The notes under the pieces: generated by a model
Databases searched by the model: none
What the model was told of the DNA's origin: nothing
The model's input: only the letters and a program-made list of their open reading frames with translations
Shown: positions 1 through 64,000 of the stretch, in pieces
Position numbering within the stretch: the first letter of the stretch is position 1
Layout: each line of letters starts with the position of its first letter
Position numbers and translations under genes: made by a program
Assembly: GCF_009829915.1 (NCBI RefSeq)
Contig: NZ_SZZW01000002.1
Location: forward strand, 124,001-188,000
Source: Pantoea sp. Nvir
GTDB taxonomy: Bacteria > Pseudomonadota > Gammaproteobacteria > Enterobacterales > Enterobacteriaceae
Length of the DNA: 64,000 nt
Direction: 5' to 3'

Positions 1-928
1 AGTGAAGAGCTACCGCAATTTAGAACCAAGACTAACTTATTTGACATGAAAGCACCTATTTATTGAAGATAAATAAATATAAGACGGCCCTACTATCTGA
101 GTAGCCCATGAAAACAAAAAAGAAGGTAGAGCAATTATAAAAATCTTTATAGCCACAAGATTTATAGCTAAAATATTACTTTTATCTATATAATTTTATT
201 ATATTTTTTAATATTTAGTTAGAGCTTTAGCTGTTTTATTCATTAAAATAGTCTTTACACGCTTTTAGTGCCTTAATGAAGGTTGTGTTAGAATAGGAAA
301 TTAAGCCTTAAAAAATTAAGGAATAATATCATGTAAATTTGCAGAAATTCGAGGTATATCGTTCTTTCCCATTTTAATTGAGATTTGCCATGTTGATTGA
401 TTTTGGCAATGTTGCTTGGTGCTACTCTTTCCTAAAACGGCTAGATTTATATAAAAATTTTCGCAAACAAAATGTACGAGTCCTGCTGGGTGAAATAAAG
501 ATGGTTTTTGCTTAAAGTAATCATAAATATCCAGTAAGATCAATGAGTTGAAATCACAATACGTAATGTCCTATAATATCGAACTAGCATAAAATCATAT
601 ATATATTTTAAATCATGATATTTATCGTTATCGACACTAATAAAAAATTATAGAATATGATGCTCGTAAGTTATAAACATAAACGATATTAGGTGCGCTT
701 TAACTCCTGCTTTTTATTTGCTTAACACGCATTAAGAGGCCTGAAGGCAGATGATGAATCATCATGAAAACGCCTCTGCCGTGATACTGTGTGGCTTGAA
801 TATTCGCTGAATCGCTAGTGATATTTTATGTTCTAGATTTTTTTGGTGATTACGCTGCGCTGTAGACGCAAGAGATTTTTAGAAGACCAAACTTTATCGT
901 CTGGAGCAATACCACTCATTACCACTCA
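1..928. other. AT-rich stretch without a recognisable gene
   Basis: No product can be recognised here. A 75-codon open frame on the minus strand (543-316) matches no family I know and has no convincing ribosome binding site, so it is not called. A compact inverted repeat (AGAGGC at 735-740 with GCCTCT at 772-777, and an inner GATGAT/ATCATC) lies about 150 bases past the yfbR stop. It may be a decayed terminator, but no U-tract follows. In E. coli this side of yfbR carries yfbS, yfbT, yfbU and yfbV; none is visible. Confidence 0.5.
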
Positions 929-930
929 TT
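911..930. repeat. 10-bp direct tandem repeat at the yfbR stop
   Basis: ACCACTCATT occurs twice in direct succession (911-920 and 921-930). The second copy touches the yfbR stop codon. It looks like a simple local duplication in neutral sequence. Confidence 0.85.
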
Positions 931-1531
931 ATAAGGACAAATCCTGTGATATCTTATCTAGCGAGATGTTGAAGCTGGGAATAAAGACTTCAACGAAATA
1001 GTCTATTTCTGGCGAGCGACATCGTAGCAGGATTTTCTTGAGGTGCTCTTTAACCACCGAAAAATCGTTATTACCTGCAGAGATTTCCTCAAGACACTTC
1101 AAGTAAGCGCAGAGAGCGTCCGCCTGCTTCACGAGCAATTGTTCTTTTTTGGGGTACTGATTTTTATCCATCAGCAATGGACGGTAAACATCCTGTAGCT
1201 CTTCTGGCAACATCTCGAGCAATTGTTGCTGAGCTATTTTTTCTATTTTTTTGTACTCACGGGCAATTTGCGCGTTATAGTACTTCACTGGAGTAGGTAA
1301 ATCGCCTGTCAGTACCTCACTAACGTCGTGATACAGTGCTAGCATAGCGATTCTATTAGCATTCATATTGCCGTTAAACTTTTTGTTTTTGATCACAGCG
1401 AGTGCATGCGCTACCATAGCTACTTGTAGGCTATGTTCTGAAACATTTTCAGTGCGTACATTACGCATCAGAGGCCAACGGTTAATGAATTTGAGACGGG
1501 AAAGATAGACAAAAAAATGGCTTTGAGTCAT
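929..1531 (-). CDS. yfbR: 5'-deoxynucleotidase YfbR (HD-domain dNMP phosphatase)
   Basis: A 200-residue cytoplasmic HD-superfamily phosphohydrolase, almost the same length as E. coli YfbR (199 aa). The family removes the 5'-phosphate from deoxyribonucleoside monophosphates and so takes part in pyrimidine dNTP turnover. The metal-binding residues are in place: His33 in SEHS, the His68-Asp69 pair in [11 protein letters not shown], and Asp138 in KQADALCAY. The substrate-side [10 protein letters not shown] segment is also intact. In E. coli yfbR sits one or two genes from nuoA, with lrhA and alaA between; here those are gone and yfbR and nuoA diverge across about 740 bases. Dcd in the same window works in the same pathway. 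The assignment is secure. Confidence 0.96.
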
Positions 1532-2271
1532 GTGTTACCCTATTAGTAAATATGGGAATAAAAAGCACTGAGCTCCTCTAGATATTAATAGTATATACGC
1601 TACAGTTTTTATTGAAATTAGATTTATACTGTAAGTACAGTCACATTTACTAATTGTTATATCTAGATCGTCGGCGTATAGCTTACTATAATGATATATA
1701 GTGATTTATTTTTTAAATATATAAACATGTTATGATTTTTATAGCTTATTTAGTTTTACAGACGTAAAGATATATAAAAGCTCCTCCTCTTTCTTATTAA
1801 AGAAAGGTTAAGATGGCCATGATACTTTATATATCATAAATACCGTATCTCTTAAAAATAAAAAGAATGTTTTCTGAGGAAACAAAAATACTCTCTGTTA
1901 AGTAATAAAGAAGACTTCTACAAAATTGGCTAAAATTAGCTTGAGTTAGTTCTTAATTAATGGTTTTAAAGTCCTACTCCATAATACTAACACTCTAAAC
2001 ACCTTGCGACCTGCATAGATTTATGAGTATAATATTACTCAAGTTATAATATAAATTTCTATGAGCAAAAAATAATATTCCAATACTTGGACATCAAAGT
2101 TGACAAAAAACTATAGAAGGAGTAGAAAACTACATAACATTACTTTCCATACGATAGTTATCGCTTAATTTATAAGGTTTCCATTCCTACCTTTAAATCG
2201 ATATGGTGTATGTGCTGCAGGTAACCATACAAGATGCCATCAACACTTTTGATGAGTAAGCAAAAAAGAAT
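1532..2271. other. Geneless spacer between yfbR and nuoA (lrhA/alaA position)
   Basis: AT-rich spacer holding the divergent control regions of yfbR and the nuo operon. In E. coli alaA and the LysR-type regulator gene lrhA lie here; I see no readable remnant of either. A 14-bp palindrome, ACTGTA-AG-TACAGT (1628-1641), is the only compact symmetric site noticed, and its role is unknown. No clear promoter hexamers could be fixed for nuoA. Confidence 0.5.
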
Positions 2272-2727
2272 ATGTCAGCAGCTACCGAAATCGCTGCCCA
2301 ACAATGGGCGTTTATTGCATTTATTATTCTCTCTTTCGGCCTTTGTGCCTTCATACTTATCGGAGGGTGGCTTTTAGGTGGCCGTGCGTATGGTCGTTAT
2401 AAAGAGACGCCTTTTGAATCAGGTATCAAATCCGTTGGCAACACTCATATCCGTTTATCAGCAAAATTCTACCTCGTCGCTATGTTTTTTGTTATTTTTG
2501 ACGTTGAAGCGCTTTTTTTGTACGCATGGGCAACTTCGATCCGTGAAAGCGGCTGGGGAGGTTTTACGGAAGCTGCAATTTTTATTGCAGTGCTATTGTC
2601 TGGGTTATTTTATTTAGTACGCATTGGCGCACTAGACTGGGCGCCAGCGCACCGATGTGTAGTGGTGAAAGCTAGTTCGATTAAATCAATTCTCACAAGC
2701 AGTAGTAGTAAAAGTGAGGTAATCTGA
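2272..2727 (+). CDS. nuoA: NADH:quinone oxidoreductase subunit A (membrane)
   Basis: A small membrane subunit of respiratory complex I, 151 residues against 147 in E. coli. Three hydrophobic segments (about 13-36, 66-88, 98-118) and the family block around FESGIKSVG and [20 protein letters not shown] are conserved. NuoA lies beside NuoH and NuoJ at the junction with the quinone site. The C-terminal tail after the last helix is serine-rich and unlike E. coli, as this tail usually varies. It is the first gene of a complete thirteen-gene operon. Its stop shares one base with the nuoB start (TGATG). Confidence 0.97.
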
Positions 2728-3404
2728 TGGACTATACACTCACCCGCGTAGAACTGAGCAATAGTGAGAACGACCCCTACCCGCTACAAAAACAGGAGAT
2801 CGTCTCCGATCCTCTTGAGAAGAGCGTTCATCATAATGTCTATATGAATAAGCTTGAGCATACATTACATGACATGGTGAATTGGGGCCGTAAAAACTCT
2901 CTCTGGCCCTATAATTTTGGACTGTCCTGTTGTTATGTTGAGATGACGACCTCCTTTACCGCAGTACATGATGTGGCACGTTTCGGTGCTGAAGTGATGC
3001 GCGCCTCGCCGCGTCAGGCAGACTTTATGGTGATCGCTGGAACACCATTTATCAAAATGGCGTCAGTAATTCAGCGTTTATATGATCAAATGCTGGAACC
3101 TAAGTGGGTAATTTCAATGGGCGCCTGTGCTAACTCTGGTGGTATGTACGATATCTACTCCGTAGTGCAGGGCGTGGATAAATTTCTTCCAGTTGATGTT
3201 TATATTCCTGGATGCCCCCCACGCCCAGAAGCTTATATACAGGCGCTACTGCTTCTACGTGATTCAATTGGGAAAGAGCGCCGCCCTTTGTCGTGGGTGG
3301 TCGGAAATCAGGGATTTTACCGCGCTAATATGCAGTCAGAACGTGTAAGAAAACGTGGTGAACGTATTGCTGTTACTAATTTGCGCACACCTGACGAAGT
3401 GTAA
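2727..3404 (+). CDS. nuoB: NADH:quinone oxidoreductase subunit B (N2 cluster)
   Basis: Peripheral-arm subunit, 225 residues (220 in E. coli), carrying the terminal 4Fe-4S cluster N2 that hands electrons to quinone. The four ligands are visible: the adjacent Cys68-Cys69 in GLSCCYVEM, Cys134 in MGACANSGG and Cys163 in [11 protein letters not shown]. The gene is translationally coupled to nuoA by a one-base overlap. A 125-base spacer follows before nuoCD, a place where E. coli also has a spacer. The last 25 residues vary, as usual. Confidence 0.98.
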
Positions 3405-3529
3405 ATAAGTATAAGAATGCCGTACATGGATGTACTATGTGCCTAAAGTAAACATCCAACTATAATGCGCGCTCCCATCCCATGTAACGTCTTTGATGAG
3501 TGCTTAGCGACAGGATGAAATGGTAAATT

Positions 3530-5329
3530 ATGACAGATTTAACCAAGCACTATATTGCGCAGCCTGCATGGCAAACTTGGGATCATCTGGATGACCCTGT
3601 AATTAGCGAGCTTTATAATCATTTTTTACAGTATACCTTTACCATTCAACCGACTCGCACAGGACTTCCTATCGTTTGGGTGAAGCGTGAGCAGTTATTA
3701 GATATCGTGGTATTTTTGCGTACATTGTCTAAACCTTACATAATGCTTTATGACTTACACGGCATGGACGAGCGCTTACGTACCTACCGCACAGGATTGC
3801 CCGCCGCGGATTTTTCCGTTTTCTATCACTTGATATCAATTGAGCGTAATCGCGATATCATGCTTAAGGTAGCATTGTCAGAGAAAAATCTATATTTGCC
3901 GACACTGACTAATATTTTTCCAAACGCCAATTGGTACGAGCGTGAAACTTGGGAGATGTTTGGTATTACCTTCGATGGACACCCGCATCTAACGCGTATC
4001 ATGATGCCACAGAATTGGGAGGGACATCCTCTACGTAAAGATTATCCAGCACGTGCGACTGAATTTGATCCCTTCATGCTGACTAAACAGAAAGAAGATT
4101 TAGAAATGGAGGCGTTAACTTTCAAACCAGAAGATTGGGGCATGAAGCGTAGCACTCATAATGAGGATTTTATGTTCCTTAATTTAGGTCCGAACCACCC
4201 TTCAGCGCACGGTGCCTTTCGTATTATTCTACAGTTGGATGGCGAAGAGATTGTAGACTGTGTGCCAGATATCGGTTACCACCACCGTGGTGTAGAGAAG
4301 ATGGGCGAGCGCCAGTCCTGGCACAGTTACATTCCTTACACTGACCGAGTGGAATACCTTGGCGGTTGCGTGAATGAGATGCCATACGTACTGGCGGTTG
4401 AAAAGCTGGCGGGTATTACAGTACCGGATCGAGTTAATGTGATTCGCGTGATGCTCTCTGAATTATTTCGCATCAACAGTCATTTGCTCTACATATCAAC
4501 TTTTATTCAAGATGTTGGAGCAATGACACCAGTCTTTTTTGCTTTTACTGATCGTCAGAAAATCTATGATGTGGTTGAGGCTATTACTGGCTTTCGTATG
4601 CATCCTGCCTGGTTCAGAATCGGGGGCGTGGCGCACGATTTGCCGAAGGGCTGGGAGCGTTTGTTGTATGAGTTCCTGAACTGGATGCCGAAACGTTTAA
4701 GAGAGTACGAGAAAGCCGCTCTGCGTAATAGCATACTGGTAGGTCGCTCAAAAGGAGTTGCAGCATACAATATGGAAGAAGCGCTGGCTTGGGGCATTAC
4801 TGGGGCTGCGCTGCGGGCTACTGGCCTTGACTTTGACGTACGCAAGTGGCGTCCATATTCTGGCTATGAAAATTTTGATTTCGACATTCCGGTAGGTACA
4901 GGTATCAGTGATGCTTATACTCGTGTACAGCTAAAAATGGAAGAAATTTGGCAATCGCTGCGAATTCTGGAGCAGTGCTTGAACAATATGCCAGAAGGAC
5001 CATTCAAAGCTGATCACCCGCTGACAACACCCCCACCGAAAGAGCGCACGCTGCAGCACATTGAAAGCCTCGTCACCCACTTTTTACAAGTTTCTTGGGG
5101 GCCAGTGATGCCAGCTAATGAATCGCTACAAATTATTGAGGCAACTAAAGGCATTAATAGTTACTACCTAACCAGCGACGGCAGTACCATGAGTTATCGT
5201 ACTCGTGTACGAACACCAAGTTTTCCACATCTACAGCAGATCCCTTCGGTAATACGAGGCAGCTTGGTATCCGACCTGATCGTGTATCTTGGTAGTATCG
5301 ATTTTGTTATGTCAGACGTGGACCGCTAA
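3530..5329 (+). CDS. nuoC: NADH:quinone oxidoreductase fused subunits C/D
   Basis: A 599-residue fusion of the 30-kDa (NuoC, about 1-190) and 49-kDa (NuoD, about 210-599) complex I subunits. The fusion is characteristic of enterobacteria and relatives and supports the taxonomic placement. The NuoD half opens with [14 protein letters not shown] and has the [10 protein letters not shown] block that lines the quinone pocket next to cluster N2. The C-terminus ends in [12 protein letters not shown], as in the E. coli protein. Only three bases separate the stop from the nuoE start. The symbol nuoCD is also used. Confidence 0.98.
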
Positions 5330-5332
5330 CTT

Positions 5333-5851
5333 ATGTATGATCAAAAAATTGCTACTTATATAAGCGATCTAAGTGAGGATGTTTTCGTACTGAGCGCGGA
5401 AGAATATCACGCTATTGAGAACGAAAAAAACTACTATGAAGATACTCGCGCAGCTTCCATTGAAGCGCTAAAAATTGTACAAAAGCAACGTGGCTGGGTA
5501 CCAGATGGCGCAATCAAAGCTATTTCAAAGTCTCTAGGCATCCCGGCCAGCGATGTCGAAGGTGTTGCTACTTTTTATAGCCAGATTTTTCGTCAGCCGG
5601 TCGGTCGTCATATCATCCGCTACTGTGACAGCGTTGTCTGCCATATTACTAATTATCAGGCCATTCAGTCTGCATTAGAACAAAGATTGAAGATTAAACC
5701 TGGTCAAACTACACTAGATGGCCGCTTTACACTGTTGCCAACATGCTGCCTCGGAAACTGTGATAAAGGGCCAACCATGATGGTAAATGAAGATACCCAT
5801 GTTTATCTGACGCCAGAAGGCATCGCTTCGCTACTGGAGCAGTATCAATGA
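5333..5851 (+). CDS. nuoE: NADH:quinone oxidoreductase subunit E (2Fe-2S, N1a)
   Basis: The 24-kDa subunit of the NADH-dehydrogenase module, 172 residues (166 in E. coli), with a thioredoxin-like fold holding cluster N1a. The ligands are Cys98 and Cys103 in YCDSVVC, then Cys139 and Cys143 in the TCCLGNC segment, with the same 5/36/4 spacing as E. coli. The stop overlaps the nuoF start by four bases (ATGA), which implies translational coupling with its direct partner. Confidence 0.97.
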
Positions 5852-7194
5852 CCTTTAAAAAGAAACTGCGTACTGCGGAAACCCACCCACTGACCTGGCG
5901 CCTTCGCGACGATAGGAAGCCTGTGTGGTTTGAGGAATATCGAAGTAAAAATGGCTACGCTGGAGCGGAAAAAGCTCTTAACAGTATGAGTCCTGATGAG
6001 ATCGTCATGTTGGTAAAAGATTCTGGACTAAAAGGGCGCGGCGGAGCAGGTTTTTCCACTGGTCTAAAGTGGAGTTTAATGCCGCAAGATGAATCTATGC
6101 ACATCCGCTACCTATTGTGTAATGCCGATGAAATGGAGCCTGGCACCTATAAAGATCGTCTGCTAATGGAGCAAATGCCGCATCAGCTAGTGGAAGGTAT
6201 CTTGATTAGTGCTTTCGCGCTAAGAGCATATCGTAGCTATATTTTCCTACGTGGTGAATATATCGAGGCAGCTGTGAACTTACGGCGTGCTATTGCAGAA
6301 GCGACTAAAGCAGGATTCCTTGGAAAAAATATTCTTGGTGCAAATTTTGATTGCGAGATAATTTTACATACTGGCGCTGGTCGTTACATATGCGGAGAAG
6401 AGACAGCGCTAATAAATGCTCTGGAAGGTCGGCGTGCTAACCCACGCTCTAAGCCTCCCTTCCCGGCAAGTGTTGGCGTATGGGGTAAGCCCACTTGTGT
6501 AAACAATGTAGAAACCTTGTCTAATATCCCGACTATCCTTGCTAACGGTGTTCAGTGGTATAAAAGTTTATCAAAAAGTGAAGATACCGGTACTAAGATG
6601 ATGGGCTTTTCTGGAAGAGTGAAAAATCCTGGAGTATGGGAGGTGCCTTTTGGCATCACTGCTCGCGAGATTCTGGAAGATTATGCAGGAGGTATGCAAG
6701 AAGGTCTGCGATTTAAAGCTTGGCAACCAGGTGGAGCAAGCACCGATTTCCTCATTGAACATCATCTCGATTTACCGATGGAATTCGCCAGTATTAGTAG
6801 AGCAGGCAGTCGTCTTGGTACAGCTCTAGCAATGGCTGTTGATCATGAGATAAATATGGTGTCGCTGGTACGTAACTTGGAAGAATTTTTTGCACGTGAA
6901 TCCTGCGGTTGGTGTACTCCATGTCGAGACGGGTTACCATGGAGTGTGAAGATCTTACGTGCTTTGGAGCAGGGTAAGGGACATCCTGGTGATATTGAAA
7001 CCTTGCAGCAGCTTTGTCGTCAGCTCGGTCCGGGAAAAACTTTCTGTGCACACGCACCCGGCGCAGTGGAACCTCTGCAAAGTGCAATCAAATATTTCTA
7101 TGAAGAATTTGAAGCGGGTATCGATCCTCAAGGGTTCAGTAATATGCACGCGATTAGTGGTATACAGTCTAATCTGTTAAAAGAGTGCTGGTAA
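5848..7194 (+). CDS. nuoF: NADH:quinone oxidoreductase subunit F (FMN, NADH site)
   Basis: The 51-kDa subunit, 448 residues (445 in E. coli), which binds NADH, FMN and the 4Fe-4S cluster N3. The glycine-rich nucleotide loop [10 protein letters not shown] is at 63-72. The N3 ligands are Cys353, Cys356 and Cys359 in [12 protein letters not shown], with Cys400 in KTFCAHAPG. Its start lies inside the nuoE stop. A 103-base spacer separates it from the start chosen for nuoG. No disruption is seen, so NADH oxidation by this module should be intact. Confidence 0.98.
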
Positions 7195-7297
7195 TTTACA
7201 GCAGCAAGTAAAATCAGGTACCGCGCCGCTGCCCTAAAATTTAGGCAAGAATATGATTAACGCTCATCCTCATGAGCCTTACGGAAGTATGTTCAAT

Positions 7298-10021
7298 ATG
7301 GCGATAATACATGTAGATGGCAAAGAATATGATGTGAACGGAGAGAATAACTTATTACAGGCATGTCTCTCTCTGGGTCTTGATATTCCTTATTTTTGCT
7401 GGCATCCGGCACTGGGAAGCATTGGAGCTTGTCGCCAGTGTGTGGTGAAGAAATTTCAAAATACCCAAGATACCCGCGGCAGTCTTGTTATTTCGTGTAT
7501 GACTCCAGCTTCCAACGGCACCGTTATCTCCATTGATGACGTCGAAGCGAAAGAATTTCGTAAAATTGTGGTAGAGTGGCTGATGATCAACCATCCACAT
7601 GACTGTCCAGTTTGTGAAGAGGGTGGTAACTGCCATCTTCAAGATATGACGGTAATGACTGGCCATAACCTCCGTCGTTACCGTTTCACTAAGCGGACAC
7701 ACTCTAATCAGGAGCTCGGACCCTTCATTTCTCACGAAATGAACCGTTGTATTGCTTGTTATCGCTGTGTACGTTACTATAAAGATTATGCTGACGGTAA
7801 AGACCTAGGAGTCTACGGTGCGCACGACAACATTTATTTTGGGCGTCCGGAAGATGGAATACTGGAGAATGAATTCTCTGGTAACTTAGTTGAAATTTGT
7901 CCGACCGGGGTATTTACTGACAAGACACATTCAGAACGCTACAACCGTAAATGGGATATGCAGTTCTCACCTAGTATTTGTCAGCAATGCAGCATCGGTT
8001 GTAATACCAGCCCAGGAGAGCGCTATGGCGAGTTGCGTCGTATCGAAAATCGCTACAACGGTACAGTAAATCACTACTTCTTGTGCGACCGTGGCCGTTT
8101 CGGTTACGACTACGTCAATCGTAAAGATCGTCCACGTCATCCAATGCAGCTGCGCGGCAACGACTGGGTCACTCTCAATGCTGAACAGGCGGTAAACGCT
8201 GCGGCTTATGTGCTTCGTCAGGCGAAATGCGTAATTGGCATCGGTTCTCCGCGTGCTAGCGTTGAGAGTAACTTTGCACTTCGTGAGTTAGTAGGCGAGG
8301 AAAACTTCTCGACAGGCGTGCCTGCAGGTGAGCAGGCACGCCTGTCGCTGATACTTAACGTGTTACGTGAAAGCGGCATTTATACACCGTCGCTGCGTGA
8401 AATAGAGAGCTATGACGCGGTACTGGTATTAGGAGAAGATATCACTCAAGTAGGTGCACGACTAGCGCTATCCGTACGTCAGGCAATAAAAGGCAAGGCG
8501 CGCGAAATGGCTGCTGTACAAAAGATCGCTGACTGGCAGATCGCCGCTACACTTAATATTGGACAAGACGCTAAACATCCTCTTTTCGTCACTCACATTG
8601 ATAAAACCAACCTAGACGACATCGCAGCATGGAGCTATCACGCTCCAGTCGAAGATCAGGCGCGTCTTGGTTTTGCTATCGCTAACAGACTAGATAAAAA
8701 CGCACCTGCAGTCAGTAATTTTGACAGTAGCATCAGCAATAAGCTCGATGTAGTTGTACAGGCGTTAGCAGCGGCGAAAAAACCGCTAATCATTTCGGGT
8801 ACCCATTCATGTAGTACGGCAATAATCGAAGCAGCAGCTAACATTGCTAAGGCATTGAAGGCACGAGGCGTTAACGTTGGTATTACACTTCTTGCCAGTT
8901 CTGCAAACAGCGTAGGTCTAGGTCTAATCGGAGGTAATACCCTCGACAGTGCCCTAGAGCGACTAAGCAACGGTCAAGCCGACGTAGTTGTAGTAGTAGA
9001 GAATGATCTATATCGTCACGCCCCGAAGGCTTTGGTAGATGCTGCCCTAGCGAACACGTCGGGTGTTATTGTAGTGGACCATCAGCGTACCGCAACAATA
9101 GAAAAAGCAGGTATTATTCTATCTGCTGCTAGCTTTGCTGAAAGCGACGGTACCTCCATTAACTATGAAGGTCGCGCCCAACGCTTTTTCCAAGTTTATA
9201 ATCCTACTTACTATGACAATAGTATTGTAATGTTGGAAAGTTGGCGTTGGTTGCACTCTCTACATAGTACAGTAAAGAGCTGCCGTATGGACTGGACGCA
9301 GCTTGATCATGTTATTGACGCAGTGGTAGCTAAGCTACCTCATTTGAAGGGTATTAAAGAGGCTGCACCAGATGCAAGATTTCGTATTTGTGGCCAAAAG
9401 TTAGCGCGTTCACCGAACCGTGCTAGCGGCCGCACTGCCATGCTCACTAATATTAGCGTGCATGAACCGCGCCAACCACAGGATAGTGATACTATGTTCA
9501 CCTTCTCTATGGAGGGTAACAATCAACCGCACGCGCCACGTTCGCACATCCCCTTTGCTTGGGCACCAGGATGGAATTCCCCTCAGGCATGGAATAAATT
9601 TCAGACGGAAGTAGGAGGTAAACTGTATAACGGTGACCCCGGCGTGCGTCTGTTCGAAACAGGCAATAGATCTCTTCCTTGGTTCACTCAGGTGCCAACT
9701 GCCTTTGTCGGTGGTGAGCAGTGGCGTGTCGTGCCATATTACCAACTGTTCGGCAGTGAAGAGATGACGCAGCGTTCATTAGTATTCCAGAAACGTATGC
9801 CGCAGCCAATGTTAGTAATTAATCAAAATGACGCGGCAAAGCTAGGTGTGCATGAAGGTGCAATAATTGAGTGTAGTTGTTCCGGTGAGACCTTACGTAT
9901 GCCGGTGCGTTTCTCCAGTGCGCTACAAACGGGACAGGTCGGTATGCCGCTAGGTATGCCAGGGGCACCACCGTTCTTGGCAGGAGCGCAAATTGATAAA
10001 CTGCAGGAGGCAACGCAATGA
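7298..10021 (+). CDS. nuoG: NADH:quinone oxidoreductase subunit G
   Basis: The 75-kDa subunit, 907 residues from this start (908 in E. coli). An N-terminal 2Fe-2S ferredoxin domain has Cys34, Cys45, Cys48 and Cys67. Further 4Fe-4S motifs follow ([24 protein letters not shown] and the enterobacterial CQQCSIGC), then a molybdopterin-oxidoreductase-like domain. An in-frame ATG at 7253 would add 15 residues. I chose 7298 because the protein then starts at the family position ([13 protein letters not shown]) and GGAAG lies about 10 bases upstream, while 7253 has no good site. The stop overlaps the nuoH start by four bases. Confidence 0.96.
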
Positions 10022-10995
10022 GATGGATAACGCTCGATGTTATTAACATCACGCTAAATGTGGTAAAGGCAGTGGTTATTTTAATGACCGTAGTAGCGTT
10101 CGGTGCTTTTATGAGTTTTGCTGAACGTCGTCTACTTGGCTTATGGCAGAATCGCTACGGCCCGAACCGTGTAGGATGGGGGGGTTCTCTGCAGATTATC
10201 GCGGATATGATTAAGATGTTTTTTAAAGAGGACTGGATTCCTTCTTTTGCAGATCGCTTTTTATTTACTCTGGCACCAGTTATAGCTTTTGTCTCTTTGC
10301 TATTAGTATTTGCTATTGTACCAGTCTCCCCAACCTGGATGGTCACAGATCTCAATATTGGGATACTTTTTTTCTTGATGATGGCGGGTATGTCAGTATA
10401 TGCCGTGCTGTTCGCAGGCTGGTCAAGCAATAATAAATACTCGCTGCTGGGTGCGATGCGCGCTTCGGTGCAAACACTCAGCTATGAAGTATTTCTCGGT
10501 TTGTCTTTGATGGGTGTAGTGGCACAGTCAGGTTCCTTTAATCTGACTGCTATCGTTGAAAATCAGGCGTATTTATGGAATGTTATTCCACAATTCTTTG
10601 GTTTTCTAACTTTTTGTATTGCAGGCGTGGCGGTCTGTCACCGTCACCCATTTGATCAGCCAGAAGCAGAGCAAGAGCTCGCGGATGGATATCATATCGA
10701 ATATGCTGGGATGAAATTTGGCTTATTTTTTGTTGGCGAATATATAGCTATTACCACCATTTCGTCACTTATTGTTACGCTATTCTTCGGTGGATGGAAA
10801 GGTCCTTTCTTAACGCCTTTCATATGGTTTGCAGTGAAAACAGCGTTCCTAATGATGATATTTATCCTGATTCGTGCTGCACTTCCACGTCCGCGCTATG
10901 ACCAGGTATTATTGTTCGGCTGGAAAGTTTGTCTGCCGTTGACACTATTGAACTTGCTAGCAACCGCAGCAGTAATTTTATATAAAGCGCAGTAA
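10018..10995 (+). CDS. nuoH: NADH:quinone oxidoreductase subunit H (membrane)
   Basis: Membrane subunit, 325 residues (same as E. coli), with eight or so hydrophobic helices, forming the quinone-entry chamber with NuoB and NuoD. The conserved loop blocks are intact: [37 protein letters not shown] and the acidic cluster [17 protein letters not shown]. It starts within the nuoG stop codon (ATGA), so it is translationally coupled. Ten bases separate it from nuoI. Confidence 0.98.
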
Positions 10996-11005
10996 GAGGC
11001 TTGAC

Positions 11006-11548
11006 ATGACTGTGAAAAGTATTGTCTTCGGCTTTGGCACGATAGTACGTAGCATTTGGATGATAGGCATGCATGCATTCTCTAAACGCGAAACTCAGAT
11101 GTACCCAGAAGAGGCAGTCTATTTACCGCCGCGTTATCGCGGTCGCATTGTATTGACGCGTGATCCTGATGGAAAAGAACGCTGTGTAGCCTGCAACCTC
11201 TGTGCCGTTGCCTGTCCAGTTGGGTGTATTTCACTGCAAAAAGCGGAGATGAAAGATGGACGCTGGTACCCGGAATTTTTTCGCATCAATTTCTCTCGCT
11301 GTATTTTTTGTGGCATGTGCGAAGAGGCGTGTCCTACTACTGCTATCCAGCTGACACCCGATTTTGAGCTCGGAGAGTTCAAACGCCAGGACTTAATATA
11401 TGAAAAAGAGGATCTACTAATCTCTGGTCCTGGCAAATACCCAGAGTATAATTTCTACCGTATGACAGGCATCGCGATCGAAGGAAAAGAAAAAGGTGAC
11501 GCAGAAAATGAAGCTCATCCTATTAATGTTAAAGAGTTATTACCTTAA
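11006..11548 (+). CDS. nuoI: NADH:quinone oxidoreductase subunit I (two 4Fe-4S)
   Basis: Ferredoxin-like connecting subunit of 180 residues (the E. coli length), carrying clusters N6a and N6b on the wire between NuoG and NuoB. The two CxxCxxCxxxC motifs are exact: Cys60/63/66/70 and Cys99/102/105/109. An amphipathic N-terminal segment anchors it to the membrane arm. It sits between nuoH and nuoJ with spacers of 10 and 11 bases. A Shine-Dalgarno-like AGAGGC precedes the ATG. Confidence 0.98.
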
Positions 11549-11559
11549 GGAGTGAGGCC

Positions 11560-12102
11560 ATGGAGTATGCTTTTTATCTTTGTGGATTAGTAGCAGTCTT
11601 GACGACATTGCGCATTATCACTCATACCAATCCGGTACATGCACTGCTATATCTAATCGTGTCACTGCTCTCAGTTGCTGGTGTTTTCTTCTCACTTGGT
11701 GCTTATTTTGCTGGCGCACTCGAGGTTATCATTTACGCGGGAGCTATTATAGTGCTATTTGTCTTTGTAGTGATGATGCTTAACCTGGGCAATGCTACAA
11801 CAACGCAGGAACGTGAATGGTTACAGCACTCTCTTTGGATTGGGCCATGCATTATATCATTGCTACTTCTAACAGTAATGTCTTACTCTATTATAGCAGT
11901 GAACAAGCATGAGGGAATCAATGGCACAGTAATCGATACAAAAGCGGTGGGCATCAGCTTATTTGGTCCTTATGTGCTGGCTGTTGAATTTGCCTCGATG
12001 TTTTTAATGGCAGCTCTGATAGTCGCGTTTCATATCGGGCGTACAGAACATCATGGTGAAGTACTGAGCAATCGTGACGCTACTAAGGAGGGGCATACGT
12101 GA
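11560..12102 (+). CDS. nuoJ: NADH:quinone oxidoreductase subunit J (membrane)
   Basis: Five-helix membrane subunit, 180 residues (184 in E. coli). The conserved third helix, with [20 protein letters not shown], contains the flexible region implicated in coupling quinone reduction to proton pumping. AAGGAGTGAGGCC gives a strong ribosome binding site just before the ATG. The end overlaps the GTG start of nuoK by four bases. Confidence 0.97.
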
Positions 12103-12401
12103 TCCCATTACAACATGGCTTAATTCTTGCGACAGTGCTCTTTATACTTGGATTGACATCATTAGTTCTACGCCGTAACTTACTGTTTATGTTGATTAGT
12201 CTTGAGATTATGATTAATGCGGCTGCGATGGCGTTAGTTGTGGCAGGGAGCTATTGGGTACAGCCAGATGGACAGGTAATGTATATTTTGGCAATTAGTC
12301 TTGCGGCAGCAGAAGCTAGTATTGGTTTAGCACTACTATTCCAGCTCCACCGTCAACGTCAAACGCTGAATATTGACACTGTCAGTGAGATGCACGGATG
12401 A
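12099..12401 (+). CDS. nuoK: NADH:quinone oxidoreductase subunit K (membrane)
   Basis: Small MrpC-like membrane subunit, 100 residues (100 in E. coli), with three helices. The buried acidic residues of the second and third helices are present (the Glu in [11 protein letters not shown] and the Glu in [12 protein letters not shown]); both are needed for proton translocation in the family. It begins with GTG at 12099, overlapping the nuoJ stop. A strong TAAGGAGGGG precedes it by a few bases and supports this non-ATG start. It overlaps nuoL by four bases. Confidence 0.97.
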
Positions 12402-14239
12402 ATCTTCTCTACTTAACCATTCTGTGTCCTTTGATAGGTTTTTTGCTATTAGCATTTTCCCGTAATCGCTGGTCAGAGAATTTGATAGCTTCCATCGGTA
12501 TGGGATCAGTAGGCTTAGCCGCATTGGTGACGCTTTATATTGGCATTGATTTCTTTACTAACGGTCAGCAGCTCTTCACCCAGGAGTTTTGGAGTTGGCT
12601 CAAGGTCGGTAAATTTGACATCAAAGTAAACTTGGCGTTAGACAAGTTGTCCCTTACTATGTTGTCAGTTGTAACCGGAGTTGGTTTCCTGATACATATG
12701 TTCGCCTCTTGGTATATGCGCGGTGAAGAAGGATACTCCCGTTTCTTCGCCTATACTAACCTCTTTATCGCTACCATGGTAGTACTAGTGCTGGCCGATA
12801 ACCTAATGTTGATGTATCTTGGTTGGGAAGGCGTAGGACTGTGTTCTTACCTATTAATCGGCTTTTACTACAGCAACTCGAAAAACGGCAAAGCGGCTAT
12901 GAAAGCCTTCATCATCACTCGTATTGGAGACGTTTTTCTCGCCTTTGCAATATTTATTCTCTACAATGAGTTAGGTACTCTTAGCTTCCGTGAAATGATG
13001 GATCTCGCACCTCAGTACTTTACTGCAGAAAACCATCATATGTTAAAGTGGGCAACACTAATGCTGCTGGGTGGTGCTGTTGGTAAATCTGCGCAGTTAC
13101 CATTGCAGACCTGGCTGGCGGACGCGATGGCAGGTCCGACTCCGGTTTCGGCACTTATCCATGCCGCAACTATGGTAACAGCTGGAGTTTACCTGATCGA
13201 CCGCAGCCACAGCTTATTCCTCTTGACGCCAGAAGTGCTGTATTTAGTAGGTATTATCGGAACGATTACGCTGGTGTTAGCAGGTTTTGCCGCGCTAGTA
13301 CAAACCGATATAAAGCGTGTGCTGGCTTATTCAACCATGAGCCAGATTGGCTATATGTTTTTGGCACTCGGTGTGCAGGCGTGGGACGCAGCAATTTTCC
13401 ATTTAATGACACACGCCTTCTTCAAAGCTCTGCTGTTCCTTGCATCAGGTTCAGTCATCATCTCCTGTCATCATGAACAAAACATATTTAAATTGGGCGG
13501 TCTGCGTAAGAGTATCCCATTAGTCTACATCTGCTTTTTAGTGAGTGGTGCCTCGTTATCTGCAGTTCCGCTGGTTACAGCAGGATTCTACAGTAAGGAT
13601 GAAATTTTATTCAGCGCACTAGTGAATGGGCACATTAATTTGGTAATTGCTGGTTTAGTCGGTGGACTTCTAACATCTATCTATACTTTCCGTATGATAT
13701 TTATTGTGTTCCACGGTGAAGAAAAGATTCGTGCATGTACACAAAAGGGTATAACTCATCATTTGCCACTGATCGTGCTGTTGGTATTATCGACCTTCTT
13801 TGGTGTGCTAATTACGTCGCCGTTGGCAATTGTACTACCACACAGCGAAATGGTAAAGACAAGTAAAGTCGTACTAGAAATTGCCTCTGGTATGATGGCT
13901 GTTTTTGGCATTCTGATTTCTGCTGTGCTCTGGTTGGGCAAACGTGAGTTAGTCAGCCGTATCTCTACCAGTGCTACAGGTCGTTTATTTAGTACTTGGT
14001 GGTTCGCTGCATGGGGATTTGACTGGCTGTATGACAAAGTATTTGTTAAACCTTATCTAGGAATCGCTTGGTTGTTGCAACATGATCCTCTGAATGCGGT
14101 AATGAACCTGCCTACACTGGTGTTGCGTATAGCTAATAAAGGTTTGGTGGTCACTGAAAACGGCTATCTACGCTGGTATATTGCCTCAATGAGCATAGGC
14201 GCCGTAATGATTTTAACGTTAATACTGCTGCTCATTTAA
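12398..14239 (+). CDS. nuoL: NADH:quinone oxidoreductase subunit L (antiporter-like)
   Basis: The largest antiporter-like proton-pumping subunit, 613 residues, exactly the E. coli length. It has about sixteen helices including the long C-terminal lateral helix. Glu144 in [15 protein letters not shown] and Lys230 in [15 protein letters not shown] mark the proton half-channel, and the [13 protein letters not shown] block is intact. It is coupled to nuoK by an ATGA overlap. A 206-base spacer follows, the largest gap inside the operon. Confidence 0.98.
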
Positions 14240-14445
14240 TATTGATGAGGTAGGATTAAATTTATTTCAATTTTATTGAATATATAGAAAAATTGCCTAG
14301 TAATGAGCATTATCGGTATCGCCAATTTTATCGGTATCAGCTAATAGCAATCGAAGCGTACTAAAGTATGTGAAAAGTGCGAACGCTGCAGAGGTAAACT
14401 AGCTAGTAAGATAGCTCATCAAGGGGCACAGAAGGGAAGACTAAA
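14240..14445 (+). other. 206-bp spacer inside the nuo operon (nuoL-nuoM)
   Basis: The longest internal spacer of the operon. It contains TTATCGGTATC twice (at about 14308 and 14329), but no terminator-like hairpin with a U-tract and no open frame. E. coli also has a spacer at this junction, so it is probably ancestral rather than the site of a lost gene. Confidence 0.6.
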
Positions 14446-15966
14446 GTGTTATTACCTTGGCTCATAATTATCCCGTTTATCGGCGGTTTGCTCTGTTTAC
14501 TATCTGAGCGTGGTGGCACGAAAATGCCGCGTTGGATTGCCCTCATCACAATGTTCATAACTCTAGCGATTTCTCTGCAATTTTGGTTACAGAGCAGATA
14601 TGTACTAACACAAGCAGGAGGCCTTTTGCAGTGGCAATCAGAATTCTCGGCTTCTTGGATTCCACGTTTTGGTATCAGCTTTCATCTGGCCCTGGATGGC
14701 TTATCACTGCTAATGACGGTACTCACTGGCCTACTGGGTCTAATGGCAGTGCTCTGCTCTTGGAATGAAATTGAGAAATACCAGGGCTTTTTTCATCTTA
14801 ACTTGATGTGGATCTTAGGCGGTGTAATAGGAGTTTTCCTTGCTATTGACATGTTTCTTTTCTTTTTCTTTTGGGAAATAATGCTGGTGCCAATGTACTT
14901 TCTTATTGCGCTTTGGGGGCATAAAGCATCGGATGGTAAAACTCGTATTACCGCAGCCATAAAATTTTTTATCTATACCCAAGCATCTGGTCTAGTAATG
15001 CTAGTTGCAATTTTAGCAATGGTATTTGTACGATACAATGCAACCGGAGTTTGGACGTTCGACTACGAACAGCTACTACAAACACCGATGTCGTACACAG
15101 TGCAGTATTTGCTAATGCTAGGCTTTTTTATTGCTTTTGCAGTAAAAATGCCAGTAGTACCGTTACACGGTTGGTTACCAGACGCACATAGTCAGGCGCC
15201 AACTGCAGGTTCAGTGGATCTTGCTGGAATTTTGTTGAAAACTGCGGCGTATGGTTTACTCCGCTTTAGTCTGCCACTGTTCCCTGAAGCATCATCGGAG
15301 TTTGCACCAATTGCCATGTGGTTAGGGGTAATTGGCATTTTTTATGGCGCCTGGATGGCATACTCGCAAACTGACATCAAACGCCTAATCGCTTACACCT
15401 CTATTTCGCACATGGGGTTCGTGCTCATTGCAATTTATACAGGTAAACAACTCGCCTTACAGGGCGCAGTAGTGCAGATGATTGCTCATGGACTTTCTGC
15501 AGCTGCGCTTTTTATACTGTGCGGGCAACTCTATGAAAGGCTGCATACTCGTGATCTGCGTCAAATGGGAGGTCTCTGGTCACGTATCAAATGGATTCCA
15601 GGTATGTCGCTCTTCTTTGCAGTAGCTAACTTAGGATTACCGGGTACCGGCAACTTTGCAGGGGAATTTATGATATTAACGGGCAGTTTTCAGGTGGTAC
15701 CGGTGATTATTGTAGTTGCTACCTTTGGTCTAGTATTCGCCTCAGTTTGCTCGTTGATCATGATGCAGCGAGCATATTACGGAGAAGCAAGGGCAAAGGA
15801 CCCACTGCTGGGTATGTCACTACGTGAGTTTATCATGATTATGGTACTAATAGTTCTGCTGCTGATACTGGGCGTTTATCCGCGGCCTATACTAGATACC
15901 TCACAGGCTGCTATGAGCAATATTCAGAAATGGTTTAACGTTTCCACTTCAGCTATAAGTCAGTAA
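14446..15966 (+). CDS. nuoM: NADH:quinone oxidoreductase subunit M (antiporter-like)
   Basis: Proton-pumping subunit of 506 residues (509 in E. coli) with fourteen or so helices. The functional blocks are intact: FFFFWEIMLVPMYFLIALWG with the key Glu, FAVKMPVVPLHGWLPDAHSQ with the key Lys, and GSVDLAGILLKTAAYGLLRF. Translation is read from GTG at 14446, giving the family N-terminus MLLPWLIIIPFIGG; GAAGGGAAGA upstream is the ribosome binding site. The stop lies six bases before nuoN. Confidence 0.97.
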   Translation: MLLPWLIIIPFIGGLLCLLSERGGTKMPRWIALITMFITLAISLQFWLQSRYVLTQAGGLLQWQSEFSASWIPRFGISFHLALDGLSLLMTVLTGLLGLMAVLCSWNEIEKYQGFFHLNLMWILGGVIGVFLAIDMFLFFFFWEIMLVPMYFLIALWGHKASDGKTRITAAIKFFIYTQASGLVMLVAILAMVFVRYNATGVWTFDYEQLLQTPMSYTVQYLLMLGFFIAFAVKMPVVPLHGWLPDAHSQAPTAGSVDLAGILLKTAAYGLLRFSLPLFPEASSEFAPIAMWLGVIGIFYGAWMAYSQTDIKRLIAYTSISHMGFVLIAIYTGKQLALQGAVVQMIAHGLSAAALFILCGQLYERLHTRDLRQMGGLWSRIKWIPGMSLFFAVANLGLPGTGNFAGEFMILTGSFQVVPVIIVVATFGLVFASVCSLIMMQRAYYGEARAKDPLLGMSLREFIMIMVLIVLLLILGVYPRPILDTSQAAMSNIQKWFNVSTSAISQ

Positions 15967-15972
15967 TTTGCC

Positions 15973-17448
15973 ATGATAATGAATTTTCAACAATTGATTG
16001 CAGTATTGCCTCTGTTAACTGTCGCATTTACAGTCATTACTGTAATATTATCTATTGCTTGGCGACGTAACCACTTTATTAACGCCACGCTAACTGTTAT
16101 TGGTTTTAACTTAACTTTAGTGTCTTCTTTAGTGTCTTTCTGCTTTGTAGTACAGATTAGCACAATCGACGTTACACCGCTGCTGCACGTAGATTTTTAT
16201 GCTGTGTTCTATACTGCACTAGTGATTTTGGCGAGCTTAGCGACTTGTACATTTTCTTATCCTTGGTTGTCTAATTTTCCGGATAATAAAGATGAGTTCT
16301 ATCCTCTGGTACTGATTGCAGCGTTAGGTGGGATGGTGCTAACCAGCGCTAATCATTTAGCGTCACTATTTGTAGGCATTGAACTGCTTTCAATACCTTT
16401 GTTCGGCATGATCGGCTACGTCTTTCGCCAGAAACGTTCCCTGGAAGCGACGCTAAAATATACTATTTTGTCGGCAGTTGCATCATCCTTCTTGCTGTTT
16501 GGAATTGCGCTAGTCTATGCTGAGACCGGTAGCCTGAGTTTCGTGAAGTTAGGTCAGACACTAAACGATAGCATGATACAGCAGCAGATGCTACTAATTG
16601 GACTAGGAATGATAATCATTGGCCTAAGCTTTAAGTTGTCTCTAGTGCCATTTCATCTCTGGACGCCGGATGTCTATCAAGGCTCCCCTGCACCAGTCTC
16701 TACTTTCCTAGCTACCGCAAGTAAGATCGCTATATTTGGTGCAGTGATGCGTTTATTTATGTCTGTACCATTTTTGACAAATAGTGAAGTCATCCGTACC
16801 TTGCTAAGTGCTATTGCTTTCGTTTCTATCCTATTCGGCAACTTAATGGCGATTTCACAAAGCAATATTAAGCGTCTGCTTGGCTACTCTTCAATTGCGC
16901 ATCTTGGCTATTTGCTAGTGGCGCTGATCGCGCTGAAAAGCAGCAATCAGTTATCCCTGGAAACATCGGGCATCTATCTAACCGGCTACTTATTTAGTAG
17001 CCTTGGTGCATTCGGTGTAGTGAGCCTGATGTCTGGTCCCTATCGTGGTCCGGATGCCGACTCGCTATATTCTTATCGCGGTCTTTTCTGGCATCGCCCG
17101 ATCCTGTCAGCGGTGATGACGGTAATGATGCTATCGCTAGCAGGTATCCCGATGACACTCGGCTTTATTGGCAAATTCTACATTATTGCCTTAAGCATTA
17201 GTGAGCATTTGTGGTGGCTAACTGCAGCCATAGTAGTAGGTAGCGCCATCGGACTCTACTACTATATGCGTGTAACCGTAAGTCTTTACCTCAGCCCTCC
17301 GGAATTATATAAGCGTGACACTCTTGCTAACTGGGCATTCACAGCTGGCGGCTTAGTCGTATTAATTTCAGCTTTTTTAGTTCTGTTTCTTGGAGTGTAT
17401 CCGCAGCCGTTGATTATGCTAGTGCAGATGACACAGCGTCTGATGTGA
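15973..17448 (+). CDS. nuoN: NADH:quinone oxidoreductase subunit N (antiporter-like)
   Basis: Last gene of the operon: 491 residues (485 in E. coli), an antiporter-like membrane subunit next to NuoK. It carries the [11 protein letters not shown] and [20 protein letters not shown] blocks with the conserved Glu and Lys residues. An in-frame ATG two codons downstream (15979) is an equally possible start. No convincing terminator is seen before elaB, 250 bases further on. Confidence 0.97.
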
Positions 17449-17697
17449 ATATAATGTCATCTAATTTACCAGACTATCAGTTTTTTTAATATTTAATGCT
17501 TCGGCAGCGAAAAGTACACAAATGTATTGTGTAGGATACACAATCTCCACTTATTAAAAAATAATTAATTGAATGTTTGAGAGACTGTCGCTTAACTTGA
17601 AACTTAAGTAAATCTTGGTCACTTCATCCTACAAACGGTAATTTTAGCGCTATAGTTAAGAGGCTGTTTTAAACATAGATAACACGGAGGAAGAGAT

Positions 17698-18009
17698 ATG
17701 GTAAAAGAAACAGAGAGTTTTGATAGTAATCTAGGGGGCGATGCGGCGCTGCTAACGGAAACGTTGGAAGAGGTATTAAAATCTTCAGGAGACCCAACTG
17801 ATCAGAAGTATATTGAACTAAAAAATAAAGCAAAGCGGGTACTAGAAGATGTAAGGTGTCGTGTTAGCCGTGCGTCAGACAGCTATTATTATCGTGCTAA
17901 AAATGCAGCTTACCGCGCAGATAATTACGTGCATGAAAAACCTTGGTATGGTATTGGCATAGGCGTCGCTAGCGGTCTAATCCTCGGTCTGCTGCTAAAA
18001 CGCCGCTAA
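17698..18009 (+). CDS. elaB: ElaB-type ribosome/membrane-associated small protein (DUF883)
   Basis: 103 residues (101 in E. coli ElaB). Members of the ElaB/YqjD/YgaM family are tail-anchored inner-membrane proteins that bind ribosomes in stationary phase; the physiological role is not fully settled. The N-terminal two thirds is charged and helical (SETLEEVLKSSGDP-type block, then SRASDSYYYRAKNAAYRAD). The C-terminus holds one membrane helix (about 83-100, GIGIGVASGLILGLLL) closed by KRR. ACGGAGGAAGAG gives a strong ribosome binding site. A perfect 12-bp terminator follows 23 bases after the stop, so the transcript ends here. E. coli has elaB in the same interval downstream of nuo. Confidence 0.95.
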   Translation: MVKETESFDSNLGGDAALLTETLEEVLKSSGDPTDQKYIELKNKAKRVLEDVRCRVSRASDSYYYRAKNAAYRADNYVHEKPWYGIGIGVASGLILGLLLKRR

Positions 18010-18032
18010 AAATTCTAGGATATAGGATATAG

Positions 18033-18060
18033 AAAAACGGCAGGCAGTCCTGCCGTTTTT
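18033..18060 (+). terminator. Rho-independent terminator after elaB
   Basis: Perfect 12-bp inverted repeat, AAAAACGGCAGG at 18033-18044 and CCTGCCGTTTTT at 18049-18060, with a CAGT loop. The 3' arm ends in T5 and further T-rich sequence follows. The symmetric A5/T5 ends mean it could stop transcription from both sides. It is the clearest intrinsic terminator in the first 30 kb. Confidence 0.93.
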
Positions 18061-18307
18061 ACTATTTTTTCAAAGTGTATTCTTAATTATCTAGAAACTT
18101 TCTAGGCCATTTGATTTCTTGATATTAGTGTGAGAATAGTATTCTCATGATTAAAGTAACCATAATCTTCTGCTATTGCAGGAGTAGTAAAAAAATAGTG
18201 TTAGCGACGAATATATAGTGTTGATAGCTCCGTAGTATATGGAGCGTGGCCCCGCTCTCCCCCCCCACCATAGGCAATCGATGATCCAGTTGTTCCATCT
18301 AAATTTT

Positions 18308-18568
18308 TTAAAGCTCAATTTCGATTTCTTCGGTTACTAGACAGCAGCAAGGCAAAATCTCCCCTTTTTGCAAAAAAGCCAAAGGTTTTTCGGTATAATG
18401 TACTTCTCCCTTAATCAGCCGCGTACGACACAATCCGCAGTAGCCTTCACGGCATTGAAATTCTATACAGAGATTATGTGCTTCAAGTGTAGTGAGCAGG
18501 TTAGGATGATCTGCTGTACACTCTAGCCGCTGACCAGAGCTACGTAGAATAACAAAGGCACAACTCAT
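18308..18568 (-). CDS. yfaE: 2Fe-2S ferredoxin YfaE (ribonucleotide reductase maintenance)
   Basis: 86 residues (84 in E. coli). A plant-type 2Fe-2S ferredoxin needed to rebuild and maintain the diferric-tyrosyl cofactor of NrdB. The cluster motif CREGYCGLC and the distal CCC near the end are intact. The start lies two bases after the nrdB stop, so the two are surely co-translated. As in E. coli, it closes the nrdAB operon. The spacer downstream has a C8 run (18259-18266) but no obvious terminator. Confidence 0.96.
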   Translation of the reverse strand: MSCAFVILRSSGQRLECTADHPNLLTTLEAHNLCIEFQCREGYCGLCRTRLIKGEVHYTEKPLAFLQKGEILPCCCLVTEEIEIEL

Positions 18569-18570
18569 AT

Positions 18571-19701
18571 TTATAGCTGAAAATCCTTAAAATCGTTTTT
18601 ATTCATTGACGAGTCAATTTGACCCACTAGATAAGAGCTTACTTCTACCTCTTGGGGTGCCACTTGCACGTTATCCGAGACCAACCACGAGTTAATCCAC
18701 GGAATGGGGTTAGAACGTACCTGAAAAGGTAGATTTAGATTTACAGCCTGCATACGAATATTAGTAATATATTCAATATACTGGCAAAGAATGTCCTTGT
18801 TCAGACCTATCATCGAACCACTACTGAATAAATATTCAGCCCAATCTTTCTCCTGCTCGGCGACTTTCTTGAATAAATCGCAACATTCGTCGTAACACTC
18901 AGCGGCAATTTCTTTTATTTCAGGATCGTCTTCGCCAGTACGCATTAGATTCAGTATATGTTGGGTGCCGGTCAGGTGCAGAGCTTCGTCGCGTGCAATC
19001 AAGCGGATTATTTTAGCGTTGCCTTCCATTATTTCACGCTCTGCAAAGGCAAAAGAGCATGCAAAGCTAACGTAAAAGCGTATTGCTTCCAGGGCGTTCA
19101 CGCTCATTAAACATATATAGAGTTTCTTTTTCAGCATGCGTATATTGACTATAACGGTTTCACCATTGACCATATGTGTCCCTTCCCCCAATATATGCCA
19201 AAAATTAGTCATCTCGATTAGATCGTCATAGTACTTTGAGATATCCTGCGCACGGATAAGGATCTGCTCATTTGTAACAATATCGTCAAAAACTAGAGAC
19301 GGGTCATTCATGATGTTACGGATGATATGGGTATATGAACGCGAGTGAATCGTCTCGGAGAAGGCCCAAGTCTCTACCCACGTTTCTAGCTCAGGAATTG
19401 AAATTAACGGCAGAAGAGCAATGTTTGGGCTCCTGCCCTGAATGGAGTCTAAAAGCGTCTGGTATTTCAAGTTACTAACAAAAATGTGCTTTTCGTGCTC
19501 TGGCAGAGCCTGATAGTCGATTCGGTCACGTGAAACATCAATTTCTTCTGGACGCCAGAAGAAGGAGAGCTGCTTTTCAATCAGCTTTTCGAAAATGTTG
19601 TATTTCTGCTGATCAAAGCGTGCCACGTTGACGGACTGACCAAAGAACATCGGTTCTTTCATTTGATCATTTTTATTCTGTGAAAACGTAGTATAAACCA
19701 T
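18571..19701 (-). CDS. nrdB: Ribonucleoside-diphosphate reductase class Ia, beta subunit
   Basis: 376 residues from this start, identical in length to E. coli NrdB. It houses the diiron-tyrosyl radical cofactor. Counting Met as 1, ligands Asp85, Glu116 and His119 and radical Tyr123 are present; the second-half ligands lie in ERE...NAKII and IARDEALHL. The frame stays open upstream to an ATG at 19863, but that extension overlaps nrdA and is unrelated to the family. The ATG at 19701 gives the family N-terminus (MVYTTFSQ), with AGGA about 10 bases upstream. It lies 82 bases after nrdA. Confidence 0.97.
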
Positions 19702-19783
19702 ACAAAACTGTCCTGATGTAAATAGAGGGGAAGCGTAGCCCCGGTCATATGACGCAAGTGGGACAATAGCATCCCGTCTAGCC

Positions 19784-22069
19784 TTAAATTTTACAAGCCC
19801 CGCTTTCGCAACCGTCATCTTGAATGGAAGGCACGAGATCCTCTTGCACGTCTTCCGCACCATCGCGGGTATTTTGGTAGTAGAGAGTCTTTAAACCAAA
19901 CTTGTATGCAGTTAGTAGATCTTTTAGCAGCTGCTTCATTGGTACCTTACCATTGGAGAAGCGTGCCGGATTATAGTTAGTATTAGAGGAAATCGCTTGA
20001 TCAATAAACTTCTGCATCAGGCCAACCAGTTGCAAATAACCTTCATTGGATGGCATCTCCCACAGCAGCTCATACTGATTCTTTAGACGCTCATACTCCG
20101 GTACTACCTGACGTAGGATGCCATCTTTAGACGCTTTGATACTAATATAACCGCGCGGCGGCTCAATACCATTCGTAGCATTAGAGATCTGCGATGAGGT
20201 TTCAGATGGCATGAGTGCAGAGAGCGTAGAGTTGCGTAGACCGTAAGTCTTTATTGATTCTCGTAGGCTTTCCCAGTCAAGATGCAGTGGCTCATTACAA
20301 ATGTTGTCAAGGTCCTTTTTATAGGTATCGATCGGTAAAATACCTTGTGAATAAGTTGTTTCGTTAAACCATGCACAAGCACCTTTCTCTTTCGCTAGAT
20401 CATTTGAAGCTCTTAGTAAATAATATTGGATTGCTTCAAAAGTCTTGTAAGTTAAGTTGTTAGCACTACCGTCGGAGTAGCGCACGCCGTTCTTTGCCAG
20501 ATAGTAAGCAAAGTTAATTACACCTATACCCAGCGTACGGCGACCCATAGTACTACGTTTGGCCGCAGGGATCGGATAGTCCTGATAATCGAGCATAGCG
20601 TCGAGCGCACGTACTGTTAGAGTCGCTAGTTCTTTCAAATCATCTAGGCTCTTAATAGTACCAAGATTAAACGCTGACAACGTACAGAGAGCAATTTCTC
20701 CGTTTTCATCATTAACATCCTTTAGTGGTTTCGTTGGCAGTGTAATCTCTAGACAAAGGTTGGATTGTCGTACTGGAGCGATGCTAGCATCGAACGGGCT
20801 ATGAGTATTGCAGTGGTCTACGTTCTGGATGTAGATACGACCAGTAGAGGCACGTTCCTGCATCATCAGCGAGAAGAGTTCAAGTGCTTTTACGCGTTGT
20901 TTACGAATACTTTTATCTTGCTCATATTTGATATAGAGGTACTCAAACTTTTCTTGATTAGTAAAGAAAGTATCATATAAATCAGGTACGTCAGACGGGC
21001 TAAATAGGGTAATCTCTTCGCCTTGTAGCAAACGCTGATACATCAGCTTATTGATCTGCACGCCGTAGTCTATGTGACGTACACGGTTCCCTTCAACACC
21101 ACGATTATTTTTGAGCACCAGCAGGCTTTCTACTTCTAGATGCCACATGGGGTAAAAAAGCGTTGCCGCACCACCACGTACTCCTCCCTGTGAGCAGGAT
21201 TTTACGGCAGTCTGAAAATGTTTGTAGAACGGGATGCAGCCAGTGTGGAAGGCTTCGCCATTACGGATTGGGCTGCCTACCGCACGAATGCGACCGGCGT
21301 TGATGCCGATGCCAGCGCGTTGAGAAACATACTTTACGATAGCGCTAGACGTGGCGTTAATTGAATCTAGGCTATCGCCGCACTCAATTAACACGCAGGA
21401 GCTAAACTGGCGAGTTGGTGTACGTACACCAGACATTATCGGAGTTGGCAGCGAAATCTTAAAGGTAGAAATTGCATCATAGAAACGCTTAATATAGTCC
21501 ATACGCGTGTCTCGGGGATAGCTGGAAAAAAGGCAGGCAGAGACTAGAATATATAGGAACTGAGCACTTTCATAGATATCGCCAGTAACACGGTTCTGTG
21601 CTAGGTATTTACCTTCAAGCTGTTTTACCGCTGCGTAGGAAAAATTCATATCTCTCCAGTGATCTATAAATTCGTCCATTTGTTCGAATTCTTCAACGGA
21701 GTAGTCCTCTAGCAAATGGCGGTCATATTTTCCTATTTCCACCATACGTACCACCTGATCATACAGCTTAGGAGGTTCAAACTGGCCATAAGCCTTTTTA
21801 CGTAAGTGGAAGATCGCTAAACGTGCAGCAAGATATTGATAATCTGGCGTAACACGAGAAATCAAATCTGCGGCGGCCTTAATAATGGTTTCATGAATCT
21901 CAGAGGTCCTGATACCATCGTAAAATTGAATATGGGAGCGCAACTCAACTTGGGAAATAGAGACATTGCTTAGCCCTTCAGAAGCCCAATCGAGTACCCG
22001 GTGAATTTTGTCGAGATCAATGCTTTCCTGACTGCCATCGCGTTTAGTAACGAGCAGACTGTGATTCAT
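19784..22069 (-). CDS. nrdA: Ribonucleoside-diphosphate reductase class Ia, alpha subunit
   Basis: 761 residues from this start, the exact E. coli length. It reduces all four ribonucleoside diphosphates under aerobic conditions. Visible elements are the N-terminal ATP-cone (activity site), the active-site cysteines (equivalents of Cys225 in [11 protein letters not shown], Cys439 in SNLCLEI, Cys462 in ALCTLSAFN) and the C-terminal swinging pair in CESGACKI. An ATG five codons upstream (22084) is in frame, but 22069 matches the family start ([13 protein letters not shown]). It heads nrdA-nrdB-yfaE. ACACTATATGTTGG at about 22148-22161 upstream resembles half of an NrdR box, weakly. Confidence 0.97.
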
Positions 22070-22084
22070 GTCGTATAATACCAT

Positions 22085-22664
22085 CCATCAGTGAAAAAAA
22101 TACCTGTTTATTCATAAGTTTATTCAAATGAATAACTCTTTAAATAAACACTATATGTTGGGGGTTAAGAGACAATCGGTAACTATATGGAGGTTTATTC
22201 TAGTGACATGACGCCAGATAACAAGATGGAAAATGATATCTACAGAGCTTGTGTTTTTATGGAATTTCTTAACCCCTCGACTTATAAGGGCTAATAGCAC
22301 AGAAACTAGTGTAGTAAAAAATTCTAGTTTTTGATCAACAGCTGATTTCTCATGCACTATTCATTCTCTGTAGTAGAGTAGATAGAAAGACAGATGGAAA
22401 GTGGGTGTAGCATCTTCTTAGCGTTGTACACGATGTACTTGCGTATAACGTGTACATAACATCTAGTTAACATTGATGTTATAACTCAGATAATATTGAT
22501 TAGTCAGAATATTTTAAGTGCATAACACGTGATATATAATCTGGCGCCGGAAAATTCCATGAAAGCATACGTAAAAAAGGTTGTTAACATTCACCAGTAG
22601 GCTGGCGTGTGATATACTTTGCATTTTTAGAATTCGGGCATATGTAGAGGGGGGGATCGGCTCC
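22085..22664. other. Divergent control region between nrdA and gyrA (ubiG position)
   Basis: Geneless spacer of about 580 bases. E. coli carries ubiG near gyrA in this interval; no trace is readable. It must hold the promoters for nrdA (leftward) and gyrA (rightward). TATAAT at 22535-22540 is a plausible -10 element for gyrA, but its -35 is poor. A near NrdR-like ACACTATATGTT lies about 80 bases before nrdA. I could not find convincing DnaA boxes. Confidence 0.45.
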
Positions 22665-25286
22665 ATGCGCGACCTTGCAAGAAAAATTACATCGGTCAAT
22701 ATCGAAGAAGAATTGAAAAAATCCTATCTCGATTATGCCATGTCGGTCATCGTTGGACGAGCCTTACCTGATGTACGTGATGGTTTGAAACCTGTCCACC
22801 GCCGTGTGCTTTACGCGATGAGAGAATTGGGTAATGACTGGGATAGACCCTATAAAAAATCCGCGCGTGTAGTCGGTGATGTGATAGGAAAATATCATCC
22901 GCATGGGGACTCTGCCGTTTATGATACTATTGTCCGCATGGCTCAACCTTTCTCGTTACGTTACATGCTGGTGGATGGCCAGGGTAACTTCGGCTCTGTT
23001 GATGGTGACTCCGCCGCAGCGATGCGTTATACAGAAGTGCGTATGTCACGTATCGCCCATGATATGCTCGCTGACTTAGAAAAAGAGACCGTTGACTTCG
23101 TGCCAAACTATGACGGTACCGAACGAATCCCTAAAGTCCTACCTACTAAAATACCTAGCCTATTGGTTAATGGTTCTTCTGGTATAGCCGTAGGTATGGC
23201 CACCAACATTCCGCCACATAACCTGACGGAAGTAATTAACGGGTGCCTCGCTTATATAAACAATGAAAGTATCAGTGTCGAAGGACTGATGGAGCATATT
23301 TCAGGACCAGATTTCCCAACAGCAGCGATTATCAACGGTCATCAAGGTATTGAAGAGGCATACCGCACTGGCCGTGGTAAAATTTACATTCGTGCGCGTA
23401 GCAAATTAGAAATTGACAATAAAACTGGCCGTGAAAATATCATAATCTATGAGATTCCCTATCAGGTTAATAAAGCGCGCTTGATAGAGAAAATTGCCGA
23501 GCTAGTGAAAGAAAAACGTGTTGAAGGCATCAGTGCACTGCGCGACGAGTCTGACAAAGATGGCATGCGCATCGTAATTGAAATAAGGCGCAATGCGGTA
23601 GGTGAAGTGATTCTTAATAACCTCTATTCGCTAACCCAACTTCAAATATCTTTTGGTATCAATATGGTAGCTCTGCATAAGGGCCAACCAAAAATAATGA
23701 CACTAAAGGATATTTTAGAAGCATTTATGCATCATCGGCGCGAAGTTGTAACACGTCGTACCATTTTTGAATTGCGCAAAGCTCGTGACCGCGCACATAT
23801 CCTTGAAGGTCTGGTAATTGCGCTAGTCAACATTGATTCAATGATTGATCTAATTCGCCGGGCATCAACTCCGCTCGAAGCGAAAACTGAATTGATCGTA
23901 CAGCCTTGGAATCTGGGCAACATAGCTACTATGCTGAATATCGATAATAATAATACATCTCGTAGGCCGCAGTGGCTTAACGAAGCGTTCGGCATTGCCG
24001 GTAATTGCTACTATCTAACCGAGCAGCAAACACAAGCAATCCTTGATCTGCGTTTACATAAACTTACTAGCCTTGAGTATGAGAAATTAGTAAATGAATA
24101 CAAAGATTTATTGGATAAGATCTCCGAACTACTGAATATTCTAATGAATACTGAGCATTTGATAAAAGTGATTAGTGAGGAATTAATCGCCATACGTGAC
24201 CGGTTTGGCGACCAACGCCGTACCGAAATTACCAATAATGGCGCAGATATCAATATCGAAGACCTCATCAATCAGGAAGACGTTGTAGTAACATTATCGC
24301 ATCAGGGTTATGTCAAGTACCAGCCGCTTGCAGATTATGAAGCACAGCGGCGCGGCGGTAAAGGTAAACTAGCGGTACGTATTAAAGAGGAAGATTTTAT
24401 TAATTGTCTATTAGTAGCCAATACTCATGATACCATCCTTTGTTTCTCCAGCCGTGGTCGCCTTTATTGGAGAAAAGTTTATCAGTTACCAGAAGCAAGT
24501 CGTAATGCACGTGGCCGTCCATTTGTCAACCTACTACCACTACAGCTTGATGAACGCATCACTGCTATCCTACCAGTGCGTGAATATACCAAAGGCTTTA
24601 ACATCTTTATGGCGACTGTCAGGGGTACTGTGAAAAAAACGGCGCTGCAGGAGTTTAGCCGTCCTCGAAGTGCGGGTATTATTGCAGTGACTTTATGTAA
24701 GAATGATGAGCTGATTGGTGTTGCACTCACTAACGGCAATGATGAGGCAATGCTGTTCTCCGCTGCGGGTAAAGTAGTGCGATTTTCTGAATCTGAAGTG
24801 CGTACTATGGGCCGTACCGCATCTGGCGTTCGCGGCATCAAGCTGGCAGAAAAGGATCGCGTGGTGTCGCTGATCGTGCCGCGTAAAGGGGGTTCAATTC
24901 TTACCGTGACGCAAAATGGTTACGGCAAGCGTACAGCTAACAGCAAGTACCCGACTAAATCACGTGCTACGCGGGGAGTGATTTCCATCAAAGTCACTGA
25001 ACGTAATGGCCCAGTAATTGGCGCAGTGCAGGTCGAGGAGATCGATCAAATTATGATGATCACCGATGCAGGTACTCTAGTTCGTACCCGTGTCTCCGAA
25101 GTAAGTATCGTAGGACGTAATACTCAAGGTGTCATCTTGATACGTACTGCAGAAGATGAAAATGTTGTGGGACTACAGCGCGTAGTTGAATCTGTAGAAG
25201 AGAAAGAACTAGCCACCTTGAATAGAATGATGATAGAAAAAGAAGAGAATGTAGCATTGGAAGAAGATGCCGGTAATGCGCTATAA
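22665..25286 (+). CDS. gyrA: DNA gyrase subunit A
   Basis: 873 residues (875 in E. coli), the breakage-reunion subunit that negatively supercoils DNA with GyrB. Catalytic Tyr122 lies in AAMRYTEVR. Quinolone-region residues Ser83 and Asp87 are the sensitive wild type. The gyrase-specific GyrA box QRRGGKG opens the C-terminal DNA-wrapping domain, so this is gyrase and not topoisomerase IV. The frame is open back to 22581, but the family start is [17 protein letters not shown] at 22665. Its ribosome binding site is embedded in an unusual G7 run (22649-22655). The C-terminal tail is acidic, as usual. Confidence 0.98.
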
Positions 25287-26520
25287 TTGGATAAGATGAA
25301 GTGAATATTTGCTTGTTAAAGCCTCAAGCCAACAGCTTCATGAAAAACGGACATACCATTACGATTTGTGTAGCAGGAAATTTCTACTATATATACCTTT
25401 CCTTTTAACTTTTTTGTAACGATGTTTCTTAAACTATCTACGCTCTTTTTGAGATTATGCTACACATGTCATGATATTTAGTTTCTTCATAATTTGTGCT
25501 AGCTATATAGCTCCTCAAGTTAGCACAAGCGATTACCATATTTTGCATAATTATTTACTTGCATGATATAAAATATAATTTTAAAACTCCGGAAGTGATA
25601 TAGTAATTTATTTCGGTTTGTTTTTTCTTTGAAATTTGCAAACCTAACGCGTTGATGATGTATAAAATTAGGGAAAACAAAATTTAAAGAAGTTAATATA
25701 TTACAAAGTGATCAATTTATATTTGAAAATATATTAACTTACATCGATTATCAAATTTACTTACCGAATCACAATAACTTTATTGAAATTGGCAATTTCA
25801 ATATTGATAATATGCTATATCATGTTTATCTAGTTTATTCATTTTATCCCTGCTCGCCTTTAGTATTGCATACTATACGCTATTTTCTCGTTTTTCATGT
25901 AGCATATTAAGCATATTCTTTAATTTTTATTGCTATCATTTTATTTTTCACCTTAAGTAAGGCCTCCTAGCTTTACAGAAATGTTTTCGCTAATTTTGGA
26001 GTGATGGGTATCATAGTATTTCTCATTTTTGCTAGTGAATTAATTTGCTTTGCTTACTGTATTTTATTACATTAATAAATCCGAAAGTCGATAGATATAC
26101 ATCTAGAATAGACTATTTTTTTAAATATAAAAAAGTTGCTAAGTCATCTTTTTGCTTGAGAATCGAAATTTAGCTAGAAGCATAAAATATTTAATATTTT
26201 TTAGCAGATAAAATTCTATGTCTAACTAATTAGAGTCACAGGAAGATGAAGATGACTACGCTAGTATTTTTCCCATGAGCATTAGAAGCAAGCTAGTTTT
26301 ACTGTCACTGCAGAAATTTGCCAATGTTAAAAATAAAAAATGTGGTTCATGGTTGGCAACAAGCACCTCATTTACTGAACCCGCTTTTAATTTACTCTAT
26401 TAATCTAGGCAAATTTAGAATGATATTTTATATTATCTATGAAATATGATTTATGAAATTTTCAGATTAGTTTTTATTAGATTTTAGCTTTAACTAAAGC
26501 ATTATAAATAATGAGTCAAA
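25287..26520. other. 1.2-kb geneless AT-rich stretch (rcs/ompC position)
   Basis: No open frame with family resemblance, RNA gene or strong terminator was seen. In E. coli the interval from gyrA to apbE holds the rcs phosphorelay genes and ompC among others; all appear lost. Homopolymeric A/T runs dominate. Confidence 0.5.
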
Positions 26521-27573
26521 ATGCGATATTGGAATATTTTGTTACTATTAACTTTAATAGGTGTTATGAGTGCTTGCGATAAGCAGTCTATGTCGCAGGT
26601 GATGGTACTACAAGGTAAAGTCATGGGCACAGTATGGCGTGTAGTGCTGTTTGGTGTTGATAGCGTGCACAAAAAAGCGTTACAGCAGGCAATTCAGCGA
26701 CAGCTGGACGCAGATGACCATATGCTTTCAACTTGGAAACCAGATTCATTGTTATCACGATTCAATAGTTATCAAGGCTATGCAATGCAGCCGATCAGCG
26801 CTGATATGGCGGATATAGTGACCAAGGCGTTACGTATCGGAGCGAAAACTAAAGGTGCTATGGATATTACCATAGGCCGGTTGGTGAATTTATGGGGATT
26901 CGGATCGGTGAAACAGCCTGTTCATATGCCAACTGATGCAGAGATTACTTTAGTTAAAACACAAACTGGCTTACAACACTTGCGCGTAATTCAGACGGTT
27001 GCGGGACAGTGGTTACAAAAAAAAAATCCGGGACTTTATGTTGATCTCTCCACAATGGGTGAAGGATATGCAACTGATCATTTAGCACGTTTGATAGAAC
27101 GTCAGGGTATCAATAATTATCTCGTATCAGTCGGTGGTGCATTGTTTAGCCGTGGCCATAATGGAAAAGGCAAATCATGGCGTATAGCTATTCAGAAACC
27201 TACCGACAATGAAAACACTGCACAAACTTACGTCAATTTGCAAGGGTATGGCATTAGCACTTCGGGTAGCTATCGCAATTATTATGAACTAGATGGTAGA
27301 CGTATTTCACATATTATTGATCCAGCAACTGGCTGGCCCATTAAACATAAGTTGGTCTCCGCCACGGTAATTGCTACTACGGCGCTGGAGGCAGATGGGT
27401 GGGATACTGGACTGATGGTGCTAGGTAGTGAAAAAGCAAAAGAACTGGCATTAGAACAACAACTGGCTGTATATCTAATCAGTAAAGAGAAAGATAAGTT
27501 CGTTAGCTGGATGTCTCCGCAGTTTTTGATTTTTTTGACGAAAGGGAAAAATGGTAATAGGGACAATTTTTAA
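26521..27573 (+). CDS. apbE: FAD:protein FMN transferase (ApbE lipoprotein)
   Basis: 350 residues (351 in E. coli). It transfers FMN from FAD to a threonine of partner flavoproteins such as RnfG/RnfD or NqrB/NqrC. The N-terminus is a lipoprotein signal with lipobox VMSAC, so it acts in the periplasm anchored to a membrane. Conserved blocks include the FAD-binding VDLSTMGEGYATDHLA, VSVGGALFSRG and the metal/substrate segment SYRNYYELDGRRISHIIDP. An A10 run (27017-27026) lies inside the gene in the correct frame, a slippage-prone site. No target flavoprotein lies in this window. In E. coli apbE lies next to ompC and ada. Confidence 0.95.
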   Translation: MRYWNILLLLTLIGVMSACDKQSMSQVMVLQGKVMGTVWRVVLFGVDSVHKKALQQAIQRQLDADDHMLSTWKPDSLLSRFNSYQGYAMQPISADMADIVTKALRIGAKTKGAMDITIGRLVNLWGFGSVKQPVHMPTDAEITLVKTQTGLQHLRVIQTVAGQWLQKKNPGLYVDLSTMGEGYATDHLARLIERQGINNYLVSVGGALFSRGHNGKGKSWRIAIQKPTDNENTAQTYVNLQGYGISTSGSYRNYYELDGRRISHIIDPATGWPIKHKLVSATVIATTALEADGWDTGLMVLGSEKAKELALEQQLAVYLISKEKDKFVSWMSPQFLIFLTKGKNGNRDNF

Positions 27574-28711
27574 TTTGTGTATTGACAAAACATGATTAAG
27601 AGCACCCATACCCTAGTTAATGCAAAAGCGTTTTATGCTATGAAGCTTTAGGGGTAGGTATATATTTTTCTTCGTTCTTCCTTAATATAAACACAGTTTA
27701 TAAAACGTGGCTAATTAGAATTAGCTGGGAGACTGCCAGTATCTTATTTAGAATCATATATAGATGTTATTAGATTAGTCTGTGATGTATCCATGTTAAA
27801 AAAATATTAAGTGAGTTTAGTAGTTAATAGTAGGATTGCTTATCCTTACATCTCTCTGATAAAAAATGGAATCATCCTTTTCTGTTAGAAGCAGTGTATG
27901 TGTTGCAATCATGTGAGTAGTGATACTACATATAAAATTCTCGCTATTAATCTTTTTATAAACTATTAATCTTTTATAAAATTAGTGATATTTTATAATC
28001 GAACTTAGTAGATTCTTTCGAAAATTTACAGCTAAAGGTAACATGGTGTGTTGCTGTTCTTTAATGTGCATCGCTCTGAGCATATCTGGTCGTGGAGGCG
28101 CCACGTAGCTGCGTTATAATGTATGCTCGTATAAAAATAACAAATGATGTACGGTATTCAGTGCAATGTGTGCGTATCTTTACTCACTCTACTCTTGAGA
28201 GTGAGTAAAGATATAGCAATGATGCTTAAATTCAGTAACTTTTTTATAAAGACTGTGTTTTGATAAACATGATTTTTGTTAATCTAATATTAAGAGGTGT
28301 ATTAAATTAATTAATAATAATTGGAGAAGCTCGTAAGGTTGCGTAAGCATACTAAATAAAGTATTTTTATTATAAATAATAGAATAAATATTAATGGATT
28401 AGAATGTTTTTATTCTATTAAGTAGTTTCGATATAGGTGTTATGTACATTGGTTGAATATTGACTATTTTAAGTCAGTTAAAGCGATTTATTTCTTTTTT
28501 GATTTCCTTGTTTTAAGCTTGTTATTTCTCTAGTTGTAAGACCTCTTTTAGGTTGGAAGATGATGTAGCATCATCACTTGATTTTCGGGAAAGGTACCTT
28601 CTGATTTTTGTTTGATAGAAAAATATATTAGAGAGAATAATTTTAGTAAAAAACAAGAATTATGCGCACAAATCAAGGTAAGAATACTGTTGTTAGTGTT
28701 GTAGATCGTGA
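27574..28711. other. 1.1-kb geneless stretch between apbE and tRNA-Pro
   Basis: No coding frame is recognisable. E. coli has a large block between apbE and the proL tRNA (ada, alkB, mqo, nap and ccm genes, narP), which is missing here. The one structured element is the 16-bp hairpin at 28175-28213, listed separately. Confidence 0.5.
28175..28213. repeat. 16-bp perfect hairpin in a geneless region
   Basis: TATCTTTACTCACTCT (28175-28190) and its exact reverse complement (28198-28213) flank a 7-base loop. Neither side has a U-tract, so it is a poor intrinsic terminator as it stands. No gene end lies within 500 bases on either side. It may be the relic terminator of a deleted operon or a structured RNA. 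Confidence 0.8.
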
Positions 28712-28785
28712 TCGGCACGAGAGGATTTGAACCTCCGACCCCTGACACCCCATGACAGTGCGCTACCAAGCTGCGCTACGTGCCG
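28712..28785 (-). tRNA. proL: tRNA-Pro, anticodon GGG (3' CCA not encoded)
   Basis: 74 bases to the discriminator. The 7-bp acceptor stem (CGGCACG with CGTGCCG), D-loop GCTTGGTAGC, anticodon loop ATGGGGT (anticodon GGG) and T-arm GGAGGTTCAAATCCTC all fold. Compared with E. coli proL as I remember it, the anticodon stem carries a paired change (28-42 C-G to U-A), which argues it is functional. The 3' end reads TCA where E. coli encodes CCA, so tRNA nucleotidyltransferase must add or repair the end. In E. coli proL follows yejM next to yejK, matching its place here. It reads GGG-type codon families CCC/CCU. Confidence 0.96.
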
Positions 28786-29718
28786 AACAAGGATTATACT
28801 TTTTTTTTGGCATAAAACAACTGTGACAGTTGATTATAATTAAGGGAGGGGGGGTCTTTACTATCTTTAGCTTAGTAGAGTGATGACCTACCGATGCTAC
28901 TCAGCAGGTTATCTGTTTCAACGAATAGATTAAGCATGGATAATTAATTTGAAAACAGTCCTTCTTCATGTTCTTAAGAATCATTTAATAGGCCAGTGCA
29001 GTGCGCAAATATAGAAGATTCTGTATAATCAGAACTATTACATCGTAATCAATCAGGTAACCAATAAGCTACAAAGTCAAATCATGCTAAATAAAGCATC
29101 AATGAACCTATAAATTAGCAAAAATTCTTAAATTACCGGCCTAGTCTGAACCATGAGCATTATAAATTTCCTTTCAAAAAGGTTCGTAAATTAATAGCAC
29201 TGCGTGCGTACTCAAAGTGCTAAGTAATGAGCACTGCGCCATCGACATAACAAGCACATGCCATTTTATTATAGTCTGTCATCAACACTCACTCTTATAA
29301 AACCAAATTAAGAATATACCGAGTAAAAATTGAAACACCGTCTTTTCCCGATATGATGATCAATATTATCTCGCGGTAAAAATAACTATAGGAAGCAAAT
29401 ACTGTAATTGTAATACTACCATAAAGATCAAGTGTAAAAACAGATTCCTAGAATATATATAGTAAAAAAATGACCTGAATTTCAGTTATTTAAAATAAAA
29501 AATTATTAAGAGAAAACCTCAGGTAATAGCAGATTTTTAATAAAAGAACTTTATAAATATTATTAATTATTCATATTCAAAATATAGTATAGTTTATCAT
29601 TGGATACGATTAGTTTTCTTGTAATTTTATTGAAAATATCTTGATGGGCCATCACACAATATTAGTATCTAACACTGAAGCTGTTTGAATACTCCCCTAA
29701 ACTAAATGAGAATCTACC
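28786..29718. other. Geneless spacer between tRNA-Pro and yejK remnant (yejL/yejM position)
   Basis: Apart from the tRNA promoter, nothing recognisable was found. E. coli has yejL and yejM here; no remnant could be read. A G7 run lies at 28848-28854, one of four such runs in the window. Confidence 0.5.
28793..28820 (-). promoter_or_regulatory. Sigma-70-like promoter for tRNA-Pro
   Basis: On the minus strand, TTGTTT (28820-28815) and a perfect TATAAT (28798-28793) are 16 bases apart and end 7-8 bases before the mature tRNA 5' end. The leader would be only one or two bases, unusually short for a tRNA gene. Confidence 0.6.
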
Positions 29719-30606
29719 ATGAGTTTACATATTGAACAAATTATCTTACATCAACTTATTCAATACGAGGAGAATGAGCAAAGCTTACGGTCTATTTAAT
29801 AAAGACAGTAAGCTTGCAGATTTATTATGTAATTACCAAGAGGAGGGTCATAGTGGATTCATAGAGTTTAGCAATACTACGACCAGTCTTCTGAGTGATC
29901 AGCTGACCAAATATCGCTTCTTTGAAGAAAGTGTGGTGTTATTTGCGCATTATCGCTATTTAGTGACATATTAACTGCTAATTGCGGTGTTAAACATCCT
30001 AAGCAGGATGCGTGTTAATGAACAATTAGATATTAGCAGCATGCACTCTCTTAACATCAATCATACAAATATTGCTATTCGTATCAATTTAACTGCATGG
30101 AAACTAACACCGGGATCTACGTGCTATCTGACTTTCTTACATGGACGAATAGGGAATAAAGCCACTGCTTTTTTATGGATTTTCTCAGAACCAACATTGT
30201 TCTGGACGTCAAAACGAAAAACTTTGATCTACTGGAGGCAGTAGGTGAATATTGCACAGAATTAAAATTAGAGAAAAATATTTATCAGCACTATCGCCAG
30301 CAAATTTACAGATACTGCAACGGACAGCTACGTACAACAGGTAAGGAAATTGTATTGGAGGATTTATTGAAGGAGCTTCCACTTCTCGGCAGAAAATATT
30401 TTTATGAGTTCACACAGGAGCGAGGTTATAATCTCGAAGAGAACTTTCTAGTAGACCGCAACACACACTACGTTAGCTCACTAAATTTACTGGCAGCGGA
30501 AGGTGGTCTGACGCTGAATTTTGACGCCTTACTGTTGGGAAATTGTATCTTTTGGGAGTCTATCCACGGATAGATTAACCATTCAGGGCATACCACCAAA
30601 CGCAAG
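29719..30606 (+). pseudogene. yejK: Decayed nucleoid-associated protein gene yejK
   Basis: Pieces in three frames line up in order with E. coli YejK (335 aa, a nucleoid-associated protein). The start is MSLHIEQIILHQLIQY at 29719. About 25 codons are then lost with a frame change before KAYGLFNKDSKLADLL. A Tyr codon has become TAA within HYRYLVTY*LLIAVL (about 29970). A one-base loss in a T-tract (T6 at 30168-30173) shifts the frame at the FFMDFL block, and a final frame change sits near 30563 before TDRLTIQGIPPN. With at least four lesions it cannot make the protein. It neighbours rplY, as in E. coli. Confidence 0.93.
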
Positions 30607-30639
30607 CAGCTACAATATTGGCTACTACAATATTGTACG

Positions 30640-30665
30640 GAACACCCTACGTAAGGAGGGTGTTC
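30640..30665. terminator. Hairpin between convergent yejK remnant and rplY
   Basis: A perfect 9-bp stem, GAACACCCT (30640-30648) and AGGGTGTTC (30657-30665), with an 8-base loop. It lies between two converging genes, where a shared terminator is expected. The T-runs on either side are weak. Confidence 0.6.
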
Positions 30666-30796
30666 TTCTAGCTGAAAAATCTTAAAAGCAGCGCTATCAA
30701 TAGCAGATATTTATCTTGCGTATTACCTGTTAATAGACATTTTCATTTTAGGGTTAAAAAAACGCTTGATAATAATGTCATTTTATTTTTAGGTAA

Positions 30797-31081
30797 TTAA
30801 ATACGCATAAAGTCAATGTGGTTTAATTTTAGTTTGAACGGATGACGTTGGACAGCCTGTATTTTAACTTTAGTTTCTTTACTGTCGACAACTACAGTCA
30901 AAATACTACTGTAAAACTCAGGTTTTTCTTGCATGTTCATTATAGTATCGTGATCTAATATGATGGGTATAGTTTCTTCATCACCACCATAAATAATTGC
31001 CGGGAATTTATTTTCTGCGCGTAGTCGGCGGTTCGCACCCTTACCTTTTTTTTTACGTATCTCTGCGTTTATAGTGAACAT
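30797..31081 (-). CDS. rplY: 50S ribosomal protein L25 (bL25)
   Basis: 94 residues, the short enterobacterial form (94 in E. coli) without the C-terminal CTC domain. It binds 5S rRNA. Conserved blocks include [21 protein letters not shown], the acidic LDHDTIMNM and [17 protein letters not shown] at the end. GAGATATC gives a modest ribosome binding site. It is convergent with the dead yejK, the E. coli arrangement. Confidence 0.97.
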
Positions 31082-32226
31082 GATGATATCTCTTAATGAA
31101 ATCCTCTGCTAAAGGCTACTCAAAAATAGTGATTCTAGATGCTAGAATGGTTATTATTGTAACCACAATATACAGAGAAAGCAAATAATTTACTATCGCC
31201 TAGCGAAACTTATCGGAATGATAGAAGCAACTTATGCTTATAATATTTAACAAATAAATTTCTTGATTATTGGGTATGTAGTGTACGCTTCCTGGAGTAG
31301 AGGAAAGTTCTCTATTTGATATTAACAGGAACGTCTTGTAGTTATCCTACATTAATCACTTAAAATTAACTATTGACCAGTCAACCAGTGGTATAACCAC
31401 TCGGCAAATAAAATAAAAAAACAAACACCACTATTTATTTTCCCGTATACCAAGTTTTTATAACAGAAATAACATATTTGATACCTTATTTAATGAAGTG
31501 TTTAAAAACTTTATTAAACACTAAAATTAAGATGAAATCTTCTCATAGAAAATTGTTAATATTAGAAAAATATATATCTTGAATATATTTATGAGTAAAT
31601 ATGAACAGAAAGGCGCATGGATCAATAACTTATAGTATTTTCCTATAATGTAATCCAAACTTCATTTGGAGATTCTAGTACTCATTAGCTTACTCTTGAA
31701 ACTGCTTTGAAAATTACTTTCGTTGTGGATAATCAGTAATTAAAATTAATACGCATATCCGCTATTATTTAGTATAAGGAATGTATTCAAGAGAAGTAGT
31801 ATAAAACAGAACTTCAGATAGATATAAATTACGAAAGTCATTCATAACTTCTTTTCTGATCAAGTACCCATAAAGCACATCACTATTTTCTCATTGGCTA
31901 ATATTGGTATGTTAGTTCCATTACTGATGTTTTAATAATAAAAGCGAGCATTAAAGACATTAGGTGATATGTCTTAAAGAAGATCAATTCTTTTGCAAGA
32001 AAGAGTGTAGATATCTGTTAATAACTTGCTTATCTTATTGTTAATGTAAAGTAAAGACTTGTTAGTACCAAAGAAAATAGCATAAAAAAATAATCTACTA
32101 CTCCTTAATGTTCCTAGTTCTTTATGTGATTTAAACCAACTTGAATCATAAGATATAAAAATATTTTTTATTTAACCCTTAACTAAGTGTTTATAAACTC
32201 TTCTATTTAAAAGGTAATGACTATGG
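31082..32226. other. 1.1-kb geneless AT-rich stretch
   Basis: No family-like frame, RNA gene or strong hairpin was seen. In E. coli the next genes on this side of rplY are yejH (radD), rsuA and bcr; none is recognisable. Confidence 0.5.
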
Positions 32227-32934
32227 CTATTTATATTTATACAGCAGTTTATGACACAATGTGTTGATGAGAACATCGCTCAGCGGAGTTAGTAGTATCC
32301 AGCTCATTCCAATTAGCAACACCGAAAGCGAACCAACAGCAATATCGGTAAACCAATGCGCACCCGACATTATGCGCGGTAGAGAGAAGATCACACTGAT
32401 AGAAGCACTGATGAAAAGTGTGTGGAACCCGAAGTAGCGCCACATAAAGCAAGAGAAGATCATTAACATCATGCCGTGATCACCAGGGAAGCTGTTGCTA
32501 GAGGCATCTTTAGTAGTAATGCCAGTAAGTAGGCTAACGCGATGCGCGTTTTTGAAAAAAAGAGTTGGGCTTTTATGTTGCACTGGTAAAAGGTGACTAA
32601 GTTGATTGATGATCAACGCACTGAGCAACATGATGATGCCGATTGCCAGTATCCGTTGGCGGCCTAATAGTGTTTCTCGGTTCCAGTAAAAAAAATAGAT
32701 AATACCCATCGCAAATAGTGATATCAGATCGAAAACTCGACAGTTAGTGACTGCGACTAGTAGTGCAAATCCCGGATGGTGAACAATTTGATTATTAAAG
32801 CTAAAAAAAATAACCTTATTAATACTTGCCCAGAAACCATGGTTCGGTGGAAGATACCAAGAAAGAAACAGTGCAAAACCAATTGCATTTAGCAATAGTA
32901 TTGTGACAAGACGAGTTGTGCGCATGGGATGCAC
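32227..32934 (-). CDS. lpxT: Kdo2-lipid A phosphotransferase LpxT (PAP2 family)
   Basis: 235 residues (237 in E. coli LpxT/YeiU). An inner-membrane enzyme that moves a phosphate from undecaprenyl diphosphate to the 1-position of lipid A on the periplasmic face, which also recycles the carrier. Five or six hydrophobic segments are visible. The phosphatase motifs are KDASSNSFPGDHGMM (about 144-158) and PRIMSGAHWFTDIAVG (about 188-203), containing the two catalytic histidines. An in-frame ATG three codons in is an alternative start. Retention implies that the cell still makes lipid A and undecaprenyl phosphate. Confidence 0.93.
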   Translation of the reverse strand: MHPMRTTRLVTILLLNAIGFALFLSWYLPPNHGFWASINKVIFFSFNNQIVHHPGFALLVAVTNCRVFDLISLFAMGIIYFFYWNRETLLGRQRILAIGIIMLLSALIINQLSHLLPVQHKSPTLFFKNAHRVSLLTGITTKDASSNSFPGDHGMMLMIFSCFMWRYFGFHTLFISASISVIFSLPRIMSGAHWFTDIAVGSLSVLLIGMSWILLTPLSDVLINTLCHKLLYKYK

Positions 32935-33809
32935 TCAAAGAAAAATTATGGTTTAAATTAACTTAATGAGTTGAAATGACTTTTCGACTAATATGACAGA
33001 CACCTGCATTAAGCTATCGGCCGAAACTATTAGGTTAATAATCAGGTTAATAAGGCCTATTATCGCAAATTTTAACATGCGATTCATTGGTTTAAATACT
33101 TATTTATGCAAGATGTACCCCTACAAATTACATATGCTATTTAAGAGTTCATAACTGGTGTTATGATACAATATAGTACTACAAGGTAAAATCTTGTATC
33201 TTTTTTGAATCTCCTAGTTGTATGTAAAATGGTTACTCTGTCACATTTTATTACATCTAGTAAGAGCTAGCAAATCGTTTCTTATTTTAGCAGTATTTTT
33301 GTATCTATTACCAGATCAGCTGATAGCTATCAGCTTGAAGTTAAGATGTTGTGCAGTCCTCTATTGATTTTCGATTCTACTTGATGTAAGTCAAGATGCG
33401 TTAGGATACCGCATCCTAAGTTCACTAAACTGGTCACCAAATACTTCAGTACTTACTAAGTTAAGCTTAGCTTGATAAGCCGTATCAAACATTCAGCTGG
33501 TTTCATTGCGAATTCTCGCTTGTCGATGATAGATGATATATATAGAGAGAGGGTAGTACGGTCGGATATTATGCTAGTCGTTTACTGGTAGGTACAGACA
33601 TAGAGAACACAATACTGCTGTGCACCAACACACCTTTCAAAGGTGTGTCTCTGCTGACACCATGTACCTCAAGAAGGATGGCAGGTGGCATATCTATTGT
33701 TCATTTTTAAAATGAACATGCTAACGCTGGTGTTGAGTTACTAAATATTAATTATCACGGGTACGCAATAAGACTAAATTAGTTGAGTATAAAATAACGG
33801 GACAGAATT
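32935..33809. other. Geneless stretch with small perfect inverted repeats
   Basis: No gene is seen. Two 10-bp perfect inverted repeats stand out: ACACACCTTT-c-AAAGGTGTGT (33628-33648) and TGTTCATTTT-t-AAAATGAACA (33698-33718), 50 bases apart and beyond the nfo terminator. Their function is unknown. Confidence 0.5.
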
Positions 33810-33847
33810 AAAAAAAACTACGGTCTGCTATAATTCACACAGGCCGT
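33810..33847 (-). terminator. Rho-independent terminator of nfo
   Basis: Read on the minus strand: ACGGCCTG, a 12-base loop, then CAGACCGT (8 pairs with one G-U), AG and T8. It begins about 54 bases after the nfo stop. Confidence 0.8.
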
Positions 33848-33901
33848 TGGTTTCTTCTACCTATTACCTATGCTGCTTGCTTTAAAACAGCACTTAAAAG
33901 A

Positions 33902-34774
33902 TTAAGAGAGATACAATAAACTATTTTTTTGATTTTTCTGCTGTGATTTTAACCACGCAATCTCATCTTTCCAGATATCCGGATTGATGGTTTCAAGTAT
34001 CATTGGAATACCATTAAAGCGCTGATCTTGCATGAGCCAACTAAATACTGTTGTTCCGATATTGCCTGCACCTAAACTATGATGACGATCAACACGACTA
34101 CCAAGGCAGCTTTTAGCATCGTTAAGGTGCATGCCGCGCAGATACTGAAAGCCGACAATATTCTCAAAAGCGGTAAAAGTCTTTTCACATGCCTCTTCAG
34201 TACGTAGATCGTAGCCACTTGCGAAGGCATGACAAGTATCGATACAAACACCTATGCGAGATTTATCTTCAATATGTTCTATAATAGTTGTCAGATGTTC
34301 GAAACGGAAACCCATATTGCTACCCTGCCCAGCTGTGTTCTCAATTACTGCTGTTACCTGTGAAGTTTTATCTAATGCAATATTTATTGATTCGGCAATG
34401 CGCTTCAAACAAGCATTTTCCTCTATCTGATGTAGATGGCTACCTGGATGAAAGTTAAGCAGTGTTAAACCTAGTCGTTCAGCACGCTGCATTTCATCAA
34501 TGAAGGCTTCACGCGATTTTTCTAGTGCATCTATGACTGGATGACCGAGGTTAATTAGAAAGCTATCATGTGGTAAAATCTGGTGTGAACCAAAATTATA
34601 TTTTTTACATGCAGATTTAAATGCGTCAATTGTAAAAGTAGAGAGTGGTGTCGCTTTCCACTGCCTTTGATTCTTGGTAAACAGGGTAAAAGCGGTAGCT
34701 TCTAGTTCATGTGCACGGATCACTGCCTGATCCAGGCCTCCAGCAGCACTAACGTGTGCGCCGATATATTTCAT
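33902..34774 (-). CDS. nfo: Endonuclease IV (AP endonuclease)
   Basis: 290 residues (285 in E. coli). A TIM-barrel, trinuclear-zinc AP endonuclease of base-excision repair that cuts 5' to abasic sites. All nine metal ligands are in place at the E. coli numbers: His69, His109, Glu145, Asp179, His182, His216, Asp229, His231 and Glu261. The last dozen residues differ. Keeping an intact repair enzyme contrasts with the decay around it. In E. coli the order is lysP-yeiE-yeiH-nfo; here yeiE and yeiH are missing. Confidence 0.98.
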
Positions 34775-35959
34775 GCCGCTTTCTCCTAAAAATACCTAGT
34801 TAAACGGGGCCTAATACGTCATATTCAACATGCTTAACTTGTAAAATACTACTCCAGTAGATTGACCTGTACCCGATAAAAAATAAACCATTCACTCTGG
34901 GGAAAAATCATATTCTGCGCAAGCATTATTTATTTTCGTACTAGCGCAAAACAGCAGGTGAAAATAACGTACTTGGATACATGTACATATCCTTTCAATA
35001 ATACCCGCATCAAATTAGAATTTTTGTTAATATCATTAGACTTTAAAATTGGTAGATAATAAAACAATTAAACAGTTGTACGAGGCCATAAATCTAGTGG
35101 CACACTTTATAGATTGACGACGTCTTGGGCTGCGACTGTAAAACAGTACTCACTGCTCAAGCAGAATTACATAAATAGTTAATATTGCCTGTTTTATTCC
35201 TTAACTCTAACTGTATGACCAGTAATTACCATCTAAAATGTGATATTTATCAATAATCTTAAAATGAAAATGTAAGAAATCTTTTATAAAAAGATTGGTA
35301 TCAGGAGAAAAACAGTGTTGTAAATGCTCCATGACTACTACTTATGAGTAGGTTTTTTACAAACTGTTTAATAAGAAACAGGTAGTAAAATATAATACTG
35401 ACAAGTGAGTATATTTGTCGAATGCTACTACTGAGGTAAATATTCACGATATGTTGTATAATGAATGCAAGGAGAAAAGGAGAATATCTAGGACCTGTAA
35501 ATTATATTTTACCGGTATTGTAATTATCTACATCGCATGTATTAAGCAGTGAAAATAGCACAATATATATCTACGCAAGTAGTACTATCAAAGAATCCTT
35601 TGACCATTTTTATGGTGAATAGCAGTCTATGTTCGGAATTTTCCTCTCCTATAACTGAAACTGAGTATCGGTAATGGGATATAATTGGCGTAATTAGTCT
35701 CTTTCTGCGTCCATGACCGTTTAATTAATAAATCGAACTAAATGACTTAATGAATAGTCAATTTTGGTTAGAAGATGATCTAGTTATGAACGCACGCCAT
35801 ACAGTATTGCCACTAATAGAAATACTTCTTTTCTATTTTCAGTAGACAATATAGTAGTTTTTCTTGTAATTCGGCGACGACCGTGAAGCTAATGCATGGC
35901 AGAACATATTATGTCAGTTCTGTCTAGAATAAAGTGAATTTCTAGAAGAGAGATAGTGT
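34775..35959. other. 1.2-kb geneless stretch between nfo and lysP (yeiE/yeiH position)
   Basis: No readable remnant of yeiE or yeiH was recognised. The region must carry the leftward nfo promoter and the rightward lysP promoter, but neither can be placed with confidence. Confidence 0.5.
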
Positions 35960-37432
35960 GTGCACATGCATAAAAAAGCAAATAAAACACAACAATCTAC
36001 TTTACGACGTGATTTAAAAGAACGTCACTTGACGATGATTGCCATTGGCGGGTCGATCGGCACTGGTCTCTTCGTAGCCTCAGGTGCTATCATATCGCAG
36101 GCAGGACCTGGCGGTGCGCTACTTTCCTATGGATTGATTGGTTTAATGGTATACTGCTTGATGACAAGCCTCGGAGAACTTGCAGCCTTTATGCCGGTTT
36201 CCGGATCCTTTGCTACTTATGGTTCAAAATATGTAGAAGAGGGTTTTGGTTTTTCTTTGGGATGGAACTACTGGTACAACTGGGCCGTGACTATCGCTGT
36301 GGATCTCGTGGCTTCACAGTTAGTAATGGATTACTGGTTCCCTAATACGCCGGGTTGGATCTGGAGCGCACTCTTCCTTATCCTAATATTTCTGCTTAAC
36401 TATATTTCAGTGAAAGGATTTGGTGAAGCTGAATACTGGTTCTCGCTGATTAAGGTGATAGCCATCATTATTTTTATCATAGTCGGTATGTTGATAATCC
36501 TTGGTATCCTACATGGCGGTGAACATGTTGGCTGGCATAACTGGCATGTTGGTGAAGCACCATTTGCAGGTGGTTTTTCTGCCATGATAGGCGTGGCGAT
36601 GATTGTAGGATTTTCTTTTCAAGGTACTGAGATTATTGGAATTGCTGCAGGTGAATCTAAGGATCCGGCAAAAAATATTCCGCGCGCGGTGCGCCAGGTT
36701 TTTTGGCGTATTTTGCTGTTCTATATCCTCGCTATTCTAATCATCAGTTTAATTCTACCTTATAACGATCCACTACTGCTGAATAATAACGTTACGGCTA
36801 TCAGTATCAGTCCTTTTACATTAGTATTCAAAAATGCGGGGCTGATGTTAGCAGCAGCGGTAATGAACGTGGTAATACTAACTGCAGTGTTATCAGCTGG
36901 AAACTCGGGCATGTATGCTTCAACGCGTATGTTATATAATTTAGCCAATGAAGGTAAAGCACCGCGCATTTTTGCAAAGCTATCGAAAGGAGGGGTACCG
37001 CGTAACGCACTACTAGCTACTACTATGCTGGCAGGACTCTGCTTCCTAACCTCGAAATTCAGCAACCAGGAAGTATACCTATGGTTGCTAAATACTTCAG
37101 GCGTGACCGGTTTTATCGCTTGGCTTGGCATTGCCATTAGCCATTATCGCTTTCGACGCGGCTATATTGCACAGGGTAATAGCCATCTTCATCTGCCTTA
37201 CCGTTCTAGCTTTTTTCCGCTTGGTCCAATTTTCTCCTTTGTTCTCTCCCTGAGTATTACTTTCGGCCAGAACTATAAAGCATTCCTTGCAAATCATATC
37301 GACTGGTACGGCGTTACCGCTACTTATATTGGAATCCCGCTTTTTTTAATTATCTGGATGGGATACAGGCTAATATGTGGCACCCGTTTCGTGAAATATA
37401 GAGAAATGCAATTCCCAATATACAAAGTTTGA
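35960..37432 (+). CDS. lysP: Lysine-specific permease LysP (APC family)
   Basis: 490 residues (489 in E. coli). A twelve-helix proton-coupled lysine importer. The first helix motif IAIGGSIGTGLFVASGA, the ISQAGPGGALLSY block and the sixth-helix segment FQGTEIIGIAAGESKDPAKN are intact. The frame starts with GTG at 35960; an ATG two codons later (35966) is equally possible. AGAAGAGAGAT upstream serves either. In E. coli LysP is also the co-sensor of CadC; no cad genes are seen here. Uptake of host lysine is the likely use. Confidence 0.95.
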   Translation: MHMHKKANKTQQSTLRRDLKERHLTMIAIGGSIGTGLFVASGAIISQAGPGGALLSYGLIGLMVYCLMTSLGELAAFMPVSGSFATYGSKYVEEGFGFSLGWNYWYNWAVTIAVDLVASQLVMDYWFPNTPGWIWSALFLILIFLLNYISVKGFGEAEYWFSLIKVIAIIIFIIVGMLIILGILHGGEHVGWHNWHVGEAPFAGGFSAMIGVAMIVGFSFQGTEIIGIAAGESKDPAKNIPRAVRQVFWRILLFYILAILIISLILPYNDPLLLNNNVTAISISPFTLVFKNAGLMLAAAVMNVVILTAVLSAGNSGMYASTRMLYNLANEGKAPRIFAKLSKGGVPRNALLATTMLAGLCFLTSKFSNQEVYLWLLNTSGVTGFIAWLGIAISHYRFRRGYIAQGNSHLHLPYRSSFFPLGPIFSFVLSLSITFGQNYKAFLANHIDWYGVTATYIGIPLFLIIWMGYRLICGTRFVKYREMQFPIYKV

Positions 37433-38487
37433 CTATTTAAAAAAATCATGAGGTGCGATCAGGAATTTTTTTTCATTTCGACCCCGGGTATAGGGAATCT
37501 TACTTTATACAGCTGCCGTGATATCCAGCTGCTAGTGTCGTTATCATCGTTATCTATCTATTATAAATATTCATTTTTCTTTTCATGGTTCCAGTAGCTA
37601 GGATATATTCTATTCTTATTAATTAATTATCAACGTGCATTACCATGTGAATGACACACCGATCAATTGATTAATTGAGATTAACGCGACACAGTTAGGA
37701 AAATAGCCAAAAGATAGAACATGTTTTATGGGTTACTGACTATGTGTATTAGAATAAATATGATATATTGGTGTTTTAAGATGAATCGTGATTTTCTTTT
37801 TCCTCTATGCCTTCATACTTATGCCTAAGTACTTATCGAGAGTACCACGTTCCAATCAATATTAATCTAATATAATTTAGAGGATTATGTAAAAGGTATT
37901 GGTGGCAATTAGTTAGATTTTTACAAACAGTGGCGCATTTGTTGAATTTTACTGGAGGTAAAGGGTTACCTATCCAAATGTTTTCAACCTGTACCGGTCG
38001 CTAATAATATAGTAACTTTCTGTAAAAGAACCGATGATAGGGCTCCAGTAGAGTTATCGGGTACATTGATGCTGTCTCTCTCCTAACGAAGCGAAAAAAA
38101 TTTTCAACTGGTTCACTCGTTGCCATACGTTAAGAACCCATATACTGCCTATTTGTAATAGGAAAATGCACTACATTGGAAGATCTATGCATTTTATGAA
38201 GGATTTGATGTAAGTTATTTAATTTATTTAAGCTCAATAAGCTGAAAGCGAATGGTGAGATATGTGGAAGACCCTGCGTGGGATCACGATGCAGTTAGTT
38301 TTTTATTTAAGATAGATGTTTTTTATTGCCAATCTAGTTTACTGGTATTTTAAAAGACATTATCAATAACTTTCGTAGAAATAATGATTTATTAGTAGAT
38401 TAATTAAATAGAAAGCTACACAATGTGTACCAGAATGGAGCCTGCTGATCTCTCCGGTGGGTTTTTATATTTATGGAGATGATTACG
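37433..38487. other. 1.0-kb geneless stretch between lysP and folE (cirA/yeiG position)
   Basis: No gene is recognisable; E. coli has cirA and yeiG here. A terminator-like pattern (GGAG...CTCC followed by GGTGGGTTTTTAT, about 38435-38468) sits immediately before the folE ribosome binding site. It could attenuate folE or end a lost gene, and the stem is weak. Confidence 0.45.
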
Positions 38488-39162
38488 ATGAGCACCCTGA
38501 GTCAAGAAGCTATCTTGGTTCACGAAATGCTACTAGCGCGAGGCCTAGAAACACCGTTACATACATTAGCAACTAAAATGGGTTATGAAAACCGTAAACG
38601 CCTAATTGCTAGCCATATGACCGAAGTTATACAGCTACTAAATTTAGATCTTGGAGATGATAGCTTAATAGAGACACCATATCGTATGGCTAAAATGTAT
38701 GTAGATGAAATTTTCTCCGGTTTAGATTATTCTAATTTTCCGAAAATCACAGTTATCAAAAACAAAATGAAAGTTGATGAAATGGTAACAGTACGCGACA
38801 TCACACTGATTAGCACTTGCGAGCATCACTTTGTAACAATTGATGGTAAAGCTACCGTAGCTTACATCCCAAAAGACAAGATCATTGGTTTATCTAAAAT
38901 TAATCGCATTGTGCGATTCTTCTCCCAGCGTCCACAGGTGCAAGAGCGTCTAACCCAGCAAGTTCTTGTAGCTCTACAAACTCTTCTCGGCACCAATAGT
39001 GTTGCTGTTTCTATTGATGCAGTGCACTATTGCGTAAAAGCACGTGGCGTAAATGACGCTAACAGTGCCACCACTACAACCTCTCTAGGTGGACTGTTTA
39101 AGTCGAGTCAAAGTGCCCGTCAGGAATTCTTGCGTACAGTGCGACATGTGGAAATTACATAG
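38488..39162 (+). CDS. folE: GTP cyclohydrolase I (type I FolE)
   Basis: 224 residues from this start (222 in E. coli). It makes 7,8-dihydroneopterin triphosphate, the first step of folate synthesis. Zinc and catalytic residues are Cys111, His113 and His114 in [12 protein letters not shown] and the Cys in HYCVKARG. The C-terminal block [14 protein letters not shown] is intact. An upstream ATG (38473) would add five residues; 38488 is preferred because TATGGAGATG places a good GGAG seven bases before it and the family start follows. Folate supply to the host is a possible reason for retention. Confidence 0.97.
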
Positions 39163-40199
39163 CGGTTAATGCTTGCCTCTTCTTCCAATTTAAGAGATTA
39201 GTTAGTAGGATCTATGATGTTATTTCGCACTGGCTTTGATTATGTGGTTACTTAGTTTTAAGTATTCTGTTATTCAACAGGGAGTGTTTTTCCTAACTTT
39301 GTTTATTACCTTGAAGTTAGCCTAAATAGGCATTTCTTGATTTATTATTCTCTAGAATTTAGTAGTAACAAGTAACTCTAGATTACAACTATTACTACCA
39401 TGTGGTAGGCATCAGTCTCTGATAGTCGACATATTTTTATTTTTCTATATGAAAAATTAATCCGCAATGTTTCATACGGTTGGTTGGGTTGTGACGTGGG
39501 AATAGAAGAGAAGTTTTCTGATTTATTTTTGTTATAAATAGCCCGTTTGAATTACTATTGTATGATATGTAATGTACATTACATAGACACACGTATATTT
39601 TATATACCGTTGTATATTAACATAAGTAATGCTGCGTTTCAAATAATGATAATTATTATAAAGTTATATATTGTACATAACTGTCTGCTTTATGTGTGAC
39701 GTTTTTACTTTACTAACTTGCCATTCCTGAGAATGGCATTTGCAGTGCCTTCTCCAGTGTATTAACTATTGTTATGTAACGTATGCAAAATCTAACTATA
39801 AAGTATAATAAGATCCGCTCATTAATTTATGGGATTCAATAACATTATAGGTATTCTAATGTCGACTAGTATAGTCCTACAAGGGAAGACGGATGTATTT
39901 ACTATTAGGACTCAATGTAACCCCCTCACAGAAATTTTGCTTCTTTAAAAAAGATAACAACGGTAGCGAGGGCACAAGCGCTGCTTGTGAGGGTTAACAT
40001 AATAAAGGCATCTGTTTTATTTTGAAATGCTTTGTTGCAGTGGAGTATATTACTTATGCTGAGTAGTGTCGCAGTTAGCCCGGTACAAGTGCGTAATCCA
40101 CCTTTACTATCAAATATAGAACGCCATCATTCGACGGCATAATTGAAAATGCAGATTAGATCACTAATGTGGTCAAGAGTTGTATGTAAGTATTTATAA
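39163..40199. other. Geneless stretch between folE and the mgl control region (galS/yeiB position)
   Basis: E. coli has yeiB and the mgl/gal repressor gene galS here. I found no lacI-type helix-turn-helix frame or other remnant on either strand, so the dedicated repressor seems lost. Nothing else is recognisable. Confidence 0.5.
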
Positions 40200-40219
40200 T
40201 ATGTGATTACATTCACAGT
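40200..40219 (+). promoter_or_regulatory. Consensus CRP-cAMP site upstream of mglB
   Basis: TGTGA-TTACAT-TCACA (40202-40217) is a perfect match to the CRP core TGTGA-N6-TCACA. TATATA at 40239-40244 would set a start near 40251, putting the site at about -41.5, the class II position. E. coli mglB is known to be CRP-activated. The site and the operon have survived although galS has not. Confidence 0.75.
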
Positions 40220-40284
40220 TAATTAACATTGTACTTACTATATACAATGATATTTCCTCAGTATGAGATACTGTATAATGACGT

Positions 40285-40425
40285 GATAAGCACACCTGGT
40301 GTTGCTTCGGCAAGCTGTTAAGGTGGTGGGCATCGTTTTTAATAAAATGTATCGCACAAAGAAAAAAGTCCCTAATCGTAGTTTAGCATCTTAGTGTGAT
40401 GTTGCCCACTTATTTTTTTAATTAA
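40285..40425 (+). ncRNA. Possible structured 5' leader of mglB
   Basis: If transcription begins near 40251 the leader is about 270 bases. It contains a TTGC-UUCG-GCAA tetraloop hairpin (40302-40313) enclosed by CACCT (40293-40297) and AGGTG (40321-40325). A long-range GTGGGC/GCCCAC pairing (40326-40331 with 40404-40409) is followed by TTATTTTTTT. A second possible -10, TATAAT at 40274-40279, lies just before it. This could be an attenuated leader or a small RNA; both ideas are inference. Confidence 0.35.
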
Positions 40426-40518
40426 TTCGACGCATTATGTTTTAATAAAGACTCCGCTTACTCTTATGTTAAGAGTGAGGAAGGAGCTATGTATTTCCCT
40501 ATAAAAATCGGAGATCTT

Positions 40519-41517
40519 ATGAATAAGAAGGTTTTTGCGTTCATAATTTTTTTAGTTACCAGTATGGTATTCGGAGCAACAACCTATGCAGCAGATACGC
40601 GTATAGGAGTTGCTATCTATAAATATGATGATAATTTTATGTCTATGGTGCGCAAGGACATTGAGAAAGAAGCTAAAAAAATTGGTGGCATACAACTGTT
40701 GATGAATGACTCGCAGAATGACCAGTCTAAACAAAATGACCAAATTGATGTACTGATAGCAAAAGGTGTGAAGTCGCTAGCGATTAATTTAGTTGATCCA
40801 GCTGCTGCTGCAGTAGTAATTGATAAAGCACGAAGCAACGATATTCCAATAGTTTTCTTTAACAAAGAACCCAGCATGAAGGTGCTGAACAGCTATGATA
40901 AAGCTTACTATGTTGGTGCTGACTCTAAAGAATCAGGTATTATTCAGGGTAAATTAATTGAGAAGCACTGGAAAATGTCTCCAAACTGGGACCTTAATAA
41001 AGACGGTCAAATCCAGTTTGTAATGCTAAAAGGTGAACCTGGCCATCCGGATGCTGAAGCGCGTACTAAATACGTTATTGACACCCTGAACAAGGACGAT
41101 ATTAAAACGCAGCAGTTATTAATGGATACCGCGATGTGGGATACCGCTCAGGCCAAAGATAAAATGGACGCTTGGCTCTCCAGCCCGTACGCCAGCAAAA
41201 TTGAAGTAGTAATTGCTAATAACGATGCCATGGCAATGGGAGCAATTGAAGCGCTGAAATCCCACAATAAGACTTTAATTCCAGTGTTCGGAGTCGATGC
41301 GCTTCCAGAAGCGCTGACGCTGGTAAAATCTGGAGCATTAGTAGGCACTGTGCTGAATGATGCTAAACGCCAGGCGCAAGCAACGCTAGATGTGGCGAAA
41401 AATTTAGCCGACGGCAAAGCAGCGACGGAAGGCACCAACTTTGCAATTGTTGAAAAAATCGTTCGTGTGCCTTATATCGCAGTTGATAAAGACAACCTTT
41501 CTCAATTCCAAGAATAA
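40519..41517 (+). CDS. mglB: D-galactose/D-glucose periplasmic binding protein
   Basis: 332 residues from this start, the E. coli length. A type I periplasmic binding protein that feeds the MglAC transporter. The signal peptide [10 protein letters not shown]... ends TTYA before ADTRIG. The calcium loop DLNKDGQIQ and the sugar-contact regions around [20 protein letters not shown] and FGVDALPEA are intact. An ATG ten codons upstream (40489) has its own strong AAGGAG. I chose 40519 (preceded by CGGAGAT) because it gives a normal signal peptide and the family length. A hairpin (CTTACTCTTA/TAAGAGTGAG, 40458-40480) lies just before the first ATG. Confidence 0.95.
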
Positions 41518-41589
41518 AATTCTGTCCGTGAGGGTACCGCCAAGCCATACCCCTTTTCAGATGACCAAACCCCTTTAGCCAGGTAAATT

Positions 41590-43110
41590 ATGGGCAGTGA
41601 TGATCTGACTGTACAGAGTGAATATCTGCTGGAAATGGCGAATATATCAAAATCATTTCCAGGAGTAAAAGCTTTAGATAATATAAACTTAAAAGTACGG
41701 CCTTACTCTGTTCACGCATTGGTAGGTGAAAATGGTTCCGGTAAATCAACATTATTAAAATGCCTGTTTGGTATTTATAAAAAAGATACAGGAAATATCC
41801 TGTATCAAGGTAAAGCAATTGATTTTCAAAGTTCAAAAGAAGCGCTGAAAAACGGCGTTTCAATGGTGCATCAGGAACTAAATCTTGTTTTACAGTGCTC
41901 GGTTATGGACAATATATGGTTGGGACGCTATCCCCAAAAGGGACCCTTTATCAATCAAAATAAAATGTATAGTGATACTAAAGCAATATTTAAAGAACTA
42001 GGCATTGATATCGATCCATACCACAAGGTAGTCAATCTTTCTATCTCACAGATGCAGATGATCGAAATTGCTAAAGCATTTTCCTATAACGCCAAAATTA
42101 TCATCATGGATGAGCCTACCTCGTCATTAACCGAAAAAGAGATAATCCATCTTTTTACTATAATTCGTAAGTTGAAAGATTCCGGTTGCGGCATTATTTA
42201 TATATCTCATAAGATGGAAGAAATTTTTCAACTGTGTGATGAAATTACGATTCTGCGCGACGGGCAGTGCATTACTACTCAGAAGCTGAAAAGCTTAGGT
42301 ATGGAGGAAATTACTGCCATGATGGTTGGTCGTTCTCTTAACCAGCGATTCCCGCACAAGAGTAATATGCCAGGAGAAGTTATTCTTGAAGTATGTAATT
42401 TAACTGCTCTGCGTCAGCCGTCAATTCAAGATGTCTCATTTTATTTGCATAAAGGGGAGATCCTGGGTATTGCTGGATTAGTAGGTGCCAAACGTACTGA
42501 TATCGTCGAGACCCTATTCGGCATGCGCGAAAAGGTCAGTGGCACTATCAAACTGTACGGTAAGGAGATTAATAATACCAGTCCCAACAAAGCTATTAAG
42601 AACGGTTTTGCGTTGGTAACTGAAGAGCGCCGCTTTACTGGTATTTATGCCTTTCTAGATGTGAAATTTAATTCATTAATCTCTAATATTTATAAATATA
42701 AAAATAAAATAGGGTTACTAGATAATAAAAAGATGAAAAACGATACCCAATGGGTTATTGAAGCTATGAGTGTGAAGACATTAGACCATAGTACGCAAAT
42801 CAGGTTTCTTTCAGGAGGAAACCAACAAAAAGTAATTATTGGCCGCTGGTTATTAGCTCAACCTGAAATATTGATGTTAGATGAACCAACACGCGGTATT
42901 GACGTTGGAGCTAAGTTTGAAATCTACCAACTCATTATTGAATTGGCAAAAAAAAAGAAAGGTATTATTATTATTTCCTCAGAAATGCCAGAGCTGTTGG
43001 GTATTACCGATCGCATTCTCGTCATGAGTAATGGTAAGGTAGTCAGCATTTTAGATACCAAGAAAACCACGCAGAATGAAATATTGCGTTTAGCGTCATT
43101 ATACCTTTAA
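41590..43110 (+). CDS. mglA: Galactose/methyl-galactoside ABC transporter ATPase
   Basis: 506 residues, the E. coli length, with two ABC domains in tandem as in the ribose/galactose class. The first domain has Walker [10 protein letters not shown] (about 47-55), the divergent signature LSISQMQ and Walker [11 protein letters not shown]. The second has the degenerate Walker [10 protein letters not shown] normal for MglA, signature LSGGNQQKV and [12 protein letters not shown] run of nine A (42958-42966) lies near the end in the correct frame. It is the second gene of mglBAC, 72 bases after mglB. Confidence 0.96.
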
Positions 43111-43129
43111 TAAAGCAAGGCCTGTTAAT

Positions 43130-44128
43130 ATGAAAAAGAATGCGCTAACCTGGCTGAGAGAAAACGGTATTTATGTTGTGCTAATGGTTTTATTGGTTAT
43201 TATTGTTTTCCGAGATCCAACATTTTTAAATCTAATAAATCTGAGTAATATCCTCACTCAGTCCTCAGTGCGTATTATTATTGCACTGGGGGTAGCAGGG
43301 TTAATCGTCACTCAGGGTACTGACTTGTCAGCAGGTCGTCAAGTCGGCCTAGCGGCGGTGATATCTTCGACTTTACTTCAGTCTATGGATAACATCAATA
43401 AGGTATTCCCTACGTTGGATACAGTACCAATTCCGGTAGTTGTCCTAGTGGTATGCTTCAGCGGAGCTATTATTGGTTTAGTGAACGGTGTGATTATCGC
43501 CTATCTCAAAGTGACACCGTTTATTACCACACTTGGCACCATGATTATTGTTTACGGTATTAACTCCCTCTATTATGACTCCCTAGGTGCCTCGCCTATC
43601 TCTGGTTTCGATAGCCGTTTCTCAAAGTTTACCCAAGGGTTCTGCTACTTTGGAAATTTTAAGGTGTCATATATCACTTTTTACGCAATCATTTCTATCA
43701 TTTTAGTATGGATTCTGTGGAACAAAACTTGCTTTGGAAAAAATATTTTTGCTATCGGTGGCAACTCGGAAGCAGCAAAAGTTTCTGGTGTTAACGTTCG
43801 TTTTAACCTTATTTTAGTATATACACTTTCTGCTGTATTCTACGCCTTCGGAGGAATGCTAGAAGCGGGACGTATTGGCAGTGCTACCAATAATCTCGGC
43901 TTTATGTATGAGTTAGATGCTATCGCAGCATGTGTAGTGGGTGGTGTTTCCTTTGCAGGCGGCTTGGGAACAGTAACAGGCGTAGTGACTGGTGTGATTA
44001 TTTTTACCGTTATTAACTATGGTTTAACCTATATCGGCGTTAGCCCTTACTGGCAATATATTATTAAAGGTAGCATAATTATCTTCGCGGTAGCACTAGA
44101 TTCTCTGAAATACGAACGAAGAAAATAA
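43130..44128 (+). CDS. mglC: Galactose/methyl-galactoside ABC transporter permease
   Basis: 332 residues (336 in E. coli), about ten membrane helices. The family block GLIVTQGTDLSAGRQVGLAA and the coupling-helix region NSEAAKVSGVNVRFN are intact. It completes the Mgl importer. GCAAGGCCTG precedes the ATG at a suitable distance. No ATPase or binding-protein duplicate is present in the window, so this is the only visible sugar importer here. Convergent sanA follows after 100 bases, without a strong terminator. Confidence 0.96.
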   Translation: MKKNALTWLRENGIYVVLMVLLVIIVFRDPTFLNLINLSNILTQSSVRIIIALGVAGLIVTQGTDLSAGRQVGLAAVISSTLLQSMDNINKVFPTLDTVPIPVVVLVVCFSGAIIGLVNGVIIAYLKVTPFITTLGTMIIVYGINSLYYDSLGASPISGFDSRFSKFTQGFCYFGNFKVSYITFYAIISIILVWILWNKTCFGKNIFAIGGNSEAAKVSGVNVRFNLILVYTLSAVFYAFGGMLEAGRIGSATNNLGFMYELDAIAACVVGGVSFAGGLGTVTGVVTGVIIFTVINYGLTYIGVSPYWQYIIKGSIIIFAVALDSLKYERRK

Positions 44129-44156
44129 GCTGTAAAAGATCTACCTCCCTAAGCAA

Positions 44157-44176
44157 ATTTAGGTTAATTTAGGTTA
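44157..44176. repeat. 10-bp tandem repeat between mglC and sanA
   Basis: ATTTAGGTTA occurs twice in direct succession between the convergent ends of mglC and sanA. It is a simple local duplication. Confidence 0.85.
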
Positions 44177-44229
44177 ATAATGATGATGTCTTATTGTACG
44201 TTTTCTACTAATTTTGCGACTAAATCGTT

Positions 44230-44904
<675 letters not shown>

Positions 44905-45029
44905 TCAATGTTAGAAGAAAATTAGTGCCTCAAGGCTACTTGAAGGCTTGTACTAAAGTAAGATACCACTAATTTTATGTAGTCTTTTCTTTAAGCACTT
45001 TCCCGGTCCATTCCAATCAACGTTTACTT

Positions 45030-46727
45030 TCAGATCGAAGTACGACGATAGTGACGATAATGCGGCGACCAGAAGTTATTTAAGACTGCATGCTGTAGTA
45101 CGTCTGCTGACGTTACTACTGCCACACCTGCTAGCTGTGATGCTTTACCCACTTCCATTGCAATAATTTTTGAAACACATTGAATATCTTTGATTTCCGG
45201 TAACACTGGACCTGTGCCCTCATTTACCAGTGGTGAACAGTCAGCCAGCGCACGGCTCGCCATCATTAGCATTGAATCAGTGACACGTGTAGCACCGGAG
45301 GCGATCACACCTAGACCGATGCCAGGGAAAATATAGGCGTTATTACACTGCGCGATAGGATAGGTTTTCCCTTTCCAGTTTACAGGAGAGAAGGGACTAC
45401 CAGTCGCCACTAGCGCATTGCCGTCCGTCCAGGCAATAATTTCGGCTGGAGTCGCTTCTGCACGTGATGTTGGATTAGAGAGTGGCATAACAATAGGGTT
45501 AGGACAGTGCTTGTGCATTTCTCGGATGATTTCTTCGGTAAAGAGTCCTGGTTGACCAGAGACGCCGATAAGAATATCTGGTCGCGTATTGTACACTACT
45601 TCAAATAATGAAATTGAATCACTAGTAGTATCCCATTCTTTAAGATTTTTGCTTTTTTGTGCTAGCTTACTTTGGAAATCGAGTAGATTAGGCAATCTAT
45701 CGGTTAGTAGGCCACCACGATCCACCATCATCACGCGCTCACGTGCCTCTTCGTCGCTTAATCCTTCAGACTTCATGTGTGCAATTATTTGTTCAGCAAT
45801 GCCGCATCCTGCAGCACCTGCGCCGAGGAACACCACTTTCTGTTCACACAGTCGGCTGCCTGCTGCACGGCTGGCAGCGATCAACGTGCCAACTGTTACA
45901 GAAGCTGTTCCTTGAATATCATCGTTAAAGCAGCATAATTCGTTGCGATAACGCTGTAGTAGTGCCATCGCATTTTTTTGGGCAAAATCTTCAAACTGTA
46001 GTAGCACATTCGGCCAGCGACGTTTCACCGCTTGGATAAAATCATTAACAAAGGATTGGTACTTTTCACCGGTGATGCGTGGATGACGCCAGCCCATATA
46101 GAGTGGATCGGTCAGCAACTGTTGATTATTGGTGCCAGCATCTAGCACTACTGGGAGCGTATAGGCAGGTGAAATACCGCCGCAGGCAGTATAAAGAGAT
46201 AATTTTCCAATGGGGATACCCATGCCGCCTATGCCTAAATCACCAAGGCCAAGAATACGTTCACCGTCGGTCACTACGATCACTTTCACGTTCTGCTTGG
46301 TAGCGTTCTGCAGCATATCTTCAATGCAATCACGATTTGGATAGGAAATAAAAACTCCGCGCGCGCGCCGGTAAATCTCGGAAAAGTGCTCACAAGCCAC
46401 ACCGACAGTTGGCGTATAGATGATGGGCATCATCTCTTCAAGATGGTTGTCGAGTAGTCGATAGAAAAGCGTTTCATTAATGTCCTGAATATTACGTAAA
46501 TAGACGTGTTTATCGTTATTATTTTTAAAGTCCTGAAACTGACGCCATGCACGCTCAGCTTGTTCTTCAATACTCTCGACAGCTTCAGGTAATAATCCGT
46601 TGAGATTAAATTCGTTGCGTTCTTTAATAGTGAACGCACTGCCTTTGTTGAGCAAGGGAAATTCCAGCAAGATTGGGCCAGCATGGGGGATATACAACGG
46701 ACGCTTACTTTCGTACTCATGTTCCAT
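45030..46727 (-). CDS. maeA: NAD-dependent malic enzyme
   Basis: 565 residues, the E. coli MaeA (SfcA) length. It oxidatively decarboxylates malate to pyruvate, producing NADH for the complex I encoded nearby. The signature blocks are present: [21 protein letters not shown], the lysine/metal region [15 protein letters not shown] with [10 protein letters not shown], and the dinucleotide motif [14 protein letters not shown] at about residue 315. In E. coli maeA is near 33 min, so its position next to sanA is one of three departures from the E. coli order. A 12-bp hairpin lies about 80 bases upstream. Confidence 0.97.
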
Positions 46728-46808
46728 TAATAGACGCTCCGGTTATAGTATTGTTTGGAAAAGCGCAAACACCAAATCGTTTTTTTGGATGGCGTGGTGC
46801 ACGATCCT

Positions 46809-46835
46809 ATCCTATCTCTCACCGAGAGATAGGAT
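46809..46835. repeat. 12-bp perfect hairpin upstream of maeA
   Basis: ATCCTATCTCTC (46809-46820), loop ACC, and its exact complement (46824-46835). It lies 82 bases upstream of the maeA ATG, so on the minus strand it would fall in the leader or promoter region. Read on the plus strand it is followed by A- and T-rich sequence (AAAAATTTTTTAAAAT about 10 bases on). Its role is unknown. Confidence 0.8.
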
Positions 46836-47214
46836 TTAGAGAGAAAAATTTTTTAAAATCTTGCCTTTTCTTAAGATTTTTTAAAATAGAATACGTACTA
46901 GCTGTTGACATCCTTCAGTCCCACCGGTTCGCTTGCTTCATACTTCATATTCAGTAGAATTATTGCGATTTACAGAAAAGCAGTGCGTTTGTAAATAGAA
47001 AATAATGGGCACCATACTGTTAAATATCGCAACTAGTCCTCTATCAATCAATACGCAGATAGCGTTGGTGGTATAGGAAGTATTATACAAGAGACGGAAT
47101 AATCATCATTTTAAGCGATTAGAATAGTTGTGACTATTCTTGAAGGCACAACCATCTCCCTATAGTTGGATGTGCCTTAATTATTGCTTTTTAGATCCAC
47201 CTATAAAGATAAGG
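46836..47214. other. Geneless spacer between maeA and the metG tail
   Basis: No gene is seen. An imperfect hairpin, AAGGCACA (47143-47150) with TGTGCCTT (47171-47178) plus three inner pairs, lies about 35 bases past the presumed old end of metG. On the plus strand TTATTGCTTTTT follows. It may be the old metG terminator region. Confidence 0.5.
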
Positions 47215-47574
47215 TAGAGTTTTTTTATTTGTATAAAGATCTTTCTCTCTCGTGATATTTAAAAACACCATCTTTTACGGAGATCCCCAGCTCATCTTAC
47301 ATGCGGGATGAATCTAACAACAAACGTCTAGTATTTTCTCTAACAGTAAGGACAGCCTAGGTAGAAAAGGCGTGAATGCCAGCGGCATCTCAAGATTTTC
47401 GATTGCCAACTATCAATTAAGAATCTATAACAAATTTTATTACAAGATAACATCAGCGTGGTTTTTGTAGTGGGTACTATTCGTATGGGGATACCCATGC
47501 TCCTATCTACTTTATCAAGGACATATCTATTATCTATAATAATCTTTTGTTATGAATTAATGCATCCGATGAAA
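47215..47574 (-). pseudogene. metG: Decayed C-terminal (tRNA-binding/dimerisation) part of metG
   Basis: Beyond the metG stop the minus strand still lines up with the last ~110 residues of E. coli MetG. In one frame (47430 downward) KFVIDS*LIVGNRKS*DA keeps step with KLLRLTLDLGGEKRNVFS, AGIHAFST*AVL with SGIRSAYPDPQAL, and RM*DELGIS with KMRFGISEG. In another frame REKDLYTN matches GGKDIFLL near 47240. At least four in-frame stops and a few indels prevent translation. This is a remnant of the Trbp111/EMAP-II-like domain. Confidence 0.8.
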
Positions 47575-49260
47575 CTAGTCGGTAACAGGTTTATTAGATA
47601 CTGTAGCATCCTTTTCCGAAGTTTCGATCTCTATCACCGCGTTTACTTTAGTTATTTCAATACGTCTATATAGGGTTTTGAACGGCATGATCTGATGGTT
47701 AAGTAATGGTTGAGCGATGGCGTCCCAGTACAGTTCTTTATTAAGAAAGGCTTCAGTACGCTCACTCAAGGTTGGTAACACTGGCTTCAACCAAGTCATC
47801 AGTATACGAAATAGGTTAATGCCCATTGAGCATATCGCTTGCAGGTCAGCATTTTGACTTTCTTCTCTCGCTATCACCCACGGCGCCTTCTTATCTACAT
47901 AGCGGTTTGCCAGATCAGCCAGTGCTATAATTTTACGGATGGCCCGGCTGAACTCACGGTTCTCCCAAGCCGTACCAATCTCTTCAGAGGCATCAAGAAA
48001 AGTCTTATAAAGTCGTGGATCCGCTAGTTCGTCCGATAGCTGCCCATTAAAACGTTTAGTTAGGAACCCAGCGTTTCGTGACGCCAAGTTAACCACCTTG
48101 TTGACGATATCAGTATTGACGCGCTGCACGAAATCTTCTAGGTTTAGATCGATATCATCAAGACGCGAAGAAAGCTTGGCGGCGTAGTAGTAACGTAGGC
48201 TATCGGCATCTAAGTGCTGGAGCCAATTACTAGCCTTGATAAAGGTTCCACGTGATTTTGACATTTTGGTACCGTTTACCGTTACATAACCATGCACAAA
48301 AAGATTATTAGGCTTACGGAAAGCACTCCCTTCTAGTATTGCCGGCCAGAATAAGCTATGGAAGTAGACGATATCTTTGCCAATAAAGTGATAAAGCTCG
48401 GTAGTGGAATTTTTATCCCAAAACTCATCAAAATTGATATCTCCGCGCCTGTCACATAGATTTTTAAACGCTCCCATATAGCCGATAGGTGCATCTAGCC
48501 AGACGTAAAAATATTTACCCGGCGCGTCAGGGATCTCAAAGCCAAAATAGGGAGAATCACGTGAAATATTCCATTGTTGCAGTCCACATCTGAACCACTC
48601 CTGCATTTTATTAGCTACTTGCTCTTGTAGTGCTCCTGAGCTTGTCCACGATTGTAACATGATGTTGAATGATGGCAGATCAAAGAAAAAGTGATCGGAG
48701 TTGCGTATTTCCGGCGTCGCACCTGAAACCACCGACTTTGGGTTGATAAGCTCAATTGTACTGTAGATTGCACCACACACTTCGCAGTTATCGCCATACT
48801 GATCCTGAGCTTTACATCTCGGACAGGTACCTTTTACAAAACGGTCAGGAAGAAACATCCTTTTTTCTGGATCGTAGAGCTGAGAGATATTGCGTTTTTT
48901 AATGAATCCTTTTTCTTTCAAACGAGTATACATCAATTCCAACAGCACGCGATTCTCTTTGCTGTGCGTTGAATAATAGTTGTCGTAGCTGATGTTGAAT
49001 CCATTAAAATCGGCGCGATGTTCTTGATTAATTTCTGTAATCATTTGCTCAGGAGAAATCCCTAGCTGCTGCGCTTTCAGCATAACTGGCGTACCATGCG
49101 CGTCATCTGCACATATAAAGTAAACTTGATTACCACGCATTCGCTGGTAACGTACCCAAATATCAGCTTGAATATGCTCAAGCATGTGGCCAATATGGAT
49201 CGATCCGTTTGCGTATGGTAGGGCACACGTTACCATTATTTTCTTAGGGACTTGAGTCAT
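47575..49260 (-). CDS. metG: Methionyl-tRNA synthetase, C-terminally truncated
   Basis: 561 residues against 677 in E. coli. The class I catalytic core is complete: HIGH at 22-25, zinc knuckle Cys146/149/159/162 and KMSKS at about 332-336. The anticodon-binding helical domain reaches [26 protein letters not shown]. The C-terminal dimerisation/tRNA-binding domain is absent; the frame stops at 47575 after about ten non-conserved residues, and its relic lies just beyond. The 551-residue monomeric fragment of the E. coli enzyme is known to be active, so this product is probably functional as a monomer. In E. coli mrp is divergent from metG; it is missing here. Confidence 0.96.
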
Positions 49261-49947
49261 AGTTACGTAGCTTTCTGTTGAATAACAAATGGTCTTAGAT
49301 GTTAACTCATGCCATAGCTTTCGTAAATATAAGGTAGGTCTATATCCAAACTATATGATAGTACTATTGTGTTACTATTAAATACAGCGACAAAAAAAGA
49401 ATTAGAGTATGATATCACAATATCGAACTTCACATTTATCTAAATGTAATGCATAAAATAATAAAAAGTGTAGATATAAAAATTATAAGTGAGTATTCTT
49501 GATGAGGTTGTTTATGGTACGTGAGTACTTTATCTATATCGGGTATCTCCAAGTTTTAGATGATGCACTCAAAACAACTCCTTTAGCAATTAAACACTAT
49601 CAGGACTTAGTAAAAATAATAACATATTTTTCTTGTTATCCTTTTAATATATGCAGTAGTAATCTACTCACTGCCAATAATAAAATTTTTATACTTCTTT
49701 ATTAGGTTTTAAAATAGAAATTTTTAAGTCACTTTTCGGTAAATTATGACGCCCTAATTAACCATCAAAGTACAGGCGATATGCTTCTTAATGTTTCTGC
49801 ACTGACGAAACTAACCCGACTATCTTTTATTAAAAATAGCGGTTGCTACTTGTCGCATTTCATAGTTTTCGTATATATGATTAAAAATAGATAAGTATTA
49901 TCTCGAGAATTTCTTTTAAAAATTACATTTTTAGCGGAGGAATTTAG
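49261..49947. other. Geneless spacer between metG and ahpC (mrp position)
   Basis: No recognisable gene. A 68-codon plus-strand frame (49499-49705) has no family resemblance or ribosome binding site and was not called. No Mrp P-loop remnant could be read. Confidence 0.5.
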
Positions 49948-50511
49948 ATGTCTATTATTAATACTAAAATTAAACCTTTTAAAAATAAAGCTTTTAAAAA
50001 CGGTCAGTTTATAACAATTACTGAAAAAGACGTTGAAGGTAAATGGAGTGTTTTCTTCTTTTATCCAGCTGATTTTACCTTTGTTTGTCCCACTGAATTA
50101 GGAGACATGGCGGACCATTACGAAGAATTCTATAAATTAGGGATAGAACTCTACTCAGTTTCTACTGACACCCATTTTACCCACAAAGCTTGGCACGATT
50201 TTTCTGCAACAATCGGAAAAATTCAGTATGCGATGATTGGTGATCCGACTGGTGCGCTAACTCGCAATTTTGAAATCATGCGTGAGGATGAAGGACTTGC
50301 AGACCGTGGTACTTTCATTGTTGACCAGAAAGGTATCATTCAGGCGATTGAGATCACTGCTGAAGGTGTCGGCCGTGATGCAACTGACCTATTGCGCAAA
50401 GTAAAAGCAGCTCAGTACGTTGCTTCTCACCCAGGCGAAGTTTGCCCTGCTAAATGGAAAGAAGGAGACAAAACCCTCTTTCCATCTCTAGATTTAGTCG
50501 GAAGAATTTAA
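49948..50511 (+). CDS. ahpC: Alkyl hydroperoxide reductase, peroxiredoxin subunit
   Basis: 187 residues, the E. coli length. A typical 2-Cys peroxiredoxin: peroxidatic Cys47 in TFVCPTE, resolving Cys166 in GEVCPAKW, plus the C-terminal helix. It removes H2O2 and organic peroxides. AGCGGAGGAATTT gives a very strong ribosome binding site. In E. coli the reductase gene ahpF follows directly; here a strong terminator comes 30 bases after the stop and ahpF is not in the window, so the electron donor must be elsewhere or different. Its position near metG departs from the E. coli map. Confidence 0.97.
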
Positions 50512-50540
50512 TTTATGTGTCGATTTTTTGATTATTCTTC

Positions 50541-50574
50541 ATCGGGTGCTATTGTTATAGCACCCGATTTTTTT
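50541..50574 (+). terminator. Rho-independent terminator of ahpC
   Basis: Perfect 12-bp stem ATCGGGTGCTAT/ATAGCACCCGAT (50541-50552, 50557-50568) with a TGTT loop and a following T6. Confidence 0.95.
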
Positions 50575-51051
50575 AAAATAAACTAACTATATTCAATACT
50601 ATATTACTACATTGAAAATGTATTCTAAGGCCTATATGATATTACTTTCTACTTTATGAAAAGATTAACGGTCTTTTAAAAATAAACGCATACTCTTATC
50701 AGAGGCGGTAACATAAGTAGTATTCCAGCTATGTTTAAGATTTAAAGATAGTAACTTGTGTTTAAGTAATCAACTAAACAATTTTTTATACATATATTTT
50801 ATGTCATTATTTAAATGATTTTAAATAAATTGATAGATAAGTTAATTTATTTACTGAAATCATGTTAGGGTGAGTGTTAGAAGGATGAAAAATTATCAAT
50901 TTTTTAGTAACTTACTATGAGTGTAATAGTATTTCATTTCTTTATAGCATCTGAAGAATGATATTTATGCTCACAGTTAGCTACTCTATATAGCAGCTCT
51001 AATTATTGAATTTTTAGATAGAAAGTATGTATGACCTATCATACTCACCTC
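50575..51051. other. Geneless spacer between convergent ahpC and thiD
   Basis: About 480 AT-rich bases with no recognisable gene. No intrinsic terminator for thiD was found. Confidence 0.5.
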
Positions 51052-51882
51052 CTACCACCAGTGATAAAAATGGTGTACTGGACCAGTTCCCTTACCAACT
51101 TCCAGTGTATCAGCATGCATTAATGCTTGCTGTAGCCATTTTTTTGCTTCACGTAGAGTTTGCGCCCAATTTTCATGGCGTGGGCGCAATGCAGCCAGTG
51201 CGGAGGAGAGCGAACAGCCGGTCCCGTGCGTATGGTGAGTTTTGACTCGTGGCATGCTGAAACGCACTGCTCCGTGGCGCGTGATCAACCAGTCCGGACT
51301 GTCACTGCTGTTGATAAGATGCCCGCCTTTCATCAGCACAGCCTGGCAACCGAGTGCTAGCAACGCCTCGCCCTGTTTTAGCATGGTGTTTTCTTTACGT
51401 GCAATTGCACAATCAAGTAATGCCGCTGCTTCTGGTAGGTTCGGAGTAATTAAAGAAACCTGTGGCAGTAGCAGATCGCGTATACTGGCGATAGTGCCGG
51501 ACGAAAAAAGAGGATCGCCGCTTTTTGCTACCATAACTGTATCTAGTACTACAAAGGGAATATCGATTCTTTTCAGTTTTTCCGATACTGTCTGTACAAT
51601 GGCTGTTTCAAACAGCATGCCAATTTTCGCAGTATCGATACGTATGTCACTCAGTACTGAATCAATCTGTGCGCCTATAAAGTGGGGATCTATACGGTAG
51701 ATAGACTGCACGCCGCAGGTATTCTGCGCTACTAAAGCAGTAATAACGCTAGTCCCATAAGCTCCTAATGCTGAAAAGGTCTTGAGATCAGCCTGAATAC
51801 CTGCACCACCACTGGGATCGGTACCAGCAATAGTAAGCGCGTTGATCCGTTTTATGATTATACCTCCTGGACCAGCGGCCAT
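51052..51882 (-). CDS. thiD: Hydroxymethylpyrimidine (phosphate) kinase ThiD
   Basis: 276 residues from this ATG, 267 from the ancestral start (266 in E. coli). It phosphorylates HMP and HMP-P for thiamine synthesis. Ribokinase-like motifs are intact: LTIAGTDPSGGAGIQADLKT, the VLDTVMVAKSGDPL block and the anion-hole HTHGTGCSLSSALAAL. The start is odd. Where homologues have ATG-Lys-Arg-Ile-Asn, this gene has ATA (51855-51853), exactly six bases after a perfect GGAGGT. The only in-frame ATG lies nine codons upstream, before that site, and has no ribosome binding site of its own. thiM, its usual partner, is absent. Confidence 0.93.
   Translation of the reverse strand: MAAGPGGIIIKRINALTIAGTDPSGGAGIQADLKTFSALGAYGTSVITALVAQNTCGVQSIYRIDPHFIGAQIDSVLSDIRIDTAKIGMLFETAIVQTVSEKLKRIDIPFVVLDTVMVAKSGDPLFSSGTIASIRDLLLPQVSLITPNLPEAAALLDCAIARKENTMLKQGEALLALGCQAVLMKGGHLINSSDSPDWLITRHGAVRFSMPRVKTHHTHGTGCSLSSALAALRPRHENWAQTLREAKKWLQQALMHADTLEVGKGTGPVHHFYHWW
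51862..51867 (-). promoter_or_regulatory. Ribosome binding site aimed at the lost thiD start codon
   Basis: GGAGGT on the minus strand, followed by ATAATC and then ATA-AAA-CGG. The spacing is ideal for initiation at the ATA, which replaces the ATG of the family. It decides between AUA initiation and the upstream unassisted ATG, though it cannot prove either. Confidence 0.7.
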
Positions 51883-52329
51883 AAGACATAAATAAAAACT
51901 ACAGTAAATGCTGCCCAGTAAGCTGGGCTCGACTACACTACGATAAAAAATATGTAATCGATACTTACATAGGTACTAAAATACGTTGCATTACTTATCC
52001 TGATACTGCTCTTACCTTGAACAATTGTCAACTTAAGTAAGAAGTTACTCCACGAAATATTACAAAGAATATAACTTTAATATCGTTATATTAAATGGCC
52101 TTTAGTCAACAGCTAATACTTCAGTATTTTTTAAATGAAATGTATATATTACATATATAAAACATATAAAACAGCGGGGAAAAGTTCGAGGAGTAGAGCA
52201 TTCCATGCGATATGGAGACACTCTTGTGTTTTTGATATTTAGCTTATGATACTAATCTTTAGTTCTTAACTAAAGTTCTAAACTTTAACTTAAAAGTTGT
52301 AGAAAAGTTCACATCACTCAAAAAGAATA
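51883..52329. other. Geneless spacer upstream of thiD (thiM position)
   Basis: No thiM remnant or TPP riboswitch (thi box) could be recognised. A 6-bp hairpin GCCCAG-TAAG-CTGGGC (51913-51928) is the only compact structure. Confidence 0.45.
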
Positions 52330-52936
52330 ACCTTAAACTAGCAATAGACACTTCTATGGAAGTGTGACAGCTGAGTGCACCTGGCATTACCTCAATCTTA
52401 AATGCGCGGCCGGAGAGCGCTTCACCATCTATATTAAAGGTCATGTCATTTAGCGATATACGGACTTTAGTGTTTCTAGCGTTTCGTTAATGATACACGT
52501 GCCGAAGCCACGAGTAGCCATGTTGATAAAATAATACTCTTCATTTACCCGTGCTAAATCTATAACATGGGCTTTACCTTAGAGCACTAGACGCAGTACA
52601 GCTTGCATTTTGATAGGAATACCTACGCCATTAGAGAAATAGTTCGCTATTCCAAGTGGAAGAATACCCAGTGCAGGCCTTTTTATATTCTGAATCGTAG
52701 CCAGCACTGTAGCAATTTCGTTAATAGTACCATCTCCTCCAACTGCAATGGCAGTTTTAACATCTAGCTGCATCGCTTCGTCAGCATAACTTCAATGTAG
52801 CCTTTCTCCCAAGTTACACGTACGTAGATCATAAATACTTCATTACGTAGCTAGCGCACTTATCGCGGTACGTAAATTCTCGTTACCAATGCCTTTACCA
52901 TTAAGAATCATTAGACTAATGAAATTGCTTATTCAT
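52330..52936 (-). pseudogene. yegS: Decayed lipid kinase gene yegS
   Basis: Fragments in several frames match E. coli YegS (299 aa, a diacylglycerol-kinase-like lipid kinase) in order. They are SLMILNGK near 52917, YVRVTWEKG near 52820, and then AIAVGGDGTINEIATV...PALGILPLGIAN (52745-52640) with the kinase GGDGT motif. [11 protein letters not shown] (about 52530) and the C-terminal TFNIDGEALSGRAFKIEVMPGAL (52441-52372) follow. Frameshifts separate the blocks, stop codons occur, and about 110 codons between the NMATGGFG region and the C-terminus are deleted. The ATG at 52936 still has an AGGAAA before it. E. coli places yegS between thiD and dcd, as here. Confidence 0.92.
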
Positions 52937-54159
52937 TTTATTTCCTTAAAAAACATAAAAATTTCTGCTTATAGGATAGTTAGGATGGAAAATTTCAGGA
53001 AGGAAATTCGCAAAGAAGAATGTAAAAGTTCTTGATAAAATAATTAGTTGAGTAATGTTACTTTTAACAAAATAGTTAATGAACGGTATCTTGCTTGTAA
53101 GAGATCCTCTGTAGGAGGAAGGGATATTGACGAGATAATCATAGGCCTCGGTCTCTAGTATTAAGGTCTATCCCACATCCTCTCTAACGCGCAGTCGGGA
53201 GGGGTACTTTTGTTACTCTTATCTTTGAAGAGTCCTATGCATATTTTTAGCGATATTAAAAAAATCGCGCCAGATTTTCTAAATTTGTCAGATGTCCGAT
53301 ATTGAAAGATTATTTTTCAGAAAGAGTCTTCAAAGTATGAAAATTGCCATGCAGAGAATACATTTCTCTCTTTCTTAGCTTGCTACTAGCAAGCGTATAA
53401 TTACAATTGCTTATCACTTTGCCGGTTTTATCTTTCCTTGCAGTAAAAACCTTATCGGCATGTTAGCTGATATGCTTTGTTTTAAATTAACATTATTTAT
53501 TATAATCGATTTATATATCTCAAAGGAAAGAAGGGGGGGATCGCTTTGTTTTTTATCTTTCTTACACTGATACTATTACGGTCAGGATTTACCAAGTGGT
53601 GTCCTGATGTATAAGCGCTATATTTATTACATAGGAACATAATTAGGCAGTGGCTAGATAGATCATATAGAGTGTGTATATGCAAGGTAAGCTCAATTTA
53701 GTGATTGGCTTGAAAATGTGCTAAATTAGCATTTTTGGTAAGATACTCAAGCACTAGTATAAGCATTGACCGTGGTGGAGATATTTTCAATTTTTTGTTA
53801 TGTAGCGTGTTAACCCCCTTTTGCATAATATTTATTTCATACTCCCGCGGATGGATATCAATCTAATGTCTGTGGTGACGCATCACATTAACTAGGGCGT
53901 CCGATCTATGGGTGATACTAATTATTTAGTATCAGAATACTGTACATCCAATATTTCTTTATTTTATCGGAAGTTAAAAGAATAATTTTGACATTATTAT
54001 TCCGCATTGAATAACGCAGTTTAAAAGACCTTATCATACTTGATATATTCAAGAGCAAAATAAGCCATTTTAATAGATCGTGTCTAGATTAACTCTTGGC
54101 GGGTGGCTTAACACGTGATCTTCATACTATTTATTCTACTTGTTAGGAAGTTACCATTA
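52937..54159. other. 1.2-kb geneless stretch between yegS remnant and dcd
   Basis: No gene is recognised. E. coli has baeSR/mdtABCD, yegD, alkA and udk here. A G7 run followed by ATCGC lies at 53533-53539. A small 8-bp palindrome (GCTTGCTA-c-TAGCAAGC) is at 53378-53394. Confidence 0.5.
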
Positions 54160-54741
54160 ATGAAATTATGTGACCGCGATATTGAAATTTGGTTGGATAA
54201 TGGCCGATTAGCCATTGATCCACGTCCGCCGATGGAGCGCATTAGCGGCGCGACTGTTGATGTGCGTCTGGGCAAGCAATTCCGTACTTTTCGGGGGTAT
54301 ACTGCGGCCTTTATTGATTTAAGCATTCTGAAAGATAAAGTAAATATTGCATTGGATCGAGTAATGAGCGATGAGATCGTATTATCTGAAGGTGAAGCTT
54401 TTTTCCTACATCCTGGAGAATTAGCGCTAGGAGTGACATACGAGTCAGTAACAATACCGGATGACCTTGTTGGGTGGCTAGATGGCCGTTCTTCGCTAGC
54501 ACGTCTTGGTTTAATGGTTCATGTTACCGCACATCGTATCGATCCGGGCTGGCATGGAAGTATAGTACTGGAGTTTTATAACTCTGGTAAATTACCTCTG
54601 GCGTTACGTCCTGGTATGCTAATTGGTGCCCTAAGTTTTGAGCTACTTTCTGGCCCAGCGGCACGGCCTTATAATCGTCGTAAAGATGCTAAATATCGCG
54701 GGCAGCGGGGTGCTGTTGCCAGTCGTATTGATAAAGATTAA
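54160..54741 (+). CDS. dcd: dCTP deaminase
   Basis: 193 residues from this start, the E. coli length. It deaminates dCTP to dUTP, the main route to dTMP in enterics. The trimeric dUTPase-fold motifs are intact: Arg110-Ser111-Ser112 and Arg115 in [10 protein letters not shown], and catalytic Glu138 in [11 protein letters not shown]. The C-terminal lid [18 protein letters not shown] is conserved. The frame is open 15 codons further upstream, but AGGAAG nine bases before 54160 and the family N-terminus MKLCDRDIE support this start. Confidence 0.97.
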
Positions 54742-55387
54742 TATCGTGTTATGGCATATTAGCACATGACAGTGCTTCTAATGAAGCTTAAAGTGGAAAA
54801 AGAGTGTATAATGTAAGCTAATATACTTTATACTCGAATGCCATGCACAACGTGGCATGGTGTGTATTTTTAATCTCTAAATAGAGACCTGAGAACTAAA
54901 GATTTAGATAGGATACATTAAATTTTCATTAATCTACGTAGTAGAAGTGTGAACCTACATGCAGTAATAAAGTTAGCATAGAATTTATTTATAGCAGTGA
55001 TATTTGTGTAGTGCAGTTGCTAATGCTAGAGATCGCCTCAGTAATTATGAGAGTATTGATAATAGTCAAAATATCAAACAAATAGGCGATTTCCTAGTGT
55101 TTAGTTGTGGCATATGATACTTTCAAAAATTATAAATTAATACTATGTCCTATTTACAGGATACTGGGTAGCAGATATACCAAAATAGTAGCTAAATGTG
55201 GCATTTTCTTAAAATCAATCTGCTAAACGTTGATGATAGTATGTAGTATACATGATTGGTCGTCGATAAAATTTTTTAGTAATTTAACAAAACATAAAAT
55301 AGCTTATCGATGTAAAATCGGTCGATCGCCATACAAAAAAAGTGATAACGATTGCTTAAGCAGTGACTACATTGATAAATCCTGCCT
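54742..55387. other. Geneless spacer between dcd and yegH (asmA position)
   Basis: E. coli has asmA here; no remnant could be read. A 6-bp hairpin CCATGC/GCATGG (54841-54860), followed by TGTGTATTTTTAAT about 100 bases past dcd, could be its terminator. Confidence 0.5.
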
Positions 55388-56953
55388 TTAATCATGTTCT
55401 TTATGGTTTTTCAAAATTTCAACTTTTTGCACGCGATGATTTTCTACCTGTAAAACACGTAATAGGTAAATGCCAACTTGTAAAGTTTCCCCTTCTTCTG
55501 GCACGTGCTGCAGACTGTCCATCAGTAGTCCTGCTAATGTGTGATAGTCTTGCCTCTCATATAGCGGTAGCTTGATATAAAGCGCTAAATCCTCTAAAGG
55601 TATATGACCGTTGACAATCCAGTGGTTTTCTGCTACCGCTTGCACATCGTAGCGAGCATCAATATCTTCTCCTTTAAGAGGTAAATTACCGGCAATAGTC
55701 TCCATTAAATCGCTGAGCGTAACAACGCCTTCTACTGAGCCAAATTCATCTACAACAAACGCAAAATGGGTGCACGCTTGGCGAAATTGTTCTAGCGCCT
55801 GTAGCAACGTCAGGCGCTCTGGAAATACTAATGGCTGACGAATCAAAGCACGCAGATCAAGAGAATGCTGGTGCAGTGACTGGTGTAACAAATCGATAGT
55901 ATGCACTACACCCATTAGTTCATTACTTTTATCAGTAATAAATAGGCGCGTATGTTGGTTGCGGTCAAGACATGCCATAATCTCCGATAGATCAGCATCT
56001 AAATTGATATGTTCCACATCATGGCGTGGCGTCATAATGCTGTTGACGTGGCGCTGGGCAAAGCCCAGCACACGCGCAATCATAATACGCTCCTGATAAT
56101 TAAATAAAGCGTGCCTATCGTTCTCAGTAATGAGTAGCGCACTTTTTGGATCTAGCTCATCATAGTCATTCTCGCCTCGCAATAGTCTTAATACAGTTTC
56201 TGCAGTACGCTGACGAAGAGGTCGACCCGCTGACAGCTTGCGGCGTTGGTTACGCTGTGCAAGTTGGTTGAACGCCTCTATTAAAACTGAGAAGCCAATT
56301 GCTGCATACAGATATCCTTTAGGAATAGCAAATCCGAGTCCTTCCGCCACTAGGTTAAAGCCTATCATTAATAGAAAGCTAAGGCAGAGAATAACTATGG
56401 TGGGATGGTTGTTGACGAAGTGCGTTAATGGCTTACTTGCTAACAGCATCAACAGGATTGCGATTGTCACCGCAGTCATCATTACCGGGAGTTGGTTAAC
56501 CATGCCAACGGCGGTAATTAACGCATCCAACGAAAAGATAGCATCTAGTACTACAATTTGTACTACGACTGGCCAGAATTTAGCACCGCGTTTTTGTTGA
56601 TTTTGCGTGTTTTCGTGACCTTCTAGGCGCGTATTAAGCTCGGTAGTTGCTTTAAATAACAGAAATAGCCCCCCAAATAGTAGCAGGATGTCGCGTGCGC
56701 TAAAAGGATGATAATGTAAGGTGAATAGCGGTTGAGTTAGAGTGACTAACCAAGATAGTACGGCTAGTAACAGTAATCGACAGAATAAGGCTAGCAGTAA
56801 CCCGCTAATGCGAGCGCGATCTCGATCTTTGTCAGGCAATTTTTCTACTAGAATAGCAATAAACACTAGGTTATCGATTCCAAGAACCAGTTCTAAAATA
56901 ATTAGCGTGATTAACCCCGCCCATAACGAGGGGTCTGCAAATACCTCCAACAT
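55388..56953 (-). CDS. yegH: YegH-type membrane protein (TerC + CBS + CorC/HlyC domains)
   Basis: 521 residues (527 in E. coli). The N-terminal half is a TerC-family membrane domain with about seven helices and the acidic motifs [14 protein letters not shown] (20-33) and [17 protein letters not shown] (about 139-155). It is followed by paired CBS domains (about 300-430, beginning near [12 protein letters not shown]) and a CorC_HlyC transporter-associated domain to the end. Function is not firmly known; homologues are linked to metal or magnesium/cobalt handling. Its position next to dcd (asmA deleted) follows the E. coli order. Confidence 0.93.
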
Positions 56954-58520
56954 TCTTTAGCCGCCTGAATATATCCTAAGCTAGTAAAATTTAAGAATGG
57001 AGCACAGTGCTGGGCACAGCGATACCTTATCCTGGTCATTCGCATAATGTGTAATACGGTAGCTAGTACTGTCCAATAAAGCACATAAATAATCTAATTG
57101 ATTTCTTTTAGAAAATTGAAAAATCATTCAAAGTAGTGAATAGTAACATAGCATATTATTATGGTAGCGAAGAGAAAAAAGTTTTGTCAAAAGTGTAGTT
57201 TGTTTTTCTAATCAATATGGAATAAATCATATTTAAGTAGATGCACTTTTCAAGTGGCCTTCTAGTAAGTTTATATATTTATCTCTACTTATTTTAAATA
57301 AAAAATTATAAATAATATAGTAATACATTGACGAAAATTTATAATGATGTTCATACTCATTGATGAGTCTAATGTTAAATTTAGATAGTACAAATTATAG
57401 CATGGTGTTAAAGATAAAGTATCTTTTCTAATATTTAAATTGAATCCATGTTAATTTGTTATAGTACTTTACAAGGTAAAGTGTAAAGCAATTATCATGT
57501 AACTAATGATTTTTATTAAAAATCAACCTTCCTACTTAGGTAGATACTAGTAGGGATACCAATGAATAGCGTATTAGTACATTTATCTTATTTTCTTCTG
57601 CAGGAAGAACCTATTAGCATTAGGTCCTGAGTAAATTTATCCATACAGTACATTACTTATAAGGGAAAATTGAGAGTTATGTAGTGTTGGAGCTAGTTGA
57701 AATATAACTAATTGACCCATTTTAGCAATACTTATTTTGACACTATATCGCAAATTGTGTGTTGTCTGCTATTATACGGTGTTTAAAGCACTCAGTATAG
57801 TGCAACTATTAACTCCCCTAGTGAGTAGGAGTATTTTTATATTTTGTGAATATTTTATAAATTAGAGCTAAAAAGATAATGTGTCAGCATGATTTTAGTG
57901 GAAGCGCTATGAATATGATCTAGGTAATAAAAGTAATTACCAGTTATTATTCATAATTTTATGATTTAACGTATGTTTGCGAAACATAAAGAGATTGTAT
58001 TAGTTCCCCCACATTTTACCAAAAATAAGTTGAAAAGTTTTTTTGATATGCATTGTCTGATTAAGATCATTTGTTAAATCATATTAAAAAATAAATTTTA
58101 ACAGCCGTGCGTCGCATTATGACCTATGAATATAAATTATTTACGGTCGCGTTAGAAGTGCTACCAGATGCTCGATCATGGATGATTAGTGATAGTTCCT
58201 TTATGTTAATATCGCATTATTGTTTTTTTGACTGAATGACTTTCTTATTCATCACTTGTTCTACATACTCAAAGTGATAGGGTACTTTTCTCGAAGATAT
58301 CGGCTTCATACTAGGTGTTAGAGAATGATATGCTGAGTGTTGCTCTTTCTAAAAATTTAGCCATTATTACCCAATAATATGGGTAATATTTATTATTTGT
58401 TATCATATGCTTTTTACATGACCAGGCGATATGTCATCAATAAACTCCTGTTTGTTTTTTAAAAGCTGTCATGTTTTTTTGTCAATATCTGGAGCGAACC
58501 TGAGTATTACTAGTTAAGGC
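56954..58520. other. 1.6-kb geneless AT-rich stretch (colanic-acid cluster position)
   Basis: In E. coli the wza-wcaM exopolysaccharide cluster and galF lie here. No remnant, JUMPstart or ops element (GGCGGTAG) was seen. A small stem, ACTCC/GGAGT (about 57811-57832), is followed by ATTTTTATATTTT. Confidence 0.5.
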
Positions 58521-58580
58521 GATAATGGTAGTAACGTATCTTATTCTAATGATAATGGTAGTAACGTATCTTATTCTAAT
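58521..58580. repeat. Perfect 30-bp tandem duplication upstream of galE
   Basis: The 30 bases at 58521-58550 (starting GATAATGGTAGTAACGTATC) are repeated exactly at 58551-58580. The pair ends about 120 bases before the galE start. Exact identity in freely drifting sequence implies a recent event or ongoing copy-number change. Confidence 0.97.
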
Positions 58581-58702
58581 ATAGGGAAGGTAGTTGGCAT
58601 TGCTGAATGGTCATAAGTACGAATGTAATTGTAAACTCATCTATATACATGTTTAGTTTTCTTATAATTTTCAGTAATAAGGAAGCTTTGAAAGGAGCTC
58701 AC

Positions 58703-59719
58703 ATGGCTATTTTGGTAACAGGTGGGGCAGGATATATCGGATCTCATACTGTGCTAGCTCTTAAGCTACGTGGTGATCAAGTTGTGATACTTGATAATTT
58801 ATGCAATGCGTCTCGTGAGGTCATTAACCGAATTGAGAAATTAGCTGGGGGAGGGAAAGTTGTTTTTGTTGAAGGTGATATCCGTAACCGTGCTTGTCTC
58901 CGTGACCTGTTTAGTAGTAATGATATCTCAGCGGTCATTCACTTTGCCGCACTTAAGGCTGTGGGTGAGTCGACACGTATACCATTGGTATATTATGACA
59001 ATAATGTCACTGGTACTGTAGTGCTATTGGAAGAAATGAATAGATCTGGTGTTTATAATTTTATATTTAGTTCTTCTGCTACCGTCTATGGTGCTAATGC
59101 ACCTGTGCCTTATGTAGAAACCACTCCGATTTGTGCTCCTAGCAGCCCGTATGGTACATCTAAAATGATGGTTGAATTTGTTATGCGCGAATTTGCATTT
59201 GCTGAACCTAAATTCAAAGCTATTGCGCTGCGCTACTTTAATCCAGTTGGCGCAAACGAATCAGGCGAGATGGGAGAAGATCCAGTTGGTATTCCTAATA
59301 ATCTTTTACCTTGTATTGCTCAGGTAGCTATTGGGCGGCTACCTTATTTGAGGGTTTTTGGTAACGATTATCCAACAGTGGACGGGACTTGTCAGCGTGA
59401 CTATATTCATGTTGTTGATTTGGCTGAAGGACACCTCAAAGCACTGGACTATTTATCAAAAGTTAAAGGATATAAAGTTTATAATTTAGGAGGAGGTAAA
59501 TGTTACTCAGTACTGGAGATGATTAAAGCATTTGAAATTGCTTCAGGTAAATATATTCCTTATAAGATCAAGCCACGTCGTAATGGGGATTTGGCGACAT
59601 TTTGGGCTGATACGAGGTTAGCAGAGAAGGATTTGGACTGGCGCGTATCGCGCGGTATTACTGAGATGATGCGCGATACTTGGAACTGGTATTTAAAAAA
59701 TCCGAATGGGTTTCGTTAG
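58703..59719 (+). CDS. galE: UDP-glucose 4-epimerase
   Basis: 338 residues from this start (338 in E. coli). It interconverts UDP-glucose and UDP-galactose for galactose use and surface glycans. NAD-binding TGGAGYIGSHT is at 6-16, catalytic Ser in SSSATVYG and the Tyr150-x3-Lys154 pair in SPYGTSK. Where E. coli has Tyr299, this protein has Phe in DLATFWAD. A bulky residue there favours non-acetylated substrates. The frame is open 32 codons upstream, but AAAGGAG five bases before 58703 fixes the start. galK and galT are not in the window; proximity to gnd suggests a polysaccharide-locus galE. Confidence 0.96.
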   Translation: MAILVTGGAGYIGSHTVLALKLRGDQVVILDNLCNASREVINRIEKLAGGGKVVFVEGDIRNRACLRDLFSSNDISAVIHFAALKAVGESTRIPLVYYDNNVTGTVVLLEEMNRSGVYNFIFSSSATVYGANAPVPYVETTPICAPSSPYGTSKMMVEFVMREFAFAEPKFKAIALRYFNPVGANESGEMGEDPVGIPNNLLPCIAQVAIGRLPYLRVFGNDYPTVDGTCQRDYIHVVDLAEGHLKALDYLSKVKGYKVYNLGGGKCYSVLEMIKAFEIASGKYIPYKIKPRRNGDLATFWADTRLAEKDLDWRVSRGITEMMRDTWNWYLKNPNGFR

Positions 59720-61364
59720 TGCTTATGCTTCCTGATTGCAATAATTTAGAATAGAGCTTTATTATTAATATTTTTTATGATAAAAAATCATGAATTAACA
59801 TGTAGATATATATCCAATTAACTATAGAAATAGTTGGCCTGATCTGCTATCTACATAGCAGATGTAAGAAGAATTACCAATTATATTTTAAGTTATCTGA
59901 CCAAGATTCATCAATTAAACTTATGTAGATAAGTTTAATGTTCTAAGGTCATGACTGAAAATAAATTCCTGCGAAAATATTACTTAACTTTTCCTTTGAT
60001 TTCAAAAAAAATTTTATCTTAATGTATGTATATTTATACATTGTACAATAGAGAACCATGTTGGCAGGAGATAAGTTTGATTTAAAAATCAAATTAATTT
60101 TATGGATACCTATAGGATATTAAGAGAACATGGCTGTTATTAGTGTAAGTTAGGCAATGTTGTATATCAAATAATTTTTCTCTCATCATATGTATACTAA
60201 TGATGTTCATAGTACTTTTCCACATTAGAAACAAGATAAATGATAAGCTATTATTTTTTACTTAAATTATATTTTTCTAATCTAGAAAAAGATAATTTTT
60301 AATAAAAACAGTTAATAATTATTTAGTGGCAAATGATGATTATTCTAATAAGTTACAATCAGTATTACCAATTGCTTAATTAGTTATAGTTTATTTTTTC
60401 CAAAAAATTATTTCGTTTAATGTTATCTATATTTTGAAAGGTAGACCTTTTTGATTTTTGTTGATTTAATTAAATTAGCTTCTGATTGTATGCTAATGAT
60501 AATATGCCGATACTCTATTGGGTTATGATAAAAGCATTAACTGGTGTTGGTTAGATCTCGACTTCAATAAAAAGGAGAATATTGAAATTTCCTATAAAAA
60601 CTTTGCACTACTTTATAAAATAATTCTAGTTCACATGATATTATAAAAATATAAGAACTAAAATAACAAAATAATTTAGCTATAATACTATTATTTTTAT
60701 ATGATCGGATTTCTTGAATAATATGCACTTCAGCTAACTAGAAGCTGAAAAATTCTTTCAAAAAAGGTCTACATAAAATCATTTAATGATTTTATGTAGA
60801 CCGATACTTATCAAAATTTAATTTAAAAATAAGGCCAATTGACTTAATGTTTACTAAATGTTAGGTAGCAAATAATCCTATATGCTAAAATAATAAATGT
60901 ACACTACATTATCTCACAAAGATAATCATCATATTCCTTGATTGTTCATTATTAGTAATTTAAACATTTATTATATTACATAAATTAATGAATCTAATTA
61001 CTGTATTAAAATAAAAACTAATAAATTCCGATTATTTTAAATAAAAATGTAAATTAGCATCATCAGAAAGATAATATATATTAACTAAATAATAATATCG
61101 ATACATATAAATTACATTATATAAAAATACGCACACATAGATAATATTTAACGTTTAACAAAAATATTATTTACGTAAAATAAAACTTTATTTTAAAAAA
61201 ATAAATTTTTACATAAATTATCTTATTTTTTATATTAAAAGATTTCTTTATAGACGTATTGCTTTTAAATTAAAATTTAATATATATTTAGTAGCTTACA
61301 TTTTATTTTTATTTTAACCGTATCAGGATAAAACATCCTAGAGCATTTTAGGAGGAGTAAAAGA
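59720..61364. other. 1.6-kb extremely AT-rich geneless stretch between galE and gnd
   Basis: Long A/T runs with no recognisable coding frame. Its only strong feature is the 18-bp inverted repeat at 60766-60802, listed separately. In E. coli galF and O-antigen genes precede gnd. Confidence 0.55.
60760..60802 (-). terminator. Orphan 18-bp perfect hairpin with minus-strand U-tract
   Basis: GGTCTACATAAAATCATT (60766-60783) is the exact reverse complement of 60785-60802, with one base between. On the minus strand the hairpin is followed directly by T6 (complement of the A run at 60760-60765), a textbook intrinsic terminator. No minus-strand gene is recognisable within the 560 bases that would feed it. 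Confidence 0.8.
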
Positions 61365-62774
61365 GTGTGTAAGCAACAAATTGGAGTTATAGGTATGTCA
61401 GTAATGGGTCGTAATTTGGCTCTTAACATTGAAAGCAGGGATTATACTGTATCAATTTTCAACCGTTCGCATAGTAAAACCAGAGAAGTTTTTACTAAAA
61501 ATCAGGGCAAGAAATTAAAGCCTTACTATTCTCTTGAAGAATTTGTGGACTCTCTTGAAAAACCACGTTGTATATTATTAATGGTTCAGGCAGGTCAAGC
61601 AATTGACAAAATCTTAGTTTCACTAAAGCCGTACCTTGACAAAGGTGATATCTTAATTGATGGGGGCAATTCTCACTATAAAGATACTATCCGTCGCAGC
61701 AAAGAACTTTCAGAACAAGGTTTTAATTTTATTGGTGCTGGTATTTCCGGCGGTGAAAAAGGTGCTCTGCAAGGTCCTTCTATTATGCCTGGTGGACAAA
61801 AAGAAGCTTATTATATTGTTGCACCGATCTTAGAAAAAATTGCTGCTCGTACAACAGACGGTGAGGCTTGTATAACTTATATTGGTCCAAACGGCGCGGG
61901 TCACTACGTAAAAATGGTGCATAACGGCATCGAGTACGGAGATATGCAGCTTATCTCTGAAGCATATGCATTGCTAAAAGGAGCGCTTTATCTAACTAAT
62001 AAAGAGTTGGCTAAAATCTTTATTGAGTGGAATGATGGTGAATTAAGTAGTTATCTTATCAATATTACTAAAGATATTCTCGTTAAAAAAGATGAGGAAG
62101 ATAATTATTTAGTTGACGTTATCTTAGACGAAGCAGCTAACAAAGGTACTGGTAAATGGCTCAGCCAGAGCGCGCTTGATCTTGGTGAGCCACTCTCTCT
62201 AATTACTGAGTCAGTATTTGCACGCTACCTATCTTCTATAAAATTACAGCGTGTAGAAGCTTCTAAAGTTTTAAGTGGTCCGCAAGTACAGACTTTTACT
62301 GGAGACAAAACGGAATTCGTTGAAAAAATTCGTCGGGCACTCTATTTCGGCAAAATTGTTTCTTATGCGCAAGGCTTCTCTCAGATGTGTGCAGCCTCCA
62401 AGCAATATAACTGGAATCTACCCTATGGTGAAATTGCTAAAATTTTCCGTGCCGGTTGTATTATCCGAGCCCAGTTTTTACAGAAAATTACTGATGCTTA
62501 CTTAGAAAACGCCAATATTTCTAACCTGCTGTTGGCACCTTACTTTAAGACAATCGCTAACGAATATCAGCAGGCATTGCGTGATGTAGTCTCTTATGCC
62601 GTAATAAATGGTATCCCGACACCAACTTTCTCTGCTGCTATCGCTTACTATGATAGTTACCGTTCAGAAGTGCTGCCTGCTAGTCTTATTCAAGCTCAAC
62701 GTGATTATTTTGGTGCGCATACTTATAAGCGTATTGATAAAGATGGTATATTCCATACAGAGTGGTTCGACTAA
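61365..62774 (+). CDS. gnd: 6-phosphogluconate dehydrogenase (decarboxylating)
   Basis: 469 residues (468 in E. coli). Third enzyme of the oxidative pentose phosphate pathway, giving ribulose 5-phosphate and NADPH. NADP motif [11 protein letters not shown] is at 7-17; catalytic residues Lys183, His186, Asn187 and Glu190 lie in [14 protein letters not shown]; the GGNSHYKDT and SGGEKGA blocks are intact. It starts with GTG at 61365, supported by TTAGGAGGAG upstream. The last four codons and the stop lie inside a 33-bp palindrome, but the ending EWFD is normal. Confidence 0.98.
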
Positions 62775-62828
62775 TGAAGTAAAAGGCTCCCTTATGGGAG
62801 CCTTTTACTTCATTAGTCGAACCACTCT
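62759..62828. terminator. 33-bp perfect palindrome overlapping the gnd stop; terminator core
   Basis: Arms 62759-62791 and 62796-62828 are exact reverse complements, with a TTAT loop. The inner part, AAAAGGCTCCC/GGGAGCCTTTT, is an ordinary bidirectional terminator. The outer 22 bp extend the perfect pairing back through the gnd stop and its last four codons. No normal terminator requires this length. Confidence 0.97.
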
Positions 62829-63529
62829 TTCTTGCTATATCTTTCACCTTCTATATTAAAAAATAAGTCATACATCTTAAACTCCTCCTCCGAAGATCAC
62901 CTATATCAAAAATTGATAAATACTAGAACATCATTTTCCAGAATAATCTCTACCATAACCTAAATAAGGTGAATACACATTCTAGAAATGTTAAATCAGC
63001 TTTTAAAAAAACATACAACTATATTTTGATCTCAGGGACAGCTTATTGTCACTAATAAGAAAAATATACAGATATTTTGGGATAAATAACCGGTTTGTTC
63101 TACTTTTTCGCAAAAAAATAGCTGTGTTTCATAACACATACAATTCACCAATAAATCACCTTGATGTCATATTACTCCATCTTAATAAATAATCGAAACT
63201 TAAGCATACCGTACGGAACCAGATAGTAGTTATTAAAAAATTTTCCAAATAAATTTATTAAAATATCTACCAGAACGTCTTATGTACGTACAAAAAACCG
63301 TACTTTCCCTATCTAGTACTAAAAAGTTTAAACTTGATAATCAATACCCTATTAAAAATAAAAATTAGAAGCTTACTTTTATTTAAATAGGTATATATTC
63401 TCATGCTATAAAACAGTTTAATAAAAGAAATCCATATCAAATACTTCTTCCATAATATCCATATATATGATATTTCCTTTTAACTTAAATAAAAAATAAT
63501 CAGGATTACCCCGTATAATATTTATTATT
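62829..63529. other. Geneless spacer between gnd and hisI (ugd/wzz position)
   Basis: About 700 AT-rich bases between convergent gnd and hisI. E. coli has ugd and wzz here; no remnant could be read. Confidence 0.5.
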
Positions 63530-64000
63530 TTATTTATACCTTGTGCGTAAATTATTAATAATCGTACTAAAATTAAGATTTTGATCCTGTAATAGAACTA
63601 GCAAATGATAGATCAAGTCAGATGCTTCACTAATTAGCTCACAACGATTGTTGACCATAGCCGCCAATGCGGTCTCGACTCCTTCTTCACCCACTTTTTG
63701 AGCAATCCTTTTAGTACCGCTTTTATAAAGCTTTGCGGTATAAGAGCTCTCTGGATCAGCATTTTTCCGAGTCACCAAAAGTTGCTCAAGCTGATAAAGA
63801 AACACCCAATCTGGAGTAGAGTCAGAGAAGCAGCTTGATGTTCCGTAGTGACAAGTCGGACCTACAGGATCTGCCAGTACTAGTAGTGTATCGTTGTCAC
63901 AATCAGGAGTGATACTGATTACTTTGAGAAAATGACCTGATGTTTCGCCTTTTGTCCAAAGACGGTTTTTAGTACGCGAAAAAAAAGTAACGTTACCTTC
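63530..64000 (-). CDS. hisI: Histidine biosynthesis bifunctional protein HisI(E), 3' part
   Basis: 156 codons of an open frame that leaves the window at 64000; about 47 N-terminal residues are missing compared with E. coli (203 aa). The phosphoribosyl-AMP cyclohydrolase domain shows [21 protein letters not shown] and the zinc cysteines of [12 protein letters not shown]. The phosphoribosyl-ATP pyrophosphohydrolase domain (about the last 95 residues) shows [24 protein letters not shown] and [13 protein letters not shown]. It catalyses steps 2 and 3 of histidine synthesis and is the last gene of the enteric his operon, so the rest of that operon probably lies beyond the window. Confidence 0.96.

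What the first reader, a model, noticed from the sequence alone, without database searches (positions are those of the whole stretch)
62759..62828. 33-bp perfect palindrome that swallows the last codons of gnd
The arms match over 33 bp with a 4-base loop, and the 5' arm includes GAG-TGG-TTC-GAC-TAA of gnd. Only the inner 11 bp are needed for termination. The 3' flank is thus an exact inverted copy of coding sequence. This is what template switching during replication (quasipalindrome-to-palindrome conversion) would produce. Its perfection suggests a very recent event, or selection for a structure protecting the mRNA 3' end.
Basis: partly seen in the sequence, partly recalled or inferred. Interest (0 to 1): 0.7.

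Follow-up and report, generated by a model that had tools for sequence, protein, structure and literature searches.

The report
Template-switch palindrome at gnd terminator
In a shrinking insect-symbiont genome, DNA replication seems to have folded back on an ordinary transcription terminator and copied the end of the gnd gene backwards, leaving a perfect 33-bp hairpin, probably one of several such scars in this genome.

Summary
Confirmed: 62759-62791 and 62796-62828 are perfect 33-bp inverted arms around TTAT, taking in gnd's last codons and stop. Twenty of 109 compared gnd loci, Pantoea among them, have a related short terminator after the stop (arms 9-15 bp); none of the 109 has an arm over 19 bp. 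In the window the T-tract is split by 21 nt that repeat the gnd end in reverse. The coding left arm is old, the right arm the copy. Best explanation: a template switch primed by the terminator hairpin. The pheA attenuator and ruvB show like conversions. In 460 kb of this genome 21 perfect hairpins have arms of 15 bp or more and 6 have 20 or more, against 33 and 1 in 1,657 kb of controls; against the two richest controls only the longest arms are in excess. sbcC, sbcD and xseA were not found here, though all 11 congeners checked have them; ExoI's domain is present. The mechanism is known; its apparent recurrence in a symbiont lacking these nucleases is the interesting part, and that causal link is inferred.

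The parts
61365..62774 (+). gnd, 6-phosphogluconate dehydrogenase, 469 aa; stop TAA at 62772-62774
   Evidence: ORF; Pfam 6PGD and NAD_binding_2; 84-85% identical to the best Pantoea matches
62759..62791 (+). left (template) arm of the palindrome: end of gnd, stop codon, spacer, terminator 5' stem
   Evidence: coding part alignable to relatives
62792..62795 (+). loop TTAT
62796..62828 (+). right (copied) arm
   Evidence: only its first about 11 nt resemble the relatives' terminators
62781..62806 (+). inherited terminator core AAAAGGCTCCC-TTAT-GGGAGCCTTTT, resembling the gnd terminator of Pantoea relatives
62807..62827 (+). inferred 21-nt reverse copy of the gnd 3' end, inside the former T-tract (TTTT before, TTT after)
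   Evidence: sequence; most related terminators have T5-T8 directly after the stem
63530..64000 (-). C-terminal part of the convergent hisIE gene, next recognisable gene downstream; runs off the window
   Evidence: NCBIfam HisIE
60766..60802 (.). another perfect hairpin, 18-bp arms, 1-nt loop, between galE and gnd
   Evidence: galE by NCBIfam; not compared with relatives
8310..8347 (.). another perfect hairpin, 16-bp arms, inside the nuoG reading frame; M to V and E to S against 8 of 8 congeners
   Evidence: NuoG by NCBIfam
28175..28213 (.). another perfect hairpin, 16-bp arms, in no ORF over 80 aa
   Evidence: not compared with relatives

Best explanation
The palindrome is the scar of a replication template switch at an ordinary intrinsic terminator. 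While the strand with the sense of gnd mRNA was being made, the new strand folded on the existing 11-bp terminator stem. Its 3' end in the T-tract then used the just-made end of gnd as template for about 21 nt, and returned to the proper template by pairing of Ts within the T-tract. This lengthened an 11-bp stem to 33 bp and left gnd intact. Shown: the perfect palindrome; a related short terminator in relatives; the left arm as the old sequence; similar conversions at the pheA attenuator and in ruvB; no detectable sbcC, sbcD or xseA. Inferred: strand, fold-back within one strand, one event rather than several, and that losing these nucleases raised formation or survival of such scars. The inner GC-rich hairpin followed by UUUUACUU may still end transcription; I claim no new function.
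For: (1) Perfect 33/33 arms, beyond randomised sequence. (2) 20 of 109 gnd loci have the related GGCTTCC terminator; 0 of 109 exceed a 19-bp arm, and only 1 (L095, 10 bp) has as its best hairpin one of 8 bp or more that reaches the stop codon. (3) Without the 21-nt copy the stem would be followed by T7; most related terminators have T5-T8. (4) Same pattern elsewhere: pheA attenuator, 28-bp arms here against 10-11 bp plus T-run in 8 of 8 congeners; ruvB, where copying the left arm explains M to T, Q to W and H to R, unlike 8 of 8 congeners; against G007 three of the five base changes in the right arm go toward GC, in a genome drifting to AT. (5) More perfect hairpins than pooled controls: arms of 15 or more, 21 in 459,651 bases against 33 in 1,656,544; 20 or more, 6 against 1 (Fisher p 0.003 and 0.0006); with the gnd palindrome itself left out, 20 and 5 (p 0.006 and 0.002). 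(6) sbcC, sbcD, xseA: 0 matches in G000; each found in 11 of 11 congeners, xseA in 19 of 19 other genomes.
Against: No close sister of this symbiont was available, so the before-state comes from relatives about 15% different in gnd protein. The right flank cannot be aligned: about 2.1 kb present in G027 between gnd and hisIE is gone here (no match but one of 38 bp), so insertion and replacement cannot be told apart. ExoI's domain is present. The nuclease link is weak: G042 and G043 lack full sbcC and sbcD matches, keep xseA, and have few long hairpins (2 and 3 of 15 bp or more in 200 kb each), while G039 and G040, which keep all three genes, have more (6 and 7). Against G039 and G040 alone the present genome's excess is not significant at 15 bp (p 0.22) and modest at 20 bp (6 against 0, p 0.02). 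Arm cut-offs were chosen after seeing the data. Only 5 of the 21 long hairpins were compared with relatives: gnd, pheA and ruvB are clear, nuoG is mixed, and in the pyruvate kinase gene the changes that complete the palindrome can all be read as C to T, which drift to AT explains as well. In ruvB the more distant G040 also has R where the palindrome gives R.
Confidence: 0.86

Rival explanations
1. Selection built or keeps a long stem to protect the gnd mRNA 3' end or to block read-through between the convergent gnd and hisIE.
For: Very stable RNA fold; the palindrome lies between convergent genes and is symmetrical.
Against: The 109 compared loci have arms of 19 bp at most. The extension pairs with coding sequence, which selection on an RNA stem need not do. 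A palindrome inside ruvB changes three residues on which 8 of 8 congeners agree, as mutation would and selection for a terminator would not.
Confidence: 0.07
2. Assembly or library artefact: a fold-back chimera at the hairpin.
For: Draft assembly in 11 contigs; raw reads not examined; Nextera libraries can include PCR (recalled).
Against: Both flanks continue in the ancestral order and orientation, whereas a fold-back chimera would carry on in reverse. The paper with the matching genome reports 2x300-bp MiSeq reads, with no mention of 'amplification', at 70x. The hairpins in nuoG, ruvB and pyruvate kinase lie in open reading frames.
Confidence: 0.04
3. Remnant of a mobile element or inserted inverted repeat.
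For: Symmetrical element between genes in a degrading region.
Against: The left arm is gnd itself and the core resembles the relatives' terminator; no other copy in the genome; the other long palindromes in the sample have different sequences.
Confidence: 0.03

Closest known systems
Quasipalindrome-associated template-switch mutation (Ripley model; E. coli lacZ QP5/QP6 reporters)
   Same: An imperfect inverted repeat is made perfect, one arm serving as template for the other (passages of PMC6357072).
   Different: The lab reporters use an 18-bp repeat and a 4-bp change; here about 21 nt were added outside an existing stem, at a terminator, in a natural symbiont genome.
Template switching as a source of RNA hairpins (Monttinen and Loytynoja 2022, PMC8794818)
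   Same: Perfect stems created or repaired by one template switch (passages).
   Different: The passages seen treat microRNA and rRNA genes; a find for 'terminator' and 'endosymbiont' gave 0 hits.
Intrinsic terminator of gnd in Pantoea relatives
   Same: Similar GC-rich stem of about 11 bp, similar distance from the stop codon.
   Different: The window's stem is 33 bp and its T-tract is split.
Coding palindromes in Nematomorpha mitochondria (PMC6649704, seen only in search listing with the start of the abstract)
   Same: Many perfect inverted repeats, some in coding sequence.
   Different: Much longer (up to 284 bp) and mitochondrial.
High inverted-repeat frequency in endosymbionts (PMC10434271, passages)
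   Same: 28 of the 200 bacteria with the highest repeat frequency were endosymbionts, so repeat-rich symbiont genomes are not new.
   Different: From the passages seen, that is a survey of inverted-repeat frequency, location and GC; 'terminator' and 'SbcC' gave 0 hits in it.

Membership tests
Quasipalindrome template-switch mutation | Pre-existing inverted repeat at the site in relatives | tested here: met
   9-15 bp arms in the 20 of 109 loci with the GGCTTCC core
Quasipalindrome template-switch mutation | Derived state is a perfect palindrome, one arm old and one arm a copy | tested here: met
   33/33; left arm is gnd coding sequence shared with relatives, right arm has no counterpart there beyond the stem
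Quasipalindrome template-switch mutation | Single concerted event between close sister genomes | not testable with these tools
   No close sister among the 60 other congeneric genomes searched: best other match to the region 108 bits against 327 for itself
Quasipalindrome template-switch mutation | Return of the polymerase by microhomology | tested here: inconclusive
   T4 and T3 flank the copy and many relatives have about T7, but the exact before-sequence is unknown
Intrinsic (rho-independent) terminator | GC-rich stem followed directly by a T-run | tested here: inconclusive
   Inherited stem is present, but the scan did not score it as terminator-like; only TTTTACTT follows the inner stem
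Mutator signature from nuclease loss | Absence of SbcCD and ExoVII with excess perfect palindromes | tested here: inconclusive
   Both seen in this genome, but it is one genome; controls without full SbcCD had fewer long hairpins than controls with it

The most novel reading that the evidence does not exclude
This stink-bug symbiont is a natural template-switch mutator. After losing SbcCD and ExoVII, its genome has been gathering perfect palindromes at terminators, at the pheA attenuator and inside genes such as ruvB, so that hairpin conversion is a measurable force in early genome reduction.
Probability: 0.35. Interest if true: 0.68.

Novelty: new member of a known kind. Interest (0 to 1): 0.46.

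Why it matters
Template switching at quasipalindromes has been measured in bacteria with reporter strains. Here is a natural case at a terminator, with at least two further clear cases in the same genome, in a lineage that seems to have lost nucleases expected to act on such intermediates. If the link holds, reduced symbiont genomes become a natural test of how ExoVII and SbcCD shape genomes, and multi-residue protein changes such as those in RuvB could be single mutations.

Tried and rejected
Rfam at gathering threshold gave no RNA family in 60000-64000. The terminator scan did not recognise the extended hairpin. Searching the 772 bp downstream found, among 60 other congeners, one 38-bp match near the hisIE end, so the right flank could not be polarised. 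A first nuoG alignment was wrong because minus-strand loci were not turned round; it was redone. In one search, minus-strand loci among L002-L030 show the wrong end of gnd; they were re-oriented and the rows are not counted. The 109 loci come from two searches and hold some genomes twice (for example L002 and L033, contigs of the same length and same gnd coordinates). Pyruvate kinase was dropped as clear support. Paper searches for symbionts with template switching and for palindromes with SbcCD in Buchnera listed no paper that I recognised, from title or abstract start, as reporting this; that is not proof of absence. That ExoI and ExoVII suppress quasipalindrome mutation is recalled; for ExoI I saw only a title in a reference list. 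PMC5412681 passages support SbcCD as a hairpin nuclease and xseA as the ExoVII gene.

Full report
Window 62759-62791 and 62796-62828 are 33-nt arms with 100% complementarity around TTAT. The left arm holds the end of gnd (61365-62774) including its stop codon. The RNA fold is far more stable than shuffles, and the sequence is single copy in the genome.

Which genome it is. The window lies in G000, 1,425,354 bases in 11 contigs; its contig has GC 0.40. The best named matches of gnd are Pantoea. A published table lists the Pantoea symbiont of Nezara viridula with 1.425 Mb, 40.6% GC and 11 scaffolds (PMC8032781, one section read). I infer that this is the source; the identity rests on matching numbers, not on a name. 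That work used Nextera libraries and MiSeq 2x300 reads; a find for 'amplification' gave 0 hits in its main text (passages); coverage was 70x.

What relatives have. I compared the end of gnd in 109 loci, some genomes being present twice. The longest perfect arm within -60 to +123 of the stop is 5-15 bp in 108 of them and 19 bp in one (L105, Priestia endophytica). Twenty loci have a GGCTTCC-cored terminator just after the stop, most of them with a T-run of 5-8. The window's inner AAAAGGCTCCC-TTAT-GGGAGCCTTTT looks like the same terminator. Beyond it the relatives' 3' flank does not match the gnd end. In the window the next bases are ACTTCATTAGTCGAACCACTC, the reverse complement of the gnd end and spacer, then TTTCTTGC. 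Without the copy the stem would be followed by T7, as in many of the relatives. So the left arm is old and the right arm is new.

Synteny argues against a chimera. In G027 the order is gnd, three open reading frames on the other strand, hisIE (HisIE by NCBIfam). Here gnd and hisIE keep order and orientation and only the middle is lost: 755 bp lie between the two genes, against 2,841 bp in G027 (coordinates). A fold-back chimera would not return to the right flank.

It is not alone. On the 276-kb contig, 16 perfect hairpins have arms of 13 bp or more, up to 33; two Markov copies gave 13 at most. A further 183 kb added arms of 28, 25, 20, 19, 18 and 16 and three of 15. In all, 21 hairpins with arms of 15 or more in 459,651 bases, against 33 in 1,656,544 bases of controls (five genomes plus the 80 loci); for 20 or more, 6 against 1 (Fisher 0.003 and 0.0006). 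Leaving out hairpins that look like terminators by a rough rule, it is 17 against 14 for 15 or more. Against the four controls of 34-42% GC, it is 21 against 18 in 798,000 bases (p 0.02) and 6 against 0 (p 0.002). Leaving out the gnd palindrome itself, which brought me here, the pooled p values are 0.006 and 0.002. Against G039 and G040 only, the richest controls, the 15-bp excess is not significant (21 against 13 in 398,000 bases, p 0.22) and the 20-bp one is p 0.02. The cut-offs were set after looking, and positions are treated as independent, so these p values are guides.

Of the 21, five were compared with relatives. gnd is above. The pheA attenuator lies before a bifunctional chorismate mutase/prephenate dehydratase gene and after a short phenylalanine-rich leader that I read by eye (the name attenuator is recalled). 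It has 28-bp arms with no loop here; 8 of 8 congeners have 10-11 bp arms and a T-run at the same place. In ruvB the left arm still encodes TPRGR while the right arm changes M to T, Q to W and H to R, where 8 of 8 congeners agree on M, Q and H; the more distant G039 has M, P, H and G040 has I, Q, R. All three follow from copying the left arm. nuoG has M to V and E to S against 8 of 8 congeners, G039 having I and T, but needs changes in both arms. Pyruvate kinase is ambiguous: the changes that complete the palindrome can all be read as C to T. The other 16 were not compared.

Repair genes. With family models, sbcC and sbcD gave 0 matches in G000 and matches in 11 of 11 congeners; for sbcC 9 of these 11 pass the cut-off, G001 and G008 being in pieces. 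xseA gave 0 in G000 and was found in 19 of 19 other genomes. The ExoI domain is present in G000. A draft assembly can miss genes, but three misses in a genome rated 100% complete are unlikely to be chance. Against a simple story, G042 and G043 lack full sbcC and sbcD matches, keep xseA, and have only 2 and 3 hairpins of 15 bp or more in 200 kb each, while G039 and G040 keep all three genes and have 6 and 7. So SbcCD loss by itself does not predict hairpins in this small set; ExoVII loss, which only G000 shows among these 20 genomes, remains possible and untested.

Mechanism. The simplest path is intrastrand: the new strand folds on the terminator stem, extends its 3' end along the just-made gnd end, then re-pairs in the T-tract. 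Whether this strand is leading or lagging was not tested. Mutations that perfect quasipalindromes by copying one arm are described in E. coli (passages of PMC6357072), and single template switches can create perfect stems (passages of PMC8794818). Repeat-rich bacteria were reported as more likely to be endosymbiotic (passages of PMC10434271). So the kind of event is known; its place, and its apparent recurrence in one symbiont genome with these gene losses, is what is of interest.

Function. No function beyond the old terminator is shown. The inner stem with UUUUACUU behind it may still terminate; the consensus scan did not score it. Selection for a longer stem cannot be excluded but does not explain the palindrome inside ruvB.

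Noticed in passing
L170 (G000 C6) 6556-6611: The pheA attenuator terminator has become a 28-bp perfect palindrome with no loop and only TTT after the old stem, so attenuation may be altered.
   Followed up: yes
G000 C5 214748-214781 (L140 6748-6781): A 34-bp perfect palindrome in ruvB goes with three residue changes (M to T, Q to W, H to R) at positions on which 8 of 8 congeners agree.
   Followed up: yes
G000 C5 94786-94865 (L136): Two perfect hairpins (21-bp and 18-bp arms) overlap end to end, as if formed by successive events.
   Followed up: no
G000 C5 224328-224390 (L140): AT-rich perfect hairpin with 28-bp arms and a 7-nt loop, in no ORF over 80 aa.
   Followed up: no
L160 (G000 C1) 15773-15831: Perfect hairpin with 25-bp arms just after a glutamate-dehydrogenase-like ORF (best NCBIfam match below its cut-off).
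   Followed up: no
window 62829-63529: About 700 bp without a recognised gene; G027 has three open reading frames here on the other strand (432, 282 and 158 aa).
   Followed up: partly
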